Below, in pieces: positions 1 to 64,000 of a stretch of 64,000 nucleotides of DNA. The stretch covers positions 1 to 64,000 of the forward strand of contig JACRIM010000034.1 in NCBI GenBank assembly GCA_016235815.1, in the 5' to 3' direction. Both the position numbers and the translations under genes were made by a program. Numbering within the stretch: position 1 is the stretch's first letter; every line of letters starts with the position of its first letter. Source of the DNA: Planctomycetota bacterium (GTDB lineage Bacteria; Planctomycetota; Phycisphaerae; UBA1845; UTPLA1). The notes beneath the pieces are model-generated. The model was not told where the DNA came from, searched no databases, and saw only the letters and a list, made by a program, of their open reading frames with translations.

Positions 1-58
1 AACAGGAACAGCTTGAGAGTCAACAAGGTAATCTCGATTTGAAATAAACGTGAACAAC

Positions 59-132
59 GGCCCCAACGGGGCCTTCCCAACGTGAACGCCCCCCTTTGGG
101 GGGCTTCCTAAAGCCACGCCCTATGGGCGTGG
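59..132. repeat. Cluster of three GC-rich perfect hairpins
   Basis: Three separate perfect inverted repeats lie head to tail. The first is at 59-73 (6-bp arms around AAC), the second at 88-104 (7-bp GCCCCCC arms around TTT) and the third at 114-132 (8-bp CCACGCCC arms around TAT). The first two are each followed by TTCC. They sit at the edge of a stretch with no recognisable gene. They could be tandem transcription terminators, REP-like elements or the end of a small mobile element. None has a long T run, so a standard terminator is not certain. Confidence 0.7.
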
Positions 133-918
133 TTGATTACTCTTCCGACTCATATTCAGATGTCATAAAGTGTTGCAGGATTTTCGTGTCCCCACAAGAC
201 TTGAGCACGATTCTAGCACGTCGCCAAACTTCAAAGCCACTGAAACGCGTCGATTGATCGAACGCACTACAGAAAAACCCCCGTGGCGTCGCCAGAACAT
301 GGAAATGCGTCGCAAGAACAGCAGGAATTTTTTTTTAGAGTAATGACTATTAACAGGGTCTAAGAGTACAACCACCTTCATTTGACTGTTGGCGAGATGA
401 TGTGTCCGAATAGCTTCAGTCGGATACCGTCGAAGTTGTTCGCACGTTGGAAGCCGCTTCGGCGGCGGCCGTGATGAGTTTGCCTCAACGATTCGGCGGG
501 GAACGCAACTCCAATGGTGTGTACTCATGCAGCACTCGGCGATTGCAGTGACTTCCGTGTCCGATTCCTGCTGATGAAGTCACGGTCAACTGGAAATTCC
601 TTTTGATGGATCAGGTGCGATTTACCGCACAACCGATTTCCCGTCGGCCAGGAAGTAAAGAATGAATCTGTTGCGGAGAGCCTCTTATTTTGTCGCGTCC
701 TTTATGAGCGGGGTGAAGATCATTCAACTTCACGGCCGGATTAGACCGGGCTCTCAATGGTCGTGTCAGCGTCCATCGGCTGGTCAGCCGACTTTGTGAA
801 AAAAATCGCAAAGTTGGTCAGGGGGGAGGACAGCCAGGAAACCTTAGGGTTCTTGAAGTATTCAGGAGACTAAAAAGTCTTCTGATCCCCCGTGACGCGG
901 GAAAATCTCATAATTGCT
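133..918. other. Gene-poor region, nothing recognisable
   Basis: I see no protein family, tRNA or structured RNA in this stretch. Short open frames exist on the minus strand (139-528 and 611-811), but they match nothing I know and have odd composition. A run of nine T at 328-336 interrupts one of them. The hairpin cluster on the left and a related CCCCCTTTGGG motif on the right (961-971) suggest the region may be a degraded element. That is inference. Confidence 0.5.
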
Positions 919-946
919 TTGGAATGAGGCGCGACCGGGATATGAT
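919..946 (+). promoter_or_regulatory. Putative promoter of the kinase gene
   Basis: TTGGAA at 919-924 and TATGAT at 941-946 are separated by 16 bases, close to a sigma70-type promoter. They lie about 45 bases upstream of the kinase start. The assignment rests on pattern only. Confidence 0.35.
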
Positions 947-954
947 TATTTAAT

Positions 955-977
955 GGGGAACCCCCTTTGGGTGGGGG
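955..977 (+). promoter_or_regulatory. G/C inverted repeats in the kinase 5' leader
   Basis: GGGGAACCCC (955-964) overlaps a second fold in which CCCCC at 961-965 can pair with GGGGG at 973-977. The two folds are mutually exclusive. They lie just upstream of the start codon at 990 and could control access to the ribosome site. The core CCCCCTTTGGG also occurs in the hairpin at 88-104. Confidence 0.35.
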
Positions 978-989
978 TGTGGATGTGTT

Positions 990-2603
990 ATGGAAACAGG
1001 TCACACGCAAGAGCGTAGCGACCAGCCGAATCGCAGGGTGTGTGTCGCTTGTCCGTCATGCGGTCAGGCGTACAAAGTCGCTGCGCGCCTCATAGGGCGA
1101 CGGTTGGTATGTCGGCATTGTCGCCAGGAATGGCGATGCGCTGAGATTGCCGCGGCCGAATTGCGAAAAATTCGCGAACAAACGGTTGCCGCAACGCCTG
1201 TCGACGACGCGCCCTCTGATTCAACCCAAGCGATTCTCCCTGAGGATTTGCCGCCCACCGCTGGGTCGAGTTCTACCGTGATTGATACGCGCTGGGCCGG
1301 CCGAAAGCTGGGGCGCTACAAAGTGCTTTCCGTATTGGGGCAAGGCGGTATGGGCGTCGTCTGGCGCGGGCATGATGAAACGCTCCGCCGCGATGTGGCG
1401 TTAAAGATACTGAGCCGCAGTCGCAAGTCGTCGGTGGGGCTGAATCTCAATACCGAATTATTCATGCAAGAGGCCCGGGCCATCGCCAAACTGCAACACC
1501 CCCATGTCGTAGCGATCTATGAAGTCGCCCAGGCCAGCGGCCAGATTTTCCTCTCGTTGGAGCTGATGGAAGGCGGCACGCTGAAGGAATACGTCGATCG
1601 CCATGGCGCCATCGCCGCACGCGAGCTATTCGCCATGATGGTCGGTCCGGCGAAGGCACTGGCGCTGGCCCACAAGCGCGGCATCATTCACCGCGACATC
1701 AAGCCCGGAAATCTGATGTTCGATGATCATGGGCACTTGAAGCTCATGGACTTCGGTCTCGCGGAAGTTGCCAAAGAGGCTGCGAGCGAGCGGCTCAAAG
1801 GCAAGGCGGTGGGTTCGCTCGGCTGGGTCGCGCCGGAAACGGTCCGCGGTCTGGGCACGACCCCTGTAAGCGACATTTATTCGCTCGGCTTGGTCATGTT
1901 GTACGCACTCATGGGTAAGCCGTGGCTGCACGCCGACTCGCGATCGAAGCTGCTCGCACTGCATCAGAATCCTCCGGAGCTTGACCTCAACGCGGTCAAA
2001 GGCCTGACGCCGCGCGCGAAGGAGTTGCTCAAGAAGTGCCTTGCGGTGGAGCCTGCCGAGCGGTTTGCAACGGCTGACGAACTGATGAAGGCGCTGCAGG
2101 CCTGCGCCGATGAAGATCCCTTGGCGAAGTTCGAGCGGCGGAAGAGCTACACGGCCATCGCGCTGGTAGCGAGTATCTTCGGGCTGCTCATCGGTGTCGG
2201 GGCGGTCGCGTATTACTTCCAGCGGCTCGCCGATCAGACGAACGAGATGGGCCAGCCAGTGGCGCAGTTCAAGCCGCGGTTGACGCCCGGTTTGCCGCCG
2301 GTCGCAACTAAAGTCCCGGCGGAAGGGTCTACTAAGTCATTCGCGTCGATGGCGGAGGCTACGGTGCCATGGCCCGAAGTGCCGGAGTTGGTGGATGTGA
2401 ATGAGTTGGCCTTTGTCGCGGATGTGAAGGGGGAGTTTTTCCACCTGGCGTCCTGTGAGAAGGCCCGCGAGATTCTGGCGTGCAACCTTAAAAACTATCC
2501 CACCTTTGAACTGGCGCAAACAGTTGGCCTGAAACCGTGCCCGGACTGCCGGCCGAAGCCTGGACCGAAGCCGGAGATGGTCATGGGGCCTGGCCAGGAT
2601 TAA
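990..2603 (+). CDS. Membrane-anchored Ser/Thr protein kinase with zinc ribbon and Ada-like C-terminus
   Basis: A Hanks-type kinase of 537 residues. A zinc ribbon at the N-terminus uses Cys21, Cys24, Cys41 and Cys44. The kinase domain starts near residue 109, with a glycine loop at 117-122, the ATP-binding lysine at 139, HRD catalytic Asp236 and DFG Asp254, so it looks active. One membrane segment spans about 388-410. The outer C-terminal part (about 474-519) has an FH...C...K pattern followed by GLKPCPDC. This resembles the zinc-binding module of Ada and of some secreted nucleases. Kinases with a CPxCG N-terminus are typical of Planctomycetota; this C-terminal module is not. The extracytoplasmic domain may be a sensor (inference). 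The substrate is unknown, and the gene stands alone upstream of carB. Confidence 0.93.
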   Translation: METGHTQERSDQPNRRVCVACPSCGQAYKVAARLIGRRLVCRHCRQEWRCAEIAAAELRKIREQTVAATPVDDAPSDSTQAILPEDLPPTAGSSSTVIDTRWAGRKLGRYKVLSVLGQGGMGVVWRGHDETLRRDVALKILSRSRKSSVGLNLNTELFMQEARAIAKLQHPHVVAIYEVAQASGQIFLSLELMEGGTLKEYVDRHGAIAARELFAMMVGPAKALALAHKRGIIHRDIKPGNLMFDDHGHLKLMDFGLAEVAKEAASERLKGKAVGSLGWVAPETVRGLGTTPVSDIYSLGLVMLYALMGKPWLHADSRSKLLALHQNPPELDLNAVKGLTPRAKELLKKCLAVEPAERFATADELMKALQACADEDPLAKFERRKSYTAIALVASIFGLLIGVGAVAYYFQRLADQTNEMGQPVAQFKPRLTPGLPPVATKVPAEGSTKSFASMAEATVPWPEVPELVDVNELAFVADVKGEFFHLASCEKAREILACNLKNYPTFELAQTVGLKPCPDCRPKPGPKPEMVMGPGQD

Positions 2604-2757
2604 TCCGGCTCTCGCCTCCTTCGTTCGTCAAGTCGTTCACACATCAAATCTTAACGTTCGCATTCTGGGACTACGCATGAACTTTGCGCGGCAGGTGCCG
2701 TAGCATGGTCAGTCCCCTTGGATACAATGCGGTGCTCATTTAACTGCGTGAGACGGA

Positions 2758-5700
2758 ATGCCCAAACGGACCGACATTAAGACCATTATGCTCATCGGCT
2801 CAGGCCCGATTGTCATCGGGCAGGGCTGCGAGTTCGACTACAGCGGAACGCAGGCGTGCAAGACGCTGCGCGCCGAGGGATATCGCGTTGTACTGATTAA
2901 CTCAAACCCGGCCACGATCATGACCGATCCAGAGTTCGCGGATCGAACCTACATCGAGCCGATCACACCTGACTTCATCGCAAAGGTTTTCGCCAAGGAA
3001 CGGTCACTGGGAACGCCGGTCGATGCGTTGCTGCCGACGCTCGGCGGGCAGACGGCGCTGAATTGCGCGATGGAGTGCCACGAACGGGGCATCCTGAAGG
3101 ACCACGGCGTCGAGTTAATCGGCGCCTCGCCCGAGGCGATTGCCAAGGCCGAGGATCGCACGCTGTTCAAGGAGGCGATGATCCGAATCGGTCTCGACGT
3201 GCCCAAGAGCGGCACGGCCCATTCGATGGATGAGGCCCACGAGGTCTTGCGGCGGGTCGGCCTGCCGGTGGCGATTCGCCCGGCCTATACGCTCGGCGGT
3301 GAGGGCGGCGGGTTCTGCCGGACGATGGAGGAGTTTGAGACGATCGCGGCGCGCGGCTTGAAGGCATCGCGCATTACCGAGGTCTTGATTGAAGAGTCGC
3401 TCTACGGGTGGAAGGAATTCGAGCTGGAAGTCATTCGCGACCGGAATGACAACGTAGTGATTGTCTGCGGGATTGAGAACATCGATCCGATGGGCGTTCA
3501 CACCGGCGATTCCATCACCGTCGCGCCGATTCAGACGCTCACCGACCGCGAATATCAGCAGATGCGCGATGCGTCGAAGGCGATCATGCGCGAGATCGGC
3601 GTCGATACGGGCGGGTCGAATGTGCAGTTCGGCGTCGATCCGAAGACGGGGCGGCAGTGTGTCATTGAAATGAACCCGCGCGTGAGTCGATCCAGCGCGC
3701 TGGCGTCGAAGGCCACGGGCTACCCGATTGCCAAAGTCGCGGCCAAGCTGGCGGTGGGGTACACGCTCGATGAGATTCCCAATGACATCACGAAGAATAC
3801 GCCGGCCAGCTTTGAACCGGTGATCGACTATTGCGTGGTCAAGATCCCGCGGTGGACGTTTGAGAAATTCCCCGACGCGGATGAGACGCTGACGACGCAG
3901 ATGAAAAGCGTCGGCGAGGCCATGGCGATCGGACGCACGTTCAAAGAGGCGTTTCAAAAGTGCGTGCGGTCGATGGAGATTCAGCGGCCGGGATTCGGGT
4001 TGGATCGAAATGACCGGTGGCTGTTGGCGGCGCATCGCCGACATGCCGACGGAGTGGCGGGTGCCTACAAGAGCCTCGAACAGCGCGAAGAGGAAGATGC
4101 CGTTGTACTTGGCAGTCGACTGGGCGAGGCGCCGGCCGACGTGGACGAATCATCGGCCACGACCTGGCCCATTGATGCCCAGGCCCTGCGAAACAAGTTG
4201 GAAAAACCATGCCAGGGCCGGCCGTACTACATTCGCTATGCGTTCAAGCTTGGTTGGACGGTGGAACAGGTTCACGAACTGACCAAGATCGACCCGTGGT
4301 TCCTCGACCAGATGGCGGAGTTGAGTGCGTTCGAGAGCGAGATGTTGGAACACGGACCGCAGGTGAAGGCGGCGCTTCAGCACGGAGGCGTGGGCGTTGG
4401 GGCGGAATTGTTGCATGCGAGCCGCCGGCTGGGATTTGGTCATCAGCAGCTGTGCAATGCATTGCAGATGTCGAGTGCGGAAGCCGTGACGGGAACCGCA
4501 CTGGGTGGCCCCGGCCCCGTTGAAGACGGCGTGTTCAAGCTGGTCGATACATGCGCGGCGGAGTTCGAAGCGGCGACCCCGTATTACTACTCGACGCATG
4601 AGGAACCGCTCATTCGTGTCGAAGGCGGGCGCATTCTGCAAAGCGTGGAAGGAGAGCTTCGCGTCGGGGCCGAGCCGCATGTCATCGTGCTCGGCGGCGG
4701 ACCGAATCGAATCGGCCAGGGGATCGAGTTTGATTATTGCTGCGTCCATGCCGCGATGGAGGCGAGGCGGATGGGCTATCGCACCGTGATGATTAACTCC
4801 AACCCGGAGACGGTCAGCACGGACTATGACACCTCGGATTTGCTATTCTTCGAGCCGTTGACTCACGAGGATGTGATGCGGGTGATTCGCTCCATTGCGG
4901 CGCGGGGTCAGATTCGCGGCGTCATCGTGCAGTTCGGTGGGCAGACTCCGCTGAACCTCGCGGAAGGGTTACAACGAGCGGGTGCCCCGATCATCGGCAC
5001 CCCGCCAGAGAGTATTCACCTTGCCGAGGATCGTGATGAGTTTCAAAAAATACTGACAAACCTTGAGTTGTTGCAGCCGGCGAACGGGATCGCCCGCAGC
5101 CCCGAGGAGGCGCAACAAATCGCGGCGCGGATCGGGTATCCCGTGTTGATTCGACCGAGTTATGTGCTCGGCGGCCGGGCGATGGAGCTTTGCAACAACG
5201 AGGGCGACCTGTCGCGGTATGTGCGACGGGCGTTTGCGGCGAGCGACCGTTTGGCGCATCAGGGACCGCCGACGGTGCTCATTGATAAGTTTCTGCTGGA
5301 CGCGACGGAAATCGACGTCGATGCCGTTGCGGACTATCGCTTCCCGGATGACCCCAAGGGCGACAGTGTGGTATGCGGCGTGATGGAGCATATCGAGCAG
5401 GCCGGCATCCACAGCGGAGATAGTTGTTGCGCGATTCCTCCGCACTCCCTCTCGCCGGAAATACTGGCGGAGGTCCAGCGGCAGGCGAAGCTCCTTGCGA
5501 AGGGGTTGGGTGTCTGCGGGTTGATGAACGTGCAGTTCGCCGTGGCTGAAGGCCGTGTGTATGTGTTGGAAGTGAACCCGCGGGCATCGCGAACCGTGCC
5601 GTACGTGAGCAAGGCAACCGGCGTTCCGTGGGCCAAGGTGGCGACGGGTGTGATGCTGGGGCGGTCGTTGCGCGATATTTTGTGGGATCTCGGTGTGGGG

Positions 5701-6303
5701 CGGAATCCGCGGCCGCTGATGATGGCGATCAAGGCGCCCGTGTTCCCATTCAGCAAGTTCCCCGGACAGGATGCCGTGCTTGGACCGGAGATGCGCAGTA
5801 CCGGCGAAGTCATGGGAATTGATGACACGTTTGGCCTTGCCTTTGCGAAGGCGGCGATTGCGACGGGCCTCTCGTTGCCGACATCCGGTAATGCGCTGGT
5901 GAGCGTAAATGACCCCGATAAACCGCGCATCGTTCCGATCGCACGGGAGCTTCGCGAGCTTGGTTTCAAATTGTTTTCGACCGTCGGCACCCATTCGGTG
6001 CTAAAGGCGGCCGGGATTCACTCGGTCGTGGTGTCGAAGCGATCGGGCGCGCCGGAAGGGTTTCTCCTTGACCTGATCAATCAGCGCGTACTCGATCTCT
6101 TGATCAACACACCGGTCCACTATGGCGCGGCGTGGGAAGAGGGGCGTTGGCGGGCGGCGGCCGTCGCGAGGAATCTGCCGCTGATCACAACGATTTCCGG
6201 AGCGCAGGCCGCAGTGCAGGCCATTCGAGCCATGAAGGCAGCTGGCCCGGGCAGCGCGCTTCAGGTTCGGGCATTGCAAGATTACGCGGCGGGGATCCGA
6301 TGA
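2758..6303 (+). CDS. carB: Carbamoyl-phosphate synthase large subunit
   Basis: CarB makes carbamoyl phosphate from bicarbonate, two ATP and ammonia supplied by CarA, feeding arginine and pyrimidine synthesis. The protein begins with the first ATP-grasp half, including the [17 protein letters not shown] motif. The second half starts near residue 640 with a matching [15 protein letters not shown] motif. A methylglyoxal-synthase-like allosteric domain closes the C-terminus. At 1181 residues it is about 110 longer than the E. coli enzyme. Much of the excess is an acidic insertion at about residues 415-470, between the first carboxyphosphate domain and the oligomerisation domain. A weak TACAAT box lies at 2723-2728. 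The stop overlaps the carA start by four bases (ATGA). Confidence 0.97.
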
Positions 6304-7394
6304 CCATACACCGCTGTTATCTCGGTTTGGAAGACGGCACGGTGTTTGCCGGGCAGGGGTTTGGTGCGCGAGGGACGGCCGTCGGAGAGGTCGTGTTTAA
6401 CACGGCAATGTGCGGCTATCAGGAGATTCTCACGGACCCGTCGTACTGCGGGCAGATCGTGACGATGACCGCGCCGCTGATTGGGAATTATGGAATTAAC
6501 ACGGAGGACTTGGAGTCTAACGGCCAGCATTTGTCCGGCTTTGTGGTGAAGGAACTTTCGCGCCGCGTCAGCAATCAGCGGGCGAGCGGCGATCTTGACG
6601 CATACCTGAAGCAGGCCAATGTCATTGGCATAAGCAGCGTGGATACCCGGGCGATCACCAAAAGGCTGCGGGAGCGTGGCGCCCTTCGCGGTGTGATCAG
6701 CACGGAGCTTTCAGACCCGGCTCAACTTGTGGCGCGGGCCAAGGCGGCGCCGGAGATGACCGGGCAGAACCTCGTGGATAAGGTGAAGCCGGCGGCTGAG
6801 CGCGTGTATCACCCGAGCAGCACGCCGCAGACCATGCACGTCGTGGCGATTGACTGCGGGATCAAGGAAAACATCATCCGCCACCTGACGGATCGCGGTT
6901 GCAGCGTGCGCGTCGTGCCGTCGGGTACGAGCGCCGAGTCGATTCTGGGAAGCAAGCCGGACGGCGTACTGGCAGGCAACGGTCCTGGCGACCCCGCGGC
7001 GGTCACGGACACGATCGATGCAATGCGGGCCATGATCGGCCGCGTGCCGATCTTCGGGATTTGCCTCGGGCATCAGCTCTTGTCGCTTGCATTGGGAGCA
7101 AAGACATACAAGCTCAAGTTCGGCCACCACGGCGCAAATCATCCGGTGCTGAACGTCGATACCGGCCGTGTGGAAATCACCAGCCAGAATCATGGTTTCG
7201 CGGTGGATGTGCCGAGTTTGGAGGCGGTGGGCGGGCGCGTGACGCACGTGAATCTCTATGACCAGAGCCTCGAAGGCTTCGCCCATCGGGATCGCCGCGT
7301 GTTCGCAGTGCAATACCACCCGGAAGCGGCGCCGGGGCCGCATGACTCCGGGTATTTATTTCAGCAGTTTGTGGAGTTGATGCGCGGGGACTGA
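6300..7394 (+). CDS. carA: Carbamoyl-phosphate synthase small (glutaminase) subunit
   Basis: CarA hydrolyses glutamine and passes ammonia to CarB. The 364-residue protein has the CPSase small-chain N-domain, then a class I glutamine amidotransferase domain with the nucleophile Cys in FGICLGHQ (near residue 255) and the His in QYHPEA near the C-terminus. The start ATG overlaps the carB stop (ATGA), so the two are translationally coupled in the order carB-carA, the reverse of the common order. A longer in-frame reading from 6132 lies inside carB and is not needed, because the family N-terminus begins at this ATG. Confidence 0.96.
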
Positions 7395-7419
7395 CGCGTC
7401 CTCAGTTTGAACCCCACAA

Positions 7420-9996
7420 TTATTCCTCCCCCGGCTCCGCCGCATCGCGGGCTTCGAGGACTTGGATACGGTCCTTGAGGGATTTGTTTTCCGTCTCAAG
7501 CTTGTCGAGGCGGGTGCGGAGATCGGTGAGTTTTTCGTCTCCGGTGCCGCCTTCTCGGATTTTCTTTGCGACACGCATGGCGGTCGATTTGGCGCGCGGG
7601 CCGCCGACCTTGGCGAGTTTGTCCACGTCGTCCAGCGCGGGGCGGGCCTTGGAACCGAGTTTTTCGAGGGCCATGAGTGCCGAGATTTGCAAACGGCGCG
7701 GGCCTTTCTTGAGACATTTGGCCAGCGATTCCACGGCCTTCTTCTCATTTTCCTTGCCGACATCTTCGCGATCGATCACATCGGCAAGGGCGGAAACGGC
7801 GGCCCCGCGACACTGCGAAGGCTTGCCCGGCGCGGACCAGTCGATGAGCAGATCGAGCACGCTTGCGTCGCCGTTTGCCCCGATTGCACGAAGCACTGAT
7901 CGGCGGATGATCTCGTTGTCCGAGTCGCGTGACATGAGCGACTGAAGTAGCTCACACGCATCCTTGCCCTTCACGCCGGCGTAGGCTTCGATGGCATTGG
8001 CCTCCACGCGATAGCTGCGGTCGCCCTTCTTGACGATGGCGAGCAGCGCATCTTCCACGGCCTGCTCATCTTCGAATTTGCCAAGCGCTTCCACAACGGC
8101 AGCCCGTGCCTTGGGATGCTCGATCTTCAGTCCGGCAAGCAGGGCATCACGGGCGACGTCGCCCTGCGATTCTCCCAATTGTTCGGCGATGGCCTGCTGC
8201 ACGGCCCAGAACTTTTCCACCAGCAGTTGATCGGCGAGGAGTTTCTTGTCGTTTTGCGATCGGCTCTTGCCGAAATGCTTCGCAGCGCGGATACGGGCCA
8301 CCGGGTTCGGGTCGATCTTCAGCATCTGTTCCCAACTGTCGCGCGGCATCTCGAGCGTCAGGTCCATCAGGACGGCGTTCTCCGGATCGGGGCGAAACAT
8401 CGTCGGCCGTGCGGGAATGGGGATATAGAACGTCTCGGTTTTGTTGGTGATTTCGCGGGTCAGTCGAACCGGAACACCGCCCTGTTCGGGGATGAACTCC
8501 ATGAGGAGGGGGAAGCAGAACGCGTCGTCCTTCTGCGTTTGTTGGACGCGAATTTTTGCGAGCTTGTCGTCGTCCTGCCAGTCGTACTCAATGGTGACGA
8601 CGGGTGCGCCGGGCCGCTCAGTCCAATCATAGAAGAACCGCTCGAAGGCGCGGCCCGTGACATCCTCAATCACGCGGCGAAGGTCGGAGGTCTCGACGGT
8701 TTGATAGGCAAACCGCGTGGCGTATTCCTTCAGCACTTTCCAAAAGAGATCATCGCCGAGCCGTCGGCGGATCATATGCAATACCCACGCGCCCTTCGGA
8801 TAGGCCCGACCGTCGAATTGTTCATCGGGGTCTTCGTAGCGGCGATAGACGATGGGTTTGTCTTTGCCGCCGTCGAGAGCGCCGCGGGCCTTGCGCATCA
8901 TGTTGCAGGCGAATTCTTCGGCGCCGAGATCGTGCTCGTCCCAGAGGGCCTCGAAATAGCTTGCAAAACCCTCATTCAGCCAGAGGTGTGCCCAGTCCTT
9001 GCAGGTCAGCAAGTCGCCCCACCATTGATGGGCCAATTCGTGGGCCACAAGTCCGTCGCTGTCGTCGTCGAGATGGGCGCGGTCGTCGTGGAGCGTGCCT
9101 TCGGTCAGTGTGGTGGCGCTGGTGTTCTCCATGCCGCCGCCAAAGTTGTAGCAACAGACCTGATCGTATTTGTCCCACGGGTACTCGACGCCGATCTTGT
9201 TGCTGAAATACTCCAGCATCTTCGGTGTGTCGGCGAAGGAGTTGTCGATCTGGCCCTTGAACTTCTCACGGACGTGATAGCTGACGGGCTTGCCACGCCA
9301 CAAGTCCGTCTTGGTGACAAATTCACCGACGACAAGCGTCATGAGGTAGGAGACGTGCGGCTTGTCCTGCAGCCAGTGATAGGTCGCGGTGCCGTCGGCG
9401 TTTTCCGTTTTTTTCAACAGGCGTCCGTTGCTAAGCGCCATGTTCGGCTTGTCGACCGTGCAAACGATCTCCGTGGTTTGTTTCTCATTGGGATGATCAA
9501 AGCAGGGCACCCAATAGCGATTCGTCACGGATTCGCCCTGCGACCAGACGACGTAGGGGGCCTCGGGGTCTTCCTTGTCCGGAGCGAAGAAGGAAAGGCC
9601 GGAGACGGGGTCCGTCACTTTGTAGTCGATCTGCACGCGCGTTTTGTCGCCGGGTTTGATCGCGGCGGGCAGCGTAACCGTGATGGTCTTGCCGTCGTTA
9701 ACGAATTTGACAGGTGTGGCGGATTCATTGCCCGAACCGAGGAGGCGGACACCGCTCACATCAAAATCCACGGCGTTGAAGGTGATCGTCTCAACATCTC
9801 GGAGGGCGGTGAGATCAATGGTGGCAGACCCGCCGGCGGTCTTTTTCTTCAGATCGACGCGGAGGTCGAGCTTGAGATGGTTCAGATCGAGCGGGCGATC
9901 GGCCGGAAAGTGCGGGTCGGATTGGGCTGCAGCGCGGCCGGCAGTGATCGCGCCCGTGAGAACGAAGATGAGCGTGCATACGAATCGGCGAAGCAT
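7420..9996 (-). CDS. Exported M1-family aminopeptidase with C-terminal HEAT repeats
   Basis: A zinc aminopeptidase of the M1 (PepN/ERAP) superfamily. A signal peptide covers about the first 24 residues. The GGMEN substrate-binding motif is near residue 287, and the HELAH zinc site with its downstream NEGFASYFE glutamate near 318-345. After the catalytic part, about 250 residues form HEAT-like helical repeats, and the last 40 residues are a probable coiled coil. Known PepN proteins end in other helical domains. I chose the ATG at 9996 because the hydrophobic signal follows directly, AAAGG lies 5 bases upstream, and the earlier start at 10053 would run into the HD gene. It likely digests peptides in the periplasm. 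Confidence 0.92.
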   Translation of the reverse strand: MLRRFVCTLIFVLTGAITAGRAAAQSDPHFPADRPLDLNHLKLDLRVDLKKKTAGGSATIDLTALRDVETITFNAVDFDVSGVRLLGSGNESATPVKFVNDGKTITVTLPAAIKPGDKTRVQIDYKVTDPVSGLSFFAPDKEDPEAPYVVWSQGESVTNRYWVPCFDHPNEKQTTEIVCTVDKPNMALSNGRLLKKTENADGTATYHWLQDKPHVSYLMTLVVGEFVTKTDLWRGKPVSYHVREKFKGQIDNSFADTPKMLEYFSNKIGVEYPWDKYDQVCCYNFGGGMENTSATTLTEGTLHDDRAHLDDDSDGLVAHELAHQWWGDLLTCKDWAHLWLNEGFASYFEALWDEHDLGAEEFACNMMRKARGALDGGKDKPIVYRRYEDPDEQFDGRAYPKGAWVLHMIRRRLGDDLFWKVLKEYATRFAYQTVETSDLRRVIEDVTGRAFERFFYDWTERPGAPVVTIEYDWQDDDKLAKIRVQQTQKDDAFCFPLLMEFIPEQGGVPVRLTREITNKTETFYIPIPARPTMFRPDPENAVLMDLTLEMPRDSWEQMLKIDPNPVARIRAAKHFGKSRSQNDKKLLADQLLVEKFWAVQQAIAEQLGESQGDVARDALLAGLKIEHPKARAAVVEALGKFEDEQAVEDALLAIVKKGDRSYRVEANAIEAYAGVKGKDACELLQSLMSRDSDNEIIRRSVLRAIGANGDASVLDLLIDWSAPGKPSQCRGAAVSALADVIDREDVGKENEKKAVESLAKCLKKGPRRLQISALMALEKLGSKARPALDDVDKLAKVGGPRAKSTAMRVAKKIREGGTGDEKLTDLRTRLDKLETENKSLKDRIQVLEARDAAEPGEE

Positions 9997-10021
9997 AGGA
10001 GCCTTTCTCGTGGAGGAATTA

Positions 10022-10585
10022 TTAGGGCGCGCGAAGCCCGAGTGAATCCGCACAGCCTTGCAGGGCCGTGATGCAGTTCGTTATGTGATCGTCAAGCGAG
10101 AGGCCGAGCAATTCCGCGCCGGCGGTGATGTCTTCGCGTTTGACGGCCGCCGCAAAGGAGGGCGTTTTCATTTTCTTTTTGATCGACGACGGTTCCATTC
10201 CCTCAAGCCGCGTCGGGCGCACCAGTGCGGCCGCCACGATGAAACCACACAGTTCATCGACGGCAAAGAGCGTCCTGCGTATGGGGCGATCGCGGGGATA
10301 TTCGTCGAGGTTCCACTCGGCATGGGAAAGAATCGCTCCGACGATTTCCTCATCGACACCGCGGGCACGGAGGATCTTTGCCCCCTCGCGGGTGTGGTCG
10401 GGGGCTGTCTGAAATTTCTCATAGTCGAAATCGTGGAGAAGCCCCGTCAGCCCCCATTGCTCCACGTCGCCGCCAAGGAGGCCGGCATAATGGCGCATCG
10501 CCGCCTCCACCGAAAGCATGTGCTTGCGGAGGGAGTCCGACTGGACGAATTCGCAAAGGAGTTGCCAAGCGTGTGCGCGGTCCAT
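10022..10585 (-). CDS. HD-domain hydrolase
   Basis: A protein of 187 residues with an HD metal-dependent phosphohydrolase fold. The HDFDYEKF segment near residue 52 supplies the HD pair, and SHAEW further on is a second conserved His. It matches the family of short stand-alone HDIG-like proteins annotated only as hydrolases; the substrate is not known. It ends 25 bases before the aminopeptidase start and follows the PIN gene closely on the same strand, so co-transcription is possible. Confidence 0.85.
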   Translation of the reverse strand: MDRAHAWQLLCEFVQSDSLRKHMLSVEAAMRHYAGLLGGDVEQWGLTGLLHDFDYEKFQTAPDHTREGAKILRARGVDEEIVGAILSHAEWNLDEYPRDRPIRRTLFAVDELCGFIVAAALVRPTRLEGMEPSSIKKKMKTPSFAAAVKREDITAGAELLGLSLDDHITNCITALQGCADSLGLRAP

Positions 10586-10594
10586 GAATTAGCC

Positions 10595-11047
10595 TCAGTG
10601 ACGATTGCGGATGTTTTCCATTCCGGGAAATGCGTGAATCAGCAATCGCTCAAAAGCCGTGTCTAATGTCCATAGGCGACTGCAATCGAGCCTAGTGGCC
10701 GTCGCTGCAATTAGGACATCCGGATAGTCTACAGGCCATTCGCGGTACTTGGTCCAAATTGCGTCGGCCACCGAGAAATCCTGCGGTATATGTTCAATGA
10801 TGTGAAGTTGAAATTCCGCTAGCTTTTCTTGGAACTGTTCGGCAAGAACACCAGCGTTGCTATTTGCGCGTTTCTTCCGAATCTCCCTTGTAATATGACC
10901 GAGCGACTCTACATAAGAAATTCGCGGCAGTATCAGATTTGTGCCTGATTTCCGAAGCACCTGGTATTGAATGGACGTGGGCTTGTGGTATGGGTCGTTG
11001 CGGTAAAGAAGGCCCAATGTTGGACCAGTATCAAGTGCAATTTCCAT
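10595..11047 (-). CDS. PIN-domain protein (VapC-like)
   Basis: A 150-residue PIN-domain protein. The acidic residues of the nuclease site are visible: Asp6 in the N-terminal ALDTGP motif, Glu47, Asp110 and Asp129 in the WTLDTAF motif. PIN domains of this size are usually toxin ribonucleases of VapBC pairs. The gene just upstream (11063-11629) does not look like a VapB, so whether this is a toxin with an unusual partner or a stand-alone RNase is open. It lies between asd and the HD gene, as expected for a small insertion. Confidence 0.8.
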   Translation of the reverse strand: MEIALDTGPTLGLLYRNDPYHKPTSIQYQVLRKSGTNLILPRISYVESLGHITREIRKKRANSNAGVLAEQFQEKLAEFQLHIIEHIPQDFSVADAIWTKYREWPVDYPDVLIAATATRLDCSRLWTLDTAFERLLIHAFPGMENIRNRH

Positions 11048-11062
11048 GGAATATCCGGTAGC

Positions 11063-11629
11063 CTAAAGTACTTGGGGAAGCCGTGCCACGTTTGTCGGGC
11101 CTAAATCATAGGGTGCGGACGGGAGGGGAGGCAGGTCGGGATTGCGCCGCACATATTCATCGCAAAGTTGGTCCATCCAACGATACAACGCCTCACAGTT
11201 CCAGTTGAACACTCTCGACAAGTGATCCAGACTGGCAACAAGGGATTCCGCCTCATCCGACCAAATCCGGGTGTCGGCTTTCCATGCGATTAGTCTGTCT
11301 CGATTTTGGTCGATGATTTCGCACCAATTACGAATTGCCTCTGCAACAAGCCCAAATTGGTGAATACGGTCAAGCAACTGCTCATCTGTCCATTCGCCAA
11401 GTACTTGTCCGGAAATGCGATCTTCTTGAGCCGCATAGATTGCCTCGTGCTTCGCCGCTGCGTCCCTAAAGCCACTCAGCCAATCTCTGATTTTTGTTGT
11501 TGCATCATTCAATGCGGTATCCAACTTGGCGCGAATTATCTCCGCGTGTGATTCTCGAATCGATTCGAGTAGGATCTCTTTTCCAGGATCGCTCAGGGGT
11601 GGTAAATCGGTAATATTGAAGGCGACCAT
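11063..11629 (-). CDS. Hypothetical protein, partner of the PIN gene?
   Basis: I do not recognise this 188-residue protein. It is predicted to be largely alpha-helical, soluble and acidic, and rich in Trp in its second half. It has no signal peptide or membrane segment. The start used here is the ATG at 11629, two bases beyond the asd stop; a TTG at 11647 would overlap asd. The ribosome site is weak. It is followed after 15 bases by the PIN-domain gene, so the two may act together, possibly as an antitoxin-like pair. That is context only. Confidence 0.6.
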   Translation of the reverse strand: MVAFNITDLPPLSDPGKEILLESIRESHAEIIRAKLDTALNDATTKIRDWLSGFRDAAAKHEAIYAAQEDRISGQVLGEWTDEQLLDRIHQFGLVAEAIRNWCEIIDQNRDRLIAWKADTRIWSDEAESLVASLDHLSRVFNWNCEALYRWMDQLCDEYVRRNPDLPPLPSAPYDLGPTNVARLPQVL

Positions 11630-11631
11630 AA

Positions 11632-12645
11632 TTATTGAAGATAGCAAAAATGGAGCACTTCAGCAATCTGCACCGCGTTTAACGCCGCTCCCTTGCGCAG
11701 TTGATCCCCGCATACGAAAAGGTCCAGCCCTCGGTTGTCGGGCTGGCTGATGTCCTGACGGATGCGGCCGACGAGGCAATCATCCTGGCCGGAGGCGTCC
11801 TTGGGCATTGGGAAGTAGTTCGCAGCGCGGTCATCCACGACCTTGACGCCGGGGGCCTTCGCGAGGATCTCGCGGGCCTCTCGCTCGGTGATCGGCTGTT
11901 CAAACGTGATGTTGACCGATTCGCTGTGGGCGCGAAGCACGGGAACGCGCACGCACGTGGCGGTGATCGCGAGATTCGGCTCGTTAAAGATTTTGCGGGT
12001 CTCAAGCACCATCTTCGTTTCTTCAACGTTGTATCCATCTGCCCCGATCGTGGTGTTGTGGCTGAAGAGGTTGAAGGCGATCGGGTGGGGAAAGACCTGC
12101 ATGGTCGCGGGCTTTCCGGCGAGCATCTCGCGGGCTTGATTCTCCAATTCCTGCATGGCCTGCCAACCCGCGCCGCTGGCGGCCTGATAGGTGCTGACGA
12201 CGATTCGCTTCGCGCGGCGTGCCTTGTGCAATGGCCACACCACCATGTTCATGATGATCGTGGAACAATTCGGATTGGCGATGATGCGGGCGTTGCCGAT
12301 CGCTTCGGAATTAATCTCGGGTATCACAAGGGGGATGGCCGGGTCCATTCGAAAGGCCGAGCTATTGTCGATGACGACGGCGCCGGACTTCACCGCAATG
12401 GGTGCCCATTCCTTGCTCACGGATGCGCCCGCGCTGAAGAGGGCGATGTTCACGCCGTCGAAGCTCTTGGGCCCGACAGCCTCAATGGGGAGGTGTTCGC
12501 CTCGGAACTTGACGGTTTTTCCGGCAGAACGCGGCGACGCGAGCAATCGCAGCGACGCCATGGGCGTGTTGCGTTGTTCAAGGATTGCAAGGAATTCCTG
12601 ACCGACGGCGCCAGTGGCGCCCAGAATGGCGATGGTGGGTTTCAT
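11632..12645 (-). CDS. asd: Aspartate-semialdehyde dehydrogenase
   Basis: It reduces aspartyl phosphate to aspartate semialdehyde with NADPH, the branch point to lysine/diaminopimelate, threonine and methionine. The 337-residue protein starts with the GATGAVG nucleotide-binding loop, has the catalytic Cys127 in NPNCST, and the substrate-binding segment QLRKGAALN near the end. A GGAG ribosome site precedes the ATG. Length and motifs fit a complete enzyme. Confidence 0.97.
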   Translation of the reverse strand: MKPTIAILGATGAVGQEFLAILEQRNTPMASLRLLASPRSAGKTVKFRGEHLPIEAVGPKSFDGVNIALFSAGASVSKEWAPIAVKSGAVVIDNSSAFRMDPAIPLVIPEINSEAIGNARIIANPNCSTIIMNMVVWPLHKARRAKRIVVSTYQAASGAGWQAMQELENQAREMLAGKPATMQVFPHPIAFNLFSHNTTIGADGYNVEETKMVLETRKIFNEPNLAITATCVRVPVLRAHSESVNITFEQPITEREAREILAKAPGVKVVDDRAANYFPMPKDASGQDDCLVGRIRQDISQPDNRGLDLFVCGDQLRKGAALNAVQIAEVLHFCYLQ

Positions 12646-12735
12646 AATGCTCCGTGACGAATCATAGACGGTGGTAGTGCTTCACTCCACCCGCGGCGTC
12701 CCGACATTGTACGAAACCAGGAGTAGGTTGGTCGG

Positions 12736-14190
12736 TCAGAATTGAAAGTAGATGAACGGGTTGGTGTTTTCCGGACTGAGAATCACCAGCACAAGGATCC
12801 AACAGGCGTAACTCACCCCGGCAATCGGCGCGGGGAGGCGGATCGGGTCGCTCCCTCGTCGACGGCGCTCATCGAGTAGTTGGAATGCTGCCATAAGCCC
12901 CAGCAAGGCGAGCATCGGCCCCTTGTTCATCAGCCAGAGCGGGTGATCGACGGCCACCGGAATGACCAGGTGCTTCACGAAATACAACGCGCGACTCAAT
13001 GCGGCGACAGTGGGTTCAGGCTCCGATGCTCCAGCCGGTATGACGGGTTGGCAGCGGAAAAAGACCCATGCGACGTGAACGACAAGGAACGTGACGGCCC
13101 ATGCGACGATTGTGCGGCCGCGCCGCGGCAGCCATTCGCCGATGCTCGCGCACCATTTCGATGAAATCAGCGCAACACCATGAATCGCGCCCCATACGAC
13201 AAACGTCCAACTCGCTCCGTGCCAAAGGCCCGCAAGCAGCATGGTAATCATTAGATTCGCCCCCGTACGCCAAGGTCCGGTTCGCGAACCGCCGAGCGGG
13301 ATGTACAGATAGTCTCGGAACCACGTCGAGAGCGAGATGTGCCACCGTCGCCAGAAATCGCTGAGGCCGATGGCGAGATAGGGGTTTCGGAAGTTCTCGC
13401 TCATGTCAAAACCAAGCAGGCGGGCCGTGGCGATGGCCATGTCGGTGTAGCCGGAGAAGTCGCAGTAGATCTGTCCGCCGTAACAGAGCATGGCGAGCCA
13501 TAGGTCGCGCGTCGTGAAGTGTGTCGGATCGGCGAAGACCGGGTCGACCAGTGTTGCGAAGTTGTCTGCGATGAGGAGTTTCTTAGTCAGGCCGACCAAA
13601 AAGAGCATGACGGCGGCATCGAGCCGGCTCCAGTCGAATCGTTTGTCATTTCGAAGCTGCGGCAGAAACTCGACCGCTTTCACGATCGGGCCGGCGACAA
13701 GCTGCGGGAAAAAGGCCACGAACAGTGCGAAGTCCACAAGCGATCGGCATGCGGGGATCCGCCGGCGATAGACGTCGATCGTGTAACTCATGGTTTGGAA
13801 GGTGTGAAAGCTGATACCGACCGGCAGGATGATGCCGAGCGTGTGCCAGCCGGTGTGAATGCCGGCGTTGGCAAGCAAGTCGCGCAGTGAAATCACAAAA
13901 AAATCGGCGTACTTAAACACGGCGAGGATGCCGAGATTTGCCGCGAGGCTGGCGATGAGCAACACGCGGCGCCGGCGTTCGCCCTGCACGTGCTCCAGTC
14001 CGAGGCCGACGCCATAGTCGAAGAGGGTTAGCCCAATGACGATGGACAGCAGCTTCGTATTCCATGCGGCGTAGAAGACATAGCTGGCCGCAAGCAAAAA
14101 GCCGTGGCGAAAGCGACGCCCGGGAACAGCCCAATACACGCCGAAGACGACGGCGAAGAAGAACGCGAATTGCCAGCTTGAAAAAATCAT
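12736..14190 (-). CDS. MBOAT-family O-acyltransferase (AlgI-like)
   Basis: An integral-membrane acyltransferase of 484 residues with about ten membrane segments. The conserved core contains the CDFSGYTDMA segment, the NFRNPYLA-to-DFWRRWHISL block and the catalytic His in LWHGASW (near residue 323). AlgI-type proteins move acetyl groups across the inner membrane to an extracytoplasmic partner that modifies a polysaccharide. The partner is probably the gene at 14200-15282, which ends 9 bases upstream. It is the last gene of the long glycan locus, so O-acetylation of that glycan is the likely role. Confidence 0.93.
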   Translation of the reverse strand: MIFSSWQFAFFFAVVFGVYWAVPGRRFRHGFLLAASYVFYAAWNTKLLSIVIGLTLFDYGVGLGLEHVQGERRRRVLLIASLAANLGILAVFKYADFFVISLRDLLANAGIHTGWHTLGIILPVGISFHTFQTMSYTIDVYRRRIPACRSLVDFALFVAFFPQLVAGPIVKAVEFLPQLRNDKRFDWSRLDAAVMLFLVGLTKKLLIADNFATLVDPVFADPTHFTTRDLWLAMLCYGGQIYCDFSGYTDMAIATARLLGFDMSENFRNPYLAIGLSDFWRRWHISLSTWFRDYLYIPLGGSRTGPWRTGANLMITMLLAGLWHGASWTFVVWGAIHGVALISSKWCASIGEWLPRRGRTIVAWAVTFLVVHVAWVFFRCQPVIPAGASEPEPTVAALSRALYFVKHLVIPVAVDHPLWLMNKGPMLALLGLMAAFQLLDERRRRGSDPIRLPAPIAGVSYACWILVLVILSPENTNPFIYFQF

Positions 14191-14199
14191 GGAGCGTGG

Positions 14200-15282
14200 T
14201 TAGTCCGTTGCCCCTTGTTCGTAGTTGACAAGTCTCGGCGCGTCGAGTGGAAGAAGCCCGGCGGCGACCGCGGCGCGGGCCGCGCGGCGGCTGATCGTTC
14301 GGGCAAGCGGCAGGCCGACGTGAATTTCTTCGATGAAATCGCGATTGGTGCGCGGCACCTCGCTCGGAGGGCAGGGGATGAACGGCACGCCATGGCCATC
14401 GCAGATGGCGGCGATCGTCTCGATGGCGATTGGCTCGACGGAGTTCCATCGCTCCTCGGTGCGAGGGCAGTTCGGGATATACACGACGATGGTTTCGATC
14501 TCTTTCGCGCGGAGTTCATCAAATAGTTGGCCAAGGCGCTCGATCGCCGGGGCGGTGGGTGAGAACTGCGGGATCGTTGCGGCCTCAACTGAGGCGACGT
14601 TTCCAAGCAGACGCTCCTCGACGCTTCGCAGTTGCCTCCCTTGTGCCCATGGATGTTCGAATCCTTTCTCGGGAAGCGGTGCCGCGACGCGCTCGCGGAG
14701 TTCGCGGGCGTGTTGCGCATGCTTAGGCAGAGCGGCGGCAAGATGCTCCTGGCTCCACATGCGAAGCTCGTAGCGTTGGTCATATACGGCCCACAACGGC
14801 GCGGTCGTTCGGCGGAGATACGCGCCGATGACATCAAGGGACGGCCCATCGCGCGTGACGGACTCGAGCAGATCGGTGAATGAGAACAGGTTGCGAGCCG
14901 CCTCGGTCGGCGCGTAGTCCTGTCGCACTTCGCTCGCGTTGATGCCGAGGACGACGAGTTCGGGGCGGGCCTCGCGGAAAAGGATTCGTGATAGGGCAAG
15001 CCACTCGACGACCTTGGAGCCGGCAATGCCGAGGTTGAATGTCTGACGGCCGGTGAGGTTCTCAAACTCCTCCGGCACCAGGGCATACTTGGCGCGCGAT
15101 GAACCCATAAGCACAACGCCGGGCATCGGGCCGGTCGCAAGTGCCGCGGGCTTGCGCTGATAGTCGGCAACCGTGTAGGCGCGAAGCGTGGGGCGTAGTC
15201 GGCGCACGGATTGATCCGCGACGGCGAGAGTGGCCAGCGCAACAAGCAGGATCACGGCCCGTCGTCGGTGTCCGTTAGTCAC
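14200..15282 (-). CDS. SGNH-like membrane-anchored protein, probable partner of the MBOAT
   Basis: A protein of about 360 residues. One membrane segment (about 8-25) is followed by an extracytoplasmic domain with a GSSR motif near residue 58-62 and an NLG segment, resembling the SGNH hydrolase-like proteins that work beside AlgI homologues (AlgJ/AlgX, DUF1574 types). I chose the GTG at 15282 because GGGAG lies upstream, the membrane segment follows directly, and the codon overlaps the stop of the preceding methyltransferase by 8 bases, suggesting coupled translation. Catalytic His/Asp residues near the C-terminus are not certain. Confidence 0.75.
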   Translation of the reverse strand: MTNGHRRRAVILLVALATLAVADQSVRRLRPTLRAYTVADYQRKPAALATGPMPGVVLMGSSRAKYALVPEEFENLTGRQTFNLGIAGSKVVEWLALSRILFREARPELVVLGINASEVRQDYAPTEAARNLFSFTDLLESVTRDGPSLDVIGAYLRRTTAPLWAVYDQRYELRMWSQEHLAAALPKHAQHARELRERVAAPLPEKGFEHPWAQGRQLRSVEERLLGNVASVEAATIPQFSPTAPAIERLGQLFDELRAKEIETIVVYIPNCPRTEERWNSVEPIAIETIAAICDGHGVPFIPCPPSEVPRTNRDFIEEIHVGLPLARTISRRAARAAVAAGLLPLDAPRLVNYEQGATD

Positions 15283-16030
15283 GCGGTGCAGCTCCCGGTG
15301 AGGCGTCCTTACGGAAGACGAGGACATAGTCATGGGCGGCGAAGTGAGGCTGCGTGGTTTGCAGCGGCAATCGGCTCGCCCGACGAATCGTTTGATTCCA
15401 CGAGTGCATGACCCGATTGGGGATGATCCATCGGCCGCGGAGACGCGGGACGAGCGGCCAGCACAGGTTGCATGAGTACGTTCGTTCGAGCGACGCGCCG
15501 CACGATTGGATCGCGTCGCACCACTGTCGGGCCGTCCAGCGGTTCTGCGAAGTTCGCAGCGTCGCCCAGTCGCAACGCGGCCACAGCCGTTCCAATGTTG
15601 CATTCACGCGTTGATAGGGTGCGTGGAGGTTGCAGACGGTGACGATGATCCGGCCGTTCGGAGTACAGCAGCGGACGAATTCTCTTGCGGCGGCGTCGGG
15701 CCGTGGAAACAGATTCGCCGTCATGTGGCAGAGAATCGAGTTGAAGGAGCCGTCGGCAAATGGGAGCAACTGGCCATCACCACAGATGCACGGTGTTCCT
15801 CGAGGAATGTCGCCGAGGCTTAAGTCGATGCCGATGACCGATCGCACGCGTGGGGCGATGGCGTTCATGTAATGCCCGCGATAGCAGCCGACGTCGAGAA
15901 CGCGCTCCCTCGGCGACCAGTCGATTTCTTCAAAAAGCACGCGGTCCGGCTCGATGCGCTGGAAGCTCTGCTTCGGATCGGGCAGCACCTTCTCAAGCTG
16001 CCAGTTCATCCATCGTCGAAGGTTCTTCAC
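15275..16030 (-). CDS. Class I SAM-dependent methyltransferase
   Basis: A protein of 251 residues with the SAM-binding motif VLDVGCYRGHYM near residue 43 and an acidic residue closing the next strand (IGIDLS). The later part has the usual methyltransferase-11 pattern, with an LPFADGSFN-type segment. It starts with GTG, preceded by GGAG at good distance. It lies within the glycan locus and probably methylates a sugar or a lipid-linked intermediate; the target cannot be read from sequence. Confidence 0.85.
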   Translation of the reverse strand: MKNLRRWMNWQLEKVLPDPKQSFQRIEPDRVLFEEIDWSPRERVLDVGCYRGHYMNAIAPRVRSVIGIDLSLGDIPRGTPCICGDGQLLPFADGSFNSILCHMTANLFPRPDAAAREFVRCCTPNGRIIVTVCNLHAPYQRVNATLERLWPRCDWATLRTSQNRWTARQWCDAIQSCGASLERTYSCNLCWPLVPRLRGRWIIPNRVMHSWNQTIRRASRLPLQTTQPHFAAHDYVLVFRKDASPGAAPRD

Positions 16031-16111
16031 GCTCGCTCCATGAACGCGCAGTTTTTGCCGACGTCAATCGGTGTAGACTTAAGGAGAGTATCGGCAGGAG
16101 CGCGACCGGCG

Positions 16112-17053
16112 CTATTCGGCTGGGCCGGATGCGGGGGCCGTCGTGAGCGATTTGTACATTTCGGCGTTGGATGCGTCAGCAGTGCGGCGTTTGGCAAGTT
16201 CGACCGAGCAGCGTTGGATCAGCTTGTCCCGCTCGGATGGGTCAAGAATGGGTACCGGTCGGACAGTCTGACCGGAAAGATCGCTCAAATACAGGGCAGC
16301 CACTTCCGCCACGGAACGACGGAAGCCCGCTTCCTTGTCTGAACGCTGACTGGTTGCTCGTGTGGCGACGAATCGTTCAGCGGCGGCCCGCTGCCGCTCC
16401 AGCGAAAGCAACTCGCTAAACGTCGCTTCATCCGCCAATGCCGCGATTAGGGTCTCAATGCTGAGTGCCCGTTCATCCTGCCGGCTCGTCGGGGCGTCAA
16501 GCGGGTCAGTCAGTAATGAATCGATAAGGGCTTCCAGAGCCTGTGCCCGAACCATGGGAGAATCATGCACGCGTGCAACGGAGCGAACTGCCCGCATCGC
16601 CTCTGAGGTGGATGTGCGGCCCAGCGCGGCTACTGCGGTGGAGGCCAGGATTGGATTATCGCTTGTCGCCGAGGCAACCAGTACGTCAATCGCGTAGTTG
16701 GATTCAGTAAATACCAGCGCAGTAGCCGCGGCATCGCGTATCGACACATCGGTGTCCACAAGTAACCGCGCCAATTCCGGCACGGCTGTCTCCAGTGGCA
16801 ACTTCTGAAGCGCGTAGATTGAAAGCAAGCGCACCTCGGGGCGACTGTGCCGCGCGAGCGATGCGATGGGCCTTTTTGCAGCGTCACCCACGCCTGCAAG
16901 GCATGCAAGGTAGTAGCCTTGAGCTTTCAAGTCCGTGGTGGATGTCAATCGAGTGGCCCACCAATAGGCCCGGAGGTGATTTCGGCCTGCCAGGAGAAAT
17001 ACAAACAACACGACGAACGCGATAAGTATGATCCGAAAAGTTCGTGTGCTCAT
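16112..17053 (-). CDS. Membrane-anchored HEAT-repeat protein
   Basis: One membrane segment lies at about residues 6-26, followed by roughly 200 residues of helical repeats of the HEAT/PBS-lyase type (repeated blocks around SLARHSRPEVRLLSIYAL and its variants). Such repeats bind proteins; no catalytic motif is visible. The ATG at 17053 is preferred over a TTG two codons earlier. It lies between the epimerase and a methyltransferase of the glycan locus, 21 bases from the former, and could be a scaffold for the assembly machinery (inference). Confidence 0.75.
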   Translation of the reverse strand: MSTRTFRIILIAFVVLFVFLLAGRNHLRAYWWATRLTSTTDLKAQGYYLACLAGVGDAAKRPIASLARHSRPEVRLLSIYALQKLPLETAVPELARLLVDTDVSIRDAAATALVFTESNYAIDVLVASATSDNPILASTAVAALGRTSTSEAMRAVRSVARVHDSPMVRAQALEALIDSLLTDPLDAPTSRQDERALSIETLIAALADEATFSELLSLERQRAAAERFVATRATSQRSDKEAGFRRSVAEVAALYLSDLSGQTVRPVPILDPSERDKLIQRCSVELAKRRTADASNAEMYKSLTTAPASGPAE

Positions 17054-17074
17054 ATTCAAACGGGCGCAGCGCCT

Positions 17075-18196
17075 TCAGCGTGTATGCGATTCAAGCCAGC
17101 CGTGGGATTCCATCGTATCGACAATCTTTTTCGCGGCGCGGCCGTCGCCAAATAGATCGGGGCGCTTGCTCGTAGGTCGAAATTCACTCATCTGCTTCAA
17201 CAGGAAAGGGGTATCGATGCCGCCGTCGCGCCACGCGGTGATCTGCCAGCCGGCCTGTTCGATCATGGGCCAGGGCGTGGTGAACAGCGTGATGCACGGC
17301 TTGCCCGCGAAGAACGCCTCTTTCTGCAAACCACCCGAGTCGGTAAGCACAACCGTCGCGTGATTGATGAGTTGCAGGCTGTCGAGGTATCCGACGGCCG
17401 GGAAGACGGCGACGTTTGGCATTTTGCAGATTGCATCCCACAGGCCATGGCGCTTACAGGCGTTCTCGGTGCGAGGGTGCGCGGGGAAGGCGATCTTCAT
17501 GGGCGATTTCGTAAAGAGCTCCATGAGCCGACGGGCCGATTCGGGTGAGTCCGTGTTGTTGGGCCGATGTACGGTGAGCAGGGCGTAATCGGAGTCGAGA
17601 AGGTTTAGCCGTTTGAGCACATCGGATCGTGCTGCCGCCGTTTTGCTGTAGCGCTGATAAGCGTCGTACATCACATCGCCCGAGAAATAAACGCCCTTGG
17701 TGATGGCCTCAGCCGCAAGGTTCTTCACGCTCAACTCATCCGGGCAGAATCGCAGTGTCGAGGCGATGTCCGCGACGAGGCGGTTGACCTCTTCGGGCGA
17801 GGTCATGTCAAAGATGCGCGGCCCGGATTCGACATGGGCAAAGGGAATGTGCAGCTTGACCGCGGCCAGTGCGGCGGCCAGCGTGCTGTTCGTGTCGCCA
17901 AAGAGGATCACGCAGCGAGGCTTCGTCTCAAGAAAGACCTGCTCCAGCCGGATCAACATGCGGCCGGTCATCTCGCCGTGCGAACCGCTGGAGATATCGA
18001 GGTTGATATCCGGGGTCGGCAGATCCAGCTCCTTGAAGAAGACATCGCTCATGTTGTCGTCAAAGTGCTGGCCCGTGTGCACGACGTATTCGCGATAGCC
18101 GCGACTGCGAAGCTCGGCCGAAAGCGGGCCCATTTTGATGAACTGCGGTCGATTGCCGACAACGGTGAGGATGTCAAACACTGAACGATCGGGCAT
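17075..18196 (-). CDS. Non-hydrolysing UDP-N-acetylglucosamine 2-epimerase family protein (WecB/WbpI-like)
   Basis: The protein has the two-lobe epimerase fold: GNRPQFIKMGPL at the N-terminus, HTGQHFDDNMSD, GDTNSTLA, SPEEVNR and the C-terminal TDSGGLQKEA motif. GxRPQFIK is closer to the WbpI subgroup, which acts on UDP-diacetamido-uronic acids, than to plain WecB with GTRPE. The usual HVEAGLRS segment is here HVESGPRI, a departure next to the active site. The ATG at 18196 has AGAAGG five bases upstream and is preferred to the one at 18211. A WbpI-type activity would fit the sugar amidotransferase encoded in the same locus. Confidence 0.85.
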   Translation of the reverse strand: MPDRSVFDILTVVGNRPQFIKMGPLSAELRSRGYREYVVHTGQHFDDNMSDVFFKELDLPTPDINLDISSGSHGEMTGRMLIRLEQVFLETKPRCVILFGDTNSTLAAALAAVKLHIPFAHVESGPRIFDMTSPEEVNRLVADIASTLRFCPDELSVKNLAAEAITKGVYFSGDVMYDAYQRYSKTAAARSDVLKRLNLLDSDYALLTVHRPNNTDSPESARRLMELFTKSPMKIAFPAHPRTENACKRHGLWDAICKMPNVAVFPAVGYLDSLQLINHATVVLTDSGGLQKEAFFAGKPCITLFTTPWPMIEQAGWQITAWRDGGIDTPFLLKQMSEFRPTSKRPDLFGDGRAAKKIVDTMESHGWLESHTR

Positions 18197-18250
18197 GAAT
18201 GCCTTCTCCATGAATGGATGGCGCGGGATGCGGCCGCGAGGTCGTGGATT

Positions 18251-20245
18251 CTAGCGAGGCGGAGGCTTGCCCACCAAGGGCTCCAGACGGCGCATCCAGT
18301 TGTTCCACGGCGTGCTGTAAATGCGAACGCTGCGCAGGAGTAACCGATTCTGCCCCCTGGAGCCGCGGAAGTCGAGTTTGACGTATCGGAATTCCGGGGC
18401 GGAAGTCATGCGAAACCGGGAACAGAGCGGCGTGATGGTCAGCCGTGCATCGGGCGCACGGTCTTTTGTGTCATAGATTTGGTACCAGTTTTTCTGATCG
18501 GACGAGACCCACCACGCGAAATCGGTTAACGCCTCGGACTCGGCATAGTCGATCATTTCGAGTCGGTCCGCACGGAGTGACCGGCCCAGATCGAAAACCA
18601 CCGTTGCAGGTCCAGGTTCAGAAGCGGCGGTGTATTCCTTGTCGACGATTCCACGCAGTGCGATGTCGACGCCATGCCCGTCCGGGCAAGCCGGCTGAGC
18701 GACCACGGTCGCGCCGCGAGCGCGGTCAACAGGCTTGTTCACCCCAACGGCCGCCAGAAAAACAAAGAGCACACCAAGGCCCAGAGCCATTGAGCGACCG
18801 GATCGTGCCGGGTTCGGCGTCGACGTCACAATTGCGGCCGCGGCTCCGAATCGAAGCGTGACGTAGCCGAGCAGAATCGGCACGACGGTCGTGAGCAGGC
18901 GATTCGCCGAATCGCCCCAGCCGATGCGGTAAGGTTGTTCGCGAAAAACGCCGAGTCCGTAAACCACCGCGAGGTAAACGCCGGCGCCGACCGTCCACCA
19001 GTCCTGTCGATGGAATCGGGGCAGCCCGAACGCGACTGCGATCAGCACCAACAGAATCGCCCACGACGCTCCCCAGCGCCCGTCGCTGAAAATGTTCTGC
19101 CCCATCGTCTCCATGCATCGGGCCATGTGTTCGGGCCGTTTGACGGTTACACCGACGACAAGAGCCGTCGCGCCAAACATCATGAGCCACGGTAGCCCCG
19201 CCATGCATCGGCGGACAATCGGCCGGTCAGGGATCATCGATGTTGCTGCGAACACCGCAATAATGCCCATCAGCCCCCAGGCCTTGGTCGGGGAGAGGAT
19301 GTCAGTCCCGCCGCCAATGAGCGCGATGAGCCGCAGGTACCAGACGACCGTTAAGGCGGAAACGGTGACGATGCACAGGAGCTTCGTTCGCCGACTGATA
19401 GTCTCGGTCCATAGAAGTGGGGCGGCAAACAATGCGAAATAAAGCGGCGACTCCGTGCGAAGCAGGATGAACCCGAAAAACGCGGCCATGCCGGGTATGA
19501 ACCAGCCCCGCTCCGATCGCGTTGTGCCAAGCCACATGCATGAAACGGCGAGAAACAGATACATCGCCGACGGCAGATTATTGTGAACGTAAAACGACTG
19601 AAAGAGGACGAAGTACGTTGATACGAAAAAGAGTGTGGCGATGGTTGACATCATTCGGGCCATTGCCGTGCCTACGTTGAGCGTGCGAAGGCCGGTCGCG
19701 CAGATGCCGAAGAAGGTGATCGCGAAGACTGCGGCCATCGTCGGCCACAAGGCGTAGAGAAAGTCCACGCCGATCATGAGTGAGGCCGATTGAGCGATCG
19801 GTACAAAGACGCCCCACGACGCAAGTGCTGGGTGACACGCCGGGTCGAATCCGCCGAATTGCGCGAGCTGCCGACCGAGGATAATCTGGGTAAAGGAGTC
19901 GTACGAGAGTGCGGAATAGTCGAAGCGGCTCGCCATTGCCGCGACGATGGCGACAAGGACCGTGGATGCCAGGAACTCAATACCATCGCGTCGGGAAAGG
20001 GATCGTGCCCGCTGAAGCTGACGTAGCACCACAATCGCGGCGATTCCCAGCCCGCCAAACATGCTCCATGCTGAGTAAGGCAGTTTGACGCAAAGTAACA
20101 GCAGGCCCCAAACGACCCACAGAAGCAATCCCCACAGCAGCCCCGGCCACCATGCGAGCCAACGGCTGCCGTGTGGAGTAGCGCGCGCAGCAATAATTCC
20201 GCCGGCAAGGTGTAGGAACAGAATGAAAAGGATCTGCGCGAACAT
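18251..20245 (-). CDS. Large polytopic membrane protein with discoidin-like C-terminal domain
   Basis: A protein of 664 residues. About 500 residues form many membrane segments with short loops. The first larger loop holds DYSALSYDSF, a position where GT-C type glycosyltransferases carry their catalytic acid. The last 130 residues leave the membrane and look like an F5/8 type C (discoidin) beta-sandwich, with an ATVVFDLGR segment, WWVSSDQKNW and FRYVKLDFRG. Such domains bind sugars. It may be a GT-C glycosyltransferase or polymerase, but no signature settles this. It sits in the glycan locus 9 bases from the next gene. Confidence 0.65.
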   Translation of the reverse strand: MFAQILFILFLHLAGGIIAARATPHGSRWLAWWPGLLWGLLLWVVWGLLLLCVKLPYSAWSMFGGLGIAAIVVLRQLQRARSLSRRDGIEFLASTVLVAIVAAMASRFDYSALSYDSFTQIILGRQLAQFGGFDPACHPALASWGVFVPIAQSASLMIGVDFLYALWPTMAAVFAITFFGICATGLRTLNVGTAMARMMSTIATLFFVSTYFVLFQSFYVHNNLPSAMYLFLAVSCMWLGTTRSERGWFIPGMAAFFGFILLRTESPLYFALFAAPLLWTETISRRTKLLCIVTVSALTVVWYLRLIALIGGGTDILSPTKAWGLMGIIAVFAATSMIPDRPIVRRCMAGLPWLMMFGATALVVGVTVKRPEHMARCMETMGQNIFSDGRWGASWAILLVLIAVAFGLPRFHRQDWWTVGAGVYLAVVYGLGVFREQPYRIGWGDSANRLLTTVVPILLGYVTLRFGAAAAIVTSTPNPARSGRSMALGLGVLFVFLAAVGVNKPVDRARGATVVAQPACPDGHGVDIALRGIVDKEYTAASEPGPATVVFDLGRSLRADRLEMIDYAESEALTDFAWWVSSDQKNWYQIYDTKDRAPDARLTITPLCSRFRMTSAPEFRYVKLDFRGSRGQNRLLLRSVRIYSTPWNNWMRRLEPLVGKPPPR

Positions 20246-20254
20246 GGTGATCCG

Positions 20255-20938
20255 TCAGCGGGTAAACATTCCGTCCGGCACGAGAACGTAAGACTTACCG
20301 TGAATGTATAAGCAATAGTTGATGGAGTCCGTGCGGTCGGGCGTTGTGTAAATGGTGAATATTCTGCCTCTACCGTCGGTTCGCGATTCGAAGGGTTTGG
20401 ATTTGAGCATTGCAGACTGAGCTTCCGTTAGCGCCGCGTCGTATTTGCCTACCACGAGCGTCCGTGCCCGGCTGACCTTGGTCAGATAGTGCTGATCCAG
20501 AAGTCCCGCTTCAGGAACGAGAACGGTTCGCCCGGCAACATGCCGCTCCAATGCAAGATAAAACGCAAGATGGGTCCGTTCATGCTCCGCCGGGCTGGAT
20601 TCAGCGTGTGCAAGGAGGGTGTGTTGGTCGTGCAGTGTGAGCCGGTAGGTCTCCGTGGCCGGTACGGATTGAAGAGTCTGCCAATTCCAGTAAATGCCGA
20701 CGATAAGCAGAACGATAAAACCGGATCGCAGCGTGTGCGCTGCGGCAGCGGGTCTGAATCTCGCCGTGATGATGAGCAACAGGAGCGCGACATAGACGAT
20801 TCGAAGCAGGTTGCCAAGGCGTGCAAGTGATTCTGCCAGATGCCCCCAGATGACCGAGCCGTCATCGTGGCGAAAGAGAAACGTACCCGCGAGCAATACG
20901 GCACAGAGCAATACCAAGCTCGCGATGCGATCCTTCAC
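20255..20938 (-). CDS. Hypothetical membrane protein
   Basis: I do not recognise the family. It has three membrane segments in the first 90 residues, then a soluble domain of about 130 residues with one conspicuous hydrophobic strand region (TVLVPEAGLL) and a Tyr-rich tail. This layout resembles the C-terminal soluble parts of GT-C proteins. The GTG at 20938 is preceded by GAGGA; another GTG at 21001 is possible but has a weaker site. It lies between the flippase and the large polytopic protein and may work with the latter. Confidence 0.6.
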   Translation of the reverse strand: MKDRIASLVLLCAVLLAGTFLFRHDDGSVIWGHLAESLARLGNLLRIVYVALLLLIITARFRPAAAAHTLRSGFIVLLIVGIYWNWQTLQSVPATETYRLTLHDQHTLLAHAESSPAEHERTHLAFYLALERHVAGRTVLVPEAGLLDQHYLTKVSRARTLVVGKYDAALTEAQSAMLKSKPFESRTDGRGRIFTIYTTPDRTDSINYCLYIHGKSYVLVPDGMFTR

Positions 20939-21014
20939 ATGACATCCTCGTGCGAGGGGATCCTTCAGCCGCGCCGCGAGTATAGGCGGGCGGGTGTTCA
21001 CGGCTCAAGCGGAA

Positions 21015-22286
21015 TTACAATCGCACACCCACAAGCCTGCGGGCAAGAATGGCGATGAGCGCTGCCTCAACAAGAAACGCCGCTCCCGTGGCCGCCGCCG
21101 AACCGGTGGCGCCAAACGGAGGCACCATGGCAAGATTGAGCACCAGGTTGGTCAGTGCGACAAGGCCGACCAGCATCGTGTGGGAGCCGGGATGGCCCGA
21201 TTGCAGCAGGATTCCCATGAACGGCCGGTACCGGGCGTTGAGGCAGATGCCGGCGATGAGAATGCCGAAGACGATCCAGCTTGCCTGAAACGCGGCATCG
21301 ACGCGGATGAGTCGCAATGCCAAGGGATACACCGCGACGCTGATCGCGCCGACGACGAGCATGAGCGGGAAAAAGGTGCGGCGAAGTTTTCGCGAGAATG
21401 CCTCGATGTCCTGCCGGCGATCCTCGGCCAAGTGGCCGCCGATGATCGGGTCCACGTTGGTGCGCATGGCGAGCGGAATTTGCGCGAACCCTTCAGCAAG
21501 AATCGCGGCGAAACTGTAAATGCCGACCGTGGCGTCGTCGCGAAAGTAACCAAGGATGAGGATATCGACGCGCGTGTTAAGTTCATGAAGCACGCCGCTG
21601 AGAAACCCGCGCAGCCCGTAATTGATATGCGTTGGAAACCATTTCGTAAGTGCGCTGCCGAATCGGAATCGGAAAATCGCGATGCGGATGTACGCCGTGA
21701 GACCGACGAAGAGAAGCAATTCCGAGGCGCTGAGGGCGATGGTGAGTTGGCTCGCGGGGCGTCCCATCGCGACCAACCCTGCAAGGAATGCCAGTAGCAG
21801 CACATAGCGCGCCGATTGGAACACGGCATAGGCCCGCATATGGCGTAGGCCGCTGAGCACGTTGAGGAGCAGTTTATTAAGGGAAAAAGCGAACAGCCCG
21901 GGAAGCATGAAAGCGATGGAATCCGCCACGTCGAGGCTTCCCATCAATCGACCCGCCCAATCCCGGGCGATCCATGCGATCAGACACACGATGAATGAGA
22001 CGGCTCCAACCAGCATGAGCGCGGACGAAGTGGCCTGCGCCGCGTGGTCGAGATCGTCCTGTTTTCGCGAGACTTGGTGTAAGACCGAATACTGAAGTCC
22101 GCCGACGGCTAATTGCGACAGGACGATGTAGAACGCAAAGGCTTGATTGAAAACGCCAAGCGCCGACGACCCCAGCCGCGCGGCGATGATGTAATTGACC
22201 ACCACGCCGCCGAGGCCCGCAATCACGAGACTGCCCAGCACCCAGATGACATCCACGCGGAAATTTCGTGCGGTGGGTTTCGTCAT
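21015..22286 (-). CDS. Polysaccharide flippase (Wzx/MOP family)
   Basis: A protein of 423 residues with about twelve membrane segments and the features of the MOP superfamily, including the N-terminal AARLGSSALGVFN block and the mid-protein HELNTRVDILILGYF block typical of O-antigen flippases. These proteins move lipid-linked oligosaccharides across the inner membrane. The start follows the preceding methyltransferase stop by only a few bases. The locus also encodes a Wzt-type ABC ATPase, so both classes of export machinery are hinted at. Confidence 0.88.
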   Translation of the reverse strand: MTKPTARNFRVDVIWVLGSLVIAGLGGVVVNYIIAARLGSSALGVFNQAFAFYIVLSQLAVGGLQYSVLHQVSRKQDDLDHAAQATSSALMLVGAVSFIVCLIAWIARDWAGRLMGSLDVADSIAFMLPGLFAFSLNKLLLNVLSGLRHMRAYAVFQSARYVLLLAFLAGLVAMGRPASQLTIALSASELLLFVGLTAYIRIAIFRFRFGSALTKWFPTHINYGLRGFLSGVLHELNTRVDILILGYFRDDATVGIYSFAAILAEGFAQIPLAMRTNVDPIIGGHLAEDRRQDIEAFSRKLRRTFFPLMLVVGAISVAVYPLALRLIRVDAAFQASWIVFGILIAGICLNARYRPFMGILLQSGHPGSHTMLVGLVALTNLVLNLAMVPPFGATGSAAATGAAFLVEAALIAILARRLVGVRL

Positions 22287-22289
22287 GAA

Positions 22290-23129
22290 TCAGGCGAAAG
22301 TGCCCCAGGCGATGAGGTTCCAACTCAAGAAGCGAAACGGCCCCGGCAAATGATTGTCGAATACGTAGTCGAGGCCGTGCGCAACCTTGGAAAGCGGCGT
22401 AAAGATAAACTGCGGCCGCAGCACGACCTCTGCGAACGGGGTTGAGAAATACCCCTGATACTCAACTTGTACATTCTTGATTCCGTTCACCGTAAGCAGA
22501 TCGCGAAGTTCGTCGCGCGTGAAATAGTGCTGATCCTCGGAGTAGGACGAATCCAGCTTTTGACGCATTCGGCGCAGCCCCTGAATCAACGGATTGCCGC
22601 GGTTCGGCTCGAAGGCGACGAAATAGGACCCGGGCCGGGCGATGCGATGGAGCGACTGCATGACCTGCGAGACATCGAGCATGTGGTGCAGCGCCCCCAG
22701 CAGAATGACCATGTCGGCAATGCCCGAGGGTATTTCGGCGGACTTGATGTTCGCGCAAAGAAAGTCGGCGGGGCAATCCGCGTTGAGCCTACGGGCCTCC
22801 TCAATCATCTGCGCCGAATGGTCGATGCCGACATAGCGGTTGTAGCGTCCTTTGAGGTAGCGGGCAGCGCGGCCCAATCCGCAGCCCACCTCCACAATCG
22901 TGCCAATTTGCCCCGATTTTCCCAACGCCGGTTCCACACATCGCGCAACTTGGTAACGCCGAATGCCCGATGACGATGCGGCTGCGTCCTTCCGCCGGTA
23001 TTCCGCGACGATGCGATCGAAAAGTTGTCGATCGTGAATCTCGACCGGGTCTTCGTGCGTACCCGCGGCATCGCTTGCGGCAATTGGCTCCGCACTGGCG
23101 GGCTTGATGGCAAGGGCCTCATCAGTCAT
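22290..23129 (-). CDS. Class I SAM-dependent methyltransferase
   Basis: A protein of 279 residues with the SAM motif VEVGCGLGRAARYLKG, an acidic strand end in YVGIDHS and a typical post-motif region (ILLGALHHMLD). The C-terminal third is less conserved and has no membrane segment. The ATG overlaps the stop of the amidotransferase gene (ATGA), so translation is coupled. It probably methylates a sugar nucleotide or glycan intermediate. Confidence 0.88.
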   Translation of the reverse strand: MTDEALAIKPASAEPIAASDAAGTHEDPVEIHDRQLFDRIVAEYRRKDAAASSSGIRRYQVARCVEPALGKSGQIGTIVEVGCGLGRAARYLKGRYNRYVGIDHSAQMIEEARRLNADCPADFLCANIKSAEIPSGIADMVILLGALHHMLDVSQVMQSLHRIARPGSYFVAFEPNRGNPLIQGLRRMRQKLDSSYSEDQHYFTRDELRDLLTVNGIKNVQVEYQGYFSTPFAEVVLRPQFIFTPLSKVAHGLDYVFDNHLPGPFRFLSWNLIAWGTFA

Positions 23130-25183
23130 GGGGCAATTCTCCCCGCACCAAGGTCAGACATCGGTCGAATCTTTGGTATTCGATTGATCGTGTTGATCGC
23201 CTGTTCAAAATCGACGCCGATGATCTCGCAATACCATCGCATCGACTTCCATCGCGGTTTATTCTCTTCGGCGACACGGGCCAGCGCCTCATCGCGCGTG
23301 ATGATCCCTTCGCGAATCTGATTGCTTCGGAAGGTGTCGTTCTCGCAGAAGCCCGCGACGGTTTGATAAATGTAATTGTAAAAGGATGCGGTGCCGTCGC
23401 CAATGCGCCATGTTGTCTTGGTGTCGTCGGCGAGTTCCCAGTCATACTCGCCGCGCAGCGTGGAGACGACTTCCTGCTCATCCCATTTGATGTAGCGATA
23501 CAAGTTGATGAAGTCCCGCTTGACGATGTAGTAACAGGCGTAGGCAAAGAACGTGTCGGCGAGAGAAACGTTGAGATACGCCGGATTTCTCAGGTACTGC
23601 CCGCCGTAATACTGAAGAATCTTCACCTTGCTCATCACCGAGAGTGCATAGGCGTGGTCGTCGCTGACCTTTGCCGGCGCAATCTTGGAGAAACCAGTCT
23701 TGAAATCCGTCCGCTCCAGCATGTTCTCACCGAGCATCGTCACCGGTACGCCGAGCTGCCGCTTGAGTCGGTTCGCATGGTAGAAATACTGTTTGTCGCC
23801 CGCCATAAAGAGCGGGATCATCCCGAGGTCCGGCCGGCGAAGCCAGGCAAGAACATTCTTGCGAATATTCCGTCGCTTCTTGGCGATGTCGGCCGAGACG
23901 AGGATGTGCTCGACGCCGAGCGCGCCGCACATCCGTGAGATGTTCCGCCGTGCCAAGTCTGTGACCATTCCCCAGTCATAGGTGTAGGCCACGGGGTTCA
24001 TCTTCAGCACACGTTTCACGACGTGCAAAGCATGGCAACTGTCGCGGCCGCCGCTGATCCCGACGAGGCAATCGGGCCGACCGTCCGTTCTGCGAAAGGG
24101 TGCGACCAGTTGCTCCAAAGCGTCCTGGCCGTGATAGGTCAGTTTCTGATATCGCTTGCAGTAGTTGCAGACGCCGGATTCATCAAAGGCGATGTACGGC
24201 ATCGTCTCCGGAAGGATGCATCGTGTGCAGCGGCGCAGGTTTCTTGGCGGTGCGCCTTCACCACATTTGGGCGCCTCGTCGCGACCGCTGGCCAGGCTGC
24301 TATGGCGTTTGGTGTCGTTGGCCCTTGCCTCGGGAAGAATCTCGATCACCTTGCGAGCATCGCCGGGTCGCGCGGCCGTGATGGCGGTACCGACCGGCTC
24401 GGCGAGCAAGAATGGCCGCAGGGAAGCATCACTCAGTTCGACGAGGTACGCCTCGCCGGCGCGGACGTGTTGAATCGTGCAATCACCCATCTCGCTGCGA
24501 ATGGCTCGCTCGCGCAGAAGCATTTCAAGAATGTATCGCTCGGATGCGAAGACCAGGGACTTATTACCGTTGGCGCGTCCGAGGTAGAGCGAGCCGTTGT
24601 TGGTTGCGAGAACAACCTGATTCAAATCGCCGAAGAGAAGCGCGACCGACGCCGCGCCGCGAATCTGGCGGAACGTCTCCTGAACCGCTTCGATCAACGG
24701 CCGACCCTCGCCCATGAAGTGCCTCGTCAAGCCGAGAATCACTTCGGAATCCACGTCGCTGCGGCGCGTCATGGTCGGGTAGCGCCGCCACAGTTCGTCG
24801 AAGTTCACAATGATGCCGTTGTGGATGCCGACGAGGTTCTCCGCCGTAACGGGCTGGTTGTTGAGGTACTCGTCCTGCCCACCGGTGGTGACGAGCCGTG
24901 AGTGGCCGATGATGGCGACGGGCCGGCTCGACGAGCCGTTGCCATTGGAGTGGCCGTTGAGCGTATCGCGCATGAGTCCGCGATAACGCGGGCGGCGGAT
25001 CATCTCGGTGGCGCGGGTGTCTTCTTTGTAGATGCGAATCGCATCGGTCGTGAGCGCGGCGACGCCGGCGGCTTCTTTTCCGCGTGACTCGGAAAGCGTG
25101 AAAAGACGCTCGACGGCGTGCTCGATCCACGCCGGAGAATGGTTGCGTGCGTCGCTGGTGATAACTCCGAAGATGCCGCACAT
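23126..25183 (-). CDS. Fusion of class II glutamine amidotransferase and WbpG-type N-acetyl sugar amidotransferase
   Basis: The first 290 or so residues form an N-terminal-nucleophile glutaminase: the chain starts MCGIFGV, so Cys2 becomes the catalytic residue. After a short linker, a CTRCILPETMP ... GVCNYC zinc motif (near 317-340) introduces a PP-loop ATPase with SGGRDS near 376-381, typical of the WbpG/PseA sugar amidotransferases that turn an acetamido group into an acetamidino group. In known systems such as P. aeruginosa WbpG, ammonia comes from separate HisH/HisF-like proteins; here a class II glutaminase is built in. The overall plan recalls asparagine synthetase B, but the zinc motif and the rest point to WbpG. 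The gene couples to a methyltransferase by an ATGA overlap. Confidence 0.88.
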   Translation of the reverse strand: MCGIFGVITSDARNHSPAWIEHAVERLFTLSESRGKEAAGVAALTTDAIRIYKEDTRATEMIRRPRYRGLMRDTLNGHSNGNGSSSRPVAIIGHSRLVTTGGQDEYLNNQPVTAENLVGIHNGIIVNFDELWRRYPTMTRRSDVDSEVILGLTRHFMGEGRPLIEAVQETFRQIRGAASVALLFGDLNQVVLATNNGSLYLGRANGNKSLVFASERYILEMLLRERAIRSEMGDCTIQHVRAGEAYLVELSDASLRPFLLAEPVGTAITAARPGDARKVIEILPEARANDTKRHSSLASGRDEAPKCGEGAPPRNLRRCTRCILPETMPYIAFDESGVCNYCKRYQKLTYHGQDALEQLVAPFRRTDGRPDCLVGISGGRDSCHALHVVKRVLKMNPVAYTYDWGMVTDLARRNISRMCGALGVEHILVSADIAKKRRNIRKNVLAWLRRPDLGMIPLFMAGDKQYFYHANRLKRQLGVPVTMLGENMLERTDFKTGFSKIAPAKVSDDHAYALSVMSKVKILQYYGGQYLRNPAYLNVSLADTFFAYACYYIVKRDFINLYRYIKWDEQEVVSTLRGEYDWELADDTKTTWRIGDGTASFYNYIYQTVAGFCENDTFRSNQIREGIITRDEALARVAEENKPRWKSMRWYCEIIGVDFEQAINTINRIPKIRPMSDLGAGRIAP

Positions 25184-25204
25184 GGGTGAATGCTCGCGCC
25201 TCCG

Positions 25205-26083
25205 CTATCGATGGATCTCGCGTCGGATGGCCGACACTTGTTCGCAGACAATCCCGAGGAAAAAGAGAATGATGCCGGTGATGAAGAGCAACACCATGGA
25301 CTCAGTGATGTGGATACGTTCCATCAGGCTGTAAATGACAAAATAGACGACACTGGCGCCCATAAAGAAGAACGCAAGCGGCACGAACACCCGCATCGGG
25401 TTGAACAACACCGTCAGGTTGACGATCAGCATGAGTACGCGGAAGCCATCTTGAAAGATTTTGACGGAGCTATTACGACCTTCGCGGCGGCGCGTGGTGA
25501 TCGGGACGTAATTTACACTTGAGCCAGTGCGAAACATGGCGAGCGTGCTGGTCGTCGAGAAGGAAAACCCGTCCGGCATCAGGTGCAGGTATCGCCTGAT
25601 AACGGCGGTCTTGAAGGATCGCAGGCCGGAGTTGAGATCGGGGATCTTTTTTGCCGCGAGGAGATTCGCGAACCAGGCGAGAATGCGTTTGCCCGGCATT
25701 CGTATCAGGGACTGGTGCGAAGCGCCGTCGCGCGCGCCGACGACCATGTCAAAGCGGCTCGCATCGGCCGCGACCTTCATCACCTCTGCGAATCCATGCT
25801 GCCCGTCGGCGTCGCAGGTGATGACGTAATCCGTCGTTACGGCTTGAATACCAGTCTTCAGGGCCGCGCCGTAACCGCGGTTATACGGATGGGACAAAAC
25901 GGTCACGCCATGATGCCGCGCCTCGTCGGCGGTTGCGTCGGTCGAGCCGTCGTCGACCACGATTATCTCGCGGCAGCCCGGAAGCGTCTTTAGTTCGTCC
26001 AGCACTCCACCGATCGCGCCGGCTTCGTTGAAGGCGGGAATGACCAGTGAAAACGTGATGGCAGCGGCCGGTTGGTCGCTCAT
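25205..26083 (-). CDS. Family 2 glycosyltransferase with two C-terminal membrane segments
   Basis: The GT2 domain opens with LVIPAFNEAGAIG, followed by VVDDGSTD and CDADGQH, the metal-binding acidic pair. Two membrane segments fill the last 90 residues (about 215-280), as in dolichyl/undecaprenyl-phosphate glycosyltransferases (DPM1/GtrB types). It probably loads a sugar onto a polyprenyl phosphate for later transfer by a GT-C enzyme, possibly the polytopic proteins of this locus. The start at 26083 has GGGACGAG upstream; a longer frame from 26233 has an unconvincing N-terminus. Confidence 0.88.
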   Translation of the reverse strand: MSDQPAAAITFSLVIPAFNEAGAIGGVLDELKTLPGCREIIVVDDGSTDATADEARHHGVTVLSHPYNRGYGAALKTGIQAVTTDYVITCDADGQHGFAEVMKVAADASRFDMVVGARDGASHQSLIRMPGKRILAWFANLLAAKKIPDLNSGLRSFKTAVIRRYLHLMPDGFSFSTTSTLAMFRTGSSVNYVPITTRRREGRNSSVKIFQDGFRVLMLIVNLTVLFNPMRVFVPLAFFFMGASVVYFVIYSLMERIHITESMVLLFITGIILFFLGIVCEQVSAIRREIHR

Positions 26084-26381
26084 CGCGCTCGTCCCACGAA
26101 GTTCATCTCGGCCTGGAATTGTATTGGAGTAATCGCCATGCATGGTCGGCTCGAGGAGGCGGGATGGCGTCGATTGCGAAGGTTCGACGTTATCCGGGTT
26201 GCGACGGAGGGTAGGGTGTCGAAGGTCATCCATAACGTTCTGACGGACCCGTGCCGGTCAAGCAACGCCTCTGTTCCGTGCATAGCCTAACCGCGTTTTT
26301 GGCGATGCTCCAGTGGCCGTGTTCATGCGGCATTTGAAGTTCTCCGAAACGCACAAAGGATAAGTCAAGGCGCCCCTATTC
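26084..26381. other. Intergenic gap within the glycan locus
   Basis: 298 bases without a recognisable gene separate the large fusion from the GT2 gene. A TACAAT box on the minus strand (26118-26123) could be part of a promoter for GT2, but it has no good -35 partner. I see no hairpin terminator. Confidence 0.4.
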
Positions 26382-29300
26382 TTACACGCCTCGGTAGACT
26401 TCGCATAACCGTTTTACGACGGAAGAATGGCCAAAATTCGACTCAGCCGTGGTGCGAATCTCTTGAGCATTGTAGTTGCGGATATTCGATACGACAGCGA
26501 GGATGGCGTGTGCGAGCGCGTCGGGGTTCCCATTTTCGCAGAGCCGGCCGACGCGGTCATTAAGCACGATATCCTCCGGCCCGCCACAACGGGTCGCGAC
26601 GATGGGCTTTCCGCTGGCCATTGCCTCCGTGAGCACACATCCGAACGTCTCCGATTGGCTGCACAGGACAAGCACATCGCACTCGTCGCGCAAGATTCGA
26701 GCGATCTTTTCACGGCTCTGGTGCCCCTGCACGATGACCGCGCTGTTCAGATTTCGTCGTCGGATCTCCTCATTCAATTCCACTTCTTGTTCGCGGCTCT
26801 CTCCGCCGCCCACAAGTCGCAATGTCGCCCCGGGCACGGTTTCTCGAACCAGGACGAACGCATCCAGCAGAAGCGGTAGCTGCTTGATCGGCACGAAATA
26901 ACCCACGAAGACGATTCGAGGCGAGGAGGAATCCGGTGTCCACTCCGCCGGCGGATGAAATGCCTCCGTGTCCACGACGTTGGGCACGACCATGACATGA
27001 TCGGATTCTGACGGACCCAACTCCGACGAAACAGCCCTTCCCTGTGCACGCGAAACGACGATCACCCGCTTCGCCGCGCGCATGGCCCGAAGCGTGGATC
27101 GCTTCACCAACGGGTTTCGCATGAGCATCGAAAAAGGACCGGTGTGTTCCGTGATGATGAGAGGATGGCCGGTCTTTCGGGCGACTCCCAACCCGGCAGC
27201 GCCGTCGAGATACGCGGTGTGGGCGTGAATGATGTCAAAGTCGAAGCCTTGTTGAATCCACGGCAGTGCCGCCACCACGCTCGACTGATACGACCAACCC
27301 TGCGTGAAATAGGGACCAAAGATACGGTAGGGTAGATAGACAACCGGCACACTGTCGTACTCCCACCATTGCAGGCAGCGCCGGTGGTAACGCCAGTATG
27401 TCCGATTCGCCCGCCAGGCCTTGATCGGGTTGCGATGGGTCATCCAGTACGGTCGACCCACCACCACCCGTGCATCAACGCCTCCGTGTTGGCGAAGGGC
27501 CTTCACCTGCTCATGGATGAACGGCCCCGAGGACGGCTGTTCCGGGTGTGGGAACATGTGCGAAAGCACGAGCACGCGATGCGTCGCGTCGGTGATCGAC
27601 TCCACACGCGCCAATGGCTTCCATGCGCCGGCCATGATCTGTTTCGGATCATCCGGCAGTTCACCGATAAGTTTTCGCTTCACCGCGCGGGCTACGTTTC
27701 GCATCGCTCCGCGCACCCCGCGCACAGCCTGCAACTCGGATGCGGCCGATTCCCATCGGTCGCGAAACTCGCGAGCCTGTCTTCGGCGATGGGCGGCGAT
27801 TTCATTGCGCCGATCGAGTTTATCATTGAGACGGCGCAGGCGCCGTTCGGCCGCGGCGTAGGCCTGCTCTGCCTGGTCGCGGGCGGTTTCTATGCGGTTA
27901 AGGATCTCCGTCAGATTAAGTCGATCCTCCTCGAAATGCTGATGGGCCTCGGCCGCGATCTGTAGCAATGGAGTCGACATCTCGTATGGGTCATAGGTCG
28001 GCGTCGATTCATGAGGTTCGACGAGCAATGGCTTGGGCACCACACCGGCCGATTCAACGGACATCCCCCACGAATACATGATTTCCCCGTGCCGCGTACG
28101 AATCAGATTGTGACCGGGTTCCAGCCTGATAAACGGGGCCACTGAATTACACGACTGTCGCGGCACATACCGCAACGTGTGAATCTCAACGTCCGGTCCA
28201 AGGCACACCGCCAGCCCCGCGCCGTATCGGTCGGGCCACCACGACTGCGTCACCGTCCATTCCCGTTGCTCATGAAGTCCACTGACTTCATCATTGGCCA
28301 GCAGTCTCCGATGCGCAAGAATTCCGTCGATTAGATAAACACCCAGACGCCCCCTTGAGCCGTGCGAGGACACATTGGCAATGATCCGATCGCCGATCGA
28401 AGGTGAAATCGGAAATCGCACCTCCAACGTGAGAGGGCTTGAAACATTCCATTCACTGCGGATGCCAGTCTCTGTTTGCCATGTACCGGGTGGAGTGAGG
28501 TAGCGCGCCCAGCACGATCCCTCGTGAAATCGGCGGGTGCATTGGAGCCGATTAGCGAAGTCGATTTCCAGTAGATCGGCGGATGACTCCGGGAGTGAAG
28601 ATTCTGTGCAGTCGCTGGTACGATCCCGTCCGAAGAGGGCCATCAAGTCGCTTCGATGTGCGTGTCGTGCCGATTCAGCCAGGTCTTGAGACCAGATTTT
28701 GCGCCGAAGTGCGGCCGTCAGTCTCATGAGCGGTGTTCGCATCGAACCGGATTCTTGCCGTGCGGAACCGCATTCGGGGCACGTGATAGTGACGCTCAGT
28801 CGGAAGTTCCGGAGCTGGTGCGCCACGGCAATGCAGGGATCATGCGGCCCGTGGCTGTCGTCGCCCGTATAGCGAAGTTCCTCGGCGACTAAGTCCGGCG
28901 CAAGAATGCCAAGCAAAGAGCCGGGACTAAACGACTGGCATCGTCCGTGCACGTGGTAGGCCGCGCCACAATCTGCACACAAGGCATGGCCGGCCTCCAG
29001 TTGCTCGTTGTTTGGACAAGTCAGCAGCACATAGCGCTTCGCCACACGATTAATCTCGCGTAAAACGGCCAATAAGCTTGGGGCATCCAGGTATTCCAGA
29101 ATGTTGTTCGCCATGACAAGGTCGAACTGCTTGTCGGCGAAAGGCAAGTGTTCCGCCGATGCCGCGACTCGATCGCGCGAAACGTAGTAAAGGGCGTCGG
29201 GACTGATATCAACGCCGGTCACGCGAATGCCGGATGGAAATCGATTGATCATCGCTCCGTCGCCGCAACCAACATCCAAAACAGAACGCACACCGTCGGG

Positions 29301-30332
29301 CACGAGCGATAATCCATCCACATGCACTTGTCGCTGTCTCGGAGTAGGCTCATGTCCAAGCAGATCGACGTGCCGATTCGCTTGTGCGCCGGATCGTGCG
29401 GCGCGCTCCAATGGTTCGACGCCGCTCCCCGCAATGAACTTATAGCAAGCGCCTCGAATAGGAAGCGGAAACTCGTGCGAGCCTGCCACCCCAATGACAT
29501 GAACGCCATCTCCATACGCGCGCATGTCGGAAAGCGATTCAGGCGTTGGATTCGGATGTTCGTGGATGGGGTCCTGGCGATAGTGAATCAAGGCCACGGG
29601 CGAATCCGCGCCGGCCAGTGAAACGACGTGATCAAAATTTTGCGAGACACAAAAATCGCGGAGATCAGGGTTGAGCACGCGCGAAGCGTAGAGCTGAGCG
29701 CTCCAGGGATCACGGTCGATCGGCGTATGCAGGTAGCACGCATTACAAACCGCAAGACCGGCATCGCCGTTAAGCGCCTTGTGAAACAGGATCATCAGGC
29801 CGCCTAACGAATGGCCGATGCAACGCAATTCCTCTGTCTCACTGAATCTCCCTCGAATCAACCCGGCAAGATCGTGCATCTCGGCGACCGCCTTGCCGAC
29901 CATGCTCCAGTGCGGATGTTCCAGATAGAACGCGTCCTTGTCCCATTGACGATGCGATCGCTCACCGGTCCAGGCCATATCAAATGAGAAAACGCGAAAG
30001 CCACGCCTCGCCAGTTCGTGGCCATACGCCAGCGTGGCTTCGCCGTCCAGGCCGAACACTTCCCGGCGGCCACACTCATTGGTCTGGTGCATCGCAAGGA
30101 TTGGCTCGCGATGAAGGCGATTGTCAGGCTCCGCAACGGAGAGAGGAATTCGCTCCCCGTGTCCATTCTCGTATTCGTACTCGTCGAGCCGATAGCCCGG
30201 TAATTTGCGTTCGCCGATCTTGCGCGGAACAGTGCTCGAACCCCACGGCCGTGCCGGCGAACCCAATGCGGCCCGCAAGCCCGTTCGCAGTTCTTCGGGT
30301 CTGAGAATCTGAGGCCTGCTGCACTGAGTCAT
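26382..30332 (-). CDS. Giant esterase / methyltransferase / GT4 glycosyltransferase fusion
   Basis: About 1316 residues with at least three enzymes in line. Residues about 1-320 are an alpha/beta hydrolase of the acetyl-esterase/dienelactone hydrolase type, with a GHSLGG nucleophile near 174 and a late SHEF histidine. Residues about 345-590 are a class I methyltransferase (SVLDVGCGDG), ending with Cys pairs (CADCG, CPECG). Residues about 590-790 look like a beta-sandwich of the kind attached to Wzt proteins, followed by a coiled coil (about 800-880). Residues about 915-1316 are a GT4 glycosyltransferase with FxGYFVPIKQ and the EX7E motif in ETFGCVLTE. The ATG at 30332 clears the upstream gene. 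All parts fit building and modifying one glycan. Confidence 0.88.
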   Translation of the reverse strand: MTQCSRPQILRPEELRTGLRAALGSPARPWGSSTVPRKIGERKLPGYRLDEYEYENGHGERIPLSVAEPDNRLHREPILAMHQTNECGRREVFGLDGEATLAYGHELARRGFRVFSFDMAWTGERSHRQWDKDAFYLEHPHWSMVGKAVAEMHDLAGLIRGRFSETEELRCIGHSLGGLMILFHKALNGDAGLAVCNACYLHTPIDRDPWSAQLYASRVLNPDLRDFCVSQNFDHVVSLAGADSPVALIHYRQDPIHEHPNPTPESLSDMRAYGDGVHVIGVAGSHEFPLPIRGACYKFIAGSGVEPLERAARSGAQANRHVDLLGHEPTPRQRQVHVDGLSLVPDGVRSVLDVGCGDGAMINRFPSGIRVTGVDISPDALYYVSRDRVAASAEHLPFADKQFDLVMANNILEYLDAPSLLAVLREINRVAKRYVLLTCPNNEQLEAGHALCADCGAAYHVHGRCQSFSPGSLLGILAPDLVAEELRYTGDDSHGPHDPCIAVAHQLRNFRLSVTITCPECGSARQESGSMRTPLMRLTAALRRKIWSQDLAESARHAHRSDLMALFGRDRTSDCTESSLPESSADLLEIDFANRLQCTRRFHEGSCWARYLTPPGTWQTETGIRSEWNVSSPLTLEVRFPISPSIGDRIIANVSSHGSRGRLGVYLIDGILAHRRLLANDEVSGLHEQREWTVTQSWWPDRYGAGLAVCLGPDVEIHTLRYVPRQSCNSVAPFIRLEPGHNLIRTRHGEIMYSWGMSVESAGVVPKPLLVEPHESTPTYDPYEMSTPLLQIAAEAHQHFEEDRLNLTEILNRIETARDQAEQAYAAAERRLRRLNDKLDRRNEIAAHRRRQAREFRDRWESAASELQAVRGVRGAMRNVARAVKRKLIGELPDDPKQIMAGAWKPLARVESITDATHRVLVLSHMFPHPEQPSSGPFIHEQVKALRQHGGVDARVVVGRPYWMTHRNPIKAWRANRTYWRYHRRCLQWWEYDSVPVVYLPYRIFGPYFTQGWSYQSSVVAALPWIQQGFDFDIIHAHTAYLDGAAGLGVARKTGHPLIITEHTGPFSMLMRNPLVKRSTLRAMRAAKRVIVVSRAQGRAVSSELGPSESDHVMVVPNVVDTEAFHPPAEWTPDSSSPRIVFVGYFVPIKQLPLLLDAFVLVRETVPGATLRLVGGGESREQEVELNEEIRRRNLNSAVIVQGHQSREKIARILRDECDVLVLCSQSETFGCVLTEAMASGKPIVATRCGGPEDIVLNDRVGRLCENGNPDALAHAILAVVSNIRNYNAQEIRTTAESNFGHSSVVKRLCEVYRGV

Positions 30333-30363
30333 GGGAATGAATGGTAAGCGACGGGCCGCGGTT

Positions 30364-32223
30364 TCAAGTATGTGCGATTTCTCCGCAGGGATTCGGTTGG
30401 ATCCGGGTGCCCCAGGCCGGCTCCGTGCGAAGCATGACCACGCCGTGCGGCGAAGAACCAACGCGGCCCTCGTCCACGCGGAAGGTGATCGCCCGGTGCC
30501 ACTGGCAGAAATACTCCGGTTTGCGATTCATCAGCAGGGGAGTCTCCTTCATGATGACGCAGCTCATGACGTATTCGTGCTGGCGAAGGTTTGGCTCAAC
30601 GATTGCGACCTCCAGCGTGTGACGACCTGCGTTCAAGCCGCCCTCGATCGGCCAATACCCAATCGCCACCACGGTGTTGTCCGGCAAGTACAGGCTATAG
30701 CTGAAGGCACATTGTGAGATCGGTTTGGTTACATCGACGACTGCTTCAATGCGAATGGTTTGCCCAAGCGAGAAGACTGATGCGTGAGCCGCTCCGTCGG
30801 CGCTGAGGCTGATCGCTTGAAACGCGGCGTACTGCGAAAAGAAGCGATCCCGGCTCTCGGCACGCAGCGTGATGTCGGTCCCGGTCAACTCAGAAGTCTT
30901 GGCCGGCCGGCGTGGGGTGCTCGTTTCCTCGGAGAGTGTCGGCGTGGTAAGCGCGAATTGCTGATGAATCCAGCGCTGGTGCGATGAGTCGAGCGTGCCG
31001 AGGATGCGATACTGCTCGCCGACGAACTCTTCGACCTGAATGACATCCCCATCGCTCTTCGCGTGCTCGATCTCCAATAGCGCGTTGCCGGATTCCCATG
31101 CCTGAATCGGCACAACAAAGACAAATGGCGCGTGGCCATACTGCCCGCCGGTCGCCGTCACGCTTCGAACACGTGCCCCATGCACCATCTCCGGCTCGCT
31201 CCACAGCATGTACTTTCGATCCGTCATCAGGTACGCGGCGTGGGAGGCGTCGTTATCCATCGGCGCGCCGGGAACGATCTCCTCGCGCCACTCGCTGCCG
31301 CAGGAAAGGGCGATTCGCTTGATCGCATGACATTGCGTCGGCGGGCCGCCATGATTCGTGACAAATCGCAACAACACCTCCCGTGCGTGTTCGGTTTCCT
31401 CACGAGTCTGCGCAGCCTTCATGTCGCGGCGGCTCATGCGGGCATTGCGCGCCTTGAGGCGCAGCTCTTCCTGTCGCACGATCGAGGCGTAATAGGCCTT
31501 CGTCACGTCAATCGGCGTGCCATCCTGCGCAATCTGCCCGCGATCCACCCAGATCACGCGTTCGCAAAGCTGCTGCACGCTGCCAAGGTCGTGACTGACG
31601 AACAACACCGTCGCGCCGGAGCCTTCGGTCAGGCGTTTCATCCGCTCAACGCATTTTCCAGAGAAATACGCGTCGCCCGCGCCAAGCACTTCATCGATGA
31701 TCAGTATCTCCGGCTCAATCGCGGTTGCCGCGGAGAATGCAAGCCGAGCATACATCCCCGCGGAATACGTCTTCACCGGCTGATCGATGAATTCCTCCAA
31801 CTCCGTGAAGTCGATGATCTCGTCCTCAAGTTCGGAAATGCGACTGGATGTGAGTCCTTGATACGCCAGCGACGCACGGATGTTCTGCCGACCCGTGAAC
31901 TCCGGGTGGAAGCCGGTACCCAGTTCCATCAGGGCCTGCACCTTGCCACGAACCGCCACGGTGCCCTCGGTTGCGGCGATGTTCCCTGAGATGACTTTAA
32001 GCATCGTGCTCTTGCCTGAGCCGTTGCGGCCGATGATGCCCAGCCGTTCGCCGCGTCCGATGGTTAGATTCAGCCCGCGTAAAGCCCAAAACTCTCGATA
32101 GCGCGATTCAAACCCAGGGACAAATCGCGAAACGCCCAGCGCGTCCATGACTTTGTCCGCGGGACGGCGGTACAGCTTGTACATTTTGCCGACGCCCGAC
32201 AGTTGAATTGCAGTGGTGGACAT
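30364..32223 (-). CDS. Wzt-type polysaccharide ABC transporter ATP-binding protein
   Basis: The ATPase domain has Walker A GRNGSGKST (near 65-73), the YSAGMYARL signature and Walker B ILIIDEVLGAGD. From about residue 280 the chain continues as one or two beta-sandwich regions, the place where Wzt proteins bind the terminal residue of the polysaccharide. At 619 residues it is longer than a plain O-antigen ATPase, in line with such a sensor domain. No Wzm-type permease is encoded in the window, so the membrane partner must lie elsewhere. It is the first gene of the long minus-strand locus, with a good TATAAT box just upstream. Confidence 0.92.
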   Translation of the reverse strand: MSTTAIQLSGVGKMYKLYRRPADKVMDALGVSRFVPGFESRYREFWALRGLNLTIGRGERLGIIGRNGSGKSTMLKVISGNIAATEGTVAVRGKVQALMELGTGFHPEFTGRQNIRASLAYQGLTSSRISELEDEIIDFTELEEFIDQPVKTYSAGMYARLAFSAATAIEPEILIIDEVLGAGDAYFSGKCVERMKRLTEGSGATVLFVSHDLGSVQQLCERVIWVDRGQIAQDGTPIDVTKAYYASIVRQEELRLKARNARMSRRDMKAAQTREETEHAREVLLRFVTNHGGPPTQCHAIKRIALSCGSEWREEIVPGAPMDNDASHAAYLMTDRKYMLWSEPEMVHGARVRSVTATGGQYGHAPFVFVVPIQAWESGNALLEIEHAKSDGDVIQVEEFVGEQYRILGTLDSSHQRWIHQQFALTTPTLSEETSTPRRPAKTSELTGTDITLRAESRDRFFSQYAAFQAISLSADGAAHASVFSLGQTIRIEAVVDVTKPISQCAFSYSLYLPDNTVVAIGYWPIEGGLNAGRHTLEVAIVEPNLRQHEYVMSCVIMKETPLLMNRKPEYFCQWHRAITFRVDEGRVGSSPHGVVMLRTEPAWGTRIQPNPCGEIAHT

Positions 32224-32267
32224 AAAAATGATGGGTCTCGCCTGGCCGCGTACTGGGCGGCAGCGGG

Positions 32268-32295
32268 ATTATATCGAACCGGTGCGAGGTGTCCT
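32268..32295 (-). promoter_or_regulatory. Putative promoter of the glycan locus
   Basis: On the minus strand, AGGACA (32295-32290) and TATAAT (32273-32268) are 16 bases apart. The box lies about 45 bases upstream of the Wzt-type ATPase start, at the head of the locus. Confidence 0.5.
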
Positions 32296-32301
32296 GACGA
32301 C

Positions 32302-33867
32302 TCAGGGAAGGCCGAGAAGTGCGGAGGTAAACGCCGCTGCATCGTCCGGCGTCACTTTCAGATCGCCCGTGAAATCGCCGCGTGCAACCGGGTCCAAGGC
32401 GGGAAATGCCGTTCGGTAGGGGAGCAGCCCGTTCATGACGACACTGATGAACCACTTAATGTCGCGACCATCGACGATTCCGTTTCCATCCATGTCGCCC
32501 TTCGGCAACCCCGGGTCGAAGATGATCGCAGGCTTTGCCAGCGGATCTCCAAGGGCCAACTGCTGCCAGCTTAGGGCGGGGAACGACGTATAAGCGGCTT
32601 CGGCCCAGGTCAGACCATTGACCAGAAGATTCAGCATCAGAAACGCATTGTCAGGCACGGTAAAAGAAAAAGGCTCCCAGACATTGCCAACGGCGAAGGT
32701 CCCGCCCGCCGCGACGAAGTTGCCAACTTGTTCCTGATCAAAAAATGGCAGGAGCCCACCCAGGGCGCGTGCGTTATACGATTCCAACGTGTTGAACATG
32801 GCACCCGGTGCGAAGTTGAATCCACTCAGATACGCACTACTGCCGGGCGGGTCTTCTCCATTGCCCGATGCCTGATGGTTTTCTCCATAGGATGCATAGC
32901 CAATCAGTTGTCCGGTCTCTTCGGTACTATCAATGAAATCAAAGGTGGCGTCGTAACGCACATTCCAACCAGCAGCGATCAGCGCATCCCGGGCCAGTTC
33001 ATAATCGTTTCCACCCCAAAATGGGTCCGCGGGGCCGTTGGAAAACAATCCGTCGGCATCGAATTGCCCGCCCAGGGACGTGTCATGCTCGTCGAAAAGC
33101 ACCTTGACCAAGGCTTTGTTGATGTACAACCCCGCGGCCCGATCAACGCACAGCTTTGCCTCGGCCACTGAATTGCCGTCGATTCGGCTGACCAGGTACA
33201 TATCGCCCGGCGTCAGGCGCGTTGCTCCTGAGCCTCCCAGCAACCAGCAGATGTTACTTTGATTAATGAAAGTTTTCTGGACCTGGATGTTCGCGCGACT
33301 AAACGTCTGAATCCCTGCGGTCAACTTGTGATACGGGTTGTCGATGACGTTGTCGGACTTGCTGTCCATCATTCCGCCGGCCTCGCCGATATCAAGATTC
33401 TGCCACAGGAGTGAAAGCTCCGCATCCAACGAGCAATTCGTCGCATCGCCGGCGAGAATCTCATTGGCGGCAAGACTCGGCCCGTCTCCGGAATCAGGCA
33501 TGTCGGTATCGAGAAGTCGGTGCGGAAACGGCCTGATCAGGCAGATTGCAACAATGGTATCCGGCTCCGGGCCGCCCGGTTGAAGCAGGTAATTCCGAAT
33601 CGGCGTACGCACCAATGTCACAAAATTGGCATAGGTTATTTCATAGATGTTCAACTGTGAGGTTTGAAGATCGAGAACGTTTGCGGCGGGAATGTCCGGG
33701 TGGGCGGCAAGATAATAGTCCTTCATCTCCGTGCCCGACGCCGTCACAGAGTTGTACACGACGAGAACTTGTGACGGCAGAATATCCCCGCGCAACTCAA
33801 CCGCCCACGCGATCAAAAAGACGACTGCACCTACAAAACTCACGGCTTTTTTGCTAATTCGATCCAC
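32302..33867 (-). CDS. Exported TIGR03790-family protein with dockerin-like tail
   Basis: A protein of 521 residues. A signal peptide covers about the first 28. The central part has the pattern of the TIGR03790 family (LVVYN near the start, AAHPDIPAANV, a later LLGGSGATRL block). Its function is not established; it occurs in Planctomycetota and a few other groups. The last 70 residues carry two calcium-loop repeats (DMDGNGIVDGRD and DFTGDLKVTPDD), like dockerin repeats. They suggest display on, or attachment to, a cell-surface complex. It starts just after a minus-strand TATAAT box at 33913-33918. Confidence 0.85.
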   Translation of the reverse strand: MDRISKKAVSFVGAVVFLIAWAVELRGDILPSQVLVVYNSVTASGTEMKDYYLAAHPDIPAANVLDLQTSQLNIYEITYANFVTLVRTPIRNYLLQPGGPEPDTIVAICLIRPFPHRLLDTDMPDSGDGPSLAANEILAGDATNCSLDAELSLLWQNLDIGEAGGMMDSKSDNVIDNPYHKLTAGIQTFSRANIQVQKTFINQSNICWLLGGSGATRLTPGDMYLVSRIDGNSVAEAKLCVDRAAGLYINKALVKVLFDEHDTSLGGQFDADGLFSNGPADPFWGGNDYELARDALIAAGWNVRYDATFDFIDSTEETGQLIGYASYGENHQASGNGEDPPGSSAYLSGFNFAPGAMFNTLESYNARALGGLLPFFDQEQVGNFVAAGGTFAVGNVWEPFSFTVPDNAFLMLNLLVNGLTWAEAAYTSFPALSWQQLALGDPLAKPAIIFDPGLPKGDMDGNGIVDGRDIKWFISVVMNGLLPYRTAFPALDPVARGDFTGDLKVTPDDAAAFTSALLGLP

Positions 33868-33912
33868 CCGGTTCCCCTCTCACGACGGTTCACGCATTGC
33901 GAGTGATGCCTG

Positions 33913-33918
33913 ATTATA
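33913..33918 (-). promoter_or_regulatory. Putative -10 box of the TIGR03790 gene
   Basis: An exact TATAAT on the minus strand, preceded by CGG, lies 46 bases upstream of the start. No convincing -35 element is seen. Confidence 0.4.
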
Positions 33919-33957
33919 CCGGGCAGAGACCATTCGCCACGGTGGAAATGCCGATAA

Positions 33958-35571
33958 TTAGCGAATCGGGGCGTACCGCCGAATGATCGTTTCCGCTGTG
34001 ACAATGCCGTCCGCAGCGGCCGACATGATGCCTCCGGCGTATCCCGCCCCCTCACCAATGGGAAAAAGGCCGCGAGCTGAAATGGATTCACGAGTCCGGT
34101 CATCGCGTGGAATTCGAACCGGTGCGCTGGCTCGTGTCTCCGGGCCGGTCACGAGGCACTCCGCTCCGGCAAACCCCGGCAGCCGACGGTCAAGGTCGTG
34201 GAGCGCCCGAGCGATACCGTCTGCGGCGAAGTCGGGCAATACCTCGCGAATGCGTGTCCATCGGCCACCGAGTGGATAACTCGTCTCAAGCCGGCCATCC
34301 GACGTACGGTCAGCAAGAAAATCCGTAGCACGTTGCGCCGGAACTTCGTAAGTCTCGCCGGTCAGCGAAAACGCCCGCCGCTCAATCTCCTCCAGAAAGG
34401 TCATCCCGCGCAGGGGATCGTTGCCCACATGCTCCGGTGGAATCGTCAACACCAATCCCGCATTCGCAAACTGCGCCGACCGAGATGACCGCGATGCGCC
34501 GTTTGTCGCGATGAGTCCCGGCGACTCGTTGGTCGGGAGGATCACGCCGCCTGGGCACATGCAGAAACTGTAGACGTCGCCGAGCGTTGCCGCCGCGCGC
34601 TTGGCGACAAGGTGATACTCGGCCGGCGGAAGGGCGGCGTTTCCGCAACTCGGCCCATATTGCCAACGATCGACAAGACGTTGCGGGTGCTCCACGCGTA
34701 CGCCGAGTTGAAAAGGCTTGGCGACGAGCGATACGCCGGACGCCGAGAGCATCCGCAACGTATCACGGGCTGAGTGGCCGATCCCCAGCAGAAGCGTGGA
34801 ACAAGGAACGTGATCTCCGCTGATCGTGACGGACTTCAGCGCTCCGTCTGCGATGTCCAATGCATCGAGTCGCGCGCCGAATCGCACGTCACCACCGAGC
34901 GAGATAATCGTCTCTCGGATGCGCTTGCAAATGGTCGGTATCCAGTCGCTGCCAAGATGAGGTCGTGCGTCAATCAGGATGTCGGGCTTGCCTCCGTGTG
35001 CAACGAAGACTTCAAGGATTGCCTTCATGCGCGGGTCGTTCACGCGGGTATAGAGCTTGCCGTCGCTGTAAGCCCCGGCGCCACCCTCGCCAAAAAGCAG
35101 ATTGCTTTCCGCGTCGAAGTCATGCTCGCGATAGAACCGTTGCATAATGTCGCGGTGGCGGGTCTTCACACCCTGTCCGCGATCAATGACAAGCGGCCGA
35201 TACCCGTGACGCGCCAGCCACAACGCCGCGAACATTCCCGCTGGTCCAAGTCCGACGACCACCGGGCGATGGGGCATTGGCTCAGTACCGATTTCCACGG
35301 CAAGTGCCGGTGGATCGGTCGTTTCGACGACATCCTGCCGATGCAGCCGCGTTACGACCCGCCGTTCGGACTTTGCGCCGCCGTGCAGGCTTATCTCCAC
35401 GTTATAAACGAAGCTGATCGCCGACTTATCGCGGGCATCGATGGCCCGGCGTACAACGGCGTGCCGGTCGATTTCATCGCGCCGCACCTTGAGCCGCCGC
35501 GCCGCACGCTCGAGCAGCATGTCCGCCGGTTCACCCACCGCCAGCGTCAGATTTCGCACGAGGATTGCCAC
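33958..35571 (-). CDS. NAD(P)/FAD-dependent oxidoreductase (COG2509-like)
   Basis: A protein of 537 residues in the family of FAD-dependent dehydrogenases with an N-terminal alpha/beta domain, found in many bacteria without a settled role. The dinucleotide-binding fold starts near residue 100 with VVVGLGPAGMFAALWLAR, and an EGAGYAGGIMSAAADG motif near the end closes the FAD site. The GTG at 35571 is used because no in-frame ATG precedes the family's RNLTL start. The divergent MFS gene begins only 17 bases away, so the two promoters must overlap the coding regions or each other. Confidence 0.85.
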   Translation of the reverse strand: MAILVRNLTLAVGEPADMLLERAARRLKVRRDEIDRHAVVRRAIDARDKSAISFVYNVEISLHGGAKSERRVVTRLHRQDVVETTDPPALAVEIGTEPMPHRPVVVGLGPAGMFAALWLARHGYRPLVIDRGQGVKTRHRDIMQRFYREHDFDAESNLLFGEGGAGAYSDGKLYTRVNDPRMKAILEVFVAHGGKPDILIDARPHLGSDWIPTICKRIRETIISLGGDVRFGARLDALDIADGALKSVTISGDHVPCSTLLLGIGHSARDTLRMLSASGVSLVAKPFQLGVRVEHPQRLVDRWQYGPSCGNAALPPAEYHLVAKRAAATLGDVYSFCMCPGGVILPTNESPGLIATNGASRSSRSAQFANAGLVLTIPPEHVGNDPLRGMTFLEEIERRAFSLTGETYEVPAQRATDFLADRTSDGRLETSYPLGGRWTRIREVLPDFAADGIARALHDLDRRLPGFAGAECLVTGPETRASAPVRIPRDDRTRESISARGLFPIGEGAGYAGGIMSAAADGIVTAETIIRRYAPIR

Positions 35572-35588
35572 GCGAGTATTGTACGGGC

Positions 35589-36875
35589 ATGAGTTCCGCG
35601 CCGTCACCGCGATCCTGGCGAGCGTTCCTCGGGTTGAACGCGTCGACAATGTCCCTGCTCGGTGCGATTCTCCTGGTGACCGCCGCAACCGAGCTGTGGT
35701 CGCCGCTCGTACCGCAGTATCTCAAGGCGTTGCAGCAGTCCGCGTTGCAAGGTGACGTCTCGCTGCTGATTACCATCGGGCTTTATGGTTTCTATCGCGA
35801 TGGTCTTGAGGCTCTCAATTACTACGCGGGCGGGGCCATCGCCGGGCGCTTCAACTCGCGTCGCGCCCTGCTGTTCTTCAACCTCCTGCCGCTTGTCGGC
35901 CTGCTCATTCTTTTCGTGTGGAAGTCGACGACCGCCGTCTTTCTCGCCATTCCTTTTATCTTCGTCTGGGATTCCATCGCCGGACCGGCCACGATCACGG
36001 TGGTGGGGGACTCGCTCGACCCGGCCCGCCGCACGATGGCTTTTTCAATGCAGTCCATCTTCAAGCGGACCTCGCGCATCCTCGCATACCTCATCAGCGC
36101 GCCACTCGTCGCCTGGCTCGGTCGCGTGAACGGTCTCCGCGCCGACGTCGCCATCGCAGTCGGACTCATCCTGCTTGCACTCATCATTCAGACCCGCTTC
36201 ATGCGCACGGCGAGCCGCGACGAGTCCGTCGTCATACATCGACCGCTGCAACTGCTCCGCTCATTCCCCACGGACCTCAAACGGCTCCTTGCCGCGGACA
36301 TCCTCTCCCGCTGGGCCGAAGGATTGGCAGGCCCCTTTGTGATTCTTTACTGTGTGCCGATTCTCTCAGGCGATGCCAATCACGGCACCGCGTTATACCA
36401 ATCCGTGCTCCTCACGATTCAGGCTGTGACCAACATCGTGCTCTACCTCATCATCGGCCCGCTTGCCAGCCGCGAAGGATTGGCGAAGAAACCGTACATC
36501 GGCTGGACCTTTGTGTTCTTCGCTGCATTCCCGGTGAGCCTCATTCTCCTTGGTCCGTCATTTGGCATGGTCGGATTGGCGCTGGCCTTCGTCATCGGCG
36601 GCTTCCGCGAGATCGGTGAACCGGCGCGCAAGGCCATGATTGCCGAACTCGTTCCGCATGACGTGCGAACGCAAGCGGTCGGGCTTTATTGGAGCGCAAG
36701 GGGCGCATGTGTCATGTGGGCTGCACCGGTCGGGGCATTGTGCTGGATTACGGGGGACCGAATTCATCCGGGTTTCGGTCCGGTGTTGGCATTTTCGGTC
36801 GCCGGCGGCTTGGGGCTTGTGGGGGCGGTACTGTTTGCACTACGCTTTGGCCGCGCCGCACCCGCGCGGCACTGA
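35589..36875 (+). CDS. Major facilitator superfamily transporter
   Basis: A protein of 428 residues with twelve likely membrane segments and an MFS layout; the loop after segment two has the RFNSRRALL pattern. The substrate cannot be told. The ATG at 35589 starts the first hydrophobic stretch soon after; an upstream ATG at 35565 lies inside the divergent gene and seems less likely. Confidence 0.85.
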   Translation: MSSAPSPRSWRAFLGLNASTMSLLGAILLVTAATELWSPLVPQYLKALQQSALQGDVSLLITIGLYGFYRDGLEALNYYAGGAIAGRFNSRRALLFFNLLPLVGLLILFVWKSTTAVFLAIPFIFVWDSIAGPATITVVGDSLDPARRTMAFSMQSIFKRTSRILAYLISAPLVAWLGRVNGLRADVAIAVGLILLALIIQTRFMRTASRDESVVIHRPLQLLRSFPTDLKRLLAADILSRWAEGLAGPFVILYCVPILSGDANHGTALYQSVLLTIQAVTNIVLYLIIGPLASREGLAKKPYIGWTFVFFAAFPVSLILLGPSFGMVGLALAFVIGGFREIGEPARKAMIAELVPHDVRTQAVGLYWSARGACVMWAAPVGALCWITGDRIHPGFGPVLAFSVAGGLGLVGAVLFALRFGRAAPARH

Positions 36876-36936
36876 TCGGCGTCTCCCGCCGAGGCCCGTC
36901 CGGTGTCGCAAACGCCGGCAATGGATCATTTTCGTT

Positions 36937-38301
36937 TTGAATCAACCCACCATCGAAAACCGGTCCACGTCCTGTCTGTCGACGCGCGTCATCGTGGCCC
37001 GGTGGGCGATTTTTCTTGCGGGATTCGCCGTCGCCAATCGTCTCGTGCGGTGGATCGACCTTCGTGCGACAGACATCGACCGACCGCCGTATTGGCCAAT
37101 CGGCGTGCTGGAGTTGTGTCGGCCGACGGTGACATCCTGCCTCGCCGCTGCTGCATGTCTTGGGCTGTTTGGGATTGTCGTCGTGCTGTTGGAGCGGTGC
37201 CGCTATCGACTCATCCCCGTCATCACTGGCGGCCTCGCCCTCATCGTGGCCACAAACAGCTTGCACGGTGTTTCGTCCGGCTTCGTCAAGCCGATCGCCG
37301 GCGCCGACGGCATTCCACGCATTCAGTACTTCGACGACGCGCTGCGTGTGAATAGCGTCACGGTGTTTCTTAACGGGTTCAACAAATCCCAGCCATCAAT
37401 GCTTGACCACGCCCGCACCCATCCTCCCGGCGCGGTGCTGATCATCTACGCGCTCAATCACCTCCTCGGCGACCCGGCGAGAATCGCATTGGCGCTCGCC
37501 ACCATCAGCACCGTGACGATCGCGATGGCCGTCTATTGGGTCGTTCGACGTGGGCGACCCACGAATGATCTTGTACCGGGCGTTGTGACGTTTGTTTTGC
37601 TCTTGCTCCCCGCGGTGCAAATCTACGCGCTTGCGAGCGTCGACGCCGTAATTGCCGGCCTGATCGCGGCCTCCATCGCGTTCTTCATTTCTCCGCGGAC
37701 GATCCCGTCCCTGATCGGTTGCGCATTGTGCTTGTTTCTCGCGAGCACGTTGACCTTTGCCGCATTATTTCTGCCGCCGGTACTGCTCGTCACGGAATGG
37801 GTGAATCGTCGCCGATGGAATCGAACCGCCTGCGTGGTCGCCGTCACGGTGATCTTGCACGTGTGCGTATTCTGCCTGACCGGCTTCGACTACAGGCAGG
37901 GATTCCAAACAGCATCGTCGTTGGAGAATCCAAACGGTTTTCGATTGCTCAACGAGCCAATCTCATTTGCCGTCACGCGGATCGAGTGCGTCGCAGAGAT
38001 ACTCGTGTTCCTCGGGCCGATTGCGCTCGCAATGATCACGGCTGCGCTCCAATTGATGGATCACACGCGTCGTGCGATGACGCTCGCCGCGGGAGTGACG
38101 TTACTTGCCATGTTCGCCACCGGTGCATTTCACACGGCTGAAACGGCCCGGGCATGCCTGTTTATCGTTCCATTCCTGGCGTTACCGATGGCGGAGTGGT
38201 GCGGACGCTGGTGCGTGACGAGCAAGACACGGTGGCGCGTGGTTGCCTGCGTTTTTGGTCAATCGCTGGTGATGCAGCTCTTGGGCGATTTTTTCTGGTA
38301 G
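36937..38301 (+). CDS. Polytopic membrane protein (possible GT-C glycosyltransferase)
   Basis: A protein of about 450 residues with ten or more membrane segments. The first outer loop holds acidic residues (DLRATDIDRP), as seen in GT39/GT-C mannosyltransferases, but no family signature confirms this. The start is unsure: a TTG at 36937 or a GTG at 36994 would both give the first membrane segment. It follows the MFS gene by about 60 bases on the same strand. I cannot name its function. Confidence 0.6.
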   Translation: MNQPTIENRSTSCLSTRVIVARWAIFLAGFAVANRLVRWIDLRATDIDRPPYWPIGVLELCRPTVTSCLAAAACLGLFGIVVVLLERCRYRLIPVITGGLALIVATNSLHGVSSGFVKPIAGADGIPRIQYFDDALRVNSVTVFLNGFNKSQPSMLDHARTHPPGAVLIIYALNHLLGDPARIALALATISTVTIAMAVYWVVRRGRPTNDLVPGVVTFVLLLLPAVQIYALASVDAVIAGLIAASIAFFISPRTIPSLIGCALCLFLASTLTFAALFLPPVLLVTEWVNRRRWNRTACVVAVTVILHVCVFCLTGFDYRQGFQTASSLENPNGFRLLNEPISFAVTRIECVAEILVFLGPIALAMITAALQLMDHTRRAMTLAAGVTLLAMFATGAFHTAETARACLFIVPFLALPMAEWCGRWCVTSKTRWRVVACVFGQSLVMQLLGDFFW

Positions 38302-38312
38302 CTGCCCAACGC

Positions 38313-39017
38313 TCAGCGGTAATCATGGAACCACTGGTTGAGTATGTCCTCGGTGATCTGCTCCAGCCCGTCACAGGACCAATCGGCGATCCGTTCGCAC
38401 GCCGAGCGATTTCGCGTTGAAGGATGATGGGGATCCACCGTCACGTGCAACGTCCGCAGCCCCGCGGCCTTCGCGGCCTGCACGCCGAGCAGGCTGTCCT
38501 CGATCGCCAGCACGTCGCTCGGCGAAAGTCCCGCCACACCCTTCCCAACAAGTTCGCACGCACGGCGATATCCGGCCGGATCAGGTTTCGAAAGCGGCAC
38601 ATCGTCGGCCGATACGATAATCGGCACACGCGTCGTGAGATTGTGTTGGCACAGCACCGACTCGATCTCCGCCCGACGGGCACCGCTGCATATCGCCATG
38701 GCTCGTTTGCCTGTGGACCGTCCAATGAGATCGCGAACACCCGGCAATAACGGCAATCCGGCCGCGACCTTGGCTCGATACGCGGCATCCTTCGCCGCCT
38801 GGATTCGAGCGCGATCGGCGTCAGTCCAGCCGAGCGTTCGATCATCAGAAAACCGTCGCAGAAACGTCGCGTCATTCAGGCCGAGGTAGGTTCCGAAGTA
38901 GTCCTGCTCGCCGAATGAGATGCCTTCGCCGCGAAGCACGTCCGCGAACGCCTGAAAATGCAGCGGCTCGGTGTCCGCGATGATCCCGTCAAAATCGAAG
39001 ACGATGGCTCGAAGCAT
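38313..39017 (-). CDS. HAD-family hydrolase (beta-phosphoglucomutase-like)
   Basis: A complete HAD enzyme of 234 residues with a C1-type cap. The catalytic aspartates are Asp8 and Asp10 in VFDFDGIIADTE; motif II is ICSGARR, the motif III lysine is in SKPDP, and motif IV is AIEDSLLGVQAA. The cap contains the LPLLPGV segment of the PGMB/phosphatase subgroup. Sugar phosphates are the likely substrates. It is convergent with the membrane protein, 11 bases apart. Confidence 0.92.
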   Translation of the reverse strand: MLRAIVFDFDGIIADTEPLHFQAFADVLRGEGISFGEQDYFGTYLGLNDATFLRRFSDDRTLGWTDADRARIQAAKDAAYRAKVAAGLPLLPGVRDLIGRSTGKRAMAICSGARRAEIESVLCQHNLTTRVPIIVSADDVPLSKPDPAGYRRACELVGKGVAGLSPSDVLAIEDSLLGVQAAKAAGLRTLHVTVDPHHPSTRNRSACERIADWSCDGLEQITEDILNQWFHDYR

Positions 39018-39132
39018 GGCCGCATGATAGCGAAAACTCGGACGAGGCTTGCGCGCACGGCGTTATGAGGGGTTTCCGTGCATCGTGACCCCGTCCGATA
39101 TGGACGCAACGTCATGGCATGATCGGATACGG

Positions 39133-39162
39133 TGTACGCCGCCGCGCCAGCCCGGTTATAAT
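39133..39162 (+). promoter_or_regulatory. Putative promoter of the PAS/HD-GYP gene
   Basis: TATAAT at 39157-39162, preceded by GGT, lies 35 bases upstream of the start; the best -35 candidate (39133-39138) is weak. The surrounding TATAATTGGC recurs on the minus strand at 43345-43336. Confidence 0.4.
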
Positions 39163-39197
39163 TGGCAGGCGTTAATCCCTCTTTTTGGTGACCTTGC

Positions 39198-40283
39198 ATG
39201 GCCGACGTGCTTCCATCTTCGATTGGCGGCGTTGCATTGATGCTCGATGCGCTCCATTGCGGAGCCGTCCTGCTCGATCGCGCCGGCACCATCCGGCTGG
39301 CCAATGAACGGCTCGCCATCATGACCGGGCGGCCGAAAATCGAATTGGTCGGCCACACCCTGACGTCGCTGTATTCCGTTGAAAGGGATCGCGCCTTTAT
39401 CGCATCGCGCCTCGCCGAATTCGAGTCAGCCTACGAGGGCGAATTTCATGTTCCGCGCGCCGATGGCTCGCTGCTTCCGGTGATGATCTCGGGCAGGCCG
39501 ATGGGCGATGCTCCCCCGCTGTGCGACTTTCGCATCGTCACGCTCGTCGATATCTCGGCCATGAAAAAGGCCGAAGCCGACCGCAGCGAAGAGATCGAAG
39601 TCATCTCTCGACTGTCAGACACGGTGCTGGCGCAGGCCCTCGATCTCAAACGGCATTCCGAGCAACTCGAAGCCCGCGTGCGCGAGCGCACCCGCGAGTT
39701 GCACGAAGCCAACATGGAAGCGATCTACATGCTTGCCATCGCCAGCGAGGCGAAGGACTCCGACACCGGTGCCCACGTCCGCCGGATTGAGGCCCTCACC
39801 CGTTCCATCGCCGAGAAAATGGGAATCCCGACCAGCGAATCGGAACGGCTCGGCTACTCGGCGATCCTCCACGATGTCGGCAAGATGCTGGTTCCCGACA
39901 GCATTCTCAAAAAGCCCGGTCCGCTCGAATCGCATGAGCGCGACATGATGAAACTCCACGCCGTCGGCGGGGAACGAATCCTCTCGCGAAAGCCCTTTTT
40001 CGAAACAGCCCGGCAGATTGCCCGCAGCCACCATGAGAATTGGGACGGCAGCGGATACCCCGACGGTTTGTCGGGTAGCGAGATCCCCATGGCCGCCCGG
40101 ATCGTTCACCTTGCCGACGTCTATGACGCGCTGACGAATCAACGCGTCTACAAGCCCTCCTGGACACCGGAAGAGGCCATGCGCGCCATCGACGAAGGCA
40201 GCGGCCGGCTCTTCGATCCGGAGGTTGTGCGTGCGTTTAAGTCGCTGGTTGATTCAGGCACGTTCTCTGAGCTACGCATGTGA
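39198..40283 (+). CDS. PAS and HD-GYP domain protein, probable c-di-GMP phosphodiesterase
   Basis: A protein of 361 residues. A PAS domain (about 15-115) is followed by a helical linker (about 130-180) and an HD-GYP domain. The HD motif is in ILHDVGKMLVP (near 222-232) and the GYP signature in HHENWDGSGYPDG (near 275-287). HD-GYP proteins hydrolyse cyclic di-GMP, and the PAS domain should sense a small ligand or redox state. There is no membrane segment, so it acts in the cytoplasm. Cyclic di-GMP often controls surface polysaccharides, but any link to the nearby glycan locus is speculation. Confidence 0.92.
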   Translation: MADVLPSSIGGVALMLDALHCGAVLLDRAGTIRLANERLAIMTGRPKIELVGHTLTSLYSVERDRAFIASRLAEFESAYEGEFHVPRADGSLLPVMISGRPMGDAPPLCDFRIVTLVDISAMKKAEADRSEEIEVISRLSDTVLAQALDLKRHSEQLEARVRERTRELHEANMEAIYMLAIASEAKDSDTGAHVRRIEALTRSIAEKMGIPTSESERLGYSAILHDVGKMLVPDSILKKPGPLESHERDMMKLHAVGGERILSRKPFFETARQIARSHHENWDGSGYPDGLSGSEIPMAARIVHLADVYDALTNQRVYKPSWTPEEAMRAIDEGSGRLFDPEVVRAFKSLVDSGTFSELRM

Positions 40284-40309
40284 CGAGAATGGCGTGCCGG
40301 AAACGTGGC

Positions 40310-41674
40310 TCATACCGCTGCCTGAACACTGCGCGAACCGAGGATTGGTAGTTCATATGCCGCAGGGTTGACATGCTTGATCATGTATTCCACGCGGCCC
40401 GGTTCTTGTCGGCGGATGTGATCTTCAAACTCGTCGCGAAACTTCTCCACGATCGTGCGAATCGGGAACGCCGCGCCATCCGGCAGGCCGCAAATGGAGA
40501 GGCCGCCCATCATCCCCATGTTCTTGGTGACTTCGACGATGAGATCGAGGTCGGCAACGCGCCCTGCTCCGGCGGCGATTCGTTTTGCAATCTTGTAAAG
40601 CCAATTCGTTCCTTCGCGGCACTGCGTGCACTGGCCGCAGCTTTCATGCGAATAAAAACGGGTGATGTTGGCCAGCACATGCCGAATATCCGCATCATGC
40701 GGAATCACAATCGCGCCGGCCGTACCAAGCCCAAGCAGCCCGTACTTTCGTACGTCGTCAAAGTCTAGCTTGCAGTCGAGTTCCTTCTCCGTAAGGACGC
40801 CGACGGAAAGCCCGCCCGGAATGCAGCCCTTCACCTTCTTGCCCTCGAGCATTCCCTGGCCATAGTCGTCGCCGAAGATTAAATCACGGCATGACAGGCC
40901 CAGCGGCGCCTCGAAGCAGCCGGGGCGCTTCACCGGCCCGCTGACGGTGTACAGTTTAGGCCCGGCCGAATTTTCTGTGCCGATGGACTTAAACCATTCC
41001 ACCCCGCGCTCCACGATGTGCGGCACGCAGCAAATCGTCTCGACATTGTTCACGACGGTCGGACGTCGGAACAATCCTTCGATGGCCGGAAACGGCGGCT
41101 TGATCCGCGGCCACCCGCGCTTGCCCTCCAGGCTTTCAATCAGGCCGGTTTCCTCGCCGCAGACATAAGCCCCCGCGCCGCGGTGAATGTAACACTCAAG
41201 GTTGTAGTCGGTGCCAAACAGCTTCTTGCCAAACAAGCCAGCGGCGTAGGCCTCGTCGAGCGCCTTCTGCAGGATGTGGAACTGCTCGTGAAACTCCACG
41301 CGCATGTAGATGTATGCCGCTGTGGATCGCGTCGCAAAGCCCGCGATGAGGATTCCTTCAAGAAGTTGATGCGGGTCCTCTTCCATCAGAACGCGATTGC
41401 AAAACGTGCCCGGCTCCGACTCGTCGGCATTGACGCAGAGGTACGTGATCTTCCGATCCGGCGGCAGGAACGACCATTTCATTCCGCAAGGAAACCCCGC
41501 ACCGCCGCGCCCACGCAAGCCGCTGGATTTAATGATTTCCACGGCCTGATCCGGCGTCCATTCCGTGAGCACCTTTTTCGCGGAGGCATACCCGCCGCGC
41601 GAGCGATACACGTCGAGCTTCCGAATATCCGGCACTCCGACGTTTTTCAGCAATACTGGTTCGTACTTGGCCAT
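40310..41674 (-). CDS. nuoF: NADH-quinone oxidoreductase subunit F
   Basis: The NADH- and FMN-binding subunit of respiratory complex I (454 residues). It has the GRGGAGFPCGMKW NADH-binding motif, the NADESEPGTFCNR FMN segment and the 4Fe-4S ligands in ESCGQCTQCREG (near residue 345), with a later Cys in SICGLPDG. It is the last gene of the nuo fragment present here. nuoG and the membrane subunits are not in the window. Confidence 0.97.
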   Translation of the reverse strand: MAKYEPVLLKNVGVPDIRKLDVYRSRGGYASAKKVLTEWTPDQAVEIIKSSGLRGRGGAGFPCGMKWSFLPPDRKITYLCVNADESEPGTFCNRVLMEEDPHQLLEGILIAGFATRSTAAYIYMRVEFHEQFHILQKALDEAYAAGLFGKKLFGTDYNLECYIHRGAGAYVCGEETGLIESLEGKRGWPRIKPPFPAIEGLFRRPTVVNNVETICCVPHIVERGVEWFKSIGTENSAGPKLYTVSGPVKRPGCFEAPLGLSCRDLIFGDDYGQGMLEGKKVKGCIPGGLSVGVLTEKELDCKLDFDDVRKYGLLGLGTAGAIVIPHDADIRHVLANITRFYSHESCGQCTQCREGTNWLYKIAKRIAAGAGRVADLDLIVEVTKNMGMMGGLSICGLPDGAAFPIRTIVEKFRDEFEDHIRRQEPGRVEYMIKHVNPAAYELPILGSRSVQAAV

Positions 41675-41727
41675 AATGAATGTCTTATGCGAGGTATGGC
41701 GTTTTCGACGTTTTCCATTCGCCCCGA

Positions 41728-41967
41728 CTAATTTCGCGACGGTCTACGAGTTTTTCCATTCGAATGCGGCTTGATGCTGACTACGAGTAATAGATCGATG
41801 ATCTCAATTGTCCCGTCACGTATACCAATGCCAATAGTACGGCCGGGAGGCGCAATGGCAAGAACCTCCGGATGCTCTACTACCAACGTGCGGCCATTAG
41901 CCAAATGCACGTCGAATGGATGAAATGGTCTAGCTTGATGCATCTTGCGAATCTGCTCTACTGTCAT
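41728..41967 (-). CDS. Small hypothetical protein between nuoE and nuoF
   Basis: A protein of 79 residues. It has the pattern of a widespread small family: an RPFHPFDVHLANGR start, then VVEHPEVLAIAPPG and a hydrophobic DLLLVVSI strand. The role is unknown. The ATG at 41967 is preferred because AAGGCG lies upstream. It sits inside the nuo cluster on the same strand, with no evident tie to complex I. Confidence 0.7.
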   Translation of the reverse strand: MTVEQIRKMHQARPFHPFDVHLANGRTLVVEHPEVLAIAPPGRTIGIGIRDGTIEIIDLLLVVSIKPHSNGKTRRPSRN

Positions 41968-42001
41968 TGCTTCGCCTTGCTTAGTTCTTGCTTTCACAGT
42001 C

Positions 42002-42625
42002 TCACGCGTCCTTCATTTCCTTTACATCCGACGTTTTCGGCAGTTCCACCGCGGCGGCCGCGGGCTTGTCGAACAGATGACTTCGTGGCATGGTCACGTC
42101 CGCGTTTTTGACGTCCTTGATGATCTTCGCCACATCATCGGCCTTGACCCGCTTGTGCATCTTCTCGTTGATCAACATGCACGGGGCATGGTCGCACGCC
42201 GCGAGACACTCCTCCGTCAGCAGGCTGTATTGGCCGTCGGCCGTGGTGCCATGTTCTTCGACTTTGAGTTGGTCCTTCACTTCCTGAAGCACGCGATCGG
42301 CCCCCATCACCTGACACGACAGACTCCGGCACAGCACGATGACCTTTTTGCCCTTGGGATGATCCCAGAAGTGCGTGTAGAAACTCAGCGTATCCATTAC
42401 CGCGCTGGGCGGAATCTCCAGTACCTCGGCGATCTCCTTCATCGCCGCCTTGCTGACATGCCCCAGCGCATCCTGCACCACATGCAACGCCGGCAACAGT
42501 GCCGCCCGCCGCGTCTCGTAGCGCGGGAAGAACGACCGAATCTTCTCCCGCACCGCCTCGCTCAGCACCGGCGGCGCCTTCTCGTCCACCACCGGCGTCA
42601 GTCGATCAATCGTTTGCCATGCCAT
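42002..42625 (-). CDS. nuoE: NADH-quinone oxidoreductase subunit E
   Basis: The 2Fe-2S subunit of complex I with a thioredoxin-like fold. The cluster ligands are the CRSLSC pair and the CLAAC pair, as in NuoE. The ATG at 42625 is chosen since GGAG precedes it and the family starts with a helical segment like SEAVREKI. A longer frame from 42733 adds 36 residues with no family match. Upstream, separated by 158 bases, is the toxin of a toxin-antitoxin pair. Confidence 0.94.
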   Translation of the reverse strand: MAWQTIDRLTPVVDEKAPPVLSEAVREKIRSFFPRYETRRAALLPALHVVQDALGHVSKAAMKEIAEVLEIPPSAVMDTLSFYTHFWDHPKGKKVIVLCRSLSCQVMGADRVLQEVKDQLKVEEHGTTADGQYSLLTEECLAACDHAPCMLINEKMHKRVKADDVAKIIKDVKNADVTMPRSHLFDKPAAAAVELPKTSDVKEMKDA

Positions 42626-42783
42626 GCTGGGAACTCCATCCGCCTCGCTCCAATGACCGATCACATCAGTCGCCGAGTGGGCTATGCGATAATCCAGTTC
42701 GTTCAGTTTAGCGGAACGAATCGCGGTTGCCACCGTGCCGGCGCAATGATGGAGTACACCTGTAAACTGGTCAGTCCGCCGAT

Positions 42784-43086
42784 TTAGAGCGTTCGACTTT
42801 GCCAGTAGCCGGGCCTGCGTTTGGCGTGCGCCACTGCGACGACTTGAATCGTTTCACCAACTTCTCGGTAGTACAGTATGAATGGAAATCCCCGGAGCAG
42901 GACGCGTCGAGTACCCAACTTGTATACGGGAAATCGGCTCGGCGATTCTGCAAGGCGAAAAATCGCTTCATCGAGTGATCGCATGAACTGTGTTGCTGCC
43001 CGCTCGCTTCGCGCAAAGTACCAAAGCCGGGCTTCACGAGCCTCTTCAATCGCGGACGGGTGGAATTCAATGGATTTGGAGGTCAC
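42784..43086 (-). CDS. RelE/ParE-superfamily toxin
   Basis: A 100-residue toxin of the RelE/ParE fold. The family pattern is visible: FHPSAIEEAREARLWY at the start, then FPVYKLGTRRVLLRGFPFIL and a VAVAHAKRRP strand near the end. Such toxins act on gyrase (ParE) or on ribosome-bound mRNA (RelE); the sequence does not decide which. The GTG start overlaps the antitoxin stop by four bases (GTGA), the standard coupling of these pairs. Confidence 0.9.
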   Translation of the reverse strand: MTSKSIEFHPSAIEEAREARLWYFARSERAATQFMRSLDEAIFRLAESPSRFPVYKLGTRRVLLRGFPFILYYREVGETIQVVAVAHAKRRPGYWQSRTL

Positions 43087-43310
43087 GACCGCGGGAGCTC
43101 GATTTGTCGCCGAGCGTCGGTCCATGAAATAGGCTGCACGTGGTTGCCGTCGATCTGGGCAAGACGACGTTCGATCTCACGATCCCATTCTTCCTGTGCC
43201 GATGGAGTGTTGCTGTCGAGGCTATCCAATAGCCGCGCCGCCAACTCGACTCGTTCGGCTTCGGTGAGCGACATGGCGTTTTGAAGTATGTCCGCGGCGC
43301 GGGTAGTCAT
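43083..43310 (-). CDS. Antitoxin of the addiction-module family TIGR02574
   Basis: A 75-residue protein with the family signature: a helical N-terminus, then LTEAERVELAARLLDSLD, EEWDREIERR and an ISW turn. These antitoxins bind and neutralise RelE/ParE-like toxins. It ends four bases into the toxin. A TATAAT box and an AGG ribosome site lie just upstream, so the pair has its own promoter inside the nuo cluster. Confidence 0.92.
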   Translation of the reverse strand: MTTRAADILQNAMSLTEAERVELAARLLDSLDSNTPSAQEEWDREIERRLAQIDGNHVQPISWTDARRQIELPRS

Positions 43311-43339
43311 AAAAGCCTATTCCCAATACGCATCAGCCA

Positions 43340-43367
43340 ATTATAGCACGCTTGGATAGAGTGTTGA
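43340..43367 (-). promoter_or_regulatory. Putative promoter of the toxin-antitoxin pair
   Basis: On the minus strand, TCAACA (43367-43362) and TATAAT (43345-43340) are 16 bases apart, about 30 bases upstream of the antitoxin start. It lies in the 71-base gap behind nuoD. Confidence 0.45.
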
Positions 43368-43381
43368 GACGCCGTCAAACA

Positions 43382-44635
43382 TTATCGATCCAGCTCCGCC
43401 GCAATAATGTTCAAACTCCCCAGCACCGCCACCACATCACTAATGCAATGCCCGAGGATCAGCTTCGTAAAGACCTGATAGTTTATGAAGCTCGGCGGCC
43501 GGCACCGCGCCCGATACGGCATATTCCCGCCGTCGCTGGCGAGGTAGAAACCAAGCTCACCATTCGCCGTTTCATTCGCGCCATACGCCTCGCCCACCGG
43601 CGGCTCAAATCCGCGATTCGTCATGATCGTTTCGAAATGGTGGATCAGGCCCTCGATGGAGAAATACACCTCGCGCTTGTCCGGCAGCGTCTTCTTGTCA
43701 TCCGGCAACACGTTGAACGGCCCGGACGGCACGTTATCGATAAGTTGTTTGATAATCTTGATCGATTCCTGCATCTCCACGAGCCGCACAAGATAGCGGT
43801 CATAGACATCACCGTTCGTCGAAATCGGGACCTTGAACTGCACGCCGCTCGATCCCTTGCCGTCCCAATTGTCGGCATAGCACAAGTACGGCTCATCCTT
43901 GCGAAGGTCGCGCTTCACGCCGCACGACCGCGCCAGCGGCCCCGTCCAACTCCATTGGATCGCGTCATCGTGATTTAGCACGCCGATGCCCTTGACGCGC
44001 TCAATAAAAATGCGGTTTCGTGTCAGCAGGGATTCGAAATCGCCCAGCGCCTGCGGCAGCCGCTTCAGAAACGCCTTCACATGATCCGGCCACTCCGGCG
44101 GCATGTCGTACATCAACCCGCCGACGCGCGTGTAGCTCGTCGTGAACCGCGCCCCGCAGATCTCCTCGAAAAGATCGTAGATGTGCTCGCGTTCGTTGAA
44201 CGCATACAGGAACGCGGTGAAGCCGCCAAGGTCCAGCCCCGCGCACCCCACGCAGAGCAGATGATCTTGAATGCGGGCCAATTCCGCGATGATCGTGCGA
44301 ATCGCTTTGCACCGCGGCGTCAGTTCGATGCCGAACAGCTTTTCGCAGGCATGGTGCCACGCGATGTTGTTCGCCATCGGGCTGATGTAGTTCATCCGAT
44401 CCGTGACGACCACGTATTGGTTGTAGTTCAGGTGCTCGCCGAGCTTCTCAAACCCGCTGTGCAGATAACCGATGTGCGGCGTGCATCCGACGATGGTCTC
44501 GCCGTCCAGCTCCAGGACGAGTCGCAGCGTAGTATGCGTCGCCGGGTGCTGCGGGCCGAAGTTCAGTGTCCAGAGATCCCCGCCAACGTCCTCACGCTCG
44601 AGTCGGGTCGGGGCAAATTGCGGCATCGTGGCCAT
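43382..44635 (-). CDS. nuoD: NADH-quinone oxidoreductase subunit D
   Basis: The 49-kDa quinone-site subunit of complex I (about 417 residues). Family motifs are clear: NFGPQHPATH at the start, GYLHSGFEK, DRMNYISPM, GVLNHDDAIQ with WTGP, and GEAYGANETANGE with a C-terminal VAVLGSLNIIAAELDR. The ATG at 44635 is used; a longer frame to 44689 lacks family match. The HNH gene ends 50 bases upstream, where nuoC would normally be. Confidence 0.96.
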   Translation of the reverse strand: MATMPQFAPTRLEREDVGGDLWTLNFGPQHPATHTTLRLVLELDGETIVGCTPHIGYLHSGFEKLGEHLNYNQYVVVTDRMNYISPMANNIAWHHACEKLFGIELTPRCKAIRTIIAELARIQDHLLCVGCAGLDLGGFTAFLYAFNEREHIYDLFEEICGARFTTSYTRVGGLMYDMPPEWPDHVKAFLKRLPQALGDFESLLTRNRIFIERVKGIGVLNHDDAIQWSWTGPLARSCGVKRDLRKDEPYLCYADNWDGKGSSGVQFKVPISTNGDVYDRYLVRLVEMQESIKIIKQLIDNVPSGPFNVLPDDKKTLPDKREVYFSIEGLIHHFETIMTNRGFEPPVGEAYGANETANGELGFYLASDGGNMPYRARCRPPSFINYQVFTKLILGHCISDVVAVLGSLNIIAAELDR

Positions 44636-44685
44636 AGTGTTATTTCCGTATTCTTTCCGGCATTGTAAGGCACCGGCTCCAATCC

Positions 44686-45441
44686 TCAATCCGTTCGCCT
44701 GCGTGCTCTCAATCGTATGTGATCCGTCAATGCAGCTTTGGCATATAACGGCAGCGCCAGCTTGGCCCCTTTGGCAAGCGCCTTCAATCGCGAGTGTTCG
44801 CGGATTTCCTTAGACCCGAGCCAGACAATATCGAGCCTGCGAATTTCTTTGAGTGCGATGTGTTCATGAGTATCCGGCGTGGCCCAATAGCATCGTTCGC
44901 AGATGTCCGCGAGTCGCCCCTTTTGCCAATTCTCACAATGCTCGCAGGACCATGATTTGGCACGCTGACAGGATGCGCAAAGCAACATGTAGTCGCGCGG
45001 GGCTCGGTCGGCCATGTCCCCCTCGCCTGCGATTTCATAGGGGACACGATGATCAATTTGCAAGTATCGCAATTCAAAAGGCGTCGAACATATCTCGCAC
45101 TTCGGTCGTCCCTTGCCCGATAGAGATTCTTTGAATCCCTTAGGAAACGCCTTCCTGCCACCAATGCGATCAAGCTTGACGTCGGCCGGATTCCCGAATC
45201 GATATGCTGCAATGGTTCGTCCCGACGAGTTTTTCACCTTAATTCGGACGATGGGGATTCCCTGGTCCTTAACATCCTGTACGGCCCGAGGGGGATGGCT
45301 GTAACCATACGTATCTTCAAGCTCTTCCGTGGTAACCTGACCGTGGCGAAGGATGTGCTGCACCACGATTTTCGCTCGCCGGTTTGTGATCTTGGCGAGG
45401 AGGGCGAGAAACTCTGAGGGGTAATTGGTCGGTGTGCTCAA
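44686..45441 (-). CDS. HNH nuclease, probable type II restriction enzyme
   Basis: A protein of 251 residues. The N-terminal half looks like a winged-helix region (VQHILRHGQVTTEELED). Then comes an HNH nuclease fold with CEIC, the QIDHRVPYE histidine and CASCQ, followed by two further zinc pairs (CEHC, CERC). It starts with TTG, supported by GAGGG 6 bases upstream, and overlaps the stop of the methylase (TTGA). Paired with an adenine methylase, it is probably the cutting enzyme of a type II restriction-modification system; the target site is unknown. Confidence 0.85.
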   Translation of the reverse strand: MSTPTNYPSEFLALLAKITNRRAKIVVQHILRHGQVTTEELEDTYGYSHPPRAVQDVKDQGIPIVRIKVKNSSGRTIAAYRFGNPADVKLDRIGGRKAFPKGFKESLSGKGRPKCEICSTPFELRYLQIDHRVPYEIAGEGDMADRAPRDYMLLCASCQRAKSWSCEHCENWQKGRLADICERCYWATPDTHEHIALKEIRRLDIVWLGSKEIREHSRLKALAKGAKLALPLYAKAALTDHIRLRARRRTD

Positions 45442-46358
45442 TGAACACCCTCAAACAACGAGAGTTGGCCACGATTGACCGCATTCTCAAATGCCGTACG
45501 CGGAGTGGAGTCGAGTCGCGCTAAAAGCGACGAAGAAAGGTAGATGGATTCATAAGTCTCCGAGCGTCGCCCCAGCAGAGTTTCCTGGGTCGATCGGCCG
45601 GCGAGTACCTCAATTCGCTCCAATCCAAGGCTCGCCGGGAGCAGTTTGCCATGCTCACGATCCCCCGTTCGACCATCGTAGCTAATGATGAACGAGAGCT
45701 TTCGATGCGCGAGTTGCTTCAGGCCTTCACAGAAGTCATCAAAGGCCAGCCCCCTCACATATCGTGCATCACGTTCCTTGCTCACCCCTTGATATGGAGG
45801 ATCCATGAAGATCACATCCTCTTCCCGCGCATCCTTCAACGATTCGAGGTAATCACCGCAACGGATTTGCGTCTTATCGCGTAGTAGCCGCGCCGCCTCG
45901 AGAATGTTCCGTCGCATGGTCGCTGGGTTGGCCCCTAGCCGGCGATTGTCAGGGCTGTTGTTGAACTCGCCCTTTGTGTTGTAACGAATAGCTGCCTTGA
46001 CACACCGCGCGAGCAAATAAAGGAAATACGCAGGATCGTGCGATTTATTGAATTCGGCGCGTACTTCGTTGAAAAACAGCTGCTCACGACCACGTTGGTC
46101 ATTCCACAGACGCTCATATTGATCTGCTAATTCTGCAGGGCGCTCACTAATGGCCCGCCACAACTCCATCAATGGGGCGTGAACGTCATTGAGCACAAAG
46201 CGTTCAGCGGAACCTCGTGCCGCCGCAGCCAAGGTGACGGCCGCTGAACCTGCAAATGGCTCGAACAGTCGATTTGTATTGGGTGGGATCAATTCACAGA
46301 TCGTGGCTGCCAGCCAACGTTTGCTTCCTTGATAGGGTATCGGATGTGGGATCTTCAT
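45438..46358 (-). CDS. Dam-family DNA adenine methylase
   Basis: It methylates adenine in DNA. The protein (306 residues) has the order typical of Dam-type enzymes: PYQGSKR at the start, then the SAM motif FEPFAGSAAVTL, and the catalytic DPPY motif near residue 197. A DRTGD-like loop near the end and a long helix follow. The ATG at 46358 is preferred since the family begins with PYQGSK; an earlier start at 46421 is possible. It is upstream of, and coupled to, the HNH nuclease. Confidence 0.92.
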   Translation of the reverse strand: MKIPHPIPYQGSKRWLAATICELIPPNTNRLFEPFAGSAAVTLAAAARGSAERFVLNDVHAPLMELWRAISERPAELADQYERLWNDQRGREQLFFNEVRAEFNKSHDPAYFLYLLARCVKAAIRYNTKGEFNNSPDNRRLGANPATMRRNILEAARLLRDKTQIRCGDYLESLKDAREEDVIFMDPPYQGVSKERDARYVRGLAFDDFCEGLKQLAHRKLSFIISYDGRTGDREHGKLLPASLGLERIEVLAGRSTQETLLGRRSETYESIYLSSSLLARLDSTPRTAFENAVNRGQLSLFEGVH

Positions 46359-46563
46359 CTTGACGCCGATCAAGAGCGATTCGTTGTTTGAGCAAGTTGC
46401 ATATACGTGCTGCAGCCGCATTTAGGGTTCGATTGAAGTATAGGGCATGACCACGAATCGAAAAAACGACAAATCCAATCAAAACGTGACGTGCCGAACG
46501 GGCGGATCGGCATCCTTGCCGACCTCCCGTCCTCGCTCAAATTTTATTTCCCCTCCGTCGGCA

Positions 46564-46590
46564 TTGCCACACCTTACCCATCGGTATAAT
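46564..46590 (+). promoter_or_regulatory. Putative promoter giving a leaderless transcript
   Basis: TTGCCA (46564-46569) and TATAAT (46585-46590) are 15 bases apart. Transcription would start at about 46597-46598, where the ATG of the DUF1801 gene lies. No Shine-Dalgarno sequence precedes it. Confidence 0.5.
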
Positions 46591-46597
46591 GCCCCCC

Positions 46598-47152
46598 ATG
46601 CAAAGCAAAGCCACCACCGTCAAAGAGTACCTCGCCGAGCTCCCCGCCGACCGTCGCGCTGCCGTCTCCGCCGTGCGCGACGTCATCCTCAAGAACTTGG
46701 ACAAAGACTTCGAGGAGGGCATGACCTACGGCATGATCGGCTACTACGTCCCGCACCGCATCTATCCCAATGGCTATCACTGCGACCCGCGCCAGCCCCT
46801 GCCCTTCGCGGGCCTGGCCTCGCAAAAGAACCACATGTCGCTTTACGTCATGAGCTTGTACTCAAACAGCGACGAGGAAAAGCGTTTCCGCGCTGCCTGG
46901 GCCAAGACCGGCAAAAAACTAGACATGGGCAAGTGCTGCATCCGCTTCAAGAAGCTCGATGACCTGCCGCTCAACATCATCGCCGACATGTTTCGTCGGA
47001 CGAGTGTCAAGCAATGGATCGCCTATTACGAAAAGTCCATGCTCGCGAACTCCCAGCGCAAGACCAAGGGTCCGCCGGGGAAGGCGGCCGACTCTGCCTC
47101 GTCCAAAAAGAATGCAAAAAAAGTCGTCAAAAAGTCCCGGAAGAAAAAATAA
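46598..47152 (+). CDS. DUF1801-domain protein with Lys-rich tail
   Basis: A protein of about 184 residues. The DUF1801 core (VKEYLAELPADRRAAV, then MTYGMIGYY and LYVMSLY) is related to YdhG-like proteins, some described as iron chaperones; the role in this organism is unknown. The last 35 residues are rich in Lys and Ser and look disordered. An ATG at 46589 falls inside the -10 box, so the ATG at 46598 is the likely start. Confidence 0.8.
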   Translation: MQSKATTVKEYLAELPADRRAAVSAVRDVILKNLDKDFEEGMTYGMIGYYVPHRIYPNGYHCDPRQPLPFAGLASQKNHMSLYVMSLYSNSDEEKRFRAAWAKTGKKLDMGKCCIRFKKLDDLPLNIIADMFRRTSVKQWIAYYEKSMLANSQRKTKGPPGKAADSASSKKNAKKVVKKSRKKK

Positions 47153-47444
47153 AACCAGCCGCCCTCCGCTGAACGATTTGCCCCGGTGTCGCAGGCCGAA
47201 TTCGCCCGTTCATTTTCTCGCCTGATTCCAAATTACATATTTGGAAGAGGTTACGGCGAGCAGGGCTTATGGATCCGAATGGTCGTGTGAACGATTCGTA
47301 TCTGTTCGTCCGGCGGCGCCCGTCCTCACTTAAGCCAACAAACCATTCACGTCTTAATTCCTCCCGCGTCACGACTAACATCCTGTGCAAGTGATCGACG
47401 GCATCCTGAAATCCGCTTGGCCGACTTTTTCGGAGAACCCGCCC

Positions 47445-48701
47445 TTGAGCCTCAATTCCAACAGATGCGTCCTGCAAGTATTTTCATTTTTCGCCTGTTT
47501 TCAGGGTGTCGCGGTGCTGGCCGGCCAGCCGGCCAACGACTGGCGACAATGGCGCGGCCCAACGCGTGATTGCAAAGTCGAAGGCCCAGCCTGGCCTGGC
47601 GATCTAAAAGGCATCGCCGAGCGTTGGCGCGTACCGCTTGGCCCCAGCTACTCCGGACCCATCGTGACCGCCGACCGCGTCTTCGTGACCGAGACCAAGG
47701 ACAAAAGAACCGAGTGGGTCCGCGCTCTCGACCGCGCCACAGGAAAAGAACTCTGGCGCGTCTCATGGGAAGGATCGATGAACGTGCCCTTCTTCGCCAA
47801 GAGCCGCGGTGACTGGATCCGTTCGACGCCCGCGGCCGATGAGGATTCGCTCTATGTCGGCGGCATTCGCGATGTGCTCGTCTGTCTCAATGCCAGGGAT
47901 GGCTCCGAACGTTGGCGTGTCGACTTCGTGAATCGCTGTAAGACCGAACTGCCCGCATTCGGCTTCGTCAGCTCCCCCTTGATTGTGGGCGACGCGCTGT
48001 ATGTGCAGGCTGGTGCCGCCGTGCATCGCTTGAACAAGAAAACCGGCGAGACCGTCTGGCGTTCCATGGCCGACGCGGGCGGCATGTACGGAAGCGCGTT
48101 TTCATCCGTGATGTCGGCGAAACTGGACGGCCGCGATCAGATCGTCGTCCAAACACGGGAAAAACTCGCCGGACTTGATTCCGAGACCGGCAAAGTACTC
48201 TGGTCCCAGGAAATCCCGTCTTTTCGCGGCATGAACATCGTGACGCCGACGGTGTATGGGGACAGCGTTCTGACCAGCGCCTATGGCGGTCGCACCCACC
48301 TCTTCAAATTCAGCGACAAGGGCGATGCCGGGGCGATCGAGGAACTCTGGTCCAGCAAGAAGCAGGGCAACATGTCCTCGCCCGTGATCATCGGCGACCA
48401 TGTCTATCTGCACATGCGAAATCAGCGATTCTGCTGCATCGACCTGAAAACCGGCCGTACCACATGGACCTCCACCCCTTTTGGCGAATACTGGAGCATG
48501 GCCGTGAAGGGCGACAAGATTCTCGCGCTCGACGAACGCGGCGAACTGCTGCTGATCCAGGCCGACCCGAACGAGTTCAAACTGATCGACCGACGGGAGA
48601 TTGGAAAATCGGAAACATGGGGCCACCTCGCCGTCTGTGGCGACGAGCTTTTTATCCGCGAATTGAATGCGATGACGGCGTACAAGTGGACGGCGAAGTA
48701 G
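47445..48701 (+). CDS. Exported PQQ-type beta-propeller protein
   Basis: A protein of about 418 residues. A signal peptide (about 1-27) is followed by a WRQWRGPTRD start typical of planctomycete PQQ-like proteins. Repeated blades follow with pairs such as ALDRATGKELWRVSW, LNKKTGETVWRS and CIDLKTGRTTW. These match the PQQ/BamB propeller family. No catalytic residues are evident, so it may be a binding or scaffold protein. The TTG at 47445 is favoured because GGAGA precedes it and the signal peptide follows directly; a GTG at 47385 is possible. Confidence 0.85.
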   Translation: MSLNSNRCVLQVFSFFACFQGVAVLAGQPANDWRQWRGPTRDCKVEGPAWPGDLKGIAERWRVPLGPSYSGPIVTADRVFVTETKDKRTEWVRALDRATGKELWRVSWEGSMNVPFFAKSRGDWIRSTPAADEDSLYVGGIRDVLVCLNARDGSERWRVDFVNRCKTELPAFGFVSSPLIVGDALYVQAGAAVHRLNKKTGETVWRSMADAGGMYGSAFSSVMSAKLDGRDQIVVQTREKLAGLDSETGKVLWSQEIPSFRGMNIVTPTVYGDSVLTSAYGGRTHLFKFSDKGDAGAIEELWSSKKQGNMSSPVIIGDHVYLHMRNQRFCCIDLKTGRTTWTSTPFGEYWSMAVKGDKILALDERGELLLIQADPNEFKLIDRREIGKSETWGHLAVCGDELFIRELNAMTAYKWTAK

Positions 48702-48716
48702 TACAAAAACCCTGTT

Positions 48717-50021
48717 CTACATCACCCGAAACCACAGCGCCTTCAGATACGCCGACTCCGGGCAGGTCAGCATCACCGGATGATCCGCCGCCGCGCCGCT
48801 CTGGGCGAACATCTGCAGACTCCGTCGTGCCGGCCTCGTCGCCCGCTGCACCGTCTCGGTAAACGCCTCTACGCCCACCAGCCCGCTGCAACTGCATGTC
48901 AACAGATACCCGCCCGGCCGCACGATCTGCATCGCCAGTGAATTAAGATCGTGATACCTTCGCAGCCCGTCTTCCATCTCCTCGCGGTCTCTCACAAACT
49001 TCGGCGGATCAAGCACCACCGCGTCAAACTGCCGCCCGTTCGCCAGCATCTGCCGCAGATAAATGAACGCATCACTGTGAACGAGGCTGACCCGGGCGTT
49101 ATTGAGGTTCACATTCTCCTTCGCCACGACCAACGCCGCCTCATCCAGATCGACGCTCGTCACTTCTTTTGCTTCACCGAGCACCTTCGCACAGATTCCA
49201 AATCCACCGGTGTAGCAGCACAGATCGAGTACGGTTGAACCCTTGCACAACTCCGCGAATCGTTTGCGATTGTCCCGCTGGTCGCAGAAGAATCCCGTCT
49301 TGTGCCCGCCCGCCGCGTCGACGCGATAGCGTATCCCATGCTCGCGGATCGTCAGCGTGTTGCTCACGGCCGCCCTAGGCCCAAGCGGCGTCGCCCCGCG
49401 CTGCGCCGCCTTGGCCGACGTCGGAATCTTGAACCCTTCGATCTGCTCGATCTGATTGTCGGCCCGCAACACGACCTGCCACGTCAGATCCGTCAATTTA
49501 GGTCGATCGAGGCTTGTTGGCGTGCCCAGCTCTCGCATGAGATGCGCGGCCAGCATGTCGCGCCGTTGATACATGCCCAGCGAGAAAAACTCGAACACCA
49601 AATGATCGGCGTATCGCTCGACGATCAACCCCGACAACCCGTCGCCCTCGGCATGGACAACGCGATACGCGTCCGTCACCTCGTCGAGCCGCATCTGCTT
49701 GCGAAACTCCACGGCCCGGCGAATCGCCTGCGACCAGAACGCATCGTCCACCGGCACATCACCATGCGTCAGCATCCGCAGCGCGATCTGCGACTTGGGA
49801 TGAAATATCCCGCGCCCGAAGACCAGCCCCGACTTGTCATACACATTCACCACGTCCCCGGCCTTCGCCACCGGGTCAACCTCGCGAAGCATCCGCCTGA
49901 AGATGAACGGATGTTTGTTGGCAGAGCGCAGCAGCACCCATGGTGATTGCACGTCCGGCGGCGGGCCGGATAAATCCTCGTCTTCGAGCGAACCGGGCGG
50001 TGAGAAGGGGGGTCTTGGCAT
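48717..50021 (-). CDS. Class I SAM-dependent rRNA methyltransferase (RlmI-like)
   Basis: A protein of about 434 residues. The first part has a PUA-like RNA-binding domain (FIFRRMLREVDPVAKAGDVV), and the C-terminal half a Rossmann methyltransferase with VLDLCCYTGGFG, SVDLDEAAL and the DPPKF motif. This layout is that of RlmI, which methylates 23S rRNA cytosine, and its relatives. The ATG at 50021 is preferred; a start at 50117 has an unlikely N-terminus. It is divergent from purE. Confidence 0.9.
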   Translation of the reverse strand: MPRPPFSPPGSLEDEDLSGPPPDVQSPWVLLRSANKHPFIFRRMLREVDPVAKAGDVVNVYDKSGLVFGRGIFHPKSQIALRMLTHGDVPVDDAFWSQAIRRAVEFRKQMRLDEVTDAYRVVHAEGDGLSGLIVERYADHLVFEFFSLGMYQRRDMLAAHLMRELGTPTSLDRPKLTDLTWQVVLRADNQIEQIEGFKIPTSAKAAQRGATPLGPRAAVSNTLTIREHGIRYRVDAAGGHKTGFFCDQRDNRKRFAELCKGSTVLDLCCYTGGFGICAKVLGEAKEVTSVDLDEAALVVAKENVNLNNARVSLVHSDAFIYLRQMLANGRQFDAVVLDPPKFVRDREEMEDGLRRYHDLNSLAMQIVRPGGYLLTCSCSGLVGVEAFTETVQRATRPARRSLQMFAQSGAAADHPVMLTCPESAYLKALWFRVM

Positions 50022-50138
50022 TGGCGTATGGTCCCGTGGCCACCGCAATCGGGCAAGCAGCAATGATGGCTTGGATGCCTGTCGTTGCGCTGTTACCATC
50101 TCGCCGGATCGCCGCAATAGTCAAACGTGGGCACACCA

Positions 50139-50633
50139 ATGCAACCTCTCGTCGGCATCATCATGGGTTCCAAATCCGACTGGGAAACCCTCGAACACGC
50201 CGCCCAGACGCTCACGAAGCTCGGCGTCGCCCATGAGGTCCGCGTCGTTTCGGCTCATCGCACCCCCGACCTGCTGTTCGAGTACGCATCGTCGGCCGCC
50301 TCGCGCGGCATCGAGGTCATCATCGCCGGTGCGGGCGGCGCGGCCCATCTGCCCGGAATGTGCGCGGCAAAAACAGCACTCCCCGTCCTCGGCGTGCCGG
50401 TCGAATCGCACGCACTCAAAGGTCTCGACTCGCTGCTCTCCATCGTCCAAATGCCCGGCGGCGTTCCCGTCGCGACCTTTGCCATCGGCAAATCCGGCGC
50501 GATCAACGCAGCCCTCTTCGCCGCGTCCATCCTTGCAGCAAAGCACTCGACCATTTCCGCCGCGTTGTCGTTATTTCGCGCCGACCAGACCAAGTCCGTA
50601 CTCGCCAACCCCGATCCCAGGGTAGTGAATTAA
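50139..50633 (+). CDS. purE: N5-carboxyaminoimidazole ribonucleotide mutase
   Basis: PurE converts N5-CAIR to CAIR in purine synthesis. The 164-residue chain has the expected [12 protein letters not shown] motif, [10 protein letters not shown] and [12 protein letters not shown], all close to the class I PurE sequence. The ATG at 50139 gives the family's N-terminus; a GTG at 50127 is in frame. PurK follows with a short gap. Confidence 0.96.
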
Positions 50634-50687
50634 CATGAAGGCTGTAGGGTCCGCCGTGCGGGCCACGATCTTAGGTGATTCGTGGAT

Positions 50688-51812
50688 ATGGAATCCTCAA
50701 GCCTCAAGCCCCAAGCCTCACGCCTCGTGGGCATCCTCGGCGGCGGTCAGCTCGGGCGAATGCTCGCCCTGGCCGGTTATCCGCTCGGCTTCCGATTTCG
50801 ATTCCTTGATCCCAATCCCGATGCGCCAGCCGGCCACGTTGGCGAGCTTCACGTCGGCAACTTCACCGATTCGACCACACTCGACCGATTCGCCGAAGGC
50901 CTATCCGTTGCGACGTTTGAATTCGAAAACGTCCCGCTCGATGCAGCACGCCGACTGAACGAGCGAGTCCCCGTCTATCCGCCGCCTGCCGCCCTCGATG
51001 CCGGCCAGGACCGCCTCGCCGAGAAACACCTTTTCGAACGCGTCGGCGTACCTGTTCCGCCCTGGAGTGCGGTCGATACGCACGCCGATCTAAAATCCGC
51101 CGCCACCGCCGTCGGCCTGCCCGCTGTGATGAAAACGCGCCGACTCGGTTACGACGGTAAAGGGCAATTCGTCCTGCGCGATCCCGCCGATGTCGATCAT
51201 GCGTGGGAAACACTCGCCGGCGGATCGTTCGTATTGGAGAAGTTCGTTCCCTTCGACCGCGAAGTTTCGATCATCGCCGTGCGCCGCCGCAACGGCGACA
51301 CGCGCTTCTATCCGCTCGTCGAAAACCATCACCGCCTCGGCATTCTCCGCTGGACGCGCGCCCCAGCGCCCAATTTGTCCGATGCGTTGCAACGCCTAGC
51401 CGAACGCCACGCGACAAACGTGCTGGACGCCCTTAGCTACGTCGGTGTTCTTGCAATCGAGTTCTTCGAGAAAGACGGCGACCTCATCGCCAACGAAATG
51501 GCCCCACGCGTCCACAACTCCGGCCACTGGACCATCGAAGGCGCGCGCACCAGTCAATTCACCAATCACATTCGCGCCATCTTCGATCTGCCCCTCGGCG
51601 ACACGTCTGCGGTCGGCCACTCCGCGATGCTCAACATCATTGGCACGCCTTCTGAACCGGCCGAATGCTGCGCCGTTCCCGAAGCCCACCTGCATCTGTA
51701 CGGCAAAGCCCCGCGCCCCGAACGAAAGCTCGGTCACCTGACATTTCAATCGCCCGACGCGAATTGGATCGACACGCTGCTTGCCGAATGGAGAGCCAAA
51801 TGGCGCGAGTGA
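50688..51812 (+). CDS. purK: N5-carboxyaminoimidazole ribonucleotide synthase
   Basis: PurK makes N5-CAIR from AIR, bicarbonate and ATP; PurE then acts on the product. The ATP-grasp protein (about 374 residues) shows GILGGGQLGRMLA at the start, KTRRLGYDGKGQ in the middle and NEMAPRVHNSGHWT near the end. The first 13 codons from the ATG at 50688 are built from a heptamer repeat. The true start could be the GTG at 50727, right before the family's GILGGG, with the repeat then lying in the leader. Confidence 0.95.
   Translation: MESSSLKPQASRLVGILGGGQLGRMLALAGYPLGFRFRFLDPNPDAPAGHVGELHVGNFTDSTTLDRFAEGLSVATFEFENVPLDAARRLNERVPVYPPPAALDAGQDRLAEKHLFERVGVPVPPWSAVDTHADLKSAATAVGLPAVMKTRRLGYDGKGQFVLRDPADVDHAWETLAGGSFVLEKFVPFDREVSIIAVRRRNGDTRFYPLVENHHRLGILRWTRAPAPNLSDALQRLAERHATNVLDALSYVGVLAIEFFEKDGDLIANEMAPRVHNSGHWTIEGARTSQFTNHIRAIFDLPLGDTSAVGHSAMLNIIGTPSEPAECCAVPEAHLHLYGKAPRPERKLGHLTFQSPDANWIDTLLAEWRAKWRE
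50696..50723. repeat. Heptamer tandem repeat at the purK start
   Basis: Four consecutive 7-base units: CTCAAGC, CTCAAGC, CCCAAGC and CTCACGC. The same unit occurs upstream of pilT at 54977-55011. Confidence 0.75.
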
Positions 51813-51909
51813 TCGTTACACAAAATGTCCAACGCCATGTCGCATGTCGCCGCGCCATCGTTCGAAGCGCTCGACACAACCATTCGCGCAGTTCTTGATT
51901 GTTAACGCG

Positions 51910-52794
51910 TCACAAATACGGCCGCGGCGGCACCAGTACTCCGGCAAGCGCGAGTTGAATAACGAGATTCGTCGGCGTCAGTGGTAGCCCGACGGCCCCA
52001 CGCAGGATTTCGCCCATTACAATGAGCGGCGAGAAAGCGGCGACAATGACCGTCTTCGCCACGTTTACAATCGTCTGCACCATCGCCTCAATACACGCCG
52101 CCATCACTTGCACCATCACGTAGCCCAGACTCGCGAACCCGTACACAAAGAACGGAGCGAAGACGTAGATAAGTTGCGATTGATCCGTCGTCTTTCCAAC
52201 GCGTGCCACGACGTCCGGGACAATCTCCCGCCCACCGGGGTTCGGCGGCGGCGGCGACGTGGAAATATCGATACCCGTCGCCTGCTCGAATTGTGCCGCG
52301 ATGTCGGCCAGTGCCTGTTGCAGATCAATATCGAAATCGACCCGCTGGTTCTCCGCCCCCGGGTCCGCCCCCGCGAACACGATGTCCATATGCCCGCGGA
52401 GCCTCATCGTCGTGCGCTCGTCATAGGTCACGGCAATGGTCGAACCATCGGCGCCCTTGGCCTTGCTGAGCAGTCCGCCGTCGAAATTCACACTCGACTC
52501 ATTGCCCGCGGCATCCTGCAACACGGCCGCCTGCACGTCGTCGACGTTTCCGTCGGGCGTGCGCGTGCCGAAGACATACACATTGTTGCCGTCTTCGGTT
52601 CGCAGCGCCGCGAGAAGTTCACTGGTCGTGTCGGTGTTAAGGAGAAAACCCAGGCCGTTGGTAAGCGGTCCGCCGCCGCTGCCCAAATTCAGCGTGAACC
52701 CGTTGCACCCCGGCGCGCCGATAGCCATGACGCCGCCAAGAACCGCGATGATGAGTTGTCCCGCAAGGGAATACGGCAGCCGCGAAACTCGCAT
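51910..52794 (-). CDS. Hypothetical exported protein, possible lipoprotein
   Basis: A protein of about 294 residues that I cannot name. A hydrophobic signal ends with MAIGAPGC, a possible lipobox, followed by GNGF-like Gly-rich sequence. The middle part has beta-rich segments and one long helix. The last 90 residues contain several hydrophobic helices, which is unusual for a lipoprotein. GGAGG lies 6 bases upstream of the ATG at 52794, so this start is well supported. It follows the gene at 52851 on the same strand. Confidence 0.6.
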   Translation of the reverse strand: MRVSRLPYSLAGQLIIAVLGGVMAIGAPGCNGFTLNLGSGGGPLTNGLGFLLNTDTTSELLAALRTEDGNNVYVFGTRTPDGNVDDVQAAVLQDAAGNESSVNFDGGLLSKAKGADGSTIAVTYDERTTMRLRGHMDIVFAGADPGAENQRVDFDIDLQQALADIAAQFEQATGIDISTSPPPPNPGGREIVPDVVARVGKTTDQSQLIYVFAPFFVYGFASLGYVMVQVMAACIEAMVQTIVNVAKTVIVAAFSPLIVMGEILRGAVGLPLTPTNLVIQLALAGVLVPPRPYL

Positions 52795-52850
52795 GACGCG
52801 CCTCCATGCTGGGCGAGGAGTGCGCATCATGCATAGCGTCGTGTGTTTCG

Positions 52851-54797
52851 TCAATCCAATGTTGGTTTCCGATCTTCGGAGTCTTCAGACTCCTCGTCGT
52901 CCTCGTGCTTGGGTGCCGGCTTCCGCGAAACCTGCCGATGGGCGATTCGCGAATCGTTCTTGGTCTGGCTCTTCTGAATCGCCATATTGGCAAACGTGTT
53001 GATCATCGGCCCATACGTTCGCAGGGCATCGTTCACGTTCGGCAAGCCCGCCACCGACACGCGAAGCGTCATTTCGTTCGGCGATTGCCCGAGGCCCGCC
53101 CACAAAACGGTCTTCGACGCCATTTGCTTCGTCTGGCCCGCTGCCATCGCCATGCCCGGGTTTCCCTGCGCTGCGCCGGCCTCCATCGCGCGGCCCGCAT
53201 GCACCGCGATCATGATGCTGCTGTCCTTGGGCATCTTCTCGATCACCTTGCCCATGATCTCATCATGCAGGATATTCTTTTGCCGAGTCCGCGCCGCCAC
53301 ACACGCCTTCATCGCCGGCCGCGTCGAGGTCAGCACCACGCAGCCATCCATCTCCGCGAGATACACCTTGCCCACCGTCGGCAACGCATACGCCGTCGCC
53401 TCGGTCTCGCCGATCTTGGTCGGTTCCGGCCGGACGGGCTCGTGTCCATGCACGATTCCCGGAATCGACAAGAGCTGATCCCACAGCGCCTTCGACCGAG
53501 CCGGGTCGTTCACTGCCAACACAATGCCACCGCTCGGAATGTGCCCGCCGTCGCCCGATTTCCCTTCGCCCGGCACGACAAAAGCACAAAGCTCCTGAAT
53601 GTTTCCGAAGAACTCGCGACCGATGTCAAACCCGGTCACGCCCTGCTTGCCGGTCTGATTCTTTCGAGCCGTATCCACCGCTGCGTTGACCAGCGCCGGA
53701 TTCAGCCCCAGCCCGATGAACCCAGCCGCATTCTCCGGCACTGATTCAAGACACTTCCGTGTCATCGGCGGCAGCCGCATCAGGTTGTATGCAATGCTCC
53801 GGTGATCGTCCGCCAGTCGTACGGCCAATTGTGCCCCCAGCGTCCCCTCATGAATGCCCATGGAGAAACTCGCCCAGCGGAAGCTGTCGAGGTCGGCGAT
53901 GCCATTGGCCACGTCAAACTCGCGCCGGTCACCCTCGCTCATGGTCGCTTTTGCGATCTTGAGAACGCCCTGAATGTCGCAGAAGGCAAACAGCGTCGCC
54001 CCGGTTCGCTGCTTCATCAATTCCTGTAGATCATCGCGCGATGCCAGGGACGGTGCATCACTCGTCAGCCTCGCCACCACGCCTTCGACCATGTCGCGTC
54101 CCGTGCCGACAACAAGCAGACACTCGGTGAGCACGCCGCACACCTTGCCCACTTCCGGCAACTCCGCGCCGAAGGTCGGCAGATCGCCGATCTTCTCCGC
54201 CGTCGGTGCAAACTGGAACGCCGTCTCAAGAAGACCCTTCAGCAGTGCCACATCGCCATGATGAATCACCATCACGCCCGTGGGGGCCTTGCCGCCCTCC
54301 GGGTCGAAGTTCGTGAGTGCAACACCCGCGCCGCCAAACGCCCGTAGATACTCAAACACCGCCGGACTAATCGCCACGTGCGACGGAACATGGATCGGCC
54401 CCTTGGCCTCCGCGCTCGGCCGCTGCGACAAAATCGACTGCATGTCGTTCGTCGTCAGCCCCAACATCCCGCATAGTTTTTCCAGAATCTCACCCGGCCG
54501 CGTAATGTCCGCATACACCACCGCGTCCGGCGGCATCAGTGTGGCAAAGTTTTGCGCAGCCAGATGGTCGCGGCATCGATCCGCGCCGGCCTTTGCCGCT
54601 CGCTTCGCGTCGGCCGACAGATCCTGCCGAAGAGCCGACTGATAGAGCTTCCGCGCGGCCACGTAGTCTCGCGACTCCCGCTCAAGGAAATAGGCCTTGT
54701 ACAAATCCGCCGACGGAGCCTCGGCCCGCACAACGGCAAACGCGGACGCAAACACCGAAAGCGAAAGGACGGCGATTAGGGTGCGACGTGCGATCAT
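52851..54797 (-). CDS. Exported protein of a DUF3352-like type
   Basis: A protein of 648 residues with a signal peptide (about 1-25), then a TPR-like region (YKAYFLERESRDYVAARK) and a long alternating part with repeated VVYADI and VAISPAVFEYLR-type segments. The C-terminus is acidic and probably disordered. It resembles large exported proteins of Planctomycetota near DUF3352. The function is unknown. It lies upstream of the hypothetical lipoprotein on the same strand, 56 bases apart, so the two may be co-transcribed. Confidence 0.65.
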   Translation of the reverse strand: MIARRTLIAVLSLSVFASAFAVVRAEAPSADLYKAYFLERESRDYVAARKLYQSALRQDLSADAKRAAKAGADRCRDHLAAQNFATLMPPDAVVYADITRPGEILEKLCGMLGLTTNDMQSILSQRPSAEAKGPIHVPSHVAISPAVFEYLRAFGGAGVALTNFDPEGGKAPTGVMVIHHGDVALLKGLLETAFQFAPTAEKIGDLPTFGAELPEVGKVCGVLTECLLVVGTGRDMVEGVVARLTSDAPSLASRDDLQELMKQRTGATLFAFCDIQGVLKIAKATMSEGDRREFDVANGIADLDSFRWASFSMGIHEGTLGAQLAVRLADDHRSIAYNLMRLPPMTRKCLESVPENAAGFIGLGLNPALVNAAVDTARKNQTGKQGVTGFDIGREFFGNIQELCAFVVPGEGKSGDGGHIPSGGIVLAVNDPARSKALWDQLLSIPGIVHGHEPVRPEPTKIGETEATAYALPTVGKVYLAEMDGCVVLTSTRPAMKACVAARTRQKNILHDEIMGKVIEKMPKDSSIMIAVHAGRAMEAGAAQGNPGMAMAAGQTKQMASKTVLWAGLGQSPNEMTLRVSVAGLPNVNDALRTYGPMINTFANMAIQKSQTKNDSRIAHRQVSRKPAPKHEDDEESEDSEDRKPTLD

Positions 54798-55142
54798 GGA
54801 AGGACTCCCAGTGAAGATGGGTACGATTCGTCGGGGGGGCGGCCCCGGACGGACGATCTCCCAACAGATTTGTTCCGACTCCCAGGTGGTATTAACGAAA
54901 CTGCTTGGAATATTTCTCGGCCTATCCCGACGGGCCGGAATTGTGAGTTCCCAACTGCGGACCAGCCCCGTACCTCCTCAAGCCTCAGGACTCAGGACTC
55001 AGGACTCAAGCCTCCCCTTCTTGATTCCCCACCCCACCCCTCTACAATCATTCCAGCGGGACAAGAGGGCGAGAGGGGAAGTTTCGGCCGCAGACCGGCC
55101 ACCCAGCACACCAGCCTCGCCTGACCCAGAACCCGGGTCCGA
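54798..55142. other. Intergenic region upstream of pilT
   Basis: 345 bases between divergent genes. It contains a heptamer tandem repeat (54977-55011) and no gene I can recognise. I see no convincing promoter; candidate hexamers around 54892 have poor spacing. Confidence 0.5.
54977..55011. repeat. Heptamer tandem repeat upstream of pilT
   Basis: Five 7-base units in a row: CTCAAGC, three copies of CTCAGGA, and CTCAAGC. The outer units match the repeat at the purK start (50696-50723). Confidence 0.8.
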
Positions 55143-56354
55143 ATGACCCACCAAAGCCATACCCTACGCGAAGGAGTCGCCGTGGAATCCCACCAGGTTG
55201 CCGCAGAACCGCAACAGCCCATCGACTGCCACGAAGTCGAGCAGATCGAACACAAGCCCAAGAACCCCGCCATCAACCGCCTTTTCAAGGCCTGCACCAA
55301 GATGGGTGCCAGCGACCTCCACCTCAAGGCCGGCCAACCCCCCAGCTTTCGTCTCAAGGGCGACATCCGTAAATCCCAGGAGACGCCTCTTTCCACCGAG
55401 GACATCGAATCGATGGTCTTCGAGGTGCTGACGGACGCCCAGAAAAAGTTCTTCATGGATAACGGCGCCATTGACTTCGCCCATCAGGTTCCTGATCAGG
55501 ACAGATTTCGTGTGAACGCCTTCCGTCAGCGCGGCATGACCTCCGTCGCTGCCCGCCGCGTCGTGAAGGACATTCGCACCTTTGAGCAATTGCACGTTCC
55601 AGAAGTTCTCAAAGACATCGCCAAGCACCATCAGGGCCTGATCCTCCTTGCCGGCATCACCGGTTCCGGAAAATCGACCACCATTGCCGCGATGATCAAC
55701 CACATAAACGAGAATCGCGCCTGCCACATCGTGACCATTGAAGACCCCATCGAGTACATCTTCACGGACAACAAGGCATTCATTAATCAACGCGAGATCG
55801 GCATCGACGTGAAGGACTTCCACTCCGCCCTGAAGTACCTCATGCGCGAAGACCCCGACGTCGTACTCGTCGGTGAAATGCGCGACCGCGAAACCTTCGA
55901 GGCCGCCATCCACGCCGCCGAGACAGGTCACCTGTGCCTTGGAACGATTCACGCCTCGAGCGCGGCCCAGACCATGACGCGCATCCTCGACCTTTTCCCA
56001 GATCACGAACGCGCACAGGTCCGACAGTCTTTGGTCTTCAACCTCAAGGCCGTCATTTGCCAGAAGCTGCTCCCCAGCATCCACCCCGAGCGCAGCCGCG
56101 TCCCGTGCTGCGAAATCATGGTGACGAACCCCATCATCCGAAAGCTCATCGCCGAGGGCCGCGACTTCGAAATCACCTCCGTGCTGAAGGCCGGCGTCGC
56201 CGAAGGCATGCAGGACTTCACCGAGGCCATCTACAACCTCGTGCAGGAAGATTATCTCGATCTGAAAGTCGCCCTCGAAGTCGCCCCCAACCCCGACGAA
56301 CTCAAAATGCGCCTCAAGGGAATCAAGCAAAAGACCGGCGCGATCTTGTCATAA
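55143..56354 (+). CDS. pilT: Type IV pilus retraction ATPase PilT
   Basis: A GspE-family ATPase of 403 residues. The N-terminal PAS-like region has SDLHLKAGQPP; the ATPase core has Walker A GITGSGKST (near 172-180), the Walker B region VVLVGEMRDRET and the His-box HLCLGTIHASSA typical of PilT. It powers pilus retraction in twitching motility. The first 40 residues are a variable extension. No other pilus gene is in the window, so it is a solitary pilT here. Confidence 0.93.
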   Translation: MTHQSHTLREGVAVESHQVAAEPQQPIDCHEVEQIEHKPKNPAINRLFKACTKMGASDLHLKAGQPPSFRLKGDIRKSQETPLSTEDIESMVFEVLTDAQKKFFMDNGAIDFAHQVPDQDRFRVNAFRQRGMTSVAARRVVKDIRTFEQLHVPEVLKDIAKHHQGLILLAGITGSGKSTTIAAMINHINENRACHIVTIEDPIEYIFTDNKAFINQREIGIDVKDFHSALKYLMREDPDVVLVGEMRDRETFEAAIHAAETGHLCLGTIHASSAAQTMTRILDLFPDHERAQVRQSLVFNLKAVICQKLLPSIHPERSRVPCCEIMVTNPIIRKLIAEGRDFEITSVLKAGVAEGMQDFTEAIYNLVQEDYLDLKVALEVAPNPDELKMRLKGIKQKTGAILS

Positions 56355-56437
56355 TCCCCCATTAGCCGTACCGGTGGTTACGATTGCTGCCCGCGTCGAC
56401 GGACTCGGCGAAGTCTGCGCGCCGTCCACTCGATGAG

Positions 56438-58216
56438 TCAATTGCCTGCCAACAATTGTTGAACAAATCCGGCGATGTCGTCGCCATCCAACAGACAGTC
56501 GCCGTTTGTATCTCCCAAAGGTCTGCCGCTTACCGCATCCGTCACGAGTTGAACGGCGTTTCGGGGGCACACATCGACAGCATCAGGTACTCCGTCACCA
56601 TCGTCGTCTAAGTCGCATACATCAGGAGCGCCATCCGAATCAAAATCGGCTGGATCGTTGCACGAACTTCCGATTGGACCTGGATTGCCGCCTCCTGCCA
56701 TGCAGGCGGACTCGAAAACCATCGAACAAGAACCGTCTGTATTGCAACATGGCCTGACGAGATCAAGCCGGCCCTCAACGGCAAACACCACATCCTGTGG
56801 ATTAGGAGAAGGCACCGGCGGTGAGCATCCCGACGACCCCGTATCGACGACTGGCTGAAACGCACCCCCCGACGATGAGAATAGCGAATTGGCGCCCGGC
56901 TTGCCCGGTGCCCCAAGAAGGGTGACTGGCGGAACAAACGGGCCGCTGAATGCTCCTCCGGTAAGCTGAAACGACACCCAATAGGTTCCGGAGTTGAGTG
57001 CAATATTATTCAGATTCAGAACGATTCTTTGAAGCCGGCGCGTACACCCAGCATCACCATCCGACTGTCGATAAACATTGGTGAATTCCGTGGGTTGAAG
57101 CACGGTGGCGGTCGAATAGAGCGCGTGTTGCCCCACCGTGGACGGTTGAGCCGAGTGAATCGTCGCCGATGCTCCTGTGACCGAAACAGCCGAGGCAAAG
57201 GTTTCGTATGCATAGAGCACCAGTGACGCGACCATAGTTCGTTGGGTCAAAACGAAGTCATCCGCTAGCATCGCGGAGGATTCGCCGGCCGCGCTGTAGC
57301 CAAAATTATTGAGACACATTGACACGTTTTGGAGGAGGCTCTGCTCGCCGTTACATGCCCCGGCTGCGATTCCGGTCACGAAGGGTCCATTGTCCCAAAC
57401 GACACTGCACCCAAGAAGTCCGCACGCGGTCCCGGGTCCTTGAAACGCGCCTCCCACGAATTCGCACGATGAGCGAACGCGAATCGAACAGACGCCGGTT
57501 AGTTCGCAACAGGCTCCAAGGCACGAATCCTGAACGCAAGGTGAGCCGATACCCAGGAAATCTCCGCCCAATGACTGGCACGATGCGGCGCTCGCGATTT
57601 GGCAGGATCCGCTCGAAAGGCAACATCCCCCCAGGCAAGTGCCCGCGGAGCATGTCGTTCCGTCGCCGAGATATGTTCGACCTGATCCCGTGCAATCCAT
57701 GCCACCGAGCTGTGATGATAATGAACAGGTTCCGTCGGCCGCACAACACGCGCCCGGCTGCGGGCAGGAAGTCTGGGAACACGTTGTCCCGTCGCCCTGA
57801 TAGACGCCGCCGGCCGAGCCGCAATCCGCACCGCCCACCATGACGGACATGGTGCAAGTCCCCGAGGGCAGGCAACAAGCACCGGGCTGAACGCACTGGT
57901 TGGGGCTGCAATTTGTCCCCGGACCTCGAAATACCTGCCCGCCGCCGACACACTGGAATTCATTCTCGATGCGGCAAGTTCCATTCGGGCTGCAACAGGC
58001 GCCGCACGTAGCCCTGCACGGAATCGAAACGGTGCAACATTCGGTTCCCAGCCCATGCCAGGTACCGTTGATGAGGTTGCAGGCGGCCTGGCTGGCGACA
58101 TCAATGCAGTCACCATCTTGTTGGCAACATGCCCCGGTCTGCGCGAATGCGCCGGCGTTCATAAGTGTTACACCTGCCATCGATGCAATCAGGAACAATC
58201 GTTTGGTGTCTTTCAT
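56438..58216 (-). CDS. Exported cysteine-rich GACC-repeat protein with calcium-loop tail
   Basis: A protein of 592 residues. A signal peptide (about 1-26) is followed by six to seven modules of about 40 residues that begin with GACC or ACC and contain six to eight Cys each. They are divided by a GPGT or GDGT turn; one later copy sits near residue 500. Between them is a region of beta-rich sequence. The C-terminus carries thrombospondin-type DxDxDG loops (DFDSDGAPDVCDLDDDGDG) and a dockerin-like DTNGDCLLDGDD end. Cys modules like these recur in exported proteins of Planctomycetota without a known role; disulfide-bonded surface proteins seem likely. Confidence 0.85.
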   Translation of the reverse strand: MKDTKRLFLIASMAGVTLMNAGAFAQTGACCQQDGDCIDVASQAACNLINGTWHGLGTECCTVSIPCRATCGACCSPNGTCRIENEFQCVGGGQVFRGPGTNCSPNQCVQPGACCLPSGTCTMSVMVGGADCGSAGGVYQGDGTTCSQTSCPQPGACCAADGTCSLSSQLGGMDCTGSGRTYLGDGTTCSAGTCLGGCCLSSGSCQIASAASCQSLGGDFLGIGSPCVQDSCLGACCELTGVCSIRVRSSCEFVGGAFQGPGTACGLLGCSVVWDNGPFVTGIAAGACNGEQSLLQNVSMCLNNFGYSAAGESSAMLADDFVLTQRTMVASLVLYAYETFASAVSVTGASATIHSAQPSTVGQHALYSTATVLQPTEFTNVYRQSDGDAGCTRRLQRIVLNLNNIALNSGTYWVSFQLTGGAFSGPFVPPVTLLGAPGKPGANSLFSSSGGAFQPVVDTGSSGCSPPVPSPNPQDVVFAVEGRLDLVRPCCNTDGSCSMVFESACMAGGGNPGPIGSSCNDPADFDSDGAPDVCDLDDDGDGVPDAVDVCPRNAVQLVTDAVSGRPLGDTNGDCLLDGDDIAGFVQQLLAGN

Positions 58217-58533
58217 GGCACAGCTCCGCTTTCTCGAATCAGAATCACGAAGGGTTGCCTTGCGCCAATGCGATGACAGGCCCTATTTCCACTGGATGTT
58301 CCATTGAAAGACTGGTGCCAGTGGACCAGGAAGCCCGCGTTCCCGGCGTGGCGGCCTCGAATCAGCTCAATGGCGCTCGTGATTAAATTATACCAGAATC
58401 ACGCCTTAATTTCTCCGTGCCACACTCGACCAAATCGGCGAGCGCGACGGTCACCCGGTCGCCTGTCGGGTGCCGTCGCCATCGGGTATTATGGTTCGCG
58501 GTGTCTCCAACAAGGAACCAAGGGAAGAGAAAA
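58217..58533. other. Divergent intergenic region with two candidate promoters
   Basis: 317 bases between the GACC-repeat gene and the CDGSH gene. It holds a minus-strand extended -10 (58387-58395) and a weak plus-strand TATTAT at 58487-58492, which may drive the CDGSH gene. No gene is recognisable. Confidence 0.5.
58387..58395 (-). promoter_or_regulatory. Putative extended -10 promoter of the GACC-repeat gene
   Basis: The minus strand reads TGG then TATAAT, an extended -10 element, with a leader of about 165 bases to the start at 58216. No good -35 is seen, which is common for such promoters. Confidence 0.45.
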
Positions 58534-58776
58534 ATGGACGTCAAACACGGAAACAAACCCATCGTCTGCGATGAAACCCCCGGCAAAAAGGCCTACTGCC
58601 AGTGCGGCCACTCCGCGAAGTTGCCATACTGCGACGGTGCCCACGCCCGGCTGAACACCGGCGTCGTCCCCATGGTCGTTGATGTCCCCGACGCCGGGAA
58701 AAAGGCCGTCTGCCAGTGCCACCAAAGCGGCAACAAGCCCTGGTGCGACGGAACGCACAGCAAGCTGCCAAACTGA
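58534..58776 (+). CDS. Double CDGSH iron-sulfur protein
   Basis: A protein of 80 residues with two CDGSH zinc-finger-type motifs, each a CxC pair followed by CDGxH: CQCGHSAKLPYCDGAH (first) and CQCHQSGNKPWCDGTH (second). Each should hold a 2Fe-2S cluster with three Cys and one His. Such small tandem proteins occur in many bacteria and are thought to handle redox or iron. GGGAAGAG precedes the ATG at a good distance. There is no signal peptide. Confidence 0.93.
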   Translation: MDVKHGNKPIVCDETPGKKAYCQCGHSAKLPYCDGAHARLNTGVVPMVVDVPDAGKKAVCQCHQSGNKPWCDGTHSKLPN

Positions 58777-58788
58777 ACAAGCAGTCGG

Positions 58789-60186
58789 TCATTGGCCGGG
58801 CAATTCCGCGCGCCCCCACCCCATGCGCTTCCACACAACGTAAAACACCGCCATCGCCGCCAGAAACGCCAGCGTCCAAAGGCTGTCCCGCGTACCGTTT
58901 CGGAAATCGGCCATGACGATGTTCACCGCGAGCGCGGCTTCGAGAATCACCAAGCCCCCTGCGATCCACGGCCCTGCCGGCAATCGAAACACGTCCGTCG
59001 ATGGAGCACCGCCTCGTTCGCGCCGCCGAAATACGATCAAACTTAAATAGGCCAGCCCAAACAACACAGTGCTGGCCATGAAGTAGATTCGCAGAATTTG
59101 CTCGAACGACCGGTTCACCACAAACGCACACGCCAGGGCGCCTCCGAGCACCAACGCCGCGATCGGCGATTGCCCCTCCGACATGTGCCCAAACATCCGC
59201 GGCGCCAGCCCGTCACGGGCCATCGCAAACATGACTCGCACATTCGCCAGAATGGTCGAACTTACCGCCCCGAGGCAAACCAGCGCGCTGATCCCTAGGA
59301 GCAGATTCCCAAGATACCCAACACCGGCCCGCTCAAAAACCAATGACGGCACACTCCGCTTCCCCGCCATCACCCCGGGCGGCACGGCACATAAGAGCGC
59401 GTAGTTGTACAACACATACACCGCCGTCAACGCCAACGCCGACCCGCACAGCGCCCGCGGCAAGGCTCGGCGGACGTCTCGCGTTTCTTCCGCCAGCTTC
59501 GCCGAATCTGTCGCCCCGGTGTACGACCAAAACACCGGCAACATGGCCATGAAAAACGCCGACATCCATCCTTCGCCCGTCGCTGCCGCCGTTCCCTCGT
59601 TCGGTGCAGGCGTCCACCGCCCGGCAATGACAATCGCGCCCGCCGCGATGCCGACCAGCGCCGCCACCTTTGCGATTGTGAGCGTGTTCTGCGTCACGGC
59701 CCCGGCACGAAGCCCCGCCGCGTTGACGATCACCACTGCCGCGACGGCCGCGCAGCCAAACATCGGCGATGCCCACGCCGACTCAATCCCTGCCAGCTCT
59801 GCTGCAAAGCCTCCAAATAATGCAGCGATGGTTCCGGCCCCGCCTCCGAGGATGAATACGACGAACGACCAACCGAAGAAGAACCCCGCGAACTCGCCGT
59901 ACGCCTCCTTGAGATACTGATACTCCCCGCCGGCCTTTGGAAATCGAGTCGCCAACTCCGCCGTGACAAGCGTTTGAAGCAGCGTAATCACGCCCGCCGC
60001 GACCCACACGAGGAGAATCGTCCACGATGACGACAGATGCCGCGCCGCCTCCCCCGGCGTCGCAAAAATCCCCGACCCAATCGCCGCCCCCATGCCGACA
60101 CAGGCAACGCTGACCGGCCCGAGAACGCGTTGGAGGCGGTATGCCGCATGTGATGGAGGTTGACTCGTTGACGACATACTCCTCAT
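58789..60186 (-). CDS. Amino acid permease of the APC superfamily
   Basis: A protein of about 465 residues with twelve membrane segments. The first carries the GAAIGSGIFATPG motif of APC transporters and a loop with AELATRFPKAGGEY. The substrate is not clear; amino acids or amines are typical. The ATG at 60186 or 60177 both start this N-terminus. It is divergent from the small antitoxin gene. Confidence 0.88.
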   Translation of the reverse strand: MRSMSSTSQPPSHAAYRLQRVLGPVSVACVGMGAAIGSGIFATPGEAARHLSSSWTILLVWVAAGVITLLQTLVTAELATRFPKAGGEYQYLKEAYGEFAGFFFGWSFVVFILGGGAGTIAALFGGFAAELAGIESAWASPMFGCAAVAAVVIVNAAGLRAGAVTQNTLTIAKVAALVGIAAGAIVIAGRWTPAPNEGTAAATGEGWMSAFFMAMLPVFWSYTGATDSAKLAEETRDVRRALPRALCGSALALTAVYVLYNYALLCAVPPGVMAGKRSVPSLVFERAGVGYLGNLLLGISALVCLGAVSSTILANVRVMFAMARDGLAPRMFGHMSEGQSPIAALVLGGALACAFVVNRSFEQILRIYFMASTVLFGLAYLSLIVFRRRERGGAPSTDVFRLPAGPWIAGGLVILEAALAVNIVMADFRNGTRDSLWTLAFLAAMAVFYVVWKRMGWGRAELPGQ

Positions 60187-60216
60187 ACTATCCGACCAGT
60201 GAATCAGGAGTGGGCT

Positions 60217-60441
60217 ATGGCCTCCAAGACAATCAGACTTGATTGTGCTGCATATTTGAGACTCAAGACTGCAATGCTGCCGGGCGAGTCGTTTAGCGAC
60301 ACAATTAAGCGCATCGTGAAGCCACGTTTTAATCTGAAGGATTGGCTCAGACGTATTAGGCAAAACCCACTCAGCCAGCAGGCAATTGATGCAATCGAAC
60401 TACAGATTGCTCAACGTCGTCGTGGAATTCACCGCGCGTAA
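60217..60441 (+). CDS. VapB-like antitoxin without a toxin
   Basis: A 74-residue protein with the pattern of VapB-type antitoxins: MASKTIRLD start, AYLRLKTAMLPGESFSDTIKRIV, then a charged C-terminus. CAGGAGTGGGCT is a strong ribosome site in front of the ATG. No PIN toxin follows, since purC lies 20 bases beyond on the opposite strand. It may be a decayed system or a solitary antitoxin acting on a distant toxin. Confidence 0.75.
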   Translation: MASKTIRLDCAAYLRLKTAMLPGESFSDTIKRIVKPRFNLKDWLRRIRQNPLSQQAIDAIELQIAQRRRGIHRA

Positions 60442-60460
60442 TTGTCCTAGTTAGGCCGGG

Positions 60461-61369
60461 TTAGGCAATTTGAGAAAACGCTCGCCCCGTAATCCGCTCA
60501 TACGCCTCGACATACCGTTTCGTCGTCGCTTCGATCACCTCACGCGGCAGTCGCGGCGCGGGGTCGGTCTTGTCCCACTTCCCTTCATCGCAGAGCTGTT
60601 GAAGATAATTGCGAACGTACTGCTTATCGAAGCTCTCCTGGTCTCGCCCCGGCGAATATTTGTCCGCCGGCCAGAATCGGCTGGAGTCCGGCGTGAGCAC
60701 TTCGTCGATAAGAATCAACCCATCCGCTGTCCGGCCGAATTCAAACTTCGTATCCGCGACGATGATGCCGCGCGTCGCCGCATACTCTGATGCCCGGGCG
60801 TAGATTCGCAGCGTCTTCTCGCGCAGTTCTTCCATCACGTCGCCGCCGACGATGCGACACGCCTCATCAAATGAAATGTTCTCATCGTGCCCCGTCTCCG
60901 CCTTGGTCGCCGGCGTGAAGATCGGCGCAGGCAATTTGTCGCATAAGCGTAGCCCCTTGGGCAGCGAAATACCGCACACTGTCCCGTTCGCTTGGTACTC
61001 TTTCCAACCGCTTCCGGCGAGATACCCCCGGGCCACGCATTCAATCGGCACCACCTCCGCCTTCCGGCAAACCATGGCCCGACCTCGAAGTTGGTCCGCC
61101 GCCCCCTCCAAACCAGCCGGTGCCCGGTTCGTGACCACGTCGATCAAATGGTGTCGAATCTCCTGTGAAAACAGGCCAAACCAAAAGGCCGAAAGGCCCG
61201 TCAAGACGTGCCCTTTCAATGGAATAGGGTCCGGCAAAACGCAGTCAAAAGCGCTCAACCGGTCCGTGGCCACGAGAAGCAGGCGATCGCCTAAGTCATA
61301 GACATCACGAACCTTGCCGCGTTTCGGCGTTAGTCCTGGTAGGCTCGTTTGGCGGATTGTCTCGGTCAT
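60461..61369 (-). CDS. purC: Phosphoribosylaminoimidazole-succinocarboxamide synthase
   Basis: PurC joins aspartate to CAIR in purine synthesis. The 302-residue chain has KRGKVRDVYDLGDRLL, ATDRLSAFDCVLP, and VECVARGYLAGSGWKEY, with DENISFDEA and a late DTKFEFG motif. The ATG at 61369 is preceded by GAGAGG. It acts after PurE and PurK, which are encoded 10 kb away on the other strand. Confidence 0.97.
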   Translation of the reverse strand: MTETIRQTSLPGLTPKRGKVRDVYDLGDRLLLVATDRLSAFDCVLPDPIPLKGHVLTGLSAFWFGLFSQEIRHHLIDVVTNRAPAGLEGAADQLRGRAMVCRKAEVVPIECVARGYLAGSGWKEYQANGTVCGISLPKGLRLCDKLPAPIFTPATKAETGHDENISFDEACRIVGGDVMEELREKTLRIYARASEYAATRGIIVADTKFEFGRTADGLILIDEVLTPDSSRFWPADKYSPGRDQESFDKQYVRNYLQQLCDEGKWDKTDPAPRLPREVIEATTKRYVEAYERITGRAFSQIA

Positions 61370-61520
61370 GAAATGCCTCTCCATCGGGGGGTTGGCCTGC
61401 AAAAGTCACATGCCTGATTCGTCACCCTGGCAGGCTATGTCACCCGACCGGACCCGGCAAGCCGGACCGGCCGACCCGCATGAATACGGGATTTTTTTAC
61501 AACTCGTCGCCACCGCCCCA

Positions 61521-61548
61521 TTGATTCCTTCGGTTTCTCTGCTATTTT
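61521..61548 (+). promoter_or_regulatory. Putative promoter of the HU gene
   Basis: TTGATT (61521-61526) and TATTTT (61543-61548) are 16 bases apart, about 65 bases upstream of the start. Confidence 0.45.
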
Positions 61549-61614
61549 GTAGGCCTCCGGGTCGCCGGACGTTGAACATGAAATTCCAACAACCCTTTAT
61601 TCATAGGAGAAAAC

Positions 61615-61911
61615 ATGGCTAGTGGAATGAGCAAGACGCAACTGATTCGACTCCTCGCCGAGAAAAACGAAATGACCCGCGGCCAGGTCGTCCAATTCAT
61701 GGACATGCTGGTCGCGACGGCCTACAAGGAAGCCAAGAACAGCTTCACGCTGCCCGGCCTGGGCAAGCTGGTCCTTGTGAACCGCAAGGCCCGCATGGGT
61801 CGCAACCCCGCCACCGGCGAAGCGATCAAGATCCCGGCCAAGAAGGTCGTGAAGTTCCGCGTCGCCAAGGCCTGCAAGGATGCGATCCTCGGCCCTTCCA
61901 AGAAAAAGTAA
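61615..61911 (+). CDS. HU-family DNA-binding protein
   Basis: A 98-residue histone-like protein of the HU/IHF superfamily. The core KTQLIRLLAEKNEM start, the GLGKLVLVNRKARMGRNPATGE arm and the KVVKFRVAKACKDAI end fit this family. AGGAGA precedes the ATG. The C-terminal KKK tail is short. A strong terminator follows, so it is transcribed alone. Confidence 0.93.
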   Translation: MASGMSKTQLIRLLAEKNEMTRGQVVQFMDMLVATAYKEAKNSFTLPGLGKLVLVNRKARMGRNPATGEAIKIPAKKVVKFRVAKACKDAILGPSKKK

Positions 61912-61943
61912 TCTCGCACCTTACTGCGAAATCACTTGAATTA

Positions 61944-61994
61944 CCCTGTGTGCTTCTGCTGAAATACTCGGCGGGGGCACACAGGGCTTTTTTT
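61944..61994 (+). terminator. Rho-independent terminator after the HU gene
   Basis: A perfect 10-bp stem, CCCTGTGTGC (61944-61953) with GCACACAGGG (61977-61986), is followed by seven T at 61988-61994. It lies 33 bases after the HU stop. Confidence 0.9.
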
Positions 61995-62005
61995 GAGGGC
62001 CAGAA

Positions 62006-62578
62006 ATGTCATCGCACCCGAAAGGAACCGTTTCACATCACGTCGCGTTCGCACTCGCCGTTGGTCTGCTTCTATGCATGTGGACGCTCACCACGGATGC
62101 TCGCCCGCCGCGAGCTTCGAAATCCACTCTGCATATCGACGCCTGCTTTTCGCCGGGCGGCGGCTGCGAGAGCCGCATCGTGGAGGAAATCCAAACCGCC
62201 GACAAATCCATACGCGGCCAGATTCACTACTTCACCTCCAAACCAATCGCCGACGCGCTCATCGCCGCCCACAAACGCGGCGTGTCGGTTCAACTGATCC
62301 TCGACAAGTCGCAGGAGAAAATGACCTACGGCCGCTGGCCCACGCTGCGCCGCGCCGGTGTCGATGTGCGCTTCGACCGCGAACACGAGGTCAACAACAA
62401 CAAAGTGCTCATCCTCGACGGCCGCACCGTGATCACCGGCTCCTACAACTACACAAAAGCCGCCGAGGAGAAAAACGCCGAGAACATCCTGATCGTGGAG
62501 AACGAGGAAGAACTCGCCGGCAAGTACGCGGCCGACTTCGATGCCCATTACAAGCACGCCGTCAAAGGCTCAAGTTAG
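62006..62578 (+). CDS. PLD-like (Nuc-type) protein with altered HKD motif
   Basis: A protein of 190 residues with a signal peptide (about 1-32) and one phospholipase-D-type domain, as in the single-motif Nuc nucleases that work as dimers. The usual HxKxxxxD site is present as NNKVLILD: the catalytic His position holds Asn, while Lys and Asp are kept. A His lies four positions further upstream. The following TGSYNYTKAAEEKNAENILI segment is typical of the family. It may be inactive or use another residue. Confidence 0.85.
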   Translation: MSSHPKGTVSHHVAFALAVGLLLCMWTLTTDARPPRASKSTLHIDACFSPGGGCESRIVEEIQTADKSIRGQIHYFTSKPIADALIAAHKRGVSVQLILDKSQEKMTYGRWPTLRRAGVDVRFDREHEVNNNKVLILDGRTVITGSYNYTKAAEEKNAENILIVENEEELAGKYAADFDAHYKHAVKGSS

Positions 62579-62598
62579 CGTTACGAATTATTGATCCC

Positions 62599-63816
62599 CT
62601 AGCGCGTCTTGGTGATGACGTACGTGTCAATGACACCGCCGTCCTCGCTGATCTGCCTGAGTTCGAGCTTCTCCGCCGAGAGGTCCACCTGCGTGAAGCT
62701 GAATTTCGCGTCGTTATGCACGCGGATATAGCCCGGCGGCGTTGCCGATTCCTTGTACCGATTCGCTCCGGCCGCGCCCGTCGTGATGTACACCGTGCCC
62801 TGTCCCTCGCCGACGGCCTTGTCCCCGCGCATCGGCGCGGTGCGTTCGTACAAGTGGTTGTGCCCGCAAAACACCATATCAACCCCGCACTCGTCGTACA
62901 CCTTTAGAAACGCGTTCTTCATGTGCTCGCCGCCGGACTCGGGGTGCTCGCTCCCGGTGTAGAACGGATGGTGGTAATAAAGAAACTTCCACCGCGCCTT
63001 GCTCTCCGTCAGCACCTTGCGCAGCCATGGCGCGACGATCTCGCTGCGTTGCTTGTTCGTGATCGTGCCCTCCTCCTCCGGCGGATTTGAATCAAGCCCG
63101 ACGAACAACGCATCACCAAAGGTGAACCAGTAGTTTCGCTCCGGCTCGATCCCCGGCGGGCCGTTTCGCGGCAGCTCGAATATCGACATGAACGCCTTCC
63201 CATGCTCCGTCGCGCAGTCGTGATTGCCGAGGCTCGGCATGAACGGGATTCGGCGAATCAACTCGGCGTACGGCTCGAAAAAATTCGTCGGGTAATCCTC
63301 GATCTTGCCGCTCGGATAAATGAGGTCGCCGGTATGAATGATCAGATCGGGTTTCGCAGCGACCATCAATTTCGCCAGATCGGCCTGCGTGTTGCTGCCG
63401 TTGCCCGAGTCGCCGAACGCGAGAAATCGAAACGGTGTCCCCGGCGTCGGGGGGGCTTTGATCTCGACCGGCCCTGCAAGCGTCGCACCGAAAAGCCCTG
63501 CACTCTTTACCTCGTACGAATATGTCGATCCCGGCTTGAATTCCGCGAAGCTCGCTTCGAATCGATCACCGTCCTGATCGGCCCGTTGCTCCTGTCGTCC
63601 GTTCGCTGAAACCAATTCCACCTTGCCGCCCGACACCGAGCCGACGTGCCATGAAATCGAAACTCGCCCCGGCTCCGGCATTTGCACCATCGGTCCGCAT
63701 CGCAACCGCGTCGGCTGCTGCATCCGAACAATTCGCCCGCCCGCGATGATCGCCGATGCTGCGACCACGAAAATCAAGAATCGGGAAGGCCTGCGTGATG
63801 CGGCGGGATGATTCAT
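62599..63816 (-). CDS. Exported purple-acid-type metallophosphatase
   Basis: A protein of 405 residues. A signal anchor (about 10-30) is followed by a fibronectin-like N-domain (PGRVSISWHVGS) and a metallophosphoesterase domain with GDSGNG, HTGDLIY, GNHD, YYHHPF and GHNHLYER, the five metal-binding motifs of purple acid phosphatases. Substrates would be phosphate esters outside the cytoplasm. The ATG at 63816 is used; a TTG at 63819 has a closer ribosome site. Confidence 0.9.
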   Translation of the reverse strand: MNHPAASRRPSRFLIFVVAASAIIAGGRIVRMQQPTRLRCGPMVQMPEPGRVSISWHVGSVSGGKVELVSANGRQEQRADQDGDRFEASFAEFKPGSTYSYEVKSAGLFGATLAGPVEIKAPPTPGTPFRFLAFGDSGNGSNTQADLAKLMVAAKPDLIIHTGDLIYPSGKIEDYPTNFFEPYAELIRRIPFMPSLGNHDCATEHGKAFMSIFELPRNGPPGIEPERNYWFTFGDALFVGLDSNPPEEEGTITNKQRSEIVAPWLRKVLTESKARWKFLYYHHPFYTGSEHPESGGEHMKNAFLKVYDECGVDMVFCGHNHLYERTAPMRGDKAVGEGQGTVYITTGAAGANRYKESATPPGYIRVHNDAKFSFTQVDLSAEKLELRQISEDGGVIDTYVITKTR

Positions 63817-63842
63817 CAAGAAATAATCTCCATTTCCTGCGG

Positions 63843-63871
63843 TTGGCGACTCCGGTTGACGCGATTATAGT
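63843..63871 (+). promoter_or_regulatory. Putative promoter of prfB
   Basis: TTGGCG (63843-63848) and TATAGT (63866-63871) are 17 bases apart; transcription would start near 63878. CGGAG at 63886-63890 is a good ribosome site, 8 bases before the ATG. Confidence 0.5.
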
Positions 63872-63898
63872 TAGATATCGCGAAACGGAGTACCGCAC

Positions 63899-64000
63899 AT
63901 GCCTCTTCCCGATGGAACCGCAACGCTCGAAGAACTTTCCGCCCGGCTCAATGCCATCCGGGACTCTCTTTGACTTCCCACGAAAAAAGGAACTCCTGAA
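63899..64000 (+). CDS. prfB: Peptide chain release factor 2, 5' end, with programmed +1 frameshift
   Basis: The first 24 codons read MPLPDGTATLEELSARLNAI and RDSL, then hit TGA at 63971-63973. The site is CTTTGAC (63968-63974), the same slip sequence as in the known prfB genes: the ribosome shifts one base forward at CTT and continues as GAC TTC CCA CGA AAA AAG GAA CTC CTG. That reads DFPRKKELL and matches the RF2 N-terminal helix. RF2 recognises TGA, so it controls its own level through this shift. The usual stimulating Shine-Dalgarno element upstream is weak here: GGGA at 63960-63963. The gene runs off the right edge. Confidence 0.9.

Follow-up and report, generated by a model that had tools for sequence, protein, structure and literature searches.

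We identify in the window, as we call the whole 64,000-nucleotide stretch of planctomycete DNA analysed here, a gene whose product is, on balance, probably a multi-module glycan assembly enzyme for an ABC-exported surface polysaccharide, derived from fused genes of one and the same cluster. The gene (26385..30332, minus strand) reads without interruption in the assembled genome from an ATG at 30332 to a stop codon at 26382-26384, on a contig of 151 kb. It encodes a protein of 1316 amino acids in which an alpha/beta-hydrolase, a class I methyltransferase, an all-beta domain, a coiled coil and a GT4 glycosyltransferase follow one another from the N- to the C-terminus. The three catalytic motifs that the initial annotation had placed in this one open frame were all located: GHSLGG at residues 173-178, DVGCGDG at residues 353-359 and EX7E (ETFGCVLTE) at residues 1228-1236. 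By analogy, the setting of the protein matches that of enzymes which terminate the chains of ABC-exported polysaccharides (WbdD, WsaE and Klebsiella O7 ORF6). Terminators of the WbdD/WbbB/ORF6-O7 type are characterised by a methyltransferase, kinase or Kdo transferase for capping, a coiled-coil ruler and, beyond the coil, a membrane-associated helix and a site for polymerase recruitment.

The only long match among 100 relatives came from G026, a genome of the same order but another family, whose protein consists of the methyltransferase, sandwich, coil and GT4 modules, is 41% identical over residues 321-1313 and has no esterase part. Sampling 392 genomes of the phylum revealed a 992-aa methyltransferase-sandwich-GT4 protein (38% identical) in G129, which belongs to another class. 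Three genomes of one genus (G519, G584 and G592) carry Wzm, Wzt, a C5-epimerase-like protein and a 469-473-aa methyltransferase-sandwich protein. A Wzt-like ABC transporter ATPase with a C-terminal Wzt_C domain is encoded 31 bases upstream of the fusion gene (30364..32223, minus strand), and in 6/6 genomes carrying the sandwich domain Wzt is followed, after 0-3 intervening genes, by the methyltransferase-sandwich gene; in G175, a related methyltransferase frame overlaps the end of the Wzt gene. Wzt_C was detected in 7/7 Wzt neighbours (best 5.1e-13), with cap binding predicted, the Wzt_C of the window's own Wzt, at 3.7e-6 and 27.4 bits, staying below the curated cut-off of 30.4. A likely Wzm is encoded further along the contig, at 72118-72912 and thus 8 kb beyond the window, and is 58% identical to the Wzm beside the Wzt of G519; Wzm is thus not adjacent to Wzt in the window genome, and none was seen in the stretch of G026 that was read. 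Outside the window, a second Wzt-like ATPase (G000:C14:28828-30426; 41% over the ATPase domain) adjoins a polysaccharide-deacetylase-like gene and perhaps represents a second ABC export system.

In the described systems, the terminator caps the chain end, its coiled coil sets chain length and the CBM of Wzt admits capped chains only (PMC11231755, PMC3482155, PMC9445017); a Wzt with a cap-reading domain goes with end capping (PMC11231755), and the cap bound by the Wzt of Aquifex consists of methylated sugars (PMC9445017). Polymerase modules are found within the terminator chain in Klebsiella O12 WbbB and O7 ORF6 (PMC11231755). The latter, from Klebsiella pneumoniae, resembles the window protein in its N-terminal methyltransferase, immunoglobulin-like CBM, coil and C-terminal GT, and in the presence of wzm and wzt in the cluster (PMC11231755). 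Its CBM sits between the catalytic part and the coil, the place that the sandwich, a candidate counterpart, takes in the window protein. ORF6-O7 differs in its kinase domain of 223 aa, its two GT2 modules and its lack of an esterase; the window protein has no kinase, a single GT4 and an esterase in front. WsaE of Geobacillus stearothermophilus combines a capping 2-O-methyltransferase with two rhamnosyltransferases in one chain, and wzm and wzt lie just upstream in its cluster (PMC2943079). It thus shares with the window protein the fusion of a capping methyltransferase to a GT, but has two GTs, and a sandwich, a coiled coil and an esterase are not described for it. WbdD of E. coli O8/O9a is similar in its methyltransferase, coiled-coil ruler and partner Wzt with CBM (PMC3482155) but has no GT in the same chain; that of E. 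coli O8 is a simple methyltransferase (PMC3482155). The assertion of the initial annotation that no described protein is known to have this exact order holds, as far as searched, for the full five-part order, but shorter versions have been described, methyltransferase-(kinase)-sandwich-coil-GT in ORF6-O7 (PMC11231755) and methyltransferase-GT-GT in WsaE (PMC2943079).

Both the methyltransferase domain (28617..29375, minus strand; residues 320-572; DVGCGDG at 29256-29276) and the GT4 domain (26385..27590, minus strand; residues 915-1316; EX7E at 26625-26651) scored far above the Pfam cut-offs (PF08241, 2.1e-16, for the former; PF00534, 2.5e-31, and PF13439, 5.4e-19, for the latter). The methyltransferase, a candidate capping module, has an intact SAM motif, conserved in six genomes, and contains two CxxC pairs (28770..28979, minus strand; residues 452/455 and 518/521) which are invariant in six relatives and may be zinc-ribbon-like. 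WbdD was not among the matches when a profile of the methyltransferase was searched against the PDB at E 0.01. A PADLOC match to mad2 was discarded as a sign of defence, the match spanning the methyltransferase core only, and this core was likewise the sole matching part in a scan of viral sequences. Scanning the genome contigs with the whole protein returned three loci, all of them generic GT or methyltransferase matches. In the GT4 module, the GT-B Glycos_transf_1 domain with its EX7E motif is present, and E1228 and E1236 are kept in G026 and G129.

The all-beta domain between them (28023..28580, minus strand; residues 585-770), a possible glycan-binding module by analogy, had no match among Pfam or PDB sequences. 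Of 397 genomes searched in the class, 5 carry it, as do 2 of 392 from the phylum; these amount to six different genomes, and since it is conserved in all six it is a real domain. The beta-sandwich fold assigned to it initially was not established: AlphaFold2, run on the single sequence, returned an all-beta prediction at low confidence (mean pLDDT 36.1), which was not used for fold search. An origin of the domain by duplication from the C-terminal region of Wzt gained no support (hhalign probability 0.4%), and a Wzt C-terminal profile gave nothing significant against PDB sequences. Judged by its sequence, it appears to be a so far undescribed beta domain, different from those of known terminators. 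The coiled coil that follows (27720..27968, minus strand; residues 789-871), with the GT4 directly after it, was borne out by a heptad pattern that 0/2000 shuffles reached. The heptad pattern of the G026 relative is also significant (p 0.002). In G129, where the stretch from sandwich to GT4 is far shorter, no coil was clearly recognisable, and coil and GT4 are both absent from G519, G584 and G592.

Under the reading of the protein as a chain terminator, the GT4 domain would, by family, add sugar to a lipid-linked chain in the cytoplasm, and the methyltransferase would, given its setting, cap the non-reducing end and thereby stop growth. By analogy with the described systems, the sandwich may hold the glycan and the coiled coil may separate the capping and elongation sites, such that only sufficiently long chains are capped; the Wzt_C of the adjacent Wzt would read the cap, and the chain would then be exported. 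Methyltransferase and sandwich lie too close together for a kinase to fit in, which would make a plain methyl cap likelier than methyl phosphate. The earlier proposal of one scaffold for transfer, methylation and trimming is supported in that sugar transfer is combined with methylation, and the neighbourhood makes it more specific, pointing to an ABC-exported polysaccharide with a probably methyl-capped end; trimming of O-groups by the esterase is possible from the family of that domain, although the corresponding protein of G026 has no esterase gene next to it.

The terminator reading draws on the split genes of G129, the proximity of Wzt, the consistent occurrence of Wzt_C, the Wzm on the same contig and the significant coil. 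Against it stand the short coil region of G129, the lack of coil and GT4 in three relatives, a Wzx flippase gene in the window cluster, the separation of Wzm from Wzt, the PDB search without WbdD and the G026 cluster, in which no esterase gene was seen. Several of these points speak for an alternative in which the methyltransferase decorates internal residues or a precursor and has no terminating role, with the GT4 adding one sugar and the coil only holding an oligomer together. Methyltransferase and sandwich do occur without coil or GT4 in three genomes, the coil region of G129 is short, and a Wzx/Wzy pathway could use some of the cluster genes, given the flippase. We nevertheless consider internal methylation rather unlikely in view of the Wzt with Wzt_C that lies closely upstream in all six genomes, Wzt_C being a companion of end capping in described systems (PMC11231755). 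The terminator reading, for its part, fits the three coil-less relatives only if capping proceeds without a ruler or the ruler resides in another protein.

The N-terminal alpha/beta-hydrolase (esterase-like) domain (29418..30332, minus strand; residues 1-305; GHSLGG at 29799-29816) fell below the Pfam cut-off when searched alone (E 0.0003), and its membership of the alpha/beta-hydrolase family is clear from sequence comparison with its relatives. A putative triad is formed by the GxSxG nucleophile together with an Asp and a His (Ser175, Asp254 and His286). All three residues are kept in a free-standing esterase of G129 and, where aligned, in larger, more distant hydrolases from the same order; the esterase motif, on whose conservation the initial annotation had made its case depend, is thus conserved. 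AlphaFold2 on the single sequence of the domain gave a mean pLDDT of 36.5 and was not used for fold search. A cytoplasmic site of action is expected for the esterase: it belongs to a chain that also contains a SAM-dependent enzyme, and on inspection the N-terminus had no apparent signal peptide. Speculatively, its most plausible role there would be to strip an acyl group from the acceptor or from a misacylated chain before capping, exposing a hydroxyl or editing the acylation. Alpha/beta-hydrolase folds also include acyltransferases, and the Pfam match is weak; the domain could accordingly be an acyltransferase or a structural module, adding an acyl group or doing neither, which we regard as unlikely with the triad kept in the G129 copy and the larger hydrolases. 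A stronger version of the esterase reading, in which one polypeptide elongates, de-acylates and methyl-caps an ABC-exported glycan, the esterase acting as a gate such that only a de-acylated end is methylated, recognised by Wzt and exported, and the sandwich founding a new terminator-specific family of glycan-binding domains, is in our view doubtful. An MBOAT and a GDSL/SGNH gene lie next to each other in the window (12736-15603, minus strand); they probably form an O-acetylation pair for the same glycan and are a possible source of acyl groups.

At the sequence level, the union of an esterase gene and a methyltransferase-sandwich-coil-GT4 gene from one cluster looks like a genuine gene fusion. 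The cluster of G129 runs in the order Wzt, a 320-aa esterase (L077:11898-12860; 43% identical to window residues 12-300), a formyltransferase, a DUF7033/polysaccharide-deacetylase-like protein, the methyltransferase-sandwich-GT4 protein and a B12-radical SAM-GT4 protein. Esterase and methyltransferase-GT4 are thus two genes in G129, with the formyltransferase and DUF7033 genes between them, and one joined gene in the window. That a relative has both halves as separate genes of a single cluster speaks against unrelated genes having been joined in assembly. If the fusion is counted as two genes, six genes of the window cluster have relatives in that of G129: the WbuX-type gene, a 248-aa gene, an F5/F8 membrane protein, Wzt, the esterase and the methyltransferase-GT4. 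Searching 114 genomes of the order with an esterase profile revealed no second fused copy, and in the G026 cluster the gene preceding the methyltransferase-GT4 is polysaccharide-deacetylase-like. An artefact, an assembly or base error having removed a stop, or two proteins, the second made from an internal TTG start at residue 308, we hold to be very improbable: the two halves are fused in no other genome searched and the TTG lies in the linker with a GGGGAG sequence upstream, but the join falls at a domain boundary, in frame and with even base composition across it, no ATG or GTG stands at the position of the relatives' methyltransferase start, and two further genes separate the halves in G129, so that a simple lost stop would not produce the window arrangement from that of G129.

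Relative to described terminators, what is new here is an esterase in front and a beta domain that seems to be of another kind. The modular logic of building, capping, measuring and exporting, described for E. coli, Klebsiella, Aquifex and a Gram-positive S-layer glycan, would thereby extend to another lineage, with a second candidate domain at the same place as the known one in six genomes and, through the fusion, a functional linkage for an otherwise unassigned esterase. Natural versions exist without coil and GT4 or without the esterase, so the role of each module is testable.

The surrounding genes, all on the minus strand, comprise a GT2 polyprenyl-phosphate sugar transferase-like gene as the next one downstream of the fusion (25205..26233) and a gene that combines a class II glutamine amidotransferase with an N-acetyl sugar amidotransferase of the WbuX type (23126..25183), a WbuX-type gene being present in the G129 cluster as well. 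WbuX relatives usually obtain their ammonia from HisH/HisF-like partners, so a source in cis would be unusual. A membrane protein with an F5/F8-type C domain (18251..20245) has a relative in the G129 cluster (34%), and a UDP-GlcNAc 2-epimerase of the WecB type (17075..18211) has one adjoining the methyltransferase-sandwich gene in G584 and G592. A gene upstream of Wzt (32302-33867) encodes a member of the TIGR03790 family whose tail is weakly dockerin-like. In the three genomes of one genus, the protein encoded between Wzt and the methyltransferase-sandwich gene (L078, L079 and L080; tested in L080) is D-glucuronyl C5-epimerase-like, perhaps a sign that the glycan of these genomes contains uronic acid. 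Next after the methyltransferase-GT4 gene comes a B12-radical SAM gene, which includes a fused GT4 in G129 (L077:4242-6788) and encodes a strong coiled coil at its end in G026 (L041:12050-13696); module swapping seems to be common in this cluster.
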